Origin: a bacterium
Lineage (GTDB): Bacteria > Vulcanimicrobiota > Vulcanimicrobiia > Vulcanimicrobiales > Vulcanimicrobiaceae
Direction of reading: 5' to 3'
Assembly: GCA_021807065.1 (NCBI GenBank)
Contig: JAKAPO010000002.1
Coordinates: 1-32,026, forward strand
Length of the DNA stretch: 32,026 nucleotides
Of this stretch, positions 1-32,026 are shown in pieces; the first letter of the stretch is position 1; each line of letters opens with the position of its first letter. Under the pieces are notes generated by a model that was not told the origin of the DNA, did no database searches, and saw nothing but the letters and a program-made list of their open reading frames with translations. The translations under genes were made by a program, and so were the position numbers.

Positions 1-21
1 GGAAAGGGCCGAACCGGGCAT
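1..21 (-). CDS. 5' end of the gene after the major capsid gene (partial)
   Basis: A perfect AAGGAGG ribosome site (minus strand, 32-26) sits 4 bases before an ATG at 21, just past the capsid stop codon. Only seven codons (MPGSALS) lie in the window, so nothing can be said about function. In head operons this slot often holds a head-completion or neck protein, but that is only an expectation from position. Confidence 0.45.
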
Positions 22-30
22 AACCCCTCC

Positions 31-1452
31 TTAGTTGACGGAAGCGACTTCGATGACCGCAGCGCGTTTGTACCGTGCGTTCGAAGCGGTCGGAACGACC
101 ACCGGCGTGATCGTGACATCGGTCGGGGCAACGTGGCCGCCGATCCAGAACCACGACTGCGCGATGATTTGCTGCAAGCGGTCGAGCGCCGGCCGCGTAA
201 CCATCGCGATGTCGTTTGCGATGGCGACGTGCGCGGTCTGGTAGTCCGCCATCGCTGCGATCGCTTTGGACGTTCCCTCGAAGGGGCATTCCAGAAGCGC
301 CTGATCGCCGACGATGAGCGCGTGACGCGCAACGAGCGATGCGCTCGCCGCGTTCACGAACGAATAGCTCGGGCTGTTGGTCACCGGGACGAACGACAGG
401 CCGTACAGTTTGCTCACCATCGCGTTGCTGTACAGTTTCGAATCCACCGCGCCCTGCGCCATGATTTCGAACTGCGGGTCCGCGAAGAGTTGGCTATGTA
501 GGATCGGGTCGATGAAGCAGTGGTACGTCCCGTCCGCGTGCTTCGGAATGTTATTCCGCTCCAACTCGAACTTCGCGTTGATAAACAACTGCATCGCCGC
601 CGTGTCGCTCTGCGTGAGCGCCAGGCGAGAGAGTTTGTTGTTCGGACGGAACACGGAAGGCGCGTCCGACGCCACGATGACATCGCCGACCGCAAGCGTC
701 TGCGCGGCCGAGAAGGTGACGTCGCCCGAAACGCCGATGGGGCGCTTCGTGAAACCGATCATGGTCGAGGCGTTCGAGCCGTCCGGGGTTGCGCCCGTGA
801 CCGTCACGGGATACGACGCAGCACCGCTCGCCGGGTAAACCGTCGCGGTGACCGGGTAGGTGACGCTCGTGCTCTGCGGCGTGCCGCCGGAGAACACCGA
901 CCCGTCCACCATCGTGAACTGCTGGAAGGCCGTGTCGAAACCCTTGAGGTTGTCGAGGTGCGCCGTGGTCGAAGCCGACGTTGCGACGGTGACGTATGAG
1001 CGCCCGGACTCGTATGCCTGGTGGTAATCTGCGGCGCAGATCAAGTCCAGGTTGAGCGCGGCCTGCTCGATGAGGTTCTTGGCGTTCTGCATGAACACCG
1101 GCGCGATGGCTTCGTAGTTCTGGATGATGTTGAGATCGATCGACTCGGCGTATTGCGAGATCGACACGAGGAATTGCTCGAAGGGGTAGGTGTTGTTCCC
1201 ACTCCCGACGCCGCCTGCGGTGAGCCCGTTGTCCAGGTTCGTGTTGTTCGCAGGGTTGAGCGCCACGAGCGGCGGCGCGAGCCGGCCCGCCCGCGAGCGG
1301 ATGTAGGTTTCACCGTCTTTGATCGGCACGGGATTCCGTTTCGCCGATTTGCGGTAGGTCATCAGCGCGCCGAGTTGCTCCTCGAAGTACCGCGCCAGCA
1401 TGTTCTCCTGGAGAATCGGCTGCAATGCAGCCGGTAGGTTTTCGTAGGCCAT
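31..1452 (-). CDS. Major capsid protein, HK97-fold (N4 gp56/P22 coat-like)
   Basis: The 473-residue product forms the phage head shell. Its length and its position after portal and scaffold genes fit a major capsid protein. The N-terminal third (ILQENMLARYFEEQLG, then the IIQNYEAIAP region) looks like the N-arm and spine helix of coat proteins. The middle, about residues 195-270, is rich in Thr, Ser, Val and Pro and could be an inserted surface domain. The C-terminal half has the FIDPILHSQLFADPQF segment followed by LYGLSFVPVTNSP, which resembles the N4 gp56-like families. The exact family assignment is an inference. The ATG at 1452 follows GAGGGCACACTT, a weak ribosome site. The 116 bases upstream contain only a small GTCTG-G-CAGAC dyad and no clear promoter. 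Confidence 0.8.
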   Translation of the reverse strand: MAYENLPAALQPILQENMLARYFEEQLGALMTYRKSAKRNPVPIKDGETYIRSRAGRLAPPLVALNPANNTNLDNGLTAGGVGSGNNTYPFEQFLVSISQYAESIDLNIIQNYEAIAPVFMQNAKNLIEQAALNLDLICAADYHQAYESGRSYVTVATSASTTAHLDNLKGFDTAFQQFTMVDGSVFSGGTPQSTSVTYPVTATVYPASGAASYPVTVTGATPDGSNASTMIGFTKRPIGVSGDVTFSAAQTLAVGDVIVASDAPSVFRPNNKLSRLALTQSDTAAMQLFINAKFELERNNIPKHADGTYHCFIDPILHSQLFADPQFEIMAQGAVDSKLYSNAMVSKLYGLSFVPVTNSPSYSFVNAASASLVARHALIVGDQALLECPFEGTSKAIAAMADYQTAHVAIANDIAMVTRPALDRLQQIIAQSWFWIGGHVAPTDVTITPVVVPTASNARYKRAAVIEVASVN

Positions 1453-1568
1453 AAGTGTGCCCTCTATTGACAGTTTGAGTGTGCTGTTGTTCAGCCCTCA
1501 CTGCGTCTGGCAGACTGTCGGGACATGGTATGGCGCAGAGTATCTACTCGGCAAACCAGAAACGGGAT

Positions 1569-2210
1569 TTACGGACCCGTCAAGCGGGCCATCTCCTTCG
1601 AAAACTCTTCGGGAGACATGGAAAATGCGTCTTTCGGACCGGGCTTTGCTCCGCCGCCGGAAACCGGGACCTTCTGTCCGACGGGTTTCTCCGGCTCGGT
1701 CTTTTCGGTCTTGAACCAGTGCGGCTTCTTCGTCTTGAGCGATTCGATGGCGTCCTTGCCCCCGACTACAACGCCGTCATCATCGACGCGCAGATCGCTG
1801 ATGTCGATGGACTTCACGTCGTCCGGGTCGATGATGCCCAGGGATACCGCCTGAGCCTTCAGCTCCGCTACGATGTAGCGTCGTTCGGCCTTCTTGATCG
1901 CGTCGGCCGATTTCGCTTCGGACTCTTCGCGTTTCTTGACTTCCCCCTCGGCGATCTCGCGGTACCGCTTCTCCTCTTCCAGGTCCTTGCGCTTCCGCGC
2001 TTCGTCGGCCTTTTCGAGTTCCGCAATCTTCTTCGCGAGCGCCTCTTCGTTCAGCCGGCGACGTTTGTTCTCGTCGCGCAACTCTGAAACATGCTGCCTC
2101 CAGCCCTCGGGGGTCTCGATCTCTTTGGTCTTGTCAACCGGTTTATCCTCAACCTTGGGAGGATCCACTTTGGGTTCGATCTTGGTATCAGGTTTGAGTT
2201 CCTCGGCCAT
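1569..2210 (-). CDS. Capsid scaffolding protein (DUF4355-like)
   Basis: The 213-residue product is highly charged. A Pro/Lys-rich N-terminus (residues 1-35) is followed by a long Glu/Lys/Arg-rich predicted coiled coil (about 45-125) and a Gly/Pro-rich tail. This is the usual architecture of scaffolding proteins that guide capsid assembly and are then lost. It lies between portal and major capsid genes, the standard scaffold slot. AAGGA lies 7 bases before the ATG at 2210. Assignment rests on architecture and synteny rather than on a conserved motif. Confidence 0.75.
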   Translation of the reverse strand: MAEELKPDTKIEPKVDPPKVEDKPVDKTKEIETPEGWRQHVSELRDENKRRRLNEEALAKKIAELEKADEARKRKDLEEEKRYREIAEGEVKKREESEAKSADAIKKAERRYIVAELKAQAVSLGIIDPDDVKSIDISDLRVDDDGVVVGGKDAIESLKTKKPHWFKTEKTEPEKPVGQKVPVSGGGAKPGPKDAFSMSPEEFSKEMARLTGP

Positions 2211-2213
2211 GAA

Positions 2214-3755
2214 TTAGTCCTTCCCGGTATCAACCGGTCGTGGTGCCGAATCAATCGGCTTTGTTTCGTCAGAATCGACGAGTTCTCGAACGGCTCTATT
2301 GGGGTCGTCTAACCCCACCGTCGTCGCTGCTAACCGCGCGACCGTATCGCGCGAGAGTAACGCCACGGGGTTCTTGACCGAGCCGCCCGCAAAGGTCTGC
2401 AAGGCATTTGCCTGCTGCGCTAAATCCGACCCGCGAGGCGTCCACCATGACGGCCACACCAGCCGCATCGACGCATCGGGGTCTGGAGCGTCAACGCCCG
2501 CAATAACGAGCGACCCGGACTTGATTCCACGGAGAATGATTCGCAGTACGGGCAAGAGCCCGCGCGTGCCATACGCAATCCGCATCCGTTCGACCAGCCA
2601 AATGAGCGGCTGCGACAATACTTCTAAGGCTCTGCCGCTCTGCGGTCCGCGCGAGTTCTCCGCATCGGCTTTCATTCCCCCGACCACTTCAAGCGCCCAC
2701 TCGCGAAGCATCTTCACGTACTCACGCGCAGAGTCTAACCCCTGCCCCGTAATCTCTAACAACTTCGCCGAGCCGCCCTCGCCGAGTTCAAGCGCGCGCG
2801 CAACCGATTTCACAATCGGCCCCTCCGACTCGCCGCCCATGAGCGACATCATATCTCCACGACTTACAACCAGCGTTGGGTCCGCAGAATACCGCAACCC
2901 TCTCCCGGTTTGGCTGAGACTGTAGTCGATCTCCACGCAGAAGTTCGCGATCGGTTCGAACGTCGCCGCGCCGTCCACGCGATCGATCGCTGGAGGATTC
3001 ACCATCCAGACCACCGGCGTACACCCAAACCCGTGATCGACCGCTTCACCCAGTTTCCACCGAGGAGCCTTTTTGTCGTCCGGGTCTGCCGATTGCATCT
3101 CGGCAAACTCCTGCTCCGTCAAGGGGAGGAACCGGCGCTCCTCTTTCGCGTCAAACTCAACCCGCAGCCAGTACGTCTTGTCGGCCAATGCCTTTTCGTA
3201 CCCTTCGGCCTGCAACACTTCCCCGCTCACCGTATAGACCTGCACCATCCCGCCAAGGGATGTCGGGTCCTTCGGGTTGAAAATCGGCCGCGCAACTTTC
3301 CCCGACACCACTTCGATGTGCGGAATGCGCTTCGGGCCAATCCCCCGGACGATCACGGCAGAGGACCCAATGCTCCCCCGATAGATCGCGGACATCATCG
3401 CGGATTCCAAGTCGCACGCCTCGACAATGCGCTCGATCTCGCGCTCGAACCCGCCGGAGCGGTCCGACGCATCCTCCGACTCCCACGACCGAATAGACGG
3501 GAAATGCGCCTCGCCAAACGTCAACGAGGAGGTCTGATCAACGATGAGCCGAGCTAACTGATACACTAAGGACGGTCGGCGTTCGCGAAGCAAAATATGC
3601 CGCGTGCCCTCGTCTTCCTGATCGAACGAGAACGGCAGGAAGTCGTACAGCGTCCCGTTGAGCAGCCGTTCCAGCGCATCCAATCGGGCATACCGTGCAG
3701 AGGTCCCCTTGGGAGCGTTCCTGGCGACAAGTTTCGCTAAATCTGCGAAAGCCAT
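2214..3755 (-). CDS. Phage portal protein
   Basis: The 513-residue product would form the dodecameric ring at the head vertex through which DNA passes. Size, position directly after the large terminase, and the N-terminal sequence (RLDALERLLNGTLYDF, then HILLRERRPSLVYQLARLIVD) fit the SPP1 gp6-like portal families. The central part has alternating strand and helix segments with GMVQVYTV and DYSLSQTGRGLRYSADPT, common in portals. The ATG at 3755 has GGGAG 7 bases upstream. This site lies in a 13-base box, CGATAGGGAGTAG, that is repeated exactly before the terminase gene. Only 16 bases separate the gene from the terminase stop, so the two are likely co-transcribed. Confidence 0.85.
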   Translation of the reverse strand: MAFADLAKLVARNAPKGTSARYARLDALERLLNGTLYDFLPFSFDQEDEGTRHILLRERRPSLVYQLARLIVDQTSSLTFGEAHFPSIRSWESEDASDRSGGFEREIERIVEACDLESAMMSAIYRGSIGSSAVIVRGIGPKRIPHIEVVSGKVARPIFNPKDPTSLGGMVQVYTVSGEVLQAEGYEKALADKTYWLRVEFDAKEERRFLPLTEQEFAEMQSADPDDKKAPRWKLGEAVDHGFGCTPVVWMVNPPAIDRVDGAATFEPIANFCVEIDYSLSQTGRGLRYSADPTLVVSRGDMMSLMGGESEGPIVKSVARALELGEGGSAKLLEITGQGLDSAREYVKMLREWALEVVGGMKADAENSRGPQSGRALEVLSQPLIWLVERMRIAYGTRGLLPVLRIILRGIKSGSLVIAGVDAPDPDASMRLVWPSWWTPRGSDLAQQANALQTFAGGSVKNPVALLSRDTVARLAATTVGLDDPNRAVRELVDSDETKPIDSAPRPVDTGKD

Positions 3756-3771
3756 GCGCTACTCCCTATCG

Positions 3772-5283
3772 TCATCGTTGCATCCATCCGGCAAGAGAAG
3801 GTGTTTGTCGGCGCCACTTCTCGTCGCCGGCGGCACGCGCAATGGCTAACTGCATCTGCGAGATCCCCAACACCACCGCGTCCACGATGTCATCGTGCCG
3901 GCCATGCGGGAACCGTAAAAACTCTCCGAGTAACTCGGGCATCCAGGACGCATAGCGAGGAAACTTCACCCGCCCCGATTCGAACAGGCCCGTCACCGCT
4001 TCAGCCCGAGCCTCATGGTTGTCTTTTCCCGGCTTTATCCCAACCAGCGGGAGGGCCGAGGATGCCCGTAACTCGTCCAGCAAGGCGTACCCACTCGACG
4101 CTTCTTCCACGTACACCGTCCGCGGCCCAAACCGGTCGTACAACTCCATCGTCTTGCGCTTCAAGTCCGGGAACCCCACCCGGTCGAACCACACGTCCTC
4201 AATGAAAATATCGCGCATATCGGAGACGATCGTGGCAATCGCCGTCCGGTCATTGCGAACCCCCGTCCGCGCCGCGCAGTCGATCGACTGAATCCTCACC
4301 ACCGGCATCGCCTTCGCTGTGGTCCCAAGGAGCATCCGGGTAATCGCGTCCCCTGGGTCTACCCTCTCCCGAACGTACCGCGTGGCCGGCAACGTCTCGT
4401 ACCGGTGCTCGAACCACCGGTCATGGAACATCTTCCCGCCCGCCGGTACCGGGTCGCCCTGATACTGCGCCCCAAACGCCCCCGCCCCGATCTCTAACCG
4501 CTTCTGCTGCAAGAGCCGTAAGGGCCACCGCTCCTCCCACAACGCCTCGCCTGGACTGCGACCGAGAACATCCTCATCCCCGGCAATCGCCGGAATGTTC
4601 ACCACCACCCACTGATCGGCCGACTCGCCCTCCTGCAGCCGGCCGATCAAATCCCCATCCGACCACCTGGTCTGAATGACGACCACAATCCCGTCCGGCT
4701 CAAGCCGCGTCGTCAGAATCTCCCGAAACCACGCCTCCAAAGCGTCCCGCGTCGTCTCCGTCCCGGCATCCGGCTGCACATCGTCGCAGAGTATCAATTC
4801 GGCCCGAAACCCCGTGACCGTGCCGGTCTGCCCAATGGCCCGCACACCCCCGCCCTGCGCCGTCTGCCACTCCTCCAAAGACTCCCCAACTAACGCGACC
4901 TCGGGCCACGGCCACGACTCCCCCTGAACCATCGACCGCACCGCGCGCGAGTTCCGACGAGCCAGCATCTCACTCGCCGACAACGCCAATATCCGACGAC
5001 GAGGGTCGCGCCCTAAAAACCACGCCAGGTAAATCTGCAATAACGTCGATTTCCCATGACCCGGACCCATACTGATCGCAAGCCGACGTATCTCGCCGCG
5101 CTCCGCCGCCTCTAACAACTCCGCCAAATACCGAAGATGCTTCGGTGACTCAAAACCCGGATACGCGACCCGCCCGAAATCGCATAACCCCGAACGGGCT
5201 AACTCCCGATCAACAAGCCCAAGCGCCCCAGCACGATCAATACCGTGCTCCGAACACCATGACAGAAATGCCTCGGCTTCCAA
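3772..5283 (-). CDS. terL: Terminase large subunit (packaging ATPase-nuclease)
   Basis: The 503-residue motor protein packages DNA into the prohead. The ATPase domain has Walker A GPGHGKST at residues 73-80 and Walker B LILCDD with acidic residues at 167-168. The C-terminal RuvC-like nuclease shows the expected acidic positions: QSIDCA, then VYVEEASSG, then HDDIVDAVV near the end. The start is TTG at 5283; it is the only in-frame start after the upstream stop at 5299-5301. The conserved box CGATAGGGAGTAG puts GGGAG 11 bases before it, a rather long spacing. The gene is the first of the head operon. Its usual partner, the small subunit, is 1.9 kb upstream beyond a recombinase cassette on the other strand. 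Confidence 0.93.
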   Translation of the reverse strand: MEAEAFLSWCSEHGIDRAGALGLVDRELARSGLCDFGRVAYPGFESPKHLRYLAELLEAAERGEIRRLAISMGPGHGKSTLLQIYLAWFLGRDPRRRILALSASEMLARRNSRAVRSMVQGESWPWPEVALVGESLEEWQTAQGGGVRAIGQTGTVTGFRAELILCDDVQPDAGTETTRDALEAWFREILTTRLEPDGIVVVIQTRWSDGDLIGRLQEGESADQWVVVNIPAIAGDEDVLGRSPGEALWEERWPLRLLQQKRLEIGAGAFGAQYQGDPVPAGGKMFHDRWFEHRYETLPATRYVRERVDPGDAITRMLLGTTAKAMPVVRIQSIDCAARTGVRNDRTAIATIVSDMRDIFIEDVWFDRVGFPDLKRKTMELYDRFGPRTVYVEEASSGYALLDELRASSALPLVGIKPGKDNHEARAEAVTGLFESGRVKFPRYASWMPELLGEFLRFPHGRHDDIVDAVVLGISQMQLAIARAAGDEKWRRQTPSLAGWMQR

Positions 5284-5327
5284 CCTTGAGACTACTCCCT
5301 ATCGGCAAAATCAAAAAAATGAAGCGC

Positions 5328-5359
5328 GAAAATTGAGACGGCATGGAAAATGGAGACGG
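5328..5359. repeat. Two direct repeats GAAAATNGAGACGG upstream of terL
   Basis: GAAAATTGAGACGG (5328-5341) and GAAAATGGAGACGG (5346-5359) differ at one base and are 18 bases apart, start to start. They lie 45-76 bases upstream of the terminase start. They could be operator sites or terminase-binding sites. Confidence 0.6.
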
Positions 5360-5494
5360 ATTTGCGAGGGGTCCGCACACACCCTCACCCAAGTTTTGCG
5401 TATAGACCCGCCCCTTGCTTGCTTTGCTAGTAGCGACCATCCCCGCCCGCAAAGCCCCGTAGACAGGGCGTTTCCCGCCGTCCGATCGTCTTTG

Positions 5495-5526
5495 CCTGTC
5501 CATTGTGTGTTCAGTCTGTGGACAGG
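5495..5526. repeat. 8-bp inverted repeat CCTGTCCA/TGGACAGG
   Basis: Perfect arms at 5495-5502 and 5519-5526 are separated by 16 bases. A further GACAGGG copy lies at 5462-5468. There is no T-tract, so a terminator is unlikely; a protein-binding or recombination site is more plausible. Confidence 0.5.
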
Positions 5527-5872
5527 GTTGGCCGCTTGGTGGGCGCTTGGTGGCGAGACTTTTGCGGCGATTTGCGGCTCGCGCTTTGCAGCCGGCCATC
5601 CATCCTCGTTCTTCACTGGCCGCCGTCGTCGTCTTTGTTCGTTCGATTGGTGTGCCGTTTATTTGCCGATCGCTTGTCGTTTGCCGTGCCTTGACATCGC
5701 AGTGTGCTGGTGGTCATGGCTCTGACCTTGCTTTGCCGGTGTTCTCGCTATGTTTGGGGATGGTCACCTTGATGAGGAGGGTGGTGGGATAGGGGCCCGA
5801 GGGGAGGACGAGGACCGGGGTGCTGGCCGATTTTTGGGCTCGCACGCTGCGGGGACGCTGCTTGCCGAATTG

Positions 5873-5886
5873 TTAGGCATGCCTCA
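5873..5886. repeat. TTAGG-N4-CCT palindrome, copy 1 (imperfect)
   Basis: TTAGGCATGCCTCA. The core AGGCATGCCT is a perfect palindrome; one end differs from the other three copies. It lies in the gene-free region upstream of the recombinase cassette. Confidence 0.4.
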
Positions 5887-6021
5887 TTATCGGCTCTCAC
5901 CATCCAATGCGGGCCGACTCAGGTCTCAGCCCGGTGTTTTCGGTGCCTTTTCGGCTCGCCGGCGGCTTCGGTATCCATCCATTCCTCATGGATGGTATGG
6001 TCGCTTGGATGGTTCGGCCTG

Positions 6022-6035
6022 TTAGGCGCACCTAA
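6022..6035. repeat. TTAGG-N4-CCTAA palindrome, copy 2
   Basis: TTAGGCGCACCTAA lies 20 bases upstream of the SOS-type box that precedes the recombinase cassette. It is one of three copies within 0.5 kb around that promoter and is a candidate operator or recombinase-binding site. Confidence 0.5.
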
Positions 6036-6055
6036 TAGCAGCGAATACCGAAAAT

Positions 6056-6069
6056 AGAACACCTGTTCG
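6056..6069 (+). promoter_or_regulatory. LexA-type SOS box of the recombinase cassette
   Basis: AGAACACCTGTTCG contains GAAC-N4-GTTC, the core of the SOS box of Gram-positive and actinobacterial LexA. It ends two bases before the -35 hexamer at 6071. The same box with the same spacing precedes the pentapeptide-repeat gene at 28201-28214. Binding by host LexA is inferred. Confidence 0.65.
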
Positions 6070-6070
6070 C

Positions 6071-6099
6071 TTGTATCAGTGGCGTCAGTGTGCGATACT
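6071..6099 (+). promoter_or_regulatory. Leaderless SOS-type promoter of the recombinase cassette
   Basis: TTGTAT (6071-6076), 17-base spacer, GATACT (6094-6099) preceded by TGC, an extended -10. Six bases then separate the -10 from the ATGAG start at 6106, so the transcript would begin at or next to the start codon. The arrangement of SOS box, -35, -10 and start codon is base-for-base the same as at 28201-28251. Confidence 0.65.
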
Positions 6100-6105
6100 A
6101 TGGAC

Positions 6106-6357
6106 ATGAGAACGAACCGTCAGCGGCACACCTGCGATCTCAGCGAAAGAGCCTTCGGCAGACGGCACCCGGGCTGCCCGCGGTGCGACGAACTTGTGGC
6201 GCTCGTGGGCGCCTACGAGGCCCAGACGGGCGACGATGCGATAGCCGCGAGCCTGGTCGCGGCCTCAGAATTGGCGGAGATCGATCGCCACCTGTTCGCC
6301 CGTAACACACAGTACCGGCTTGGCTCGATTCTTGGCCGAGTATTTAGGAGCGCCTAA
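6106..6357 (+). CDS. Small SOS-controlled protein with Cys/His cluster
   Basis: The product is 83 residues with no family I recognise. The N-terminus carries H8, C10 and CPRC at 24-27, a possible zinc site; the rest is mostly helical. I chose ATG 6106 over ATG 6100 because the distance from the -10 box then matches the second SOS-type promoter. Its stop codon lies inside the palindrome TTAGGAGCGCCTAA, and the recombinase gene starts 2 bases later, so the two form an operon. As the first gene of an SOS-regulated recombinase operon it could be a recombination directionality factor (excisionase), but that is inference from position only. Confidence 0.6.
   Translation: MRTNRQRHTCDLSERAFGRRHPGCPRCDELVALVGAYEAQTGDDAIAASLVAASELAEIDRHLFARNTQYRLGSILGRVFRSA
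6344..6357. repeat. TTAGG-N4-CCTAA palindrome, copy 3
   Basis: TTAGGAGCGCCTAA spans the stop codon of the small gene and supplies the AGGAG ribosome site (6346-6350) of the recombinase gene. Protein binding here could repress translation or transcription of the recombinase. The same 14-mer occurs exactly at 19601-19614. Confidence 0.5.
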
Positions 6358-6359
6358 TA

Positions 6360-7055
6360 ATGAGAGTAGCAGCGTATTACCGGGTGAGTACCCGCGCTCA
6401 GGGCGAGGACGACCGGCTCGGCCTGCCCGTGCAGGTCGCCGGCGTCGAAGCCTACTGCGCCAGGGAGGGCCACGAGATCGTCGCCACCTATACGGATGTC
6501 GGCTTCTCGGGCTCGACCATCGATCGCCCGCAGCTCGCCGCGCTGCTTGCCTCGCGCGACCCCAAAAATTCTCACGAGAATGGTTGTGTTTTGTTCGAGG
6601 CGGTCATCGTGCATAAATGGGATCGATTGGCGCGCGATACCATGCTCGACGGGTATCTGCGCTATCAACTGTCCCAACGTGGCTGCGCGGTTGTCTCAGC
6701 CAGCGAAACCAATGGCGTGGACCCCATCTCGACCATGACGCAGCAGATTCTCGCGGTTGTGGCCCAGTATGAGCGAACCCTGATAACACAGAGGCTACAG
6801 GCCGGCAGAAGGCTGAAGAAGGCTCGCGGGGGGTACGCCGGCGGGAAGCCGGCCCTGGGGCTGCGGCTCTCCGAAGGAGTGCTGGTGCCCTGCGAGGCTG
6901 AGATCGAGGCACTCCGCACCGTGCAAGACCTGCACGGAGCAGGGAAGTCTGTTCGGGCAATCACCCGCGCACTCAACGATTCGACCCTCCGCACCCGTGG
7001 GGGCAAACCCTGGGCGTCGAGTACGGTACACGCGATGCTTGGGCGGCGGCCGTGA
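6360..7055 (+). CDS. Serine recombinase (resolvase domain plus short Recombinase domain)
   Basis: The 231-residue product catalyses site-specific DNA recombination. The resolvase catalytic domain starts at residue 1: YYRVST holds the nucleophile Ser10, followed by YTDVGFSGS, HKWDRLARD and the long QILAVVAQYERTLI helix. After GKPALGL comes a truncated Recombinase-type DNA-binding domain (residues 175-231: LHGAGKSVRAITRALN, then a GKPWASSTVHAML end). It lacks the zinc ribbon and coiled coil of large serine integrases. The segment KNSHENGCV, between LLASRD and LFEAVIVHKWDRLARD, is absent from usual resolvases and is encoded by a roughly 30-bp repeat found again after the gene. AGGAG lies 9 bases before ATG 6360. 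SOS control through the upstream promoter is likely. Confidence 0.85.
   Translation: MRVAAYYRVSTRAQGEDDRLGLPVQVAGVEAYCAREGHEIVATYTDVGFSGSTIDRPQLAALLASRDPKNSHENGCVLFEAVIVHKWDRLARDTMLDGYLRYQLSQRGCAVVSASETNGVDPISTMTQQILAVVAQYERTLITQRLQAGRRLKKARGGYAGGKPALGLRLSEGVLVPCEAEIEALRTVQDLHGAGKSVRAITRALNDSTLRTRGGKPWASSTVHAMLGRRP
6563..6593 (+). repeat. About 30-bp direct repeat, copy A (inside the recombinase gene)
   Basis: Bases 6571-6593 are identical to 7133-7155 (23 bases starting CTCACGAGAATGG); both are preceded by CAAAAA. The ends CAAAA and TTTTG are inverted, and copy A also has a TTCTC-AC-GAGAA dyad. It appears as an in-frame insertion in the recombinase sequence. It could be a recombination core site or a small mobile repeat. 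Confidence 0.7.
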
Positions 7056-7111
7056 ACGTGGACCTGGCCGTCCGCGTCCGCCTCTCCGGCCGCGAAGAGT
7101 GGGACCGATGA
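7052..7111 (+). CDS. Possible 19-residue ORF after the recombinase
   Basis: A GTG overlaps the recombinase stop in a GTGA tetramer and opens 19 codons ending in GREEWDR. The same REEWDR tail ends the gene at 7731-7919. It may be the remnant of a related small gene cut by the repeat insertion, or chance. No ribosome site beyond coupling is visible. Confidence 0.25.
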   Translation: MNVDLAVRVRLSGREEWDR

Positions 7112-7125
7112 CCCCGCGCGCGAGG

Positions 7126-7155
7126 CAAAAACCTCACGAGAATGGTTGTGTTTTG
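7126..7155 (+). repeat. About 30-bp direct repeat, copy B (intergenic)
   Basis: This is the second copy of the repeat at 6563-6593, in the same orientation and 562 bases away. It lies between the recombinase gene and the 3' end of the terminase small subunit gene. On the minus strand it could also form a weak AACC/GGTT stem before a T-run and act as a terminator. Confidence 0.7.
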
Positions 7156-7156
7156 C

Positions 7157-7702
7157 CTACTCGGCAGGCTGCAAGGCATCCCTCAAGGCCAGGAGCGTAT
7201 CCCGAGAGACGTTCCCAAAGACGTTGAGGATTTGGTTGTGAGCGCCCTCGTCAGCCCGTATCCACCCGCTGGCCTTGGCAAGCGTCGTCGCGTTCTCACG
7301 GGCTTCTTTGATCGCCATTTGCCACATCCGATGATTGTCGGCTTGAGCAGCTTTGGCCACAAGCGTGGTCGCGTGGTCCTGAAGCCACCGCATGTACTGC
7401 CGGTAATCTTCGGCCGACTCCAGCGCCCAGGTCAGCAGGTCCCCGGCTTCGACCAAGGGAGGCCGTTCGACCGCGCGCTCCGGCATCTTGGGAGGCGTGG
7501 CGACAGGCATCGCGCCGCTCAAACAGAGTCTGCGGTGACGATCGACCATCGACCGGCTACACCCCGTTTGCGCCGCAATGTCGCGAATCGAGGTCCGCAA
7601 GAAGAAGAGGCGCTTTACCTGGTCGTCCAGGACCTGATCGTGGCAGATTTTACAGGCGACGGTTGCCTTTTCGGGAACCTTCACCTTCTCTGCGACCGCC
7701 AT
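7157..7702 (-). CDS. Probable terminase small subunit / DNA-binding protein
   Basis: The 181-residue product starts at ATG 7702, with AGGA 6 bases upstream. After a short CKICHD motif (near residues 17-22) there is a helix-turn-helix: RTSIRDIAAQTGCSRSMVDRHRR (residues about 35-57). The C-terminal half is helical with AIKEARENATTLAKASG, the kind of segment seen in phage small terminases that recognise packaging sites. It has the same strand as the large subunit, from which it is separated by the recombinase cassette. A generic HTH regulator is the alternative. It diverges from the small gene at 7731; only 28 bases lie between the two. Confidence 0.55.
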   Translation of the reverse strand: MAVAEKVKVPEKATVACKICHDQVLDDQVKRLFFLRTSIRDIAAQTGCSRSMVDRHRRLCLSGAMPVATPPKMPERAVERPPLVEAGDLLTWALESAEDYRQYMRWLQDHATTLVAKAAQADNHRMWQMAIKEARENATTLAKASGWIRADEGAHNQILNVFGNVSRDTLLALRDALQPAE

Positions 7703-7730
7703 TCGAAATCCTCTAGAAAGGAGCACTCTC

Positions 7731-7919
7731 GTGAGTGAAACCGGGATGCACAAAGGGTCTAGAATCCACGTTGCCGGGGCCGGCAAGTTCGCCAACGGGA
7801 CGATCTCCCGAGAACCGGAGCCGGGGGCTTCGCATATCGCTTACCGGTCGGAGTACAACCTCGGCGAACGGCTTGTGCCGATCTCCAAGGTGCAGGTTCG
7901 GGAGGAGTGGGACCGCTAA
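7731..7919 (+). CDS. Small protein, SH3-like barrel possible
   Basis: The product is 62 residues. GTG 7731 is preceded by AGGAG with a 7-base spacer, a good ribosome site. The sequence KGSRIHVAGAGKFANGTISRE is strand-rich and ends KVQVREEWDR; it resembles small barrel proteins that tune translation or bind nucleic acid, but no family is recognised. It is one of few plus-strand genes in this half, divergent from the small terminase gene. Confidence 0.55.
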   Translation: MSETGMHKGSRIHVAGAGKFANGTISREPEPGASHIAYRSEYNLGERLVPISKVQVREEWDR

Positions 7920-7923
7920 CCCG

Positions 7924-8280
7924 CTACAGAAACACCCGGAGGTCAACAGTGACCTCGTGGTCTCGCTCGATTGGCGATAGCGTTACCTTGACTAGCCGCG
8001 GAAGGTCCGCCTCGTTATATATGACCCGCACGTCTTGACCTATCAAGAACGTGTTCATGCGCTGCGCCTGCTGCTTCTCATAGGCTGGAGCGCTGATGTG
8101 AAGGGCCCCAAGTTCAACCTCAAGACGGTGCGGCAGGATTCGGCGTTCGTTGCATTTCAGCGCAAGCGCCTCCTGGATAGCCGCTGCCTCGTCGAACGAA
8201 AACGATTCGCCCTCGCGAATGAGGCGCTTAATTTGCTCGGCGTGCAAGCCGAGGACCCTGCTAACCATGCTCCCCCTCAC
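7924..8280 (-). CDS. Small protein with HTH-like N-terminus
   Basis: The product is 118 residues from GTG 8280, which overlaps the preceding stop in GTGA; ATG 8268 is an alternative. The N-terminal part (VLGLHAEQIKRLIREGESFSFDEAAAIQEAL) is helical and resembles small DNA-binding folds; the C-terminal part is strand-rich. Function unknown. It is the last gene of the long minus-strand operon. Confidence 0.6.
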   Translation of the reverse strand: MRGSMVSRVLGLHAEQIKRLIREGESFSFDEAAAIQEALALKCNERRILPHRLEVELGALHISAPAYEKQQAQRMNTFLIGQDVRVIYNEADLPRLVKVTLSPIERDHEVTVDLRVFL

Positions 8281-8513
8281 GAAAAGTCTTGCGGCCCTGG
8301 CGAAACGAAGATCGCATCGAGCGCGGCCTGAATCCTCACGGCCTCATCGTTCGGCGGCTCTAGCCGTGCCACCCCGTAGTAATCGGCGTCAACGCACTCG
8401 CAGCAGTACCCCATGATCTCTTGAGCCATCTCATACGGAAGCCCCTCAGATACCCAGAGGTTGGCCCACCATTCGATAGCCGAGATGCGCGCCCGATAGC
8501 CTTCCGGGCTCAC
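8277..8513 (-). CDS. Hypothetical protein (78 aa)
   Basis: GTG 8513 overlaps the stop of the preceding microprotein gene, and AAAGGA lies 5 bases upstream. The sequence is acidic and aromatic (WWANLW, YCCECVDADYYG) with a CCEC cluster that could bind a metal. No family is recognised. Confidence 0.55.
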   Translation of the reverse strand: MSPEGYRARISAIEWWANLWVSEGLPYEMAQEIMGYCCECVDADYYGVARLEPPNDEAVRIQAALDAIFVSPGPQDFS

Positions 8514-8605
8514 CTGCGTCCTTTAGGATAGTGGATGAGCCAAGGAGCCTTGCACCGCTCGCAGTCGCCCCCAGGGTACCCGATGAAGAACGCGCAGGGG
8601 GTCAC
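8510..8605 (-). CDS. Zinc-binding microprotein (31 aa)
   Basis: Too short for most gene finders, but both ends overlap neighbouring genes in GTGA tetramers, as throughout this operon. C4, C15-x2-C18 and H25 form a possible zinc site. Function unknown. Confidence 0.45.
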   Translation of the reverse strand: MTPCAFFIGYPGGDCERCKAPWLIHYPKGRR

Positions 8606-8718
8606 AACGCCCGTCTTGCCTCGAAGGCTGCGCGCCGATCGTATTCCGCCAGGATGGCAGCGTACAGCCGGCGACGGCGAAGCGTGCTCCCTCTGCGGGC
8701 CTTAGTCTTCGATCTCAA
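8602..8718 (-). CDS. Basic microprotein (38 aa)
   Basis: TTG 8718 has GGAGG 8 bases upstream and lies inside the end of the preceding zinc-ribbon gene. The stop overlaps the next start in GTGA. The product is Arg/Ala-rich and helical (TLRRRRLYAAILAEYDRRAAF), plausibly binding nucleic acid. It is supported by coupling and ribosome site, not by homology. Confidence 0.4.
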   Translation of the reverse strand: MRSKTKARRGSTLRRRRLYAAILAEYDRRAAFEARRAL

Positions 8719-8836
8719 CGGCTGGCCCTCCGCATTTCGGGCAGTGCTTCGCGTTCTTGGTGCCCGCGTCGGCGTACCAACGGCGCTCGCAGTCCGGGCA
8801 GGCGTAGTGCTTGGCGAGCGCAGCCATCGGTGCCAT
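8702..8836 (-). CDS. Zinc-ribbon microprotein (44 aa)
   Basis: ATG 8836 starts a 44-residue product with CPDC at 13-16 and CPKC at 32-35, a complete rubredoxin-like zinc ribbon with little else. Such phage microproteins often bind nucleic acid or RNA polymerase, but a target cannot be given. Confidence 0.6.
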   Translation of the reverse strand: MAPMAALAKHYACPDCERRWYADAGTKNAKHCPKCGGPAVEIED

Positions 8837-8839
8837 ATT

Positions 8840-9166
8840 CTAGCGCTCCTGGAACGCGTTCAAGGCTTGCATGATCCGAACGTCGCCGCCGACATCGGGG
8901 TGGAAGATCGTTGCGAGCGCTCTGTAGAGACGCTTGCGGCGCTCGGCATCGCCTGCGGCACGGAACGCCGCGGTGAGCCACGCCGTCGCCTGTTCGATGG
9001 CTGCCTCCCGCTGCGCGGTCTCAAAGCACGGTGAGCAGAGTAGCCGGCCGTCCTGGCCTCGCATTGTGGCGACCGCCCCGCACGCGCACCTTGGCGGCGC
9101 GTACTGCTGGATCGTGAACCCGACGACGACTTGGCCACCGCCGAACGTCGATGTCGAGTAGTACAC
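8840..9166 (-). CDS. J-domain-like protein with zinc motif
   Basis: The product is 108 residues. C27-x-C29 and C44-x2-C47 form a probable zinc ribbon. The C-terminal part (residues 76-108: RRKRLYRALATIFHPDVGGD, then MQALNAFQER) matches helices II-III of J-domains, including the HPD tripeptide at 89-91 that stimulates Hsp70. Phages use such co-chaperones in replication or head assembly. The start GTG 9166 lies 3 bases after the preceding stop and lacks a clear ribosome site, so coupling is likely. The J-domain is shorter than usual. Confidence 0.7.
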   Translation of the reverse strand: MYYSTSTFGGGQVVVGFTIQQYAPPRCACGAVATMRGQDGRLLCSPCFETAQREAAIEQATAWLTAAFRAAGDAERRKRLYRALATIFHPDVGGDVRIMQALNAFQER

Positions 9167-9169
9167 GGG

Positions 9170-9352
9170 CTATTTGGCCGACTTCCGAGCAACAGCGGTC
9201 GCGGAACGAGGTTTTACTTCGCTCTTGAGATTGCGGCTCAGATTGGCGAGCAGCTGGTGTTCTAGACCGCGGAGGCGCCGCTCAAGGAAGAGCACGCGCG
9301 ATTCGAGTTTGTCGAGGTCGTCCGAGAAGAGCGCACGGATGCGTCTGAACAT
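9170..9352 (-). CDS. Small coiled-coil protein
   Basis: ATG 9352 (GGGTGG 4 bases upstream) gives 60 residues; ATG 9364 would add four. Heptad-like DLDKLESRVLFLERRLRGLE indicates a short coiled coil with a basic tail. Function unknown. It follows a stem-loop and may be read from its own promoter. Confidence 0.5.
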   Translation of the reverse strand: MFRRIRALFSDDLDKLESRVLFLERRLRGLEHQLLANLSRNLKSEVKPRSATAVARKSAK

Positions 9353-9371
9353 GAGCCACCCCATAATGAAA

Positions 9372-9398
9372 CGCACGTGACGGTTTCCCGCACGTGCG
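9372..9398 (-). terminator. Stem-loop, possible terminator
   Basis: Perfect 8-bp arms CGCACGTG (9372-9379) and CACGTGCG (9391-9398) with an 11-base loop. On the minus strand the stem is followed by TTTCATT, a weak T-tract. It lies in the widest gap of the small-gene operon (9353-9452). A weak minus-strand promoter (TTGCGC-18-TACACT) just upstream is possible. Confidence 0.4.
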
Positions 9399-9452
9399 CT
9401 CTTGGTTGTGTCACCTGGCTGAAGTAATACTGCCTTCAGAGTGTACCACGGA

Positions 9453-9671
9453 CTATGACGAGGGCGCAATGGGATGCGCTTGCTCTGATTTACGCACCCG
9501 CAGAAATGTCTGCGCGAGCGCCTGAACGTACTGCGCCACCGGAACCCGATACTCCGAGAGCACCGCCTTCTCGGCCGGCGTCACCCGAATCCAAATCCGC
9601 GCCGTGCTCGCACCAACGTCCCGAGGCTTTCGGCCCGGACGCTTTGGCGACCGCCGGCGCGTCGATCTCAC
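9453..9671 (-). CDS. Ribbon-helix-helix-like DNA-binding protein
   Basis: GTG 9671 overlaps the preceding stop (GTGA), giving 72 residues. A basic Arg/Pro-rich arm (1-18) precedes ARIWIRVTPAEKAVL and a second helix pair, the pattern of MobC-like ribbon-helix-helix proteins. Probably binds DNA; target unknown. Confidence 0.5.
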   Translation of the reverse strand: MRSTRRRSPKRPGRKPRDVGASTARIWIRVTPAEKAVLSEYRVPVAQYVQALAQTFLRVRKSEQAHPIAPSS

Positions 9672-10087
9672 CCGAGCATCATCCGAATGAGCGAGGTGGC
9701 GACGTCGCACGGGTCGGGAACGCGGGTCGTGGGCTTGCCCCTGCCGTGAGAGCGTGAGCCACCGTGGCCTGGCTCGACCGAGGCGCGCATCAGGTCTTCG
9801 ACGCTTTCCCCGAGGTAGGTGTCCCGGTATGGCCGCTCTTGGGGGGTGTCCGCCGATACCTCTTGCTCGGCCATCTCAATCGCGTCGATCGTACCGTATC
9901 CGGCGGCCAAGAAAGGCTGCATCCGTTTCGCGAGATCCGCTGCGGCACCGTCGTTGCGAGCGATCACCCGCTGAAGGTCGGCCTCGTTCTTCACGCCGAT
10001 CTCCTTGAGGTAGGCTTCCTTCTGCGCCGTCGCAGAATGCGATAAGCCCAGGGCCGCACTAGAGTCGTCCGTGAAATCCGTTCGCAC
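9668..10087 (-). CDS. Hypothetical protein (139 aa)
   Basis: GTG 10087 has AAGGAA 7 bases upstream. The N-terminal two thirds are helical and acidic (LKEIGVKNEADLQRVIAR, AIEMAEQEVSADTP); the C-terminus is Gly/His/Arg-rich. No family is recognised. Confidence 0.6.
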   Translation of the reverse strand: MRTDFTDDSSAALGLSHSATAQKEAYLKEIGVKNEADLQRVIARNDGAAADLAKRMQPFLAAGYGTIDAIEMAEQEVSADTPQERPYRDTYLGESVEDLMRASVEPGHGGSRSHGRGKPTTRVPDPCDVATSLIRMMLG

Positions 10088-10129
10088 GGAAGAGTTCCTT
10101 CGCCGCGCCTTATCGCTGGCTCCTGCACC

Positions 10130-10327
10130 TCATACGCCTTGGTCCGTGGCTTTGCATTTGCGGCAGATGGCTTGTGGAACGCCAGTCGCCGGGTCGCGGA
10201 CGTATCGGCGCTGGTTCCACTTCACGGCGCAGGCGCAGCGCTCGCAGGTCGTATCGACGCGCACGGCTTGGCGCATCGCGTGGCTTGGTCGCATGATGGA
10301 GCGCGCACCGTTGGCGTAGCCGGTCAC
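10130..10327 (-). CDS. Zinc-ribbon protein (65 aa)
   Basis: GTG 10327 overlaps the preceding stop. CERCAC in the middle and CRKC near the C-terminus form a zinc ribbon around WNQRRYVRDPATGVP, as in many small phage DNA- or RNA-binding proteins. Function unknown. Confidence 0.55.
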   Translation of the reverse strand: MTGYANGARSIMRPSHAMRQAVRVDTTCERCACAVKWNQRRYVRDPATGVPQAICRKCKATDQGV

Positions 10328-10533
10328 GGCAACCCCAAGTCTGACCGCGTCGGCGTGGCGGCGAACGCTTGCCGAAACCGGAGAAGCGCATCGGCGGCGT
10401 CCTGCGTATCCTCTTCGGTGGCACCGGGCGCGTTGGCTCTCACGATCGCAACGCACTCGTCGCGGCTAATCGCCGCAACACGAGCCGCCCGAATCTTCCG
10501 GGCTCGCGCAACACGTTTACTGACAAGCGTCAT
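10324..10533 (-). CDS. Small basic protein (69 aa)
   Basis: ATG 10533 overlaps the preceding stop (ATGA). The N-terminus is basic (SKRVARARKIRAARV) and followed by an acidic helical segment. No family recognised. Confidence 0.5.
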   Translation of the reverse strand: MTLVSKRVARARKIRAARVAAISRDECVAIVRANAPGATEEDTQDAADALLRFRQAFAATPTRSDLGLP

Positions 10534-10721
10534 GGCTTGCCGTAATCGAAGCGCGGGCAGTCGCAATGAAGCACGAAGCACCGTCTTCTTTCGCCGAATC
10601 TGTAGAGGTGATCTCGCCGAGGATGCTGACAAGCGATGCACCACGCTTGAACATCCGGCTGATCGAGCGCCTGCGGATTGCGCGTAGCCTTGGGCATGCG
10701 AGCGTGTGCGGTGCGGCTCAC
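10530..10721 (-). CDS. Zinc-binding protein (63 aa)
   Basis: GTG 10721 overlaps the preceding stop (GTGA); ATG 10697 is an alternative. The sequence CIACQHPRRDH, then CFVLHCDCPRF gives four to five Cys and two His, a likely zinc site. Function unknown. Confidence 0.55.
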   Translation of the reverse strand: MSRTAHARMPKATRNPQALDQPDVQAWCIACQHPRRDHLYRFGERRRCFVLHCDCPRFDYGKP

Positions 10722-10954
10722 GACGCCCCCGGGTCCGGCACTAACGCAAGCCTTGTGTTCCAGCCGTCTACGCCGCAATGCGGGCACTTCGTCATCAGCG
10801 GTGCGTGATCTCCGAGACGAAGCTTCACGATAAAATGGCTGCTGCAATTAGAACAGGCATACTCCAGGTAATAGCGCCCCTCTATGCCATCGTCCTCGCA
10901 GGCGTTGCAGTAGCAGACGCAATCGACGACCCGGAGCAGTGCGTCGTTACTCAT
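10718..10954 (-). CDS. Zinc-ribbon protein (78 aa)
   Basis: ATG 10954 overlaps the preceding stop (ATGA). Cysteines occur in CVCYCNAC, CSNC and CPHC, enough for two zinc ribbons. The CPHCGVDGW end is typical of zinc ribbons. Function unknown. Confidence 0.6.
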   Translation of the reverse strand: MSNDALLRVVDCVCYCNACEDDGIEGRYYLEYACSNCSSHFIVKLRLGDHAPLMTKCPHCGVDGWNTRLALVPDPGAS

Positions 10955-11214
10955 TCCGTGTTCCCCTCGCCTGTTAGAATCCAGCGCAAGGTTGTTTCGC
11001 CAGCGGGAACGTGCTTGAGTCGCGCCTCTATTGCGCGTAGCCTGCGAACCTCGACAACCAGCGCGGGAACATCGTCGCTCTCACAAAACGCTACACTCTG
11101 AACCCGCTGACATTCTACGCAGGAGCGCGTCTTGAGGTGCTCGCAGGGATAGTCGATAGAATTATAGCGCCTCATGATCGCGCTCAGGTCGAGGGCTTCG
11201 TATGTGTCACTCAT
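10951..11214 (-). CDS. Small protein with Cys/His cluster (87 aa)
   Basis: ATG 11214 overlaps the preceding stop. C24/H26 and C32-x2-C35 could bind zinc; a helix with ALVVEVRRLRAIEARLKHV follows. No family recognised. Confidence 0.55.
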   Translation of the reverse strand: MSDTYEALDLSAIMRRYNSIDYPCEHLKTRSCVECQRVQSVAFCESDDVPALVVEVRRLRAIEARLKHVPAGETTLRWILTGEGNTE

Positions 11215-11435
11215 CGGTTAGCCTTTCGGCTTGTCCGTGCAGCCTTGGCTTTCTTGCGGCGCTTCTCTTTTGAGAACGTGGCTTGCGTGTCTCGCACCTT
11301 CGATCTCGCAAGCGCCATAGCCGCAGCGCCGACCTCGACCATATCGGCCACCTCTTTTGAGACGGGGACAAGTCCGAGCCTCGCGGCCTGTTCGTCGGTA
11401 AGGCCCTTGTAAATCTTTCCGCTATTTGGGTCCAT
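11211..11435 (-). CDS. Small basic-tailed protein (74 aa)
   Basis: ATG 11435 has AAGGAGC 5 bases upstream, one of the best ribosome sites in the operon. The N-terminus (KGLTDEQAARLGLVPVS) is followed by a Lys/Arg-rich tail. Function unknown; the longer frame upstream of this ATG is not credible. Confidence 0.6.
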   Translation of the reverse strand: MDPNSGKIYKGLTDEQAARLGLVPVSKEVADMVEVGAAAMALARSKVRDTQATFSKEKRRKKAKAARTSRKANR

Positions 11436-11445
11436 TTCGTGCTCC

Positions 11446-11715
11446 TTACGGCTTCGCCTGATCGTCGGTAACGCTGGAGAGCGAAGCATCGCCCTCCTCG
11501 TAGATGCGGATAGCCACGCAGGCGACTTGCAGTGCCTCCTTGCGAATCTCGTCGCGACTCTTGCGCTGTAACTGCGCCTGGCATAGTTCGCCGAACTCTT
11601 CGCCCAGCGCGATGGTGAGCAGATCGTTGCCAGGGAACTTGGTGCGGGCAAAGTGTACCTCGGCCATGAGGTCCGATAGGGTCGATTCGGTTGGGAAACG
11701 CATCGTCTCAGCCAT
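11446..11715 (-). CDS. MazG-like NTP pyrophosphohydrolase family protein
   Basis: The product is 89 residues from ATG 11715, with GGAGG 9 bases upstream. ALGEEFGELCQAQLQRKSR followed by IRKEALQVACVAIRI matches the EExxE...ExxD-type helical core of MazG-like enzymes, which hydrolyse NTPs or dNTPs to the monophosphate. The second metal position reads EALQV where many members have ExxDV, so activity is uncertain. Phage MazG proteins are thought to tune nucleotide or alarmone pools. Confidence 0.65.
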   Translation of the reverse strand: MAETMRFPTESTLSDLMAEVHFARTKFPGNDLLTIALGEEFGELCQAQLQRKSRDEIRKEALQVACVAIRIYEEGDASLSSVTDDQAKP

Positions 11716-11926
11716 TTCGTGCCGCCTCCAGCGCGGCTCGCATTGCTTCAATCGCCATTTCTGCACCCGTGAACCACGCTTCTTTTGTGTCCGCATTTCT
11801 GTATACAGCAGTTCTCAGGCGCTCGATCTCGTCGGCGGCTTTACGCAAGAATTCAAAGCCTTGCGGGTCGCGATAAAAGTCCGACGTTTTATACTTCCAC
11901 CGGAGTTGCTCCACTATATCACTCAT
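11708..11926 (-). CDS. Small helical protein with DEIERLR motif (72 aa)
   Basis: ATG 11926 overlaps the preceding stop by one base (TAATG). The motif KAADEIERLR is also present in the upstream gene as RAAADEIERLR, so the two share a helical module. It occurs widely in small phage proteins of unknown function. Confidence 0.55.
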   Translation of the reverse strand: MSDIVEQLRWKYKTSDFYRDPQGFEFLRKAADEIERLRTAVYRNADTKEAWFTGAEMAIEAMRAALEAARNG

Positions 11927-12537
11927 TATGTTCCCTCGTAGCGTTTGAGATCGAGAATCTGTAGGGCCATACGAAGCCCGCTTGCCATGCCCGTATAGTA
12001 TTCGGAGAGGCTATCGCCACGATAATCACCGCTGCCCTTCGTACCGAAGATTTCAAACTGCTTCACCTGCCCTTCAATTTGCCCATAAGGGTCTTGTGCT
12101 ACTACTTGTGCTACTACTTCATCTACGTCAGCCATGCGGCGGCCGTAGACCTCGTCTTTGTCGTCAATGCAGGTAGTCTCTGCCGCTGAGTTGCCGCGGT
12201 TTCTGAGTTCCCCAAGCGTACTGTCGATTATGCTTTCTATCTGCCCCGCATTTTCGAGGTGGCTCTCGCCTTCGCGGGGAGTTCGCTCCCATGCGGCGGC
12301 TATTTTTTCTAGGATGTTCCGCAGGCGTTCGATCTCATCTGCGGCAGCGCGTAAAAGGTTCGACTCATCGCCACTCAGTTGATATTCCCTTAGAATTGCG
12401 GGGCCGTACTTCTTGGCCAGATACTTCTCGGCAGCATCCATCTCGTTAGCGAGAATGCGTAGTTCTGCGGCAAGGTCAGCCGGAGGCCCATTTTCGCCTC
12501 TCGTTATGCTCGTGATCCTTGGCTCGTTATCTTCCAC
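11926..12537 (-). CDS. Helical hypothetical protein with DEIERLR motif (203 aa)
   Basis: GTG 12537 follows a purine-rich ribosome site (GGAGGAGGG). The N-terminal half is helical (LAAELRILANEMDAAEKYL, RAAADEIERLRNILEKI) and probably coiled; the C-terminal part (KQFEIFGTKGSGDYRG, then ASGLRMALQILDL) looks like a separate small domain. No known family. Confidence 0.6.
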   Translation of the reverse strand: MEDNEPRITSITRGENGPPADLAAELRILANEMDAAEKYLAKKYGPAILREYQLSGDESNLLRAAADEIERLRNILEKIAAAWERTPREGESHLENAGQIESIIDSTLGELRNRGNSAAETTCIDDKDEVYGRRMADVDEVVAQVVAQDPYGQIEGQVKQFEIFGTKGSGDYRGDSLSEYYTGMASGLRMALQILDLKRYEGT

Positions 12538-12640
12538 CGCTCAGCCCTCCTCCGCGCCGCATCCATTGTGCGATCTCGCTTGCGTAACAAACGATAACCG
12601 TGCCGATCACCGTCGGGATGAGCCACCAGGCGCTAATCAT
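12527..12640 (-). CDS. Single-pass membrane microprotein (37 aa)
   Basis: ATG 12640 overlaps the preceding stop (ATGA). Residues 2-20 (ISAWWLIPTVIGTVIVCYA) form one membrane segment followed by a short basic tail. It may act at the host membrane. Confidence 0.45.
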   Translation of the reverse strand: MISAWWLIPTVIGTVIVCYASEIAQWMRRGGGLSGGR

Positions 12641-12843
12641 GATTCACGCATCGCTTTCTCGTATGCTTCGCGCTCTTGGCCCGTAACGCGGCGCACGAAC
12701 GTATGCAATGGGGGCACGGGGAATCCGCCCTTAGCATTGATTGTGCAGACCGCGCATTCGTTTATATTGCCGTAGTCGTGATCGGCGTAGCGGTGGCCGC
12801 ATCCCTTCACGGCACACAGGTCGTTCTGCGGTATTTTCGTCAT
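12637..12843 (-). CDS. Zinc-binding protein (68 aa)
   Basis: ATG 12843 overlaps the preceding stop. CAVKGCGHRYADH and CAVC suggest a Cys/His zinc site in the first half; the rest is helical. Function unknown. Confidence 0.55.
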   Translation of the reverse strand: MTKIPQNDLCAVKGCGHRYADHDYGNINECAVCTINAKGGFPVPPLHTFVRRVTGQEREAYEKAMRES

Positions 12844-13187
12844 GCTGCTACCTCTGTGATAATCCAGCCCGTCGCCTTGTTCGGGTGACGAACTAGGAAG
12901 AACCGAAACGGGTACATCGCGGCTGCGACCTTCAACTTCACGGCTGCGTCATCTTCGATCCAACCTTTGCATTCGTGCGCTTCGAGGTCGCCGTTCGTCA
13001 GCATGACGAAGAAGTCAACAGTGAGGAACGTCTTCTGCGCGAGCCGCAGCTTCACGGCCTCGTAGCTGTACCACGCGATCTCGCCCAACCGCTTGCGCGC
13101 TTCGAGCTGCTGCGCGTAGCTCGCTTCGAGTTTGTTCATCGTGCCCGGCTCTTTGCGCTGCCGCCCGCGTGCGATCTGGTGCCTCAT
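12840..13187 (-). CDS. DUF1064-like phage nuclease
   Basis: The product is 115 residues from ATG 13187 (GAGG 8 bases upstream). NKLEASYAQQLEARKRLGEI, then TVDFFVML, LEAHECKGW and AVKLKVAAAMYP match the DUF1064 family, a PD-(D/E)xK endonuclease fold; D in TVDFF and E-x-K in HECKG are the expected catalytic positions. Such proteins are likely junction- or flap-processing nucleases in phage recombination or replication. Confidence 0.7.
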   Translation of the reverse strand: MRHQIARGRQRKEPGTMNKLEASYAQQLEARKRLGEIAWYSYEAVKLRLAQKTFLTVDFFVMLTNGDLEAHECKGWIEDDAAVKLKVAAAMYPFRFFLVRHPNKATGWIITEVAA

Positions 13188-13197
13188 GCGAACGTCC

Positions 13198-13533
13198 TCA
13201 TAGGCCGTTATCAAGCGGCATGGCCGCCGTGCTCGGCCAGTAAGAGGGCGTTATACCCTGTACCATCGACTTGTTCGGCGCGTAGCGATCGGTGATATAC
13301 GCGATGACCCGGCGCACACCGTCGTCGGGGAGAGCCATGCGTTCGAACGCGCGCGTCACGGCCGAGATCAGCGCGCCCTCGTCTTGCGGATCGAACGAGA
13401 GCAACGCGCCGACGGCGTAGTCCGGCGCATCGCGCTTCTTGCGCGACGTCGTCGGATGGCCTGCAGCCTTGTAGTGCTGGCGCATTGTGCGCTGGTTCTC
13501 GGCGACGTGATCGCACTGCTTGCATTTAGGCAT
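13198..13533 (-). CDS. C2H2-type zinc-finger protein (111 aa)
   Basis: ATG 13533 has AAAGGA 6 bases upstream. Residues 4-26 (CKQC, then H20 and H26) fit a classical C2H2 finger (C-x2-C-x12-H-x5-H), rare in bacteria and their phages. A helical C-terminal domain (about 45-90) follows. Probably binds DNA. Confidence 0.6.
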   Translation of the reverse strand: MPKCKQCDHVAENQRTMRQHYKAAGHPTTSRKKRDAPDYAVGALLSFDPQDEGALISAVTRAFERMALPDDGVRRVIAYITDRYAPNKSMVQGITPSYWPSTAAMPLDNGL

Positions 13534-13560
13534 GGTGGATCCTTTCAGTTTCGAGGTGTT

Positions 13561-13836
13561 TCATCGTGTGTACCACGCTTCCCAGAGCCGCTCGACGGCG
13601 GCGCGAGAGTCAAACGCACCCGTTTTCGCGTGCGGCTCCAGAATCGGAACGTTCGGGTGGCGCATCCGTCGCGTCACGTAGCCGCGATACCGGCTTGCAG
13701 AGTCGCGCCGACGTTTGCCGCGCTTGCGTAGCGCCAGCCCCAGGGTTCGCACGCGGCCGGATACGGCGTTCGCGGTGCGCCCGATCTTCTCTGCGATCTC
13801 CACGGCGAGGAAATCGCTCGACCATAGGGCCTTGAG
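13561..13836 (-). CDS. GcrA/SANT-like HTH protein lacking a normal start codon
   Basis: The frame reads LKALWSSDFLAVEIAEKIGRTANAVSGRVRTLGL, which matches GcrA-like and phage SANT-type HTH proteins (WxxGxSxxxIAxxLGxTRNAVxGKxxRLGL). The only regular start, GTG 13803, cuts off the first helix. An ideal AAGGAGG (13851-13845) stands 8 bases before in-frame CTC 13836, and no ATG, GTG or TTG lies between the upstream stop and 13803 at a usable place. Either CTC or a nearby codon initiates, or the start codon was lost or misread. The C-terminal half is very basic and ends in AVERLWEAWYTR. Confidence 0.55.
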   Translation of the reverse strand, partial: LKALWSSDFLAVEIAEKIGRTANAVSGRVRTLGLALRKRGKRRRDSASRYRGYVTRRMRHPNVPILEPHAKTGAFDSRAAVERLWEAWYTR

Positions 13837-13868
13837 GGTGGCGTCCTCCTTGGGGCTTCAGCGTACCA

Positions 13869-13997
13869 TCAGCGCACCACGAGCGGCACGATGGTGAGGG
13901 TAACGAGAACGACGACGAGCGCGACGAGCAGCACGGCCGACGCGAGCGCGCCAGAGTCGGACCAAAGCCAGGCATCGAAGCGGCTGAAGAGGCTCAT
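13869..13997 (-). CDS. Small membrane protein (42 aa)
   Basis: ATG 13997 (GGAG 8 bases upstream) overlaps the preceding stop in ATGA. The Val/Leu-rich run in residues 18-41 is one strong membrane segment. Role unknown; holin-like or superinfection proteins of this size exist but nothing specific supports that. Confidence 0.55.
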   Translation of the reverse strand: MSLFSRFDAWLWSDSGALASAVLLVALVVVLVTLTIVPLVVR

Positions 13998-14158
13998 GGT
14001 TGCCGCTCCTCGCCGCACCAACGGCATTGCTGGTAGACCCTTAAAAATATGGAGCAGCAATTCTCGTAGTCATGGCCCTGCTCGTGACAGCGATCTCGCA
14101 TCGCATCGAGAACCTCTGCGCTGGCCTTTTCGTAGCTGTAGGTGATTTTTAGGCTCAT
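13994..14158 (-). CDS. Cys/His-rich small protein (54 aa)
   Basis: ATG 14158 and the stop overlap both neighbours in ATGA tetramers. C24/H26/H29, CC at 34-35 and CRWC at 45-48 suggest zinc binding. It was found only by following the overlap chain; function unknown. Confidence 0.5.
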   Translation of the reverse strand: MSLKITYSYEKASAEVLDAMRDRCHEQGHDYENCCSIFLRVYQQCRWCGEERQP

Positions 14159-14529
14159 GCTTTCGGCCTCGCAGCGTCACGGAACGATGCCCACGCATCC
14201 GCGCTGAAATCGTGGCCGAATACCTCGCCGAGCGTGGCGATCGCCTCTTCGGGGATGCAATCCTCTCCGTGGTCGGCTCGCTCGCGGGCGTAGTCCAGAA
14301 ACGCGATAGCGTCGATGATCGCCGAGTACCGCATCCCGGTTCTGCAGCAGTTCATACGGCGTATCTCCCCATACGAGCGCAGAACGATGCGCTCGGCGCC
14401 CCCGTAACCCTGCTCCTCGGCGTAAGAGTCGAACATCTCGCGCGGGTTGTCGTCGCATATCGGCGCGCCGCATTGCGGGCACGGGTTCGGGTCGCCGTCA
14501 TTGAAGCGGTCGAGGTCGCTGTCGTTCAT
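14155..14529 (-). CDS. Zinc-motif hypothetical protein (124 aa)
   Basis: ATG 14529 has GAGGGG 8 bases upstream. CPQCGAPIC near the N-terminus and a central CC pair may bind zinc; the C-terminal half is acidic and helical (EEAIATLGEVFGHDFSADAW). No family recognised. Confidence 0.6.
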   Translation of the reverse strand: MNDSDLDRFNDGDPNPCPQCGAPICDDNPREMFDSYAEEQGYGGAERIVLRSYGEIRRMNCCRTGMRYSAIIDAIAFLDYARERADHGEDCIPEEAIATLGEVFGHDFSADAWASFRDAARPKA

Positions 14530-14669
14530 TGTGCGTTCCCCTCTCGCATCTTCCGGCGCTCTTCGACTAGCCCGGAGTCGATCAAAGCTTGGCGATAAAA
14601 CTCCCAAACGAATGGGATGCGCTCGCGGGCCTTGCGAAGCGCTTGGATCAACGATACATCGTCAGGCAT
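14526..14669 (-). CDS. Small helical protein (47 aa)
   Basis: ATG 14669 has GGGAG 6 bases upstream and the stop overlaps the next start (ATGA). The sequence (IQALRKARERIPFVWEFYRQAL) is one amphipathic helix region. Function unknown. Confidence 0.5.
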   Translation of the reverse strand: MPDDVSLIQALRKARERIPFVWEFYRQALIDSGLVEERRKMREGNAQ

Positions 14670-14862
14670 TGGGATCTCCCTTTTCCTCGTCGGCGGCGGC
14701 GCGGGCGGCGTCGGCGGCGGCGAGGGCGTCGTCGGCGGCGTCGTAGGCGTCGAGGGCGGCTTTGTAGGCGGCGCGGGCGGCGTTGCAGGCGGCGAGGGCG
14801 GCGCGTGCGGCGTCGTAGGCGGCGAGGGCGGCTGCCTCTCGGGCGCCGGTTTGATCGGTCAT
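14662..14862 (-). CDS. Alanine-rich low-complexity protein, paralogue 1 (66 aa)
   Basis: Nearly half of the residues are Ala, in a repeating pattern such as AAYDAARAALAACNAARAA with regular Tyr/Asp/Arg, suggesting one long helix or coiled coil. The DNA is a strongly repetitive GGC/GTC run. It is adjacent to, and similar in composition to, the 14859-15047 gene, so a tandem duplication is likely. Its function is unknown. Confidence 0.55.
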   Translation of the reverse strand: MTDQTGAREAAALAAYDAARAALAACNAARAAYKAALDAYDAADDALAAADAARAAADEEKGDPNA

Positions 14863-15047
14863 GACTTGCTCGATTCTGCGCCAGAGGCTTCAATGGCAGC
14901 GTAGTAGGCATCGTAGGCGGAAATATACTTCGTGCGAGCGGAGCGAGCGGCAATGTCAGCGGCGGTAAGAGCCGCATTAGCATCAGCGACGGCTTCCCGG
15001 GCTTTGTCCAGTTCGATGAGGGCGGCACTCTCGGCGGCATTGCTCAC
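14859..15047 (-). CDS. Alanine-rich protein, paralogue 2 (62 aa)
   Basis: GTG 15047 overlaps the exonuclease stop (GTGA); the gene end overlaps paralogue 1 (ATGA). The helical sequence (DKAREAVADANAALTAADIAA, SAYDAYYAAIEA) shares the YDA(A/Y) pattern with its neighbour. It is probably a helical structural or binding peptide. Confidence 0.55.
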   Translation of the reverse strand: MSNAAESAALIELDKAREAVADANAALTAADIAARSARTKYISAYDAYYAAIEASGAESSKS

Positions 15048-15811
15048 GACTTGCTCGTTTCCGGTCTGGTTCTTTTTCGGAGCAGTTCTCCGAGGGAGTA
15101 CCGCAGGTCGGGTTTCAAGTCGGACATTGACCGCAGGCACCACTCAACGTAGTCGTCAGGAGCGTTCCCTAGCGGCTGGTTGCGATATTTTCCGAGAGGC
15201 CACGACGTGTAGAGTATCGGCGAAGCAGCGAAGCCAAGGAGATCGTCGAGAAGCATCGTGCCCGACGTTTCGCAGTACACCTGCAAAAGCGAATCGAGAA
15301 GCGCGGCCGTCACGATCACGTCGGCAAGCGCACGATGCGGCGCGGTGCCCATCATATCGAGCGAGAGCCCGAGATAGTACCGCAACGTCTGATTCGAGTA
15401 GCCTGGAGCATCGGGGAGAAGGTGTTGCGCCAGGCGCTTCGTATCGAGGAATCTCGCGTTCGACCGGAACGGTTCATCGGCATAAACGAACCGGTCGTCG
15501 AACTCGGAGCCATTGTGCGCGACCCAGACAACCGTCCCTTCGTTCCGTAATGCGGCTTCGATGTCGGCGCACGCATCTTCCCAGGTCGGCGCGTTCACCA
15601 CGTCCTCGTCGCGAATATGATGGATTGCCATTGTCTGCGGCGGGATTGGAACGCCGGGGTCAACGAGGGTCTGGAAGAAGCGAATCCCCTCTAGGCCGCC
15701 CGCGCCGAACCGCATGAACTTGCCGGCGATCTCGACGATGCGATCGGTTGCGGGGTCGAGGCCGCAAGTCTCAAGGTCGTAGATCACGAAGGTCGCATCG
15801 CTAATACGCAT
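15044..15811 (-). CDS. DnaQ-like 3'-5' exonuclease with DUF3820-like C-terminus
   Basis: The product is 255 residues. ATG 15811 is chosen because a longer frame would run into the preceding gene. The DEDDh exonuclease motifs are complete: D12/E14 in YDLETCGLD, N100 and D105/D106 in HNGSEFDDRF, H159 and D164 in HRALAD. About residues 200-255 (SWPLGKYRNQPLGNAPDDYVEWCL) resemble DUF3820, often attached to phage exonucleases. The enzyme likely trims 3' ends in replication or recombination. It is co-transcribed with RecT- and YqaJ-like genes. Confidence 0.85.
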   Translation of the reverse strand: MRISDATFVIYDLETCGLDPATDRIVEIAGKFMRFGAGGLEGIRFFQTLVDPGVPIPPQTMAIHHIRDEDVVNAPTWEDACADIEAALRNEGTVVWVAHNGSEFDDRFVYADEPFRSNARFLDTKRLAQHLLPDAPGYSNQTLRYYLGLSLDMMGTAPHRALADVIVTAALLDSLLQVYCETSGTMLLDDLLGFAASPILYTSWPLGKYRNQPLGNAPDDYVEWCLRSMSDLKPDLRYSLGELLRKRTRPETSKS

Positions 15812-15816
15812 CCGGT

Positions 15817-16839
15817 TTACTGCGATCCATCCAGCAGCGTCAACGGCGGCGCTCCTGATTTCGCTGCGCCCTCGATTGCGACCATGATGCCATCCATCTG
15901 CCGAGGGACGAGGCTCTCCCACCCGCCGAAGTCTTGCACGACGGCCTCAAGACGCGCAGGGTCGCAGTTGCAACCATCGGCGAAGTCTTTGATTCCCTGA
16001 ACCTGCTCCGGGCTGATCTTCCGCGCATTGCCGGTACGCGGATGGATGCGCTCCTCGGGAGTCTTGGTGCGGTCTAGGAGCGCGGCCGACTTCGCCGCTT
16101 CGTGCGCGGCGATCTCCTCGTCGCGTAGCGCATCGAGGGCGCCCTTCTCCATTTGGCCGAATGTTTGCGCCGGAGGCTGGCCGAGTTGTGCGGCTAACTT
16201 TTCGCGTACTGCGTCGACGCGCGTGCTACCGACGACGACGTGCGGAGAGGGGGCGTCTTCGGGGGGGATGTCCGCTGCCTCTTCGGCGAATGAAAGCCCC
16301 TTGAGCGCATCGGGGAAAGCGTTGCGCCCGCAGAAACCGCGAGCACGCATCGCCATCATCCTCTCCTCATATTCCGACCACGGGCCCTGCTTTCCCCACA
16401 GTTTCGCTTTCTTTGCGTCGGCTACGGAGAAGGCCGAATGATACGGGGGCTCGCCCTGGCGCATCATTTCGCAATGCGCTACCCGTAGATCGCCTTCGCC
16501 TTCAATCCATTCGCGACACGAAATGAACTTCGGGTGCTGCTTAATTAACGCGAGCGCCGCATCCCCGTAGACCGCCGGTCGCCCATTTATGATGGCGATG
16601 TTCTGGATTGATTGCATCGGGCGTAGCCCACATTCGGCCCCCATTTGCACGGCAACCAGCACATTGCCGGGCTTCCCTCGGTAATCCCTCGGAGCGAGGT
16701 CCGAATTAGCAATGAGCGCGCAGAACGCTTGCAGCTCAGTAAAGGTCTGCGGGACGATCGAATAGCCCGCGCCACTCGTTTGGCGTTCGGCGAGCACCGA
16801 CGAAACGGTGCGTGGCTTCTGCTCTTGGTCCTCGTTCAC
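15817..16839 (-). CDS. RecT-family-like ssDNA annealing protein
   Basis: The product is 340 residues from GTG 16839, with AAAGGA 7 bases upstream. The segment GLRPMQSIQNIAIINGRPAVYGD, followed by ALALIKQHPKF, is characteristic of phage RecT-like recombinases. The product would bind and anneal single strands after resection by the neighbouring YqaJ-like exonuclease. The C-terminal third is Ala/Glu-rich and less conserved. Only 4 bases separate it from the exonuclease gene, the usual exonuclease-recombinase pairing. Confidence 0.75.
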   Translation of the reverse strand: MNEDQEQKPRTVSSVLAERQTSGAGYSIVPQTFTELQAFCALIANSDLAPRDYRGKPGNVLVAVQMGAECGLRPMQSIQNIAIINGRPAVYGDAALALIKQHPKFISCREWIEGEGDLRVAHCEMMRQGEPPYHSAFSVADAKKAKLWGKQGPWSEYEERMMAMRARGFCGRNAFPDALKGLSFAEEAADIPPEDAPSPHVVVGSTRVDAVREKLAAQLGQPPAQTFGQMEKGALDALRDEEIAAHEAAKSAALLDRTKTPEERIHPRTGNARKISPEQVQGIKDFADGCNCDPARLEAVVQDFGGWESLVPRQMDGIMVAIEGAAKSGAPPLTLLDGSQ

Positions 16840-16843
16840 TTGT

Positions 16844-17836
16844 TCATCCTTTCGAAATGAGAAACCGCCGGCCACCCGGCAAAAGACAATCCTCGTAAGC
16901 GGCCTTGTGCTCTTTTCTCACGAGGGATTTATCGAGCACGGTCTTCGCGCATTTCGCCGCGATCTCTGGGTATCTATCGGCGAACACGCCCTCGTCGAAC
17001 TCGCGAGCGGACTTCCATGTTGCAAGTTTGCTACCCAGAAACGTCAAGGTGTCGGCGTTGCCCATGCCCGCGAGCACGAGCGTTTTCTGCGCGTCAAACT
17101 CGGCTTGCAAAGCGTCGATCTGCTCTTGTAGGCTACGCATCGAGAGGAGCGCGAGGTTCATCTCTGGGCTTGCTTCGACTGCGATCTCCCGGCTTACAGG
17201 GTAGCGTTTCCTCGCGTCCTCAATGGAGGTGATCTCAGGCGGTACGCCCGTTTTCACGCACTCCCAAAAGCGCGTCTCGGCCGCAATGAGCATCTCGATC
17301 AGAGGTTCGTCGCGAACGATGCGGTACTGCCGATACTGCTGGCCTCCGATGAGCGCCGCGACGTAGGCGACGGTTCGCCGGCGAACCGCGAGCTGGTGCT
17401 GCACCTGCACAATTACGCGGTCAGGAACCTCGTCGCCACTTTCGCCCCACTGTGCGGCGCCGCGATAGCCCGTCGTCTTGCACTCCAGTATCTCCGGCTC
17501 ACCTCCGGGCTCGGCGACAACCTCACGATCGAGGTTGGCGAGCATCCACGGGTGGTCGGGATGCTGAAGAATCGCGTTGACGCGGCGCACCTTGCGGCCG
17601 TTTCGCAAAGCGAACTCCTGCGCCACGACCTCTTCGAGCACTTGGCCGAAATGCACGGCCTCGTTATCCGAAAGGTCCTTGGGCTCGGCCTCGCCGCGCT
17701 TCTCTAGATAGAGATCGTAAGGACTGCGATCATCGTATCCCAGACCCACGACGGTAGGCGCATCGGACGCGCCGATGCCGCGCTTGCGTTCTTTGAGCCA
17801 ATCCTCGCGGCTCATGCCGACGGTGGAAATCTTCAC
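16844..17836 (-). CDS. YqaJ-like viral exonuclease
   Basis: The product is 330 residues of the lambda-exonuclease/YqaJ type, degrading one strand of double-stranded ends. RKRGIGASDAPTVVGL at the N-terminus and ILECKTT (about residues 115-121) are family hallmarks; the EcK part of LECKTT is the E-x-K of the PD-(D/E)xK active site. A helical C-terminal region with QEQIDALQAEFDAQK follows, common in phage members. GTG 17836 overlaps the stop of the ribbon-helix-helix gene. Confidence 0.85.
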   Translation of the reverse strand: MKISTVGMSREDWLKERKRGIGASDAPTVVGLGYDDRSPYDLYLEKRGEAEPKDLSDNEAVHFGQVLEEVVAQEFALRNGRKVRRVNAILQHPDHPWMLANLDREVVAEPGGEPEILECKTTGYRGAAQWGESGDEVPDRVIVQVQHQLAVRRRTVAYVAALIGGQQYRQYRIVRDEPLIEMLIAAETRFWECVKTGVPPEITSIEDARKRYPVSREIAVEASPEMNLALLSMRSLQEQIDALQAEFDAQKTLVLAGMGNADTLTFLGSKLATWKSAREFDEGVFADRYPEIAAKCAKTVLDKSLVRKEHKAAYEDCLLPGGRRFLISKG

Positions 17837-17991
17837 GAGCTACGCTTCTCGCTTGCCTCGAAAGTGCGCTGCCAGGCAAGGATTGTTTCAATTTCCGCAG
17901 AGAGGGTCCGGTTATGCCGCTTCGCCTGCCCAGCCAGCCATCGTTTTATGACGGGGCTCAATCGCACGGTAAATCGTTCTGAATCAACCAT
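17833..17991 (-). CDS. Arc-like ribbon-helix-helix protein, leaderless gene
   Basis: The product is 52 residues: RFTVRLSPVIKRWLAGQAK, then NRTLSAEIETIL, a strand followed by two helices as in Arc/MetJ-like repressors. ATG 17991 is chosen because the -10 hexamer ends 7 bases upstream. It is the first gene of the long minus-strand operon and faces divergent promoters, so autoregulation and control of the early operons are likely but unproven. Confidence 0.75.
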   Translation of the reverse strand: MVDSERFTVRLSPVIKRWLAGQAKRHNRTLSAEIETILAWQRTFEASEKRSS

Positions 17992-17998
17992 GGCCTTT

Positions 17999-18027
17999 AC
18001 TCTACACCATCCCGCACCCGTTGACAA
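17999..18027 (-). promoter_or_regulatory. Leaderless promoter of the long minus-strand operon
   Basis: On the minus strand: TTGTCA (18027-18022), 17-base spacer, TAGAGT (18004-17999), then 7 bases to ATG 17991. Both hexamers fit sigma-70 type boxes, and the spacing places the transcription start at the start codon. Confidence 0.7.
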
Positions 18028-18050
18028 GGTGTCGGTGCAGGGCATAGGAT
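18021..18050 (+). promoter_or_regulatory. Divergent plus-strand promoter, cut off from its operon by the TnpB element
   Basis: TTGACA (18021-18026), 18-base spacer, TAGGAT (18045-18050). The -35 overlaps that of the minus-strand promoter. It points at the replication operon, but the TnpB element begins 8 bases after the -10. Confidence 0.55.
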
Positions 18051-18068
18051 GGTGGGGTTGACATGCTC

Positions 18069-18086
18069 TTCACCCTAAAGGGCGAA
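18069..18086. repeat. Right-end hairpin of the TnpB element
   Basis: TTCACCCTAAAGGGCGAA is an 18-base near-perfect dyad 11 bases inside the right end. In related elements this region forms the 3' end of the guide RNA (reRNA/omega RNA) and the transposase-binding hairpin. Confidence 0.6.
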
Positions 18087-18098
18087 GATTCCAGGGAA

Positions 18099-19274
18099 CT
18101 ACGCACGCGTAGCCCCTTGGTGCTTCACGTTTCGCTGGCGGTTGCCGCGACGAACCGTAGTCCGTTTTGGTCTTACGCCGCCTCCACGCGCAGTCACGGT
18201 CTGCCCGACCGCCAGAATGTTCTTCGCCGCGTTCTCGTCGCGGTCGTGATGCGTTCCGCACGATTGGCAGTCCCAAGCGCGAACGCTCATCGCCATGTCC
18301 TGCTTGATATATCCGCATGTCGAACAGGTCTTGCTCGACGGGTAAAAGCGATCGATAGCCACGACCTCTTTACCGTACCGCTTCGCCTTGTATTCGAGCA
18401 TCGTTCGGAACGAAGCCAAGCCTGCGTCAGAGATCGAACGCGCGAGACTTCGCAGTTTGCTCATGCCTCGAACGTGCAAGTCCTCGATGGCGATAAAATC
18501 GAATCGGCGCACGAGATCAAGCGTTGTTTTATGCAACGCATCCGCGCGAGTATCGGAAATCTTCTCGTACAATCTGGCAACTTTGAGCCGCGCTCGGTTC
18601 CAACGCCCGGAGCCTTTCTTACGACGAGAGAGTGTACGCTGGAGATGCGCGAGTTCTCCAAGCCGTCCTCCGAGATGGCGCGGATTAGAGATACGCTCTC
18701 CGTTCGAGAGTGTTGCCAGTCGGCTCAGCCCGAGATCGGCCCCGATAGCCTCTCCCGTTTTCGCCAGATGCTTCGGCTCGGGTTCGTCAAGGATGATCGT
18801 CACGTGATAGCGGCCCGAAGGGGACTTGGTTATCGTCACCGTCGTGGGGTCGCTTTGGAAATCACGCGACCATCGAACCTTGATGGAACCGACCTTTGCG
18901 AGCGTGAGTGTTTTCGTCGCTCGGTCATACTTGAAAGCAGAGCGCGTGTATTCGGCGCTCTGCTTCCGAGACTTCTTCTTGAAACTCGGGTAGCCAGAAC
19001 GCTTCTCAAAGAAGTTTACGAAAGCCGTTTGCAAGTGCCGCAAAGCCTGCTGGGGTGGAACGCACGAGGTTTCGCTCGCCCACGGCAAAAGGTTGCGCTG
19101 CTTCGTCCATTCGGCGCTCGTAAGGAGATCGTTCATGCGAACTCCGTTACGGAAAGAATCGCTTCGTAAGCGGAGCGCCCAGTTATAGGCATACCGGGCC
19201 ACACCGAACTCGCAAGCAAGATGTTGCGCCTGTTCAGGCGTTGGGTAGATTCGGAAACGATACCGTACTTTCAC
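18099..19274 (-). CDS. tnpB: TnpB RNA-guided nuclease
   Basis: The product is 391 residues, a full-length TnpB (ancestor-type of Cas12). The RuvC residues are all present: D180 in GADLGLSRL, E264 in IAIEDL, and the DRDENAAKNI motif at 344-353. The zinc finger is intact: C317-x2-C320 and C336-x2-C339. The C-terminal tail is very basic. GTG 19274 is used; nearby ATGs are out of frame. TnpB cuts empty donor sites next to its target motif and so preserves the element. The 3' end of the gene and the element right end would encode the guide RNA, with the guide lying in the promoter sequence beyond 18058. Confidence 0.9.
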   Translation of the reverse strand: MKVRYRFRIYPTPEQAQHLACEFGVARYAYNWALRLRSDSFRNGVRMNDLLTSAEWTKQRNLLPWASETSCVPPQQALRHLQTAFVNFFEKRSGYPSFKKKSRKQSAEYTRSAFKYDRATKTLTLAKVGSIKVRWSRDFQSDPTTVTITKSPSGRYHVTIILDEPEPKHLAKTGEAIGADLGLSRLATLSNGERISNPRHLGGRLGELAHLQRTLSRRKKGSGRWNRARLKVARLYEKISDTRADALHKTTLDLVRRFDFIAIEDLHVRGMSKLRSLARSISDAGLASFRTMLEYKAKRYGKEVVAIDRFYPSSKTCSTCGYIKQDMAMSVRAWDCQSCGTHHDRDENAAKNILAVGQTVTARGGGVRPKRTTVRRGNRQRNVKHQGATRA

Positions 19275-19369
19275 GCATTGACATTTTACCGCGTGAGCAC
19301 TAGACTGTCAAGGAAAGGATGCGGCTCTTCCCCGGCCTGAACTCCGAGGTTTCCGCCACATAAAATCCG

Positions 19370-19825
19370 ATGACAACCGGATTGAATCGCCTGCGCGAAG
19401 CGTGGCCCGCGATCGTCGGCACCGACATCGCCGCCCACTCGAAACCGGTCCAGGTGTTGAACGGGGCCCTGCTCATCCTCACGGACTCCAGCGGATGGAG
19501 CCAGCAGGTCAGCCTGTTAACCGGCCACATCATCCCGGCCGTCAGCGAGATCGAGCCGACGATCGATCGTCTCCGGTTCCGCGTCGATGAGCAGGCGCTT
19601 TTAGGAGCGCCTAACAACGCCCTCACGTCGAAGACCCGGCGCGAAATCTTCGCCAGTTTCGAGGAGTACCTCCGCATCTTCGACCGGACTGCCCGGCTCT
19701 TTTTCACGCGCAACGTGGCCGGTATTCCGGTCAGTTCATTCACGGAATTGACCGAGGAGCAGGGGCAGAAGTTGCTCGAAGCCATTGAAATGGCCGGACC
19801 ACTTGAAAACCGCAGGCCGCGGTAG
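19370..19825 (+). CDS. DciA-like helicase loader (DUF721)
   Basis: The product is 151 residues. RLREAWPAIVGTDIAAHSKP, then VQVLNGALLILTDSSGWSQQ and VSLLTGHIIPAV match the DUF721/DciA KH-like domain (residues 6-62). DciA loads or manages DnaB in bacteria lacking DnaC/DnaI. Presence just upstream of a DnaB-like gene supports a phage loader. The C-terminal half (SSFTELTEEQGQKLLEAIE) is extra and not recognised. ATG 19370 has no ribosome site, in line with a leaderless or formerly longer leader. The palindrome TTAGGAGCGCCTAA lies inside the gene (19601). Confidence 0.75.
   Translation: MTTGLNRLREAWPAIVGTDIAAHSKPVQVLNGALLILTDSSGWSQQVSLLTGHIIPAVSEIEPTIDRLRFRVDEQALLGAPNNALTSKTRREIFASFEEYLRIFDRTARLFFTRNVAGIPVSSFTELTEEQGQKLLEAIEMAGPLENRRPR
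19601..19614. repeat. TTAGG-N4-CCTAA palindrome, copy 4 (inside the DciA-like gene)
   Basis: TTAGGAGCGCCTAA is identical to copy 3 at 6344-6357, with flanks TTT upstream and YAA downstream also shared, although the contexts are unrelated (here coding LGAPN). A 14-mer identity 13 kb apart suggests a shared binding protein. Confidence 0.5.
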
Positions 19826-19831
19826 TAGAAT
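19803..19831 (+). promoter_or_regulatory. Promoter of the replication leader
   Basis: TTGAAA (19803-19808), 17-base spacer, TAGAAT (19826-19831): near-consensus. It overlaps the end of the DciA-like gene, and transcription would start near 19838, giving a leader of about 140 bases. Confidence 0.65.
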
Positions 19832-19837
19832 CATCGG

Positions 19838-19979
19838 GCTGGCGCAGCCCAGGCCAGGGTAGCGCACGCGCATTTCGACGCCGAGAAGGCTACGTCGAAG
19901 GGCTTCTCGGCGGCAGCAACTGCGGGCGCCGGCACCCTTTCCGAACCTCCCCGACGTGCATCTCACGGGGAGGTTTTCT
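19838..19979 (+). ncRNA. Structured leader RNA with alternative stems
   Basis: The 142 bases between the promoter and the TTG start at 19980 form several perfect stems: GGGCT/AGCCC at the 5' end, TTCGACG (19874-19880) with CGTCGAA (19893-19899), and GCCGAGAAG (19880-19888) with CTTCTCGGC (19903-19911). The last two cannot both form because the first encloses the 5' arm of the second. A terminator-like hairpin follows. The layout suggests an attenuator, riboregulator or small RNA; no known riboswitch class is recognised. Confidence 0.45.
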
Positions 19980-19981
19980 TT
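19944..19981 (+). terminator. Intrinsic terminator that also hides a ribosome site
   Basis: A perfect 10-bp stem AACCTCCCCG (19944-19953)/CGGGGAGGTT (19966-19975) with a 12-base loop is followed by TTTTCTTT. The 3' arm contains GGGGAGG, the ribosome site of the TTG start at 19980, 6 bases away. So the hairpin can both stop transcription and block translation. Confidence 0.6.
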
Positions 19982-20159
19982 GCCACAGCCAGCGCAGGTC
20001 CTAGAGATCGGCGATGTCGTCGTCCTCGAATTGCAGCATCCTCGTGGTGCGGCCCCGGTGGGCGAGATCCGATCGATCGATGCCTGGGGCATCCGGCTGA
20101 CGCGGATTGATTGGCCGACCAAGACCTTCACGGGCTCAGATATGGCGATTCCTTCGTGA
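19980..20159 (+). CDS. Small strand-rich protein (59 aa)
   Basis: TTG 19980 has GGGGAGG (19967-19973) 6 bases upstream. The sequence (VLEIGDVVVLELQHP, VGEIRSIDAWGIRLTRI) looks like a small beta-barrel of the KOW/SH3 or Sm-like kind. It is the first gene after the leader hairpin and overlaps the initiator gene (GTGA). Function unknown. Confidence 0.6.
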   Translation: MPQPAQVLEIGDVVVLELQHPRGAAPVGEIRSIDAWGIRLTRIDWPTKTFTGSDMAIPS

Positions 20160-20920
20160 ACCCAGCGGCTGTCGTCAAGGCCGCGATGTTCCTCTGCCGA
20201 GCCGCCGGCGAGCCGCCCTCAATTCGCAGGGTCGCCGCACTCATTAAGACGGCCACGGGAAAAGCCATCCGATGGGCCGACATTTCCGCAGCGATGGATG
20301 CGGTCTGCGCCGAGCCGGGCAACACTTTTACGAGGCGCGGGCAACAAAGACGCAAGGCGGCACCGAAGCCGGGCAACACTTTTACGAGGGCCGGGCAACA
20401 AAGTGCCGATTTGGGCAACACCCCGGCAACAAACGGGCAACAGTTGGGCAACAGCCGGGCAACACTTTTACGAGGGCCGGGCAACAAAGACGCTCCAAGC
20501 ACGGGCAACATCCCGGCAACACCAATCAGATATAGAGAGACTAAGAGAATAGGAGAGACTTCGTCTCTCCCTGTGCAGCCGAAAATGAGATTCGACTTTG
20601 ACGAAACGACGAGGGCCAGCGGGTATGTCGACGCGATCTTCCCGCTCTTCGAGGCCGCGCTCTGTTCTCGTGGGGAGAAGGTCCCGATCGGCAAAACGGA
20701 GTGGAAAAAGCGGAACATGCGATGCGCTCGGGACCTGGCGAAACAAGGCATCTCCGCCGAGCGCATCATCGCTGCGTGGAAATCGGCCTGCGATCGGCTC
20801 GGTGAGCCGCCCTTCACGATGAAAATGGTCCAGGATGAGCTGATTCGCGGAGCAGCCAAGCGAGCGCCGACAGGAACAGGCAATCTCCGCGTTTTCGATG
20901 GGACCGAGGTGCTTTTGTGA
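20156..20920 (+). CDS. Replication initiator-like protein with the origin inside its gene
   Basis: The product is 254 residues. GTG 20156 overlaps the preceding stop. The N-terminal part (residues 1-50: PSIRRVAALIKTATGKAIRWADI) looks like a helix-turn-helix domain. Residues about 55-125 are a Gly/Asn/Gln/Thr-rich linker produced by DNA iterons. The C-terminal domain (EWKKRNMRCARDLAKQGISAERIIAAWK, then FTMKMVQDELI) resembles DnaD-like or lambda O-like helicase-contacting domains. Order and logic match lambda O: N-terminal DNA binding, a linker spanning ori, and a C-terminal partner domain. The assignment to initiator is inference from neighbours and iterons. Confidence 0.65.
   Translation: MNPAAVVKAAMFLCRAAGEPPSIRRVAALIKTATGKAIRWADISAAMDAVCAEPGNTFTRRGQQRRKAAPKPGNTFTRAGQQSADLGNTPATNGQQLGNSRATLLRGPGNKDAPSTGNIPATPIRYRETKRIGETSSLPVQPKMRFDFDETTRASGYVDAIFPLFEAALCSRGEKVPIGKTEWKKRNMRCARDLAKQGISAERIIAAWKSACDRLGEPPFTMKMVQDELIRGAAKRAPTGTGNLRVFDGTEVLL
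20317..20570 (+). other. Putative intragenic replication origin: iterons, AT-rich stretch, inverted repeat
   Basis: Twelve copies of (G/C)GGCAACA start at 20317, 20339, 20371, 20393, 20413, 20424, 20435, 20446, 20457, 20479, 20503 and 20514. Most intervals are 11 or 22 bases, so they lie on one DNA face. Three copies extend to CTTTTACGAG. They fall in all three reading frames, so the DNA is conserved rather than the peptide. They are followed by a purine-rich, AT-richer stretch (20522-20551) and a perfect 8-bp dyad GGAGAGAC/GTCTCTCC (20552-20570), the order seen at lambda ori. Confidence 0.7.
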
Positions 20921-22278
20921 TACAGACCCGAGATCGAATACCGCCCCAAAGCCTCGAGGCCGAGGCCGCCCTGATAGGCGCCTGCATCCAGGACCCGGTT
21001 ATCCTCGATGCCGTCGCCACGCTCGTGAGGCCCGAGGACTTCTACGCCCTCATCCACGATCGTATCTTCGGGACCCTCGCCCGCATGGTCCGGGATGGTG
21101 CGGTCGTCGACGCGATAACGGTCGCGGAACGGCTACGGGCGGCGGGGCAGCTCGAGCAATGCGGCGGGTTCTCGTACCTCTCTAGCCTTGCGGCGACGAT
21201 TCAGACCGTCGATTCGGCGGTCTATTACGCGAAGATCGTGCGCGAGAAGGCTTCGCTTCGACGGCTCATTTCGGCCGGCCAGAAACTCCAGGAACTCGGC
21301 TTTGAGGGCGAGGACGATGTTTCAGCCACGCTCGGCGCCGCGAGCAGCCTGGTCGTGGAGGCGATCGATGCCGGCACCACGCGCCGGTTCACCTCGATGG
21401 CCGAGTCCCTCGCGGCTTACGAGGCGAAGTTGGGGCAGGAGGGCGGCATCGCCTATCGCACACCCTGGGAGAAGCTCGATGCGCTCACCAGCGGCTTCGT
21501 TCCGGGCGAACTCGTGGTCTGGGCCGGCGACGGTGGGATCGGCAAGTCTCAGGCGTTGACCATGCTCACCGCATACACCGCCGAGCGGTACGGGCGCGTG
21601 GCGCTCTTTGCCACAGAGATGGGCCGTGACCGCACCGTCGCCCGCTTCGTGGCGCTCTACTCGGGCGTGAGTGCTAGGCGGCAACGGAACGACCCGCAGG
21701 CGCCGCTCACGGTGCGCGAGCAGGGCCGCATCGCGGAGGCGCGCAGGCTGCTCGAGCTCGCGCCGATAGACCTATTCGATGCGGCCCCGGCCACGACGAC
21801 TGACGACGTGGTGGCCCAATGCCGCCAGATGCACCGGGAGCGTCCGCTCAAGCAGGTGACGATCGATACCTTCGGGATGCTCGCCGATCTTGAAGAGACC
21901 GGCCGGCGCACGTTGACCTCGGTGATCGAGGCGTCAGCCCGGAAACTCGTGCGGCTTTCGCAGGAGCTCGGCATCGTGATTCACCTGGTGCAGCATTTGA
22001 ACCGCGACGGCACCGAGCGCACGAAGAAGCCCTCGAAAAGAAACCTGCGGAACGGGGGCAACCTCGAAGGCCACGCCTCGACGGTCATCCTGCTCTGGCA
22101 GAGCGCCGAGGGCAAATACTACTTCATCGTGGACAAGGCGCGGGACGGGTGCGAGCGCGATGTCGAGATGGAGCGATTCGGGCACCGCTCGGTCTGGCTC
22201 GAAAAGGGCGGACGCGAGCAGGCGTGGTGCGAGCCGCTCGATGCGATGCAAGACGACTTTTTGGACGGGCTGGGATGA
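20917..22278 (+). CDS. DnaB-like replicative helicase
   Basis: The product is 453 residues. The N-terminal domain (PPQSLEAEAALIGACIQDP; FYALIHDRIF) is the DnaB N-terminal collar. The RecA-like motor has Walker A GDGGIGKS at 204-211, a less common form of the GxxxxGKT loop, and a Walker B equivalent VTIDTFGML with D317. QHLNRDGTERTKKPSKRNLR and GHASTVILLW are the conserved C-terminal loop motifs. It unwinds DNA at the fork and presumably interacts with the DciA-like protein and initiator encoded upstream. GTG 20917 overlaps the initiator stop (GTGA). Confidence 0.92.
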   Translation: MIQTRDRIPPQSLEAEAALIGACIQDPVILDAVATLVRPEDFYALIHDRIFGTLARMVRDGAVVDAITVAERLRAAGQLEQCGGFSYLSSLAATIQTVDSAVYYAKIVREKASLRRLISAGQKLQELGFEGEDDVSATLGAASSLVVEAIDAGTTRRFTSMAESLAAYEAKLGQEGGIAYRTPWEKLDALTSGFVPGELVVWAGDGGIGKSQALTMLTAYTAERYGRVALFATEMGRDRTVARFVALYSGVSARRQRNDPQAPLTVREQGRIAEARRLLELAPIDLFDAAPATTTDDVVAQCRQMHRERPLKQVTIDTFGMLADLEETGRRTLTSVIEASARKLVRLSQELGIVIHLVQHLNRDGTERTKKPSKRNLRNGGNLEGHASTVILLWQSAEGKYYFIVDKARDGCERDVEMERFGHRSVWLEKGGREQAWCEPLDAMQDDFLDGLG

Positions 22279-22754
22279 ACCCGCTGCGGAGCGACCCTTC
22301 AATCACGGACGTGATCGCGGCCTACGAATCGTCGAGCAGTGCTGAAGAGGCCGGCCGAAAGCTGTTCCTCTCTCGCCGCGCGGTCCTCTATCGCCTTCAC
22401 GCGGTCGGCTACCCGGTGAGCCAGAAAACCGTCGCGCAACCGTTGCCACCGGCTCGTGAGTGGGCCATCACCGAGAACCTCGGCCCGATCGTCGGCGAGG
22501 CGACCATCATCGGAAACCCGTCCGCGCGCTACGTTGCGTTCCGGCTAGTGGAGAGGCGCCCCGTGAAGCGCGTGTATGTAGCCGGCCCAATGGCTGGCAT
22601 CACGGACCATAACTTCCCGGCGTTCGATGCCGCCGCAGAGAAGATCGCAGCGGCCGGCATGGATCCGATTTCGCCGGCGAATCTGTCGCGCAGGGTCTGC
22701 GCTGAGGCCGCCTCGACGTCCGCACGCTATCGATCGAGGAGGCCGAGCGAATGA
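22275..22754 (+). CDS. HTH-like domain followed by the N-terminal half of a DUF4406 protein (frameshifted)
   Basis: ATG 22275 overlaps the DnaB stop (ATGA). Residues 10-50 (VIAAYESSSSAEEAGRKLFLSRRAVLYRLHAVGYPV) look like a helix-turn-helix. From residue 97, KRVYVAGPMAGITDHNFPAF and AAEKIAAAGMDPISPANLS match DUF4406, a nucleoside deoxyribosyltransferase-like fold. The frame then runs into an unrelated Arg/Ser tail; the true C-terminus continues in the -1 frame (next entry). GGAGAGG (22550-22556) 6 bases before GTG 22563 indicates a separate start for the DUF4406 part. Confidence 0.6.
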   Translation: MNPLRSDPSITDVIAAYESSSSAEEAGRKLFLSRRAVLYRLHAVGYPVSQKTVAQPLPPAREWAITENLGPIVGEATIIGNPSARYVAFRLVERRPVKRVYVAGPMAGITDHNFPAFDAAAEKIAAAGMDPISPANLSRRVCAEAASTSARYRSRRPSE

Positions 22755-22903
22755 GGCCAGCCTTCATGGCCGTAGACCTCTCGGCGCTCTGCACTTGCGA
22801 TGCGATCTACATGCTTCCCGGCTGGGAGTCGAGCGCCGGCGCAAAGATCGAACACGCGCTTGCGGAGTATCTCGGGCTGGAAGTGCTGGAGGATCTGCCG
22901 TGA
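22751..22903 (+). pseudogene. C-terminal half of the DUF4406 protein, out of frame
   Basis: This frame, readable from 22706, gives LSIEEAERM, then AVDLSALCTCDAIYMLPGWE, SSAGAKIEHALAEYLGLEVL, exactly the end of DUF4406 proteins (the GWExSxGAxxEHALA motif). The switch from the upstream frame must lie near 22703-22712 and equals one missing base. It is either a real mutation or an assembly error. ATG 22751 could in theory start a 50-residue protein. The stop overlaps the helicase start (GTGA). Confidence 0.65.
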
Positions 22904-24273
22904 TTGACCCCACTTCATACGACAAGTTCCTGCACGCAAAAGAACGCCGAGCGCATCGTTACGGGATAGAGGTTCCAGCCGCTTCCATTCACCCGTACCT
23001 GTTCCCGTTTCAGCGTGCAATCGTATCGTGGGCGCTAGGTCTTGGTCGCGCCGCGATCTTCGCGAATACGGGGCTCGGTAAAACCCTGATGCAACTCGAA
23101 TGGCTCCGGCACATCGGGAAGCGCACGATCATATTGGCGCCACTCGCTGTATCGACGCAAACGGCGCGCGAGGCGTTGAAAATAGCCCTGGAAGCGAGAG
23201 TATGCCGGGACGATTCGGACGTGAGAGACGGGGTAAACATTACGAACTATGAGCGCATAGAGAAGTTCGACCTTTCGCGGTTCGATGCGGTGGTGCTGGA
23301 CGAATCAAGCATACTCAAAAGTTTTTCCGGGAAGATGCGTGCGCTCCTCACCGAACAATGTGAGGGCATACAATATCGCCTGGCCTGCACCGCTACCCCG
23401 AGCCCGAACGATACGATGGAACTCGGGAATCATGCGGAGTTCCTCGGAGTAATGCGCGCTGCGGAGATGCTCGCAACGTATTTCACGCACGATGGAGGAG
23501 AAACGCAGAAGTGGCGATTGAAGGGGCACGCTCAAAAAGAGTTTTGGCGCTGGGTCGCATCGTGGGCCGCGATGGCACAACACCCGAGCGATCTCGGATT
23601 CGACGATGCAGGATACGATCTCCCGGAACTGCGGATGCATGAGCACATCGTCACGGCGGAAGCGGCGGACGACCAGGAATCCCTTTTCGCGCTTCCTGCA
23701 TTGGGCTTACTTGAAACGCGCCGCGCACGGAAGCAGAGCATTAACGAGCGCGTACTTACAGCCGCGCAACTCGTTCGAGAAGAACCTGGGACGTGGCTCA
23801 TTTGGTGCGAGTTGAACGCCGAAGCAGATGCGCTACAAAACGCGCTCCCCGACGCGCTAGAGATACGGGGTTCCGATTCCTCCGACGACAAGGAGCGCGG
23901 TATGCTTGCGTTCGCAGATGGAATCGAGCCCGTGCTTATTTCCAAAGCCTCGATTTGCGGGTTTGGAATGAACTTCCAGCGCTGCCATAAGATGATCTTC
24001 GTGGGGGTTTCCTATTCATGGGAATCGCTCTACCAGGCGATTCGTCGGTGCTATCGGTTCGGGCAAACGCAGGCCGTCGACGTGCATCTCATCCTTTCAG
24101 AGCCGGAGCAGCCGGTGCTCGAAAGCCTCAAACGCAAAGAACGTGACGCGCGCGCCATGCAGACGGCGATGGTGGCGGCAGCGATGGAGGGCTTTGCCGC
24201 ACGACGGCTACGGATGCCATATAAGCAGGTGCAGGTGGAAACACCATCATGGCTTCGGCCAGAGGGAGATTAA
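22900..24273 (+). CDS. SNF2-type DEAD-like helicase/translocase
   Basis: The product is 457 residues from GTG 22900, overlapping the preceding stop. Superfamily 2 motifs in order: Q-like FPFQRAIVSWAL, Walker A ANTGLGKT (residues 56-62), DESS at 134-137 in place of DEAH, TATPSPND near 165-171, and GFGMNFQRCHKMIF plus YQAIRRCYRFGQ at the C-terminus, the motif V/VI pattern of SNF2 enzymes. It likely moves along or remodels duplex DNA. Direct linkage to a DNA methyltransferase gene suggests a role in DNA modification or replication-fork handling. Confidence 0.88.
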   Translation: MIDPTSYDKFLHAKERRAHRYGIEVPAASIHPYLFPFQRAIVSWALGLGRAAIFANTGLGKTLMQLEWLRHIGKRTIILAPLAVSTQTAREALKIALEARVCRDDSDVRDGVNITNYERIEKFDLSRFDAVVLDESSILKSFSGKMRALLTEQCEGIQYRLACTATPSPNDTMELGNHAEFLGVMRAAEMLATYFTHDGGETQKWRLKGHAQKEFWRWVASWAAMAQHPSDLGFDDAGYDLPELRMHEHIVTAEAADDQESLFALPALGLLETRRARKQSINERVLTAAQLVREEPGTWLIWCELNAEADALQNALPDALEIRGSDSSDDKERGMLAFADGIEPVLISKASICGFGMNFQRCHKMIFVGVSYSWESLYQAIRRCYRFGQTQAVDVHLILSEPEQPVLESLKRKERDARAMQTAMVAAAMEGFAARRLRMPYKQVQVETPSWLRPEGD

Positions 24274-24274
24274 C

Positions 24275-25165
24275 GTGAGCGACGGCAACAGCGTAATCAC
24301 AGACGAGTACGCCGCGTACAATGGAGACTGCGTGGAAGTCCTGCGCGGTATCCCCGACAACAGCATCGGGTACTCGGTTTTCTCCCCTCCGTTTTCCTCG
24401 CTTTACACATATTCTGATAGCGATCGCGATATGAATAACTGCCGCGACAAGAGCGAGTTCTTCGGCCACTTCGCGTTTCTCATAACGGAGCTGTATCGCG
24501 TTATGAGGCCGGGCCGTGACCTGAGTTTCCATTGCATGAATCTGCCAACGAGCAAGGTGCGCCATGGATATATCGGCATAGACGATTTCCGCGGCGATTT
24601 AATTCGAGCGTTCCAGGATGGCGGCTTCATCTATCATTCCGAGGTGTGCATTTGGAAGGACCCGGTAACGGCAATGCAGCGGACAAAGGCCATCGGGTTG
24701 CTTTACAAGCAGCTGAAGAAAGATTCGTGCCTCTCGCGGCAAGGCATCCCGGATTACTTGGTGACGGTTCGTAAGCCTGGCGAGAACCTGGACCGCGTAA
24801 CAAAGGACCCGGAGGAGTTCCGCGTTGATCTTTGGCAGCGGTACGCATCTCCGATCTGGATGGATATTAACCCGAGCGATACCTTGCAGCGAGAAAGCGC
24901 GAGAGAGTTCGCGGACGAGCGCCATATTGCGCCGCTGCAGCTCGAGGTGATTCGGCGCGCGGTCATGCTTTGGTCGAACCCTGGCGACGTTGTTCTCTCT
25001 CCGTTTATGGGCATCGGCAGTGAGGGATATGAGGCGCTGAAGATGCGGCGGCGCTTCATCGGCATCGAACTCAAGGGTTCCTACTTCACTAGCGCCGTGC
25101 AAAATCTGCAAGCCGCGATTATCGAACGCGATGCGCCGACGCTTTTCGACGAGAAGCCCGCATGA
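24275..25165 (+). CDS. DNA (cytosine-N4/adenine-N6) methyltransferase
   Basis: The product is 296 residues; GTG 24275 follows GAGGGAG by 6 bases. Catalytic motif IV is SPPF at 37-40, typical of N4-cytosine and beta-class enzymes, placed near the N-terminus as in beta-class order. The AdoMet-binding FxGxG motif is LSPFMGIGS near residue 250, followed by RRFIGIELKGSYF. It would methylate phage DNA, perhaps to escape restriction. It is encoded after the SNF2 helicase and overlaps the HNH gene (ATGA). No own restriction partner is obvious beyond the HNH protein. Confidence 0.88.
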   Translation: MSDGNSVITDEYAAYNGDCVEVLRGIPDNSIGYSVFSPPFSSLYTYSDSDRDMNNCRDKSEFFGHFAFLITELYRVMRPGRDLSFHCMNLPTSKVRHGYIGIDDFRGDLIRAFQDGGFIYHSEVCIWKDPVTAMQRTKAIGLLYKQLKKDSCLSRQGIPDYLVTVRKPGENLDRVTKDPEEFRVDLWQRYASPIWMDINPSDTLQRESAREFADERHIAPLQLEVIRRAVMLWSNPGDVVLSPFMGIGSEGYEALKMRRRFIGIELKGSYFTSAVQNLQAAIIERDAPTLFDEKPA

Positions 25166-25491
25166 CCGCAAAGAGCGCGGGCGAATGGCGCACGGCCGTA
25201 TTCGCGCGGGACGGGCACCGATGCCAGGCACTCCACCACGCATCCGCGTGCTCGCTTTTCGCTCTGCACGCCCACCACATCGTCTATTTGGCGCACCTCA
25301 CAAAAGAGACGCGCTGGGTCGTCGAGAATGGGATCACGTTGTCGGCGGTTTGCCACGCCGAAGCGCATCGCGTGCATAACGCGAACATCGAACCACGCAG
25401 ATTGAGGGAGGCGGTAGATGCCGTGAACGCCATCATTGACGTGTCGAAGAACCCGGAACTGCGCCGCCCGTACTTCATGGGGGAGCAATGA
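25162..25491 (+). CDS. HNH-like endonuclease
   Basis: The product is 109 residues. FARDGHRCQAL, then HAHHIVYLAH, the ENGITLSAVCHAEAH block and C-terminal helices form an HNH/beta-beta-alpha-metal core: HH at about 47-48, N70 and H79. The zinc-like cysteines are C22, C30 and C77. It overlaps the methyltransferase gene by 4 bases. Phage HNH proteins can assist packaging, mobility or restriction; a methyltransferase/HNH pair would fit a small restriction-modification-like unit, but this is inference. Confidence 0.75.
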   Translation: MTAKSAGEWRTAVFARDGHRCQALHHASACSLFALHAHHIVYLAHLTKETRWVVENGITLSAVCHAEAHRVHNANIEPRRLREAVDAVNAIIDVSKNPELRRPYFMGEQ

Positions 25492-25646
25492 AAACGCGGG
25501 GGCGCAAGACGACCCCGAAACCGCGGCGCGAAAACGTCGCACGGTGGCAGTTTAAAAAGGGGGCTCGGTATCCAGAGTATCTGGAGTTCTGCTCGAAGCC
25601 GGCGGTATCGCCCGACAATCAGAACCCGCCTCCGAGCATCCGCTGA
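25488..25646 (+). CDS. Basic small protein (52 aa)
   Basis: ATG 25488 overlaps the HNH stop (ATGA). The N-terminus is basic (KTRGRKTTPKPRRENVARW) and the rest Tyr/Pro-rich. Function unknown; likely nucleic-acid binding. Confidence 0.5.
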   Translation: MKTRGRKTTPKPRRENVARWQFKKGARYPEYLEFCSKPAVSPDNQNPPPSIR

Positions 25647-25677
25647 TCGAGAGCCTGCAAGCGAAGGGGAAGATGCA

Positions 25678-25713
25678 ATGATGAAAACGGAATCCGCGCA
25701 CGAGTACCTCTGA
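25678..25713 (+). CDS. 11-residue leader peptide in frame with the radical SAM gene
   Basis: ATGATG at 25678 has AAGGGGAAG (25664-25672) in good position. The frame ends in TGA (25711-25713) directly before GTG 25714 of the radical SAM gene, in the same frame. It is either a coupling leader peptide or the true N-terminus cut by a nonsense codon. Confidence 0.4.
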   Translation: MMKTESAHEYL

Positions 25714-26649
25714 GTGAGTTGGGTTGGAGGTCTTGCAGAGTGGCAAGACGGCGATACGCTATACCTTTCTGTCGCGTTCACATGGAAGCTCGACGAAGCG
25801 TGGTCCCGCGCCATCTTTGCTAGGGCGCAGGGCCTTCGTGTTCGGGCCGGCGGCCCTGCGCTATTCTTGGCGCAGATGCAGCACAAACTGGCGGACGTTG
25901 CGGACGTTGGACCAGACTGGCACGATGCGACCGCAAGGCATAATCCGCTCGCGACGATGGCAAGCAGGGGGTGCCCGGTGGGATGCTGGTTCTGTATCGT
26001 GCCGAAGATGGAGGGCAAAGATTTTACGCTAATCCCGGATTTTCCGGTGCGCCCGATTCTCTGCGACAATAACCTTTCGGCGCTGCCTGCTGACTATCAG
26101 GAGTGGATCATCGCTCGGTACAGGGCCGAAGGTGTTCATCTGATCGACGCAAACTCGGGGTTCGAGCCGCGCACTTTCACGAAGGATGTTTACGACCGAT
26201 GGAAGTCGCTGATAAACGAAGGCGGAGGGCCCTGGCGCTTCGCCTACGACGATATGCGAGAGCGCGCCGAGGTTCATGCCGTATTCGATCTGCTGCGCGA
26301 CGAGCCAGCGAGGCGCAAGCGCGTCTATACCCTCGTCGGCAACGAACCATTTGAAGAGTGTATGCAGCGTATTCTAGAGGTACTAGATGCTGGATGCGAG
26401 CCGCACGTTCAGCCAGTCATTGCACTAAACTCACTCGACCGAAAGCCACTTGTCCGCCACGATTGGACGGAGCAGAAGCTCTACGATGTAGCGCGGTGGG
26501 TCAACGGGTTCGTGTTTCGCCTTTGCTCGTTTGAAGAATACGATCGTACTCGATCGAAACGCAAGATGACCGAGGTCTACGACGAGCAACAGGGGCTATT
26601 CATGGCCCGAGAAGGCAAGCCGTTGACGGAGAAGGGGAAGATGCCATGA
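25714..26649 (+). CDS. Phage radical SAM protein
   Basis: The product is 311 residues. The radical SAM cluster motif C87-x3-C91-x2-C94 (GCPVGCWFC) binds a 4Fe-4S cluster and AdoMet. It is preceded by a short N-terminal domain (WVGGLAEWQDGDTLYLSV) and followed by strand-helix repeats (HLIDANSGFEPRTF, YTLVGNEPFEECMQRIL, VQPVIALNSLDRKPL) of a partial TIM barrel. The substrate is unknown. Between two DNA methyltransferase genes, base modification is a reasonable guess. GTG 25714 has no ribosome site of its own; it follows TGA of an in-frame leader ORF. The gene end overlaps the next gene (ATGA). Confidence 0.75.
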   Translation: MSWVGGLAEWQDGDTLYLSVAFTWKLDEAWSRAIFARAQGLRVRAGGPALFLAQMQHKLADVADVGPDWHDATARHNPLATMASRGCPVGCWFCIVPKMEGKDFTLIPDFPVRPILCDNNLSALPADYQEWIIARYRAEGVHLIDANSGFEPRTFTKDVYDRWKSLINEGGGPWRFAYDDMRERAEVHAVFDLLRDEPARRKRVYTLVGNEPFEECMQRILEVLDAGCEPHVQPVIALNSLDRKPLVRHDWTEQKLYDVARWVNGFVFRLCSFEEYDRTRSKRKMTEVYDEQQGLFMAREGKPLTEKGKMP

Positions 26650-26912
26650 CCGAGCGGACACCGGCTGAGATTGCCTCGCCCGGATACGCCTGCACGATCG
26701 CCTACGTCGGGGCAGAGATTGCCGCTGGGCGGCTGCGAATCGCCCGGATAGGGGTGCGCTCGGGGATCGTGTTCGAGGCCGTGCTCACGCCCAAGGAACG
26801 CTGCGCTGAGGTGGGGAGCGCGGTCGCGGCCGTCGTCCTCATGGTGACGATCTTCGTCCTGCCGTTCGCGGTCCTCGGGGTGCTGATCGCGCTTGGTCGG
26901 GGGCTCCTGTGA
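26646..26912 (+). CDS. Small membrane protein (88 aa)
   Basis: ATG 26646 and the stop overlap both neighbours. Residues 1-55 are a soluble strand-rich part; about 59-84 (VAAVVLMVTIFVLPFAVLGVL) form one strong membrane helix. No family recognised. Confidence 0.6.
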   Translation: MTERTPAEIASPGYACTIAYVGAEIAAGRLRIARIGVRSGIVFEAVLTPKERCAEVGSAVAAVVLMVTIFVLPFAVLGVLIALGRGLL

Positions 26913-27160
26913 CGCTGCGGGTCGTAAGCCTCTTTTGCGGACTCGGAGGATTCGACCTCGGCCTGTACGCCGCCGCCGACGCGCTGGGCATCGAGGTCGA
27001 GGTCGTGGACGCGATAGACTCGTGGCCCGTCGCCGTCGAGGTCTATAACCGAAACCAGCGCCACGCCGTCGCCCGCGTTGCCGACGTGAAGAAGATGACG
27101 CGCGCCGATCTCGCGCCGCACGACCTCATCATCGGTGGCCCTCCGTGCGTGGGGGCATAG
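26909..27160 (+). CDS. C5-cytosine DNA methyltransferase, N-terminal part (frameshifted)
   Basis: The frame gives 83 residues. VVSLFCGLGGFDLG is motif I (AdoMet binding), the acidic residue in VVDAIDSW lies in motif II, and IIGGPPC with C80 is motif IV, which holds the catalytic cysteine. After PPC the frame hits TAG within four codons, whereas the homologous continuation GHSMAGKRLG is in the +1 frame. An extra G in the run 27151-27155 explains it. GTG 26909 overlaps the preceding stop (GTGA). Confidence 0.75.
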   Translation: MTLRVVSLFCGLGGFDLGLYAAADALGIEVEVVDAIDSWPVAVEVYNRNQRHAVARVADVKKMTRADLAPHDLIIGGPPCVGA

Positions 27161-28184
27161 CATGGCCGGGAAGAGGCTCGGGCGCGACGACCCGCGCGAC
27201 TGTTTGGAGGATTTCGAGCGCCTCGTTGGTATCGGCACCGGCGACGAATCGCCATACATCATGGAGAACGTCGCCTCGCGCCTGATTAACGCGCCGTGGT
27301 CCGAACGATTCTGCGCGGCCGATTTCGGGGACGTGACGAGCCGTCGGCGGTGGTTCTACTCGCAGTACCTCTTGCACGTCGTTCCGACACCGGGGCCGAG
27401 GCGCATCCGCGACATTCGGGACCACGACGAAGACGAGCGCGTTCTGCGGAAACGCGGCTTCTGGACGGGCGACGAGATGCAAGCCGTTGCAGAGGACGAC
27501 GCCGTCCTTCCGTCGCTTTGCTCTGGCGACTTTCACGGGACGAAGAACAACGGCAGTGGCAACCCCACGAAAGGTTCGAAGATTCGCTGCAAAGCGGGCC
27601 AGCACCGGCACTACGACGATACGCTCGATACGCTCCAGGCCCATTCATGGCATGGGCACGATATTCGGGGAAGCGGGAAACTCATCGGGATAGCGGACGA
27701 CGGCGTATTTGGCTCGCTGACGGCAGACGCACCGCGAGCGTTTAGCGGGGAACGCGTTGCGATTGTCGTCCGAAATGGCGATCGCGCTCCGAACGATTCT
27801 CGGGTATTGAGCGAGGATGACTTCATGCCGACCACGACGGCCAAGCCGGGAAACTGCAACCTTAATGCCGCTGCGCTCAAGCTCGGGCTACGCGGCAACT
27901 CGGCCTCGGCCTCGGCCTCGGCCTTCGATGATGATGAAGTCCTCGGCTCCATCCTGTCAAACTCTTTTCACGGCAACGAGGCGTCGAAACTCGTCGGGTG
28001 CCGGAACCCTTCGATCTTGGAAATGGCGCGATCCCATAGCATCCCGGACTCGTTCGACTGGGCCGGCGCGACCAAGACCGACCGTGGCAAACTCATCGCG
28101 AACAGCGTCCCCGCAGGTATGGCGCAGGCCGTGTGCCTCTCCATGCTGCGGATGCTCAGAAACGCGAAAAGCCCCCGGCCGTGA
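27135..28184 (+). CDS. C5-cytosine DNA methyltransferase, C-terminal part (frameshifted)
   Basis: True homology begins near 27154 with GHSMAGKRLGRDDPRD, followed by motif VI YIMENV, motif VIII SRRRWFYSQ and motif X-like KLIANSVPAGMAQAV at the end. Restoring one base gives a complete enzyme of about 425 residues for 5-methylcytosine formation. The target recognition region contains a Ser-Ala run encoded by four CTCGGC units (27899-27922). It ends at 28184 in a GC-rich stem-loop. It may protect phage DNA; if the frameshift is real the enzyme is inactive or made only by slippage. Confidence 0.75.
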   Translation: MALRAWGHSMAGKRLGRDDPRDCLEDFERLVGIGTGDESPYIMENVASRLINAPWSERFCAADFGDVTSRRRWFYSQYLLHVVPTPGPRRIRDIRDHDEDERVLRKRGFWTGDEMQAVAEDDAVLPSLCSGDFHGTKNNGSGNPTKGSKIRCKAGQHRHYDDTLDTLQAHSWHGHDIRGSGKLIGIADDGVFGSLTADAPRAFSGERVAIVVRNGDRAPNDSRVLSEDDFMPTTTAKPGNCNLNAAALKLGLRGNSASASASAFDDDEVLGSILSNSFHGNEASKLVGCRNPSILEMARSHSIPDSFDWAGATKTDRGKLIANSVPAGMAQAVCLSMLRMLRNAKSPRP

Positions 28185-28194
28185 AGCCAGGGGC
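28171..28194 (-). terminator. GC-rich stem-loop at the end of the replication/modification operon
   Basis: GCCCCCGGC (28171-28179) pairs with GCCAGGGGC (28186-28194) with one mismatch and a 6-base loop. On the minus strand it is followed by TTTTCG; on the plus strand there is no T-run. It probably insulates the methyltransferase operon from the pentapeptide gene. Confidence 0.5.
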
Positions 28195-28200
28195 CAAAAT

Positions 28201-28214
28201 CGAACGCCTGTTCG
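28201..28214 (+). promoter_or_regulatory. LexA-type SOS box of the pentapeptide-repeat gene
   Basis: CGAACGCCTGTTCG: perfect CGAAC-N4-GTTCG palindrome, one base away from the -35 hexamer, exactly as at 6056-6069. Confidence 0.7.
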
Positions 28215-28215
28215 C

Positions 28216-28244
28216 TTTACAAGGGTAGCGTAGTATGCTACACT
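28216..28244 (+). promoter_or_regulatory. Leaderless SOS-type promoter of the pentapeptide-repeat gene
   Basis: TTTACA (28216-28221), 17-base spacer, TACACT (28239-28244) preceded by TGC, then 6 bases to ATG 28251. This is the strongest -35/-10 pair seen with the SOS box. Confidence 0.7.
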
Positions 28245-28250
28245 TAGGGC

Positions 28251-29039
28251 ATGAGGCCGGACCTTAGAAAGAAGAAGGAAATGACACAGAAAAGAAGGCC
28301 CCGCATGACCCGCGCGGAAATCGCTGCCGTCCTTGCCGATCACGCGCTTTGGGTCGGGGATCAGGCCACAGGCGCGCGCGCCAACCTCTCGTGCGCCACC
28401 CTCTCGTGCGCCACCCTCTCGGACGCCGACCTCTCGCGCGCCGACCTTTCGGACGCCACCCTCTCGGGCGCCGACCTCTCGCGCGCCGACCTTTCGGGCG
28501 CCGACCTTTCGGACGCCACCCTCTCGCGCGCCGACCTCTCGCGCGCCAAACTCTCGGACGCCAACCTCTCGGACGCCAACCTCTCGGGCGCCGACCTTTC
28601 GGGCGCCGACCTTTCGGGCGCCGACCTTTCGGACGCCACCCTCTCGGGCGCCAACCTCTCGCGCGCCACCCTCTCGGGCGCCAACCTCTCGCGCGCCATC
28701 CTTCCCCCTTTCCAGATCGTCCCCGAAACCGGAGCGTTCCGAGCGTGGAAAAAACTCACCGACGGCATCGTAGCCGAGATCGAGATACCTGCCGACGCCT
28801 CGCGCGTATCGTCTACCGGGCGCAAATGTAGAGCCGAGCGCGCGCTCGTGCTCGGACTCTATCGCGACGGTGCGCCGGCCAACACGGACCGCGCACGCGG
28901 CATCCACGATCGTACCGTCGAGTATGTCGTCGGCAGCAGCGTGATTGCCAACGCATGGGACCCTGATATTCGGGAGGAGTGTACAGGCGGTATCCACTTT
29001 TTCCTTCGGCGCGCTGAAGCGGAGGCGTACTCATGCTAA
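28251..29039 (+). CDS. Pentapeptide-repeat protein with DUF5758-like C-terminus
   Basis: The product is 262 residues. Residues 42-151 contain about 22 pentapeptides of the A(D/N/T)LSx type, which fold into a right-handed square helix. The C-terminal domain ([49 protein letters not shown] split over 20 residues) resembles DUF5758, common in phage pentapeptide proteins. Some pentapeptide proteins mimic DNA and inhibit gyrase; that role here is speculation. The gene is leaderless and under a LexA-type box, so damage-induced expression is likely. The 15-base repeat units are unusually uniform in DNA sequence. Confidence 0.88.
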
Positions 29040-29092
29040 CGCATAGTGGCCTCATTCCCGATGCGATCCTGGTCGCGGTGGAGGAAGCATGA
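29033..29092 (+). CDS. Possible 19-residue microprotein
   Basis: ATG 29033 overlaps the end of the pentapeptide gene; the stop overlaps the start of the zinc microprotein (ATGA). It may only serve translational coupling. Confidence 0.3.
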
Positions 29093-29244
29093 CCTGCACC
29101 GTCTGCGCCGCCCCGCTCAGCGAGAGGCAGGTGGTGATCGCTGAGTCCCGCGGCATGAAGGCGCTCTACTGCTCGACGCGGTGCCGCAAGAGGGCCGCAA
29201 ACCTCCGCGCCGTCGCGCGCAACCGCGCGACGGCGCAGCCATGA
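29089..29244 (+). CDS. Zinc-finger microprotein (51 aa)
   Basis: ATG 29089. C3-x2-C6 and C28-x3-C32 form a FCS/MYND-like treble-clef pattern (CTVCAAPL, YCSTRCRKRAAN), followed by an Arg/Ala-rich basic helix. Probably nucleic-acid binding. It overlaps the ASCH gene by 4 bases. Confidence 0.6.
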   Translation: MTCTVCAAPLSERQVVIAESRGMKALYCSTRCRKRAANLRAVARNRATAQP

Positions 29245-29630
29245 AGGCGCTGAGCATCCGCCCGGCCTGGGCGCACGCAATCGCGCACCTCGGGAAGCGC
29301 ATCGAAAATCGCACCTGGTCAACGCGCTATCGCGGCCCGATTCTCATCCACGCCTCGTCCTCGGTGGACGCCGGCGATCATCGGCTCCTCGAGGCGATCA
29401 TCGGCCGTTCCGTCGACCGGGAGAGTTTCGAGCGCGGCGCGATCGTCGCCGTTGCCGAGATCGCGGACTGCGTTGACGCCGCCGAGGCTCCAAGCCGCTG
29501 GACGTGCGGGCCTATCGCTTGGAGGCTGCGCAACGTGCGCGCTCTGCGCCGGCCCGTCGCGGCGAGCGGCCGGCTCGGACTCTGGACGCCGGATGCTTCG
29601 CTTCTGCGCCGCGTGAAGGCCGCGCTCTAG
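29241..29630 (+). CDS. ASCH-domain protein
   Basis: The product is 129 residues from ATG 29241. KALSIRPAWAHAIAHLGKRI, then ENRTWSTRYRGPILIHAS, is the ASCH/PUA-like signature, a fold that binds RNA or modified nucleic acid. WRLRNVRALRRPV and LGLWTP near the end complete the domain. Phage ASCH proteins may read or process modified bases or RNA. Its stop codon shares one CTAG tetramer with the convergent ABC-GNAT gene. Confidence 0.8.
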   Translation: MKALSIRPAWAHAIAHLGKRIENRTWSTRYRGPILIHASSSVDAGDHRLLEAIIGRSVDRESFERGAIVAVAEIADCVDAAEAPSRWTCGPIAWRLRNVRALRRPVAASGRLGLWTPDASLLRRVKAAL

Positions 29631-30688
29631 CGGACCCACTCCCAGGAGGTCGTGAGGCGCTGGCTCGCGCGTTTCGCGACCTTATCAGGTGACGTGCGGC
29701 TCGCCCTGCGCACCAATCTCCAGCGAGAGGACTTCTGGCGCGCGAGATTGAGCGGCAGCGATGCCGAAACCGAACTCAGTTTTCGTTGCGGGTCCTCTTC
29801 GGCCATGAGCGCGAAGCAGGCATCAACGAACTTCGAGCCAATCCCCGCGCCTTGGTATTCCGGCAAAATCACGGCGCGATGATCGCGCCAGCGCGCCGCG
29901 TAGCCCATGACGGGGAGGAACGATGCCCACCCGCACAAGGCCGAGTAGTCGCCGATGTGAATGGCGCCGACGAAGCAGCGGGCGCTAGATGAGAGATCGC
30001 CGCTCAAATAGTGATGCGCTGCAAACAAGGGCCAGAGACTACGCGCTGCAGGATGGATGCTGACGCTGAACGCTGGTCGCCGAAGACGCCCCCTTGCCAG
30101 CGTGGCAGTTGCCGTGTCAAACACCCAATCGGCTTCGAGCCATTCCGCCACGTCGTAATGACAGGTCGCGACGACGAGGCGTTTCTTCATTCGGCGAACC
30201 GCCTTTGCTGTCGCCATTGCGGTTGTTCGCGCAACAACGCGGTCAAGCAACGACGTAAACTCATCGAAGACGATGCGATCGGTTTCGAGAATCGCCCGCG
30301 TCATCGCCGCGCGCTGCTGCTGCCCATTTGATAGCCGAAAGTATGGCAGCATCCAGGCCGGCACGGACGACAGACCAGTCCCAGCGAGCGCCCGAGAGAC
30401 TTCTTCGACGGAGGCAGATCCCGCCAAATCATCGAGAAACGATGTCCCTCCCCATTCATATTTTGAGGCATCCGTCCATCCCCCGAACGCCGCGCGCAAA
30501 AGCTGCGATTTTCCAGAGCCAGACGGTCCAACGATGAGGCCCACCGACCATTCTTCTGCCTCATCGGGAAGTTCTGCGTGCAGTTGGAAACGTGTGCGTC
30601 CACCTGGGTCATAATCCATTCGTGATGCAAGCGATTGCACACGGAACGTGTCGGAGATCGGGCTCTGGAGATCGAGATCGATTTTCAT
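29627..30688 (-). CDS. ABC-ATPase fused to a GNAT-like (Mom-type) domain
   Basis: The product is 353 residues. The ATPase part has Walker A GPSGSGKS (54-61), the ABC signature LSNGQQQR (119-126) and Walker B RIVFDEF (138-144). From about 205, LWPLFAAHHYLSGDLSSSAR, GWASFLPVMGY and VILPEYQGAGIGSKFVDA form a GNAT acyl-CoA-binding domain of the kind related to phage Mu Mom, which modifies adenine in DNA. There is no transporter membrane domain. The gene overlaps parB (ATGA). A role in DNA hypermodification guided by ParB is an inference from fold and context. Confidence 0.8.
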   Translation of the reverse strand: MKIDLDLQSPISDTFRVQSLASRMDYDPGGRTRFQLHAELPDEAEEWSVGLIVGPSGSGKSQLLRAAFGGWTDASKYEWGGTSFLDDLAGSASVEEVSRALAGTGLSSVPAWMLPYFRLSNGQQQRAAMTRAILETDRIVFDEFTSLLDRVVARTTAMATAKAVRRMKKRLVVATCHYDVAEWLEADWVFDTATATLARGRLRRPAFSVSIHPAARSLWPLFAAHHYLSGDLSSSARCFVGAIHIGDYSALCGWASFLPVMGYAARWRDHRAVILPEYQGAGIGSKFVDACFALMAEEDPQRKLSSVSASLPLNLARQKSSRWRLVRRASRTSPDKVAKRASQRLTTSWEWVR

Positions 30689-31281
30689 AGCTGCAATACT
30701 CGGACTTGTCGTCCTTCGGCTTTGAGCCGCTCGTAGAGTTCGCGCTGCTGATTCTCGTCGGCGACCGTCACCACGAGTTCAAAGCGCGTAGCATACGCGA
30801 GAGCGGCACTCTCATCGTCGACTGGCGGCAGCAGGGCATCGAGGCGGAGCTCGTGCATCATCTGCGAGTCTTGCTCCTGCAGTTCGAGGAGCATCGCATC
30901 GAGATCGTCCGTGAAGTCGCCGGCGATCTTCGGGTTATTCAGCGTCACGTTCAGCGCCCGCTCGTCCTTCTCGGCGAGATCTACCACAAGCACGTCGGCT
31001 TGCGTCTCGCCCGATTCCCGCAGCGCCAGCACCCGCTGATGGCCGCCGACGACGTGCCCGGTCCGGCTATTGTAGACGATCGGCTGCACGAGCCCGAATC
31101 GCTTGAGCGATGCCTTGAGGCCCTTGAGCGCCGCTGCCGAGATCTTCCGGGGATTGTAGGGCGCCGACTTGAGGTCCTCGATCGCCATGCGCACGAGCGG
31201 CTGCAGCGCGCCCTTCTGCGCCGATGCCGTAGCCGGTCGTTTCGCTTTTGGCGCCGGCGGGTTGGCTTTGCCCATCGCCAT
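30685..31281 (-). CDS. ParB/Srx-like nuclease-domain protein
   Basis: The product is 198 residues from ATG 31281 (one-base overlap TGATG with the preceding gene). DLKSAPYNPRKISAAALKGL, SLKRFGLVQPIVYNSRTG and HVVGGHQRVLAL are the ParB N-terminal CTP-binding/nuclease-like domain. The tail FELVVTVADENQQRELYERL is common in phage ParB proteins linked to DNA modification. No HTH centre-binding domain is evident, so chromosome partition is unlikely. Confidence 0.85.
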   Translation of the reverse strand: MAMGKANPPAPKAKRPATASAQKGALQPLVRMAIEDLKSAPYNPRKISAAALKGLKASLKRFGLVQPIVYNSRTGHVVGGHQRVLALRESGETQADVLVVDLAEKDERALNVTLNNPKIAGDFTDDLDAMLLELQEQDSQMMHELRLDALLPPVDDESAALAYATRFELVVTVADENQQRELYERLKAEGRQVRVLQL

Positions 31282-32015
31282 CAGAACTTCACGAGCGCGC
31301 TCGCGCCGACCTTCGCGCCGTGGTTCATCGTGACCGACGGACCGACGCACAGGCTCGTCCTTGGGAGGCAGTACGCCAGCGCCGCGACCGGTGCCAGGTG
31401 ACCGCCGATCTGCACCGCGCCAATGTCGAGTTCGTACTGCTTGTGCCGGAGGATGCCATACGACAAGCCGTCGCCGCCGCTGCCGATGATCGAGCCGACC
31501 CGCGACGTCGGCACCTCCTGCCGCGTGATATGCACGTCCGTCTTGATGGTGGTGTCTTTAAGCGCGTGGGTCGTCGCCGCATAATCGGCGTTGTAGACCT
31601 GCTGCATCAGTGCGCTCGTCGGGGTCGGCGCCGGGGTTGGGGCCGAGAGCGCGGAGTGAACGGCAATCGCTTCGACCGTGTGCGGCTTCAGGGCCCCGAG
31701 CAACCGCCCGATCTGCGCGTCCGAAAGGCCGTGCGCGATGCCTGAACTGCGTATGACGGCGATGGCCGGCTGCTGCAAGTACGGTGCGCGCGATGTCGTG
31801 CCCGCTGCGAGCAGCTGATCGGCCTGGATGAGCGCCTGCACGGTGTGTTCGAGCGGGTTGGGCGTGAACACGGCGACCGGGCCATGAACGGGTGACGGCG
31901 GGGGCGCGACCCGGTGCAAGAACCAGAAGCCGATTGCCGTGACTGAGGCGACGACGAGCAGCACGCGCAGCGTAACGTGCGCCTCGCGCCAGAAAACGTC
32001 GGATGCGAACTTCAT
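31281..32015 (-). CDS. Membrane-anchored protein of unknown function (244 aa)
   Basis: ATG 32015 has GAGGTG 5 bases upstream. One N-terminal membrane helix (residues about 15-33: TLRVLLVVASVTAIGFWFL) is followed by a Pro-rich linker and an outer domain with GSIIGSGGDGLSYGIL and a C-terminal part with two Cys. The topology suggests a secreted or inner-membrane-anchored protein. It is not recognised; it shares an operon with parB, and genes further upstream are outside the window. Confidence 0.6.
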   Translation of the reverse strand: MKFASDVFWREAHVTLRVLLVVASVTAIGFWFLHRVAPPPSPVHGPVAVFTPNPLEHTVQALIQADQLLAAGTTSRAPYLQQPAIAVIRSSGIAHGLSDAQIGRLLGALKPHTVEAIAVHSALSAPTPAPTPTSALMQQVYNADYAATTHALKDTTIKTDVHITRQEVPTSRVGSIIGSGGDGLSYGILRHKQYELDIGAVQIGGHLAPVAALAYCLPRTSLCVGPSVTMNHGAKVGASALVKF

Positions 32016-32026
32016 AAGATCACCTC

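Follow-up and report, generated by a model that had tools for sequence, protein, structure and literature searches.

A ParB-fold gene overlaps an ABC-GNAT gene on a phage contig

The window analysed here, 32,026 nucleotides in length, is a single contig (C46) from a 2.3-Mb draft genome of a bacterium of the Vulcanimicrobiaceae. It is temperate phage or prophage DNA, since it carries genes for a major head protein, portal, terminase large subunit, serine-recombinase integrase, RecE/RecT and DnaB. A gene for a transposase is also present (phrog_506, 5e-122; 18102-19274, minus strand). Elsewhere on the minus strand, a gene for a ParB-fold protein runs by an ATGA overlap into one for a protein in which an ABC ATPase is fused to a GNAT acyltransferase (Table 1). 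A sequence-only reading had picked out this pair, at 29627-31281, as a candidate DNA hypermodification unit; both open reading frames prove to be real, and the expected domains are matched in Pfam.

The ParB frame has a longer alternative that starts from a GTG and reaches 31350 (221 amino acids). We place the start at the ATG at 31281, which the end coordinate of the sequence-only reading implies. This choice is supported by the TGATG at which ParB meets the upstream ORF and by the ATGA junction to ABC-GNAT. Such junctions suggest translational coupling of neighbouring genes, and the upstream ORF and ParB are likely to belong to the same operon.

Table 1. Features of the ParB/ABC-GNAT locus, in window coordinates
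Feature	Position	Strand	Basis or conservation
ASCH-domain protein, convergent, 4-base overlap with the end of ABC-GNAT	29181..29630	+	Pfam ASCH 0.0027 (below cut-off); phrog_3193 6e-40
ABC-GNAT CDS, 353 aa, phrog_11143 family	29627..30688	-	Pfam, PHROG, alignment, AlphaFold2
GNAT acyltransferase domain, residues ~206-353	29630..30073	-	Pfam, domain model, PDB fold matches
GNAT motif A QGAGIG (279-284), CoA pyrophosphate loop	29837..29854	-	G280, G282, G284 invariant; Q279 nearly
HHYLS (225-229), putative acceptor-side motif, end of GNAT helix 1	30002..30016	-	H226, Y227 invariant
ABC ATPase domain, residues ~1-205	30074..30688	-	Pfam ABC_tran; Foldseek against ABC nucleotide-binding domains, E ~2e-7
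H-loop CHYDVAEW (176-183), most conserved block of the family	30140..30163	-	Invariant in 48 sequences
Walker B IVFDEF (139-144), catalytic Glu143	30257..30274	-	D142, E143 invariant
ABC signature LSNGQ (119-123)	30320..30334	-	L119, S120, G122 invariant
Walker A GPSGSGKS (54-61)	30506..30529	-	G54, S56, G57, G59, K60 invariant
ParB-fold CDS, 198 aa, ATG at 31281	30685..31281	-	Pfam ParB_N 4.4e-7; phrog_9353/620
ParB C-terminal tail, ends FELVVTVADENQQRELYERLKAEGRQVRVLQL	30688..30795	-	E, Q, G near-invariant; type found only with ABC-GNAT partners
Upstream ORF, TGATG junction with ParB	31281..32015	-	No significant match (Pfam, PHROG)

The ParB protein consists of the ParB_N nucleotide-binding domain and a short tail. 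Domain searches of the 221-aa frame matched neither a helix-turn-helix (HTH) nor a dimerisation domain, and lacking an HTH match the protein does not qualify as a canonical partition ParB. No ParA-like gene was seen adjoining it. The sequence-only reading proposed a ParB CTP switch; the ParB-CTPase fold as such is known to bind CTP, ATP or GTP, and a bacterial ParB-acetyltransferase fusion bound GTP (2025 survey, PMC12704722).

The closest relative of the window ABC-GNAT, with 79% identity, comes from a Candidatus Eremiobacterota MAG, where the ParB gene, the ABC-GNAT gene and a convergent ASCH gene are arranged in the identical order. The ASCH protein is a possible accessory of the unit. A role as a YqfB-like deacylase was considered. 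This identification was not adopted and stays a lead: not all loci have the ASCH gene adjoining, and its K-x-x-E-x-R pattern differs from that of YqfB.

Several other genes lie near the module on the plus strand. An N6/N4 DNA methylase (24143-25165) and a radical-SAM protein (phrog_9298; 25714-26649), the latter of a kind that could matter in unusual base chemistry, are encoded a few kb away. A C5-cytosine DNA methylase is split over two overlapping frames (26909-27160 and 27135-28184), with the frame change directly after the GGPPC catalytic motif; this may be a natural frameshift, decay or an assembly error. Finally, a pentapeptide-repeat protein with ADLSxADLS repeats is encoded at 28251-29039, and a similar-looking repeat stretch occurs between ParB and ABC-GNAT in a Nonomuraea locus.

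Both halves of ABC-GNAT keep their catalytic motifs

Pfam recognises both parts of the 353-aa protein (ABC_tran, 1.3e-6; Acetyltransf_7, 2.5e-4; Acetyltransf_1, 8e-4). A single PHROG family listed as of unknown function, phrog_11143, spans residues 7-333 (2.2e-80), and this full-length match across the ABC and GNAT parts places the protein in that family. It shares 29-41% identity with 47 relatives; across the resulting 48 sequences Acetyltransf_1 is matched in all and Acetyltransf_7 in 47. Residues G59, K60, S120, G122, D142, E143, H177, H226, Y227, G280, G282 and G284 are invariant in the 48-member alignment, and both the ATPase and the CoA-binding motifs are intact in the window protein. 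The sequence-only reading was thus right in finding a full set of ATPase motifs (Walker A, signature, Walker B and H-loop), and the HHYLS and QGAGIG segments are where it saw them in the GNAT part. AlphaFold2 modelled the whole protein with a mean pLDDT of 91, and a separate model of the GNAT domain (pLDDT 90) has GNAT topology.

The same reading had likened the ATPase to SMC proteins, and this does not hold. Walker A and the signature are separated by 51-72 residues, the long coiled coil that marks SMC/Rad50 between these motifs is absent, and the compact ABC part is therefore not SMC-like. Its remark that a transport partner is missing agrees with our survey, in which no permease occurs among the annotated neighbour families of ABC-GNAT loci. 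In several public records of Oenococcus, Lactococcus and Streptococcus phages the ABC half is labelled 'ABC iron siderophore transporter'; since there is no permease we reject this annotation, which is probably wrong.

Searched as a whole against PDB sequences, the protein matched only generic ABC cassettes, and a fold search of BFVD gave one clear whole-length match, a protein of Leptospira phage LE4 (TM 0.82). The best 50 PDB folds for the GNAT model were small-molecule and protein GNATs, among them the protein acetyltransferases RimI and NatC and an AtaT-type toxin, together with the tRNA cytidine acetyltransferase TmcA. GNAT folds tell little about substrate.

The GNAT domain had also been compared with Mom of phage Mu. 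Membership of the Mom family fails by Pfam, PHROG, hhalign and Foldseek. The Pfam model (PF25680) does not match the window GNAT and finds weak matches in only three of 48 relatives (best 0.0078); aligning the two families with hhalign yields a P of 0.01-0.05 with a probability below 5%; and the solved Mom structure, 8bv8, is absent from the best 50 PDB matches. The sequence-only reading had said that a GNAT fold closest to protein or small-molecule acetyltransferases, together with unmodified phage DNA, would speak against it, and the fold half of this is what the comparison returned. In addition, ABC-GNAT keeps the canonical QGxGxG motif A, which is not visible in the alignment of Mom. In 144 of 147 ABC-GNAT and 25 of 26 Mom sequences a histidine-tyrosine pair stands where helix 1 ends; the profile alignment offsets the two pairs by one residue, and we treat them as a lead only.

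The family is widespread and linked to ParB

Members of phrog_11143 are present in hundreds of phages and prophages. Searches returned 70 IMG/VR loci, 51 phage records and 326 places in GTDB genomes, of which 80 were retrieved, many from Planctomycetota. By an automatic rule, ParB is encoded upstream of ABC-GNAT in 124 of the 142 loci with room for it. Inspection revealed a ParB in 11 of the 18 exceptions, bringing those with ParB upstream or fused to about 135 of 142. The two genes mostly overlap or lie within 100 bases of each other, and in a Gemmataceae MAG ParB, ABC and GNAT form a single polypeptide of 611 amino acids. Some phages, Streptococcus phages among them, encode ABC and GNAT as two adjacent genes. 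Cultured phages that carry the unit include Arthrobacter phage EastWest and the Gordonia phages Jace and AnClar. Among annotated neighbours the small and large terminase subunits occur most often, the ParB/ABC-GNAT pair usually lying just upstream of them.

Base-modifying enzymes replace ABC-GNAT beside the ParB core

For searches of IMG/VR we removed the tails and used the ParB cores alone as queries, so that the searches were free of bias from the tail. With the core of one ABC-GNAT locus (L006) as reference, cores about 74-79% identical either precede Mom or form part of a fusion with an N6/N4 DNA methylase. One such core is followed by Mom (L213; Pfam 1.8e-50) and another belongs to a methylase fusion (L220), while a core 87% identical to the reference (L212) is followed by a TET-associated glycosyltransferase (TAGT). 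More distant cores precede a TET/JBP dioxygenase (L128 and L315).

The exchange can be seen in place in the Arthrobacter phages EastWest and LeeroyJ. Orthologues flank the site in both, with 62% identity for the gene before ParB, 83% for an AlpA-like protein and 46% for the sliding clamp; the ParB proteins themselves are 52% identical over 133 amino acids. Between ParB and AlpA, EastWest carries ABC-GNAT, and LeeroyJ has a small ORF and Mom there.

Most classified partners besides ABC-GNAT, some of them called by BLAST to typed examples, are enzymes that modify DNA bases. A PAPS-reductase-like protein, a His-phosphatase/nucleotidyltransferase and some unclassified genes stand apart from these. 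The phage ParB core might mark a general DNA-handling slot, not a modification slot alone. As to the individual loci, the ParB-fold protein is followed by a PAPS-reductase/DUF3440 protein, another type of partner, in L298, L297, L299 and L295, and by a fusion of a His-phosphatase to a cytidylyltransferase-like domain in L282, L267, L285 and L289. The latter may be a modification enzyme not yet described that occupies this slot too.

The ParB tail follows the partner

ParB proteins paired with ABC-GNAT carry a tail of about 36 amino acids with the pattern FEVxVxCxxExxQxxVYExLTxEGxxCRVLTL. It is present in 133/133 ParBs encoded directly before ABC-GNAT, in the fusion, where it lies between both parts, and in six more with ABC-GNAT at the locus. 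By a tail model trained on ABC-GNAT ParBs, and over loci that are not fully independent, the tail thus accompanies 140/140 ABC-GNAT pairings against 0/106 others (0/14 Mom-paired ParBs and 0/92 other ParBs). Thirteen of the 14 Mom-paired ParBs end instead in CPxC; Mom-family genes adjoin such a ParB in Microbacterium phage Appa and in Arthrobacter phage LeeroyJ.

Contrasts on a tree correct for common descent. On a quick tree of ParB cores, built from about 110 columns with the tail excluded, at least 30 changes of partner class are counted; scored simply as ABC-GNAT or not, the partner changes 16 times. In eight of eight independent supported contrasts the tail follows the partner (p = 0.008).

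A model for the ParB/ABC-GNAT pair, and its rivals

Elsewhere the slot of ABC-GNAT is filled by proven base-modifying enzymes, and we therefore propose that the protein places an acyl mark on phage DNA. The pair is, in our judgement, probably a two-component unit for DNA base modification in which ABC-GNAT acylates bases. ParB would serve as a DNA-bound adaptor, probably regulated by NTP, and its C-terminal tail would dock ABC-GNAT and so select the enzyme. The ABC halves would dimerise around ATP, and their ATPase cycle may engage DNA or open a base, allowing the GNAT domain to move an acyl group from acyl-CoA to the exocyclic amine of that base. Acylation would take place shortly before packaging and might hide the DNA from host nucleases. 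Of the earlier proposal, candidacy for DNA modification stands, now on partner substitution and the association of tail with partner; assignment to the Mom family, which finds no support in Pfam, hhalign or fold, does not.

Could the GNAT instead acylate a protein on DNA (host RNA polymerase, a nucleoid protein, terminase or ParB itself), with ABC and ParB only positioning it? The presence of RimI, NatC and other protein acetyltransferases among the best PDB folds fits this idea, and phage GNATs that acetylate host RNA polymerase provide a precedent (PMC7824862). However, it leaves unexplained why the same ParB core alternates with Mom, DNA methylase, TET/JBP and TAGT, whose known substrate is a DNA base, and we regard it as unlikely. 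More improbable still is that ABC-GNAT is a diverged Mom with the same product, N6-carbamoylmethyl-adenine. The swap in place with Mom and the HY pair seen after helix 1 in each family would suit such a relationship. Against it stand the want of a family-level match, the difference in motif A and the fact that Mom works without an ABC ATPase; moreover, Aeromonas phage AsFcp_1 encodes both families, which argues against redundancy.

The frequent position immediately upstream of the terminase genes raises the question of whether ParB and the ABC ATPase organise DNA for terminase, the GNAT being regulatory. ABC ATPases are able to load on DNA, which would suit a partition or packaging accessory. 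Nevertheless, no ParA-like gene was seen beside the window ParB, which has no HTH match, invariance at the CoA site of the GNAT equals that of the ATPase residues, and the slot is one common to base-modifying enzymes; we give this explanation very little weight. Least credible of all is a role as a toxin or in a nutrient-type ABC system, the label that some records give. The transporter label in phages of lactic-acid bacteria and the AtaT-type toxin among the fold matches point that way, but there is neither a permease nor an antitoxin-like partner, and the linkage to ParB is near-universal.

Base acylation by the ParB/ABC-GNAT pair thus remains our preferred reading. A broader version of it, which we offer tentatively and rate a little below even, is that phages possess a universal modification slot, built on a ParB-fold adaptor with exchangeable, partner-specific docking tails. 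On the same tentative footing, this slot would accept methylases, Mom, TET/JBP enzymes, glycosyltransferases or ABC-GNAT, the last using ATP to install an acyl mark new to DNA. N4-acetyl-deoxycytidine would be an example, by analogy with TmcA. The association of tail and partner makes the role of ParB-fold proteins beside modifying enzymes simply testable by tail exchange.

Comparison with known systems

Mom (phage Mu; PF25680; 8bv8) resembles ABC-GNAT in being GNAT-type, in lying next to a ParB of the same kind in several phages and in exchanging with ABC-GNAT in one slot; its conserved HY after helix 1 is a more tentative similarity. It differs in having no ABC domain, in motif A and in the CPxC ending of its ParB partners. 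TmcA and NAT10, which make N4-acetylcytidine in tRNA or rRNA, likewise join an ATPase to a GNAT whose target is a base in nucleic acid. TmcA (2zpa) is one of the top 50 folds; at motif A, where resemblance is common to GNATs, NAT10 ranks with the best profile matches. Their ATPase, however, is helicase-type, not ABC, and their substrate is RNA.

ParB is coupled to base-modifying enzymes in other systems too. Phage ParB fusions often carry DNA methylases (PMC12704722), and ParB-fold proteins adjoin the CmoX/CmoY cytosine hypermodification genes (PMC12704722, PMC12783734); the function of the ParBc proteins beside the carboxymethylcytosine genes is stated as unknown (PMC12783734). These systems have another catalytic partner and no ABC ATPase.

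The nearest parallel is the set of GNAT-ABC systems predicted by Iyer, Zhang, Burroughs and Aravind in 2013, in which a GNAT is coupled to an ABC ATPase in phage. As restated in PMC7824862, which cites that work, these proteins are predicted to make an uncharacterised acyl modification of DNA bases, Tenacibaculum phage pT24 being an example. The core idea of acyl base modification by GNAT-ABC is therefore already published; the partner-swap slot and the tail-partner association were not found in the literature searched, nor was any experiment on the family. With the loci described here, the 2013 prediction gains cultured phages in which it can be pursued, together with a natural Mom-bearing control.
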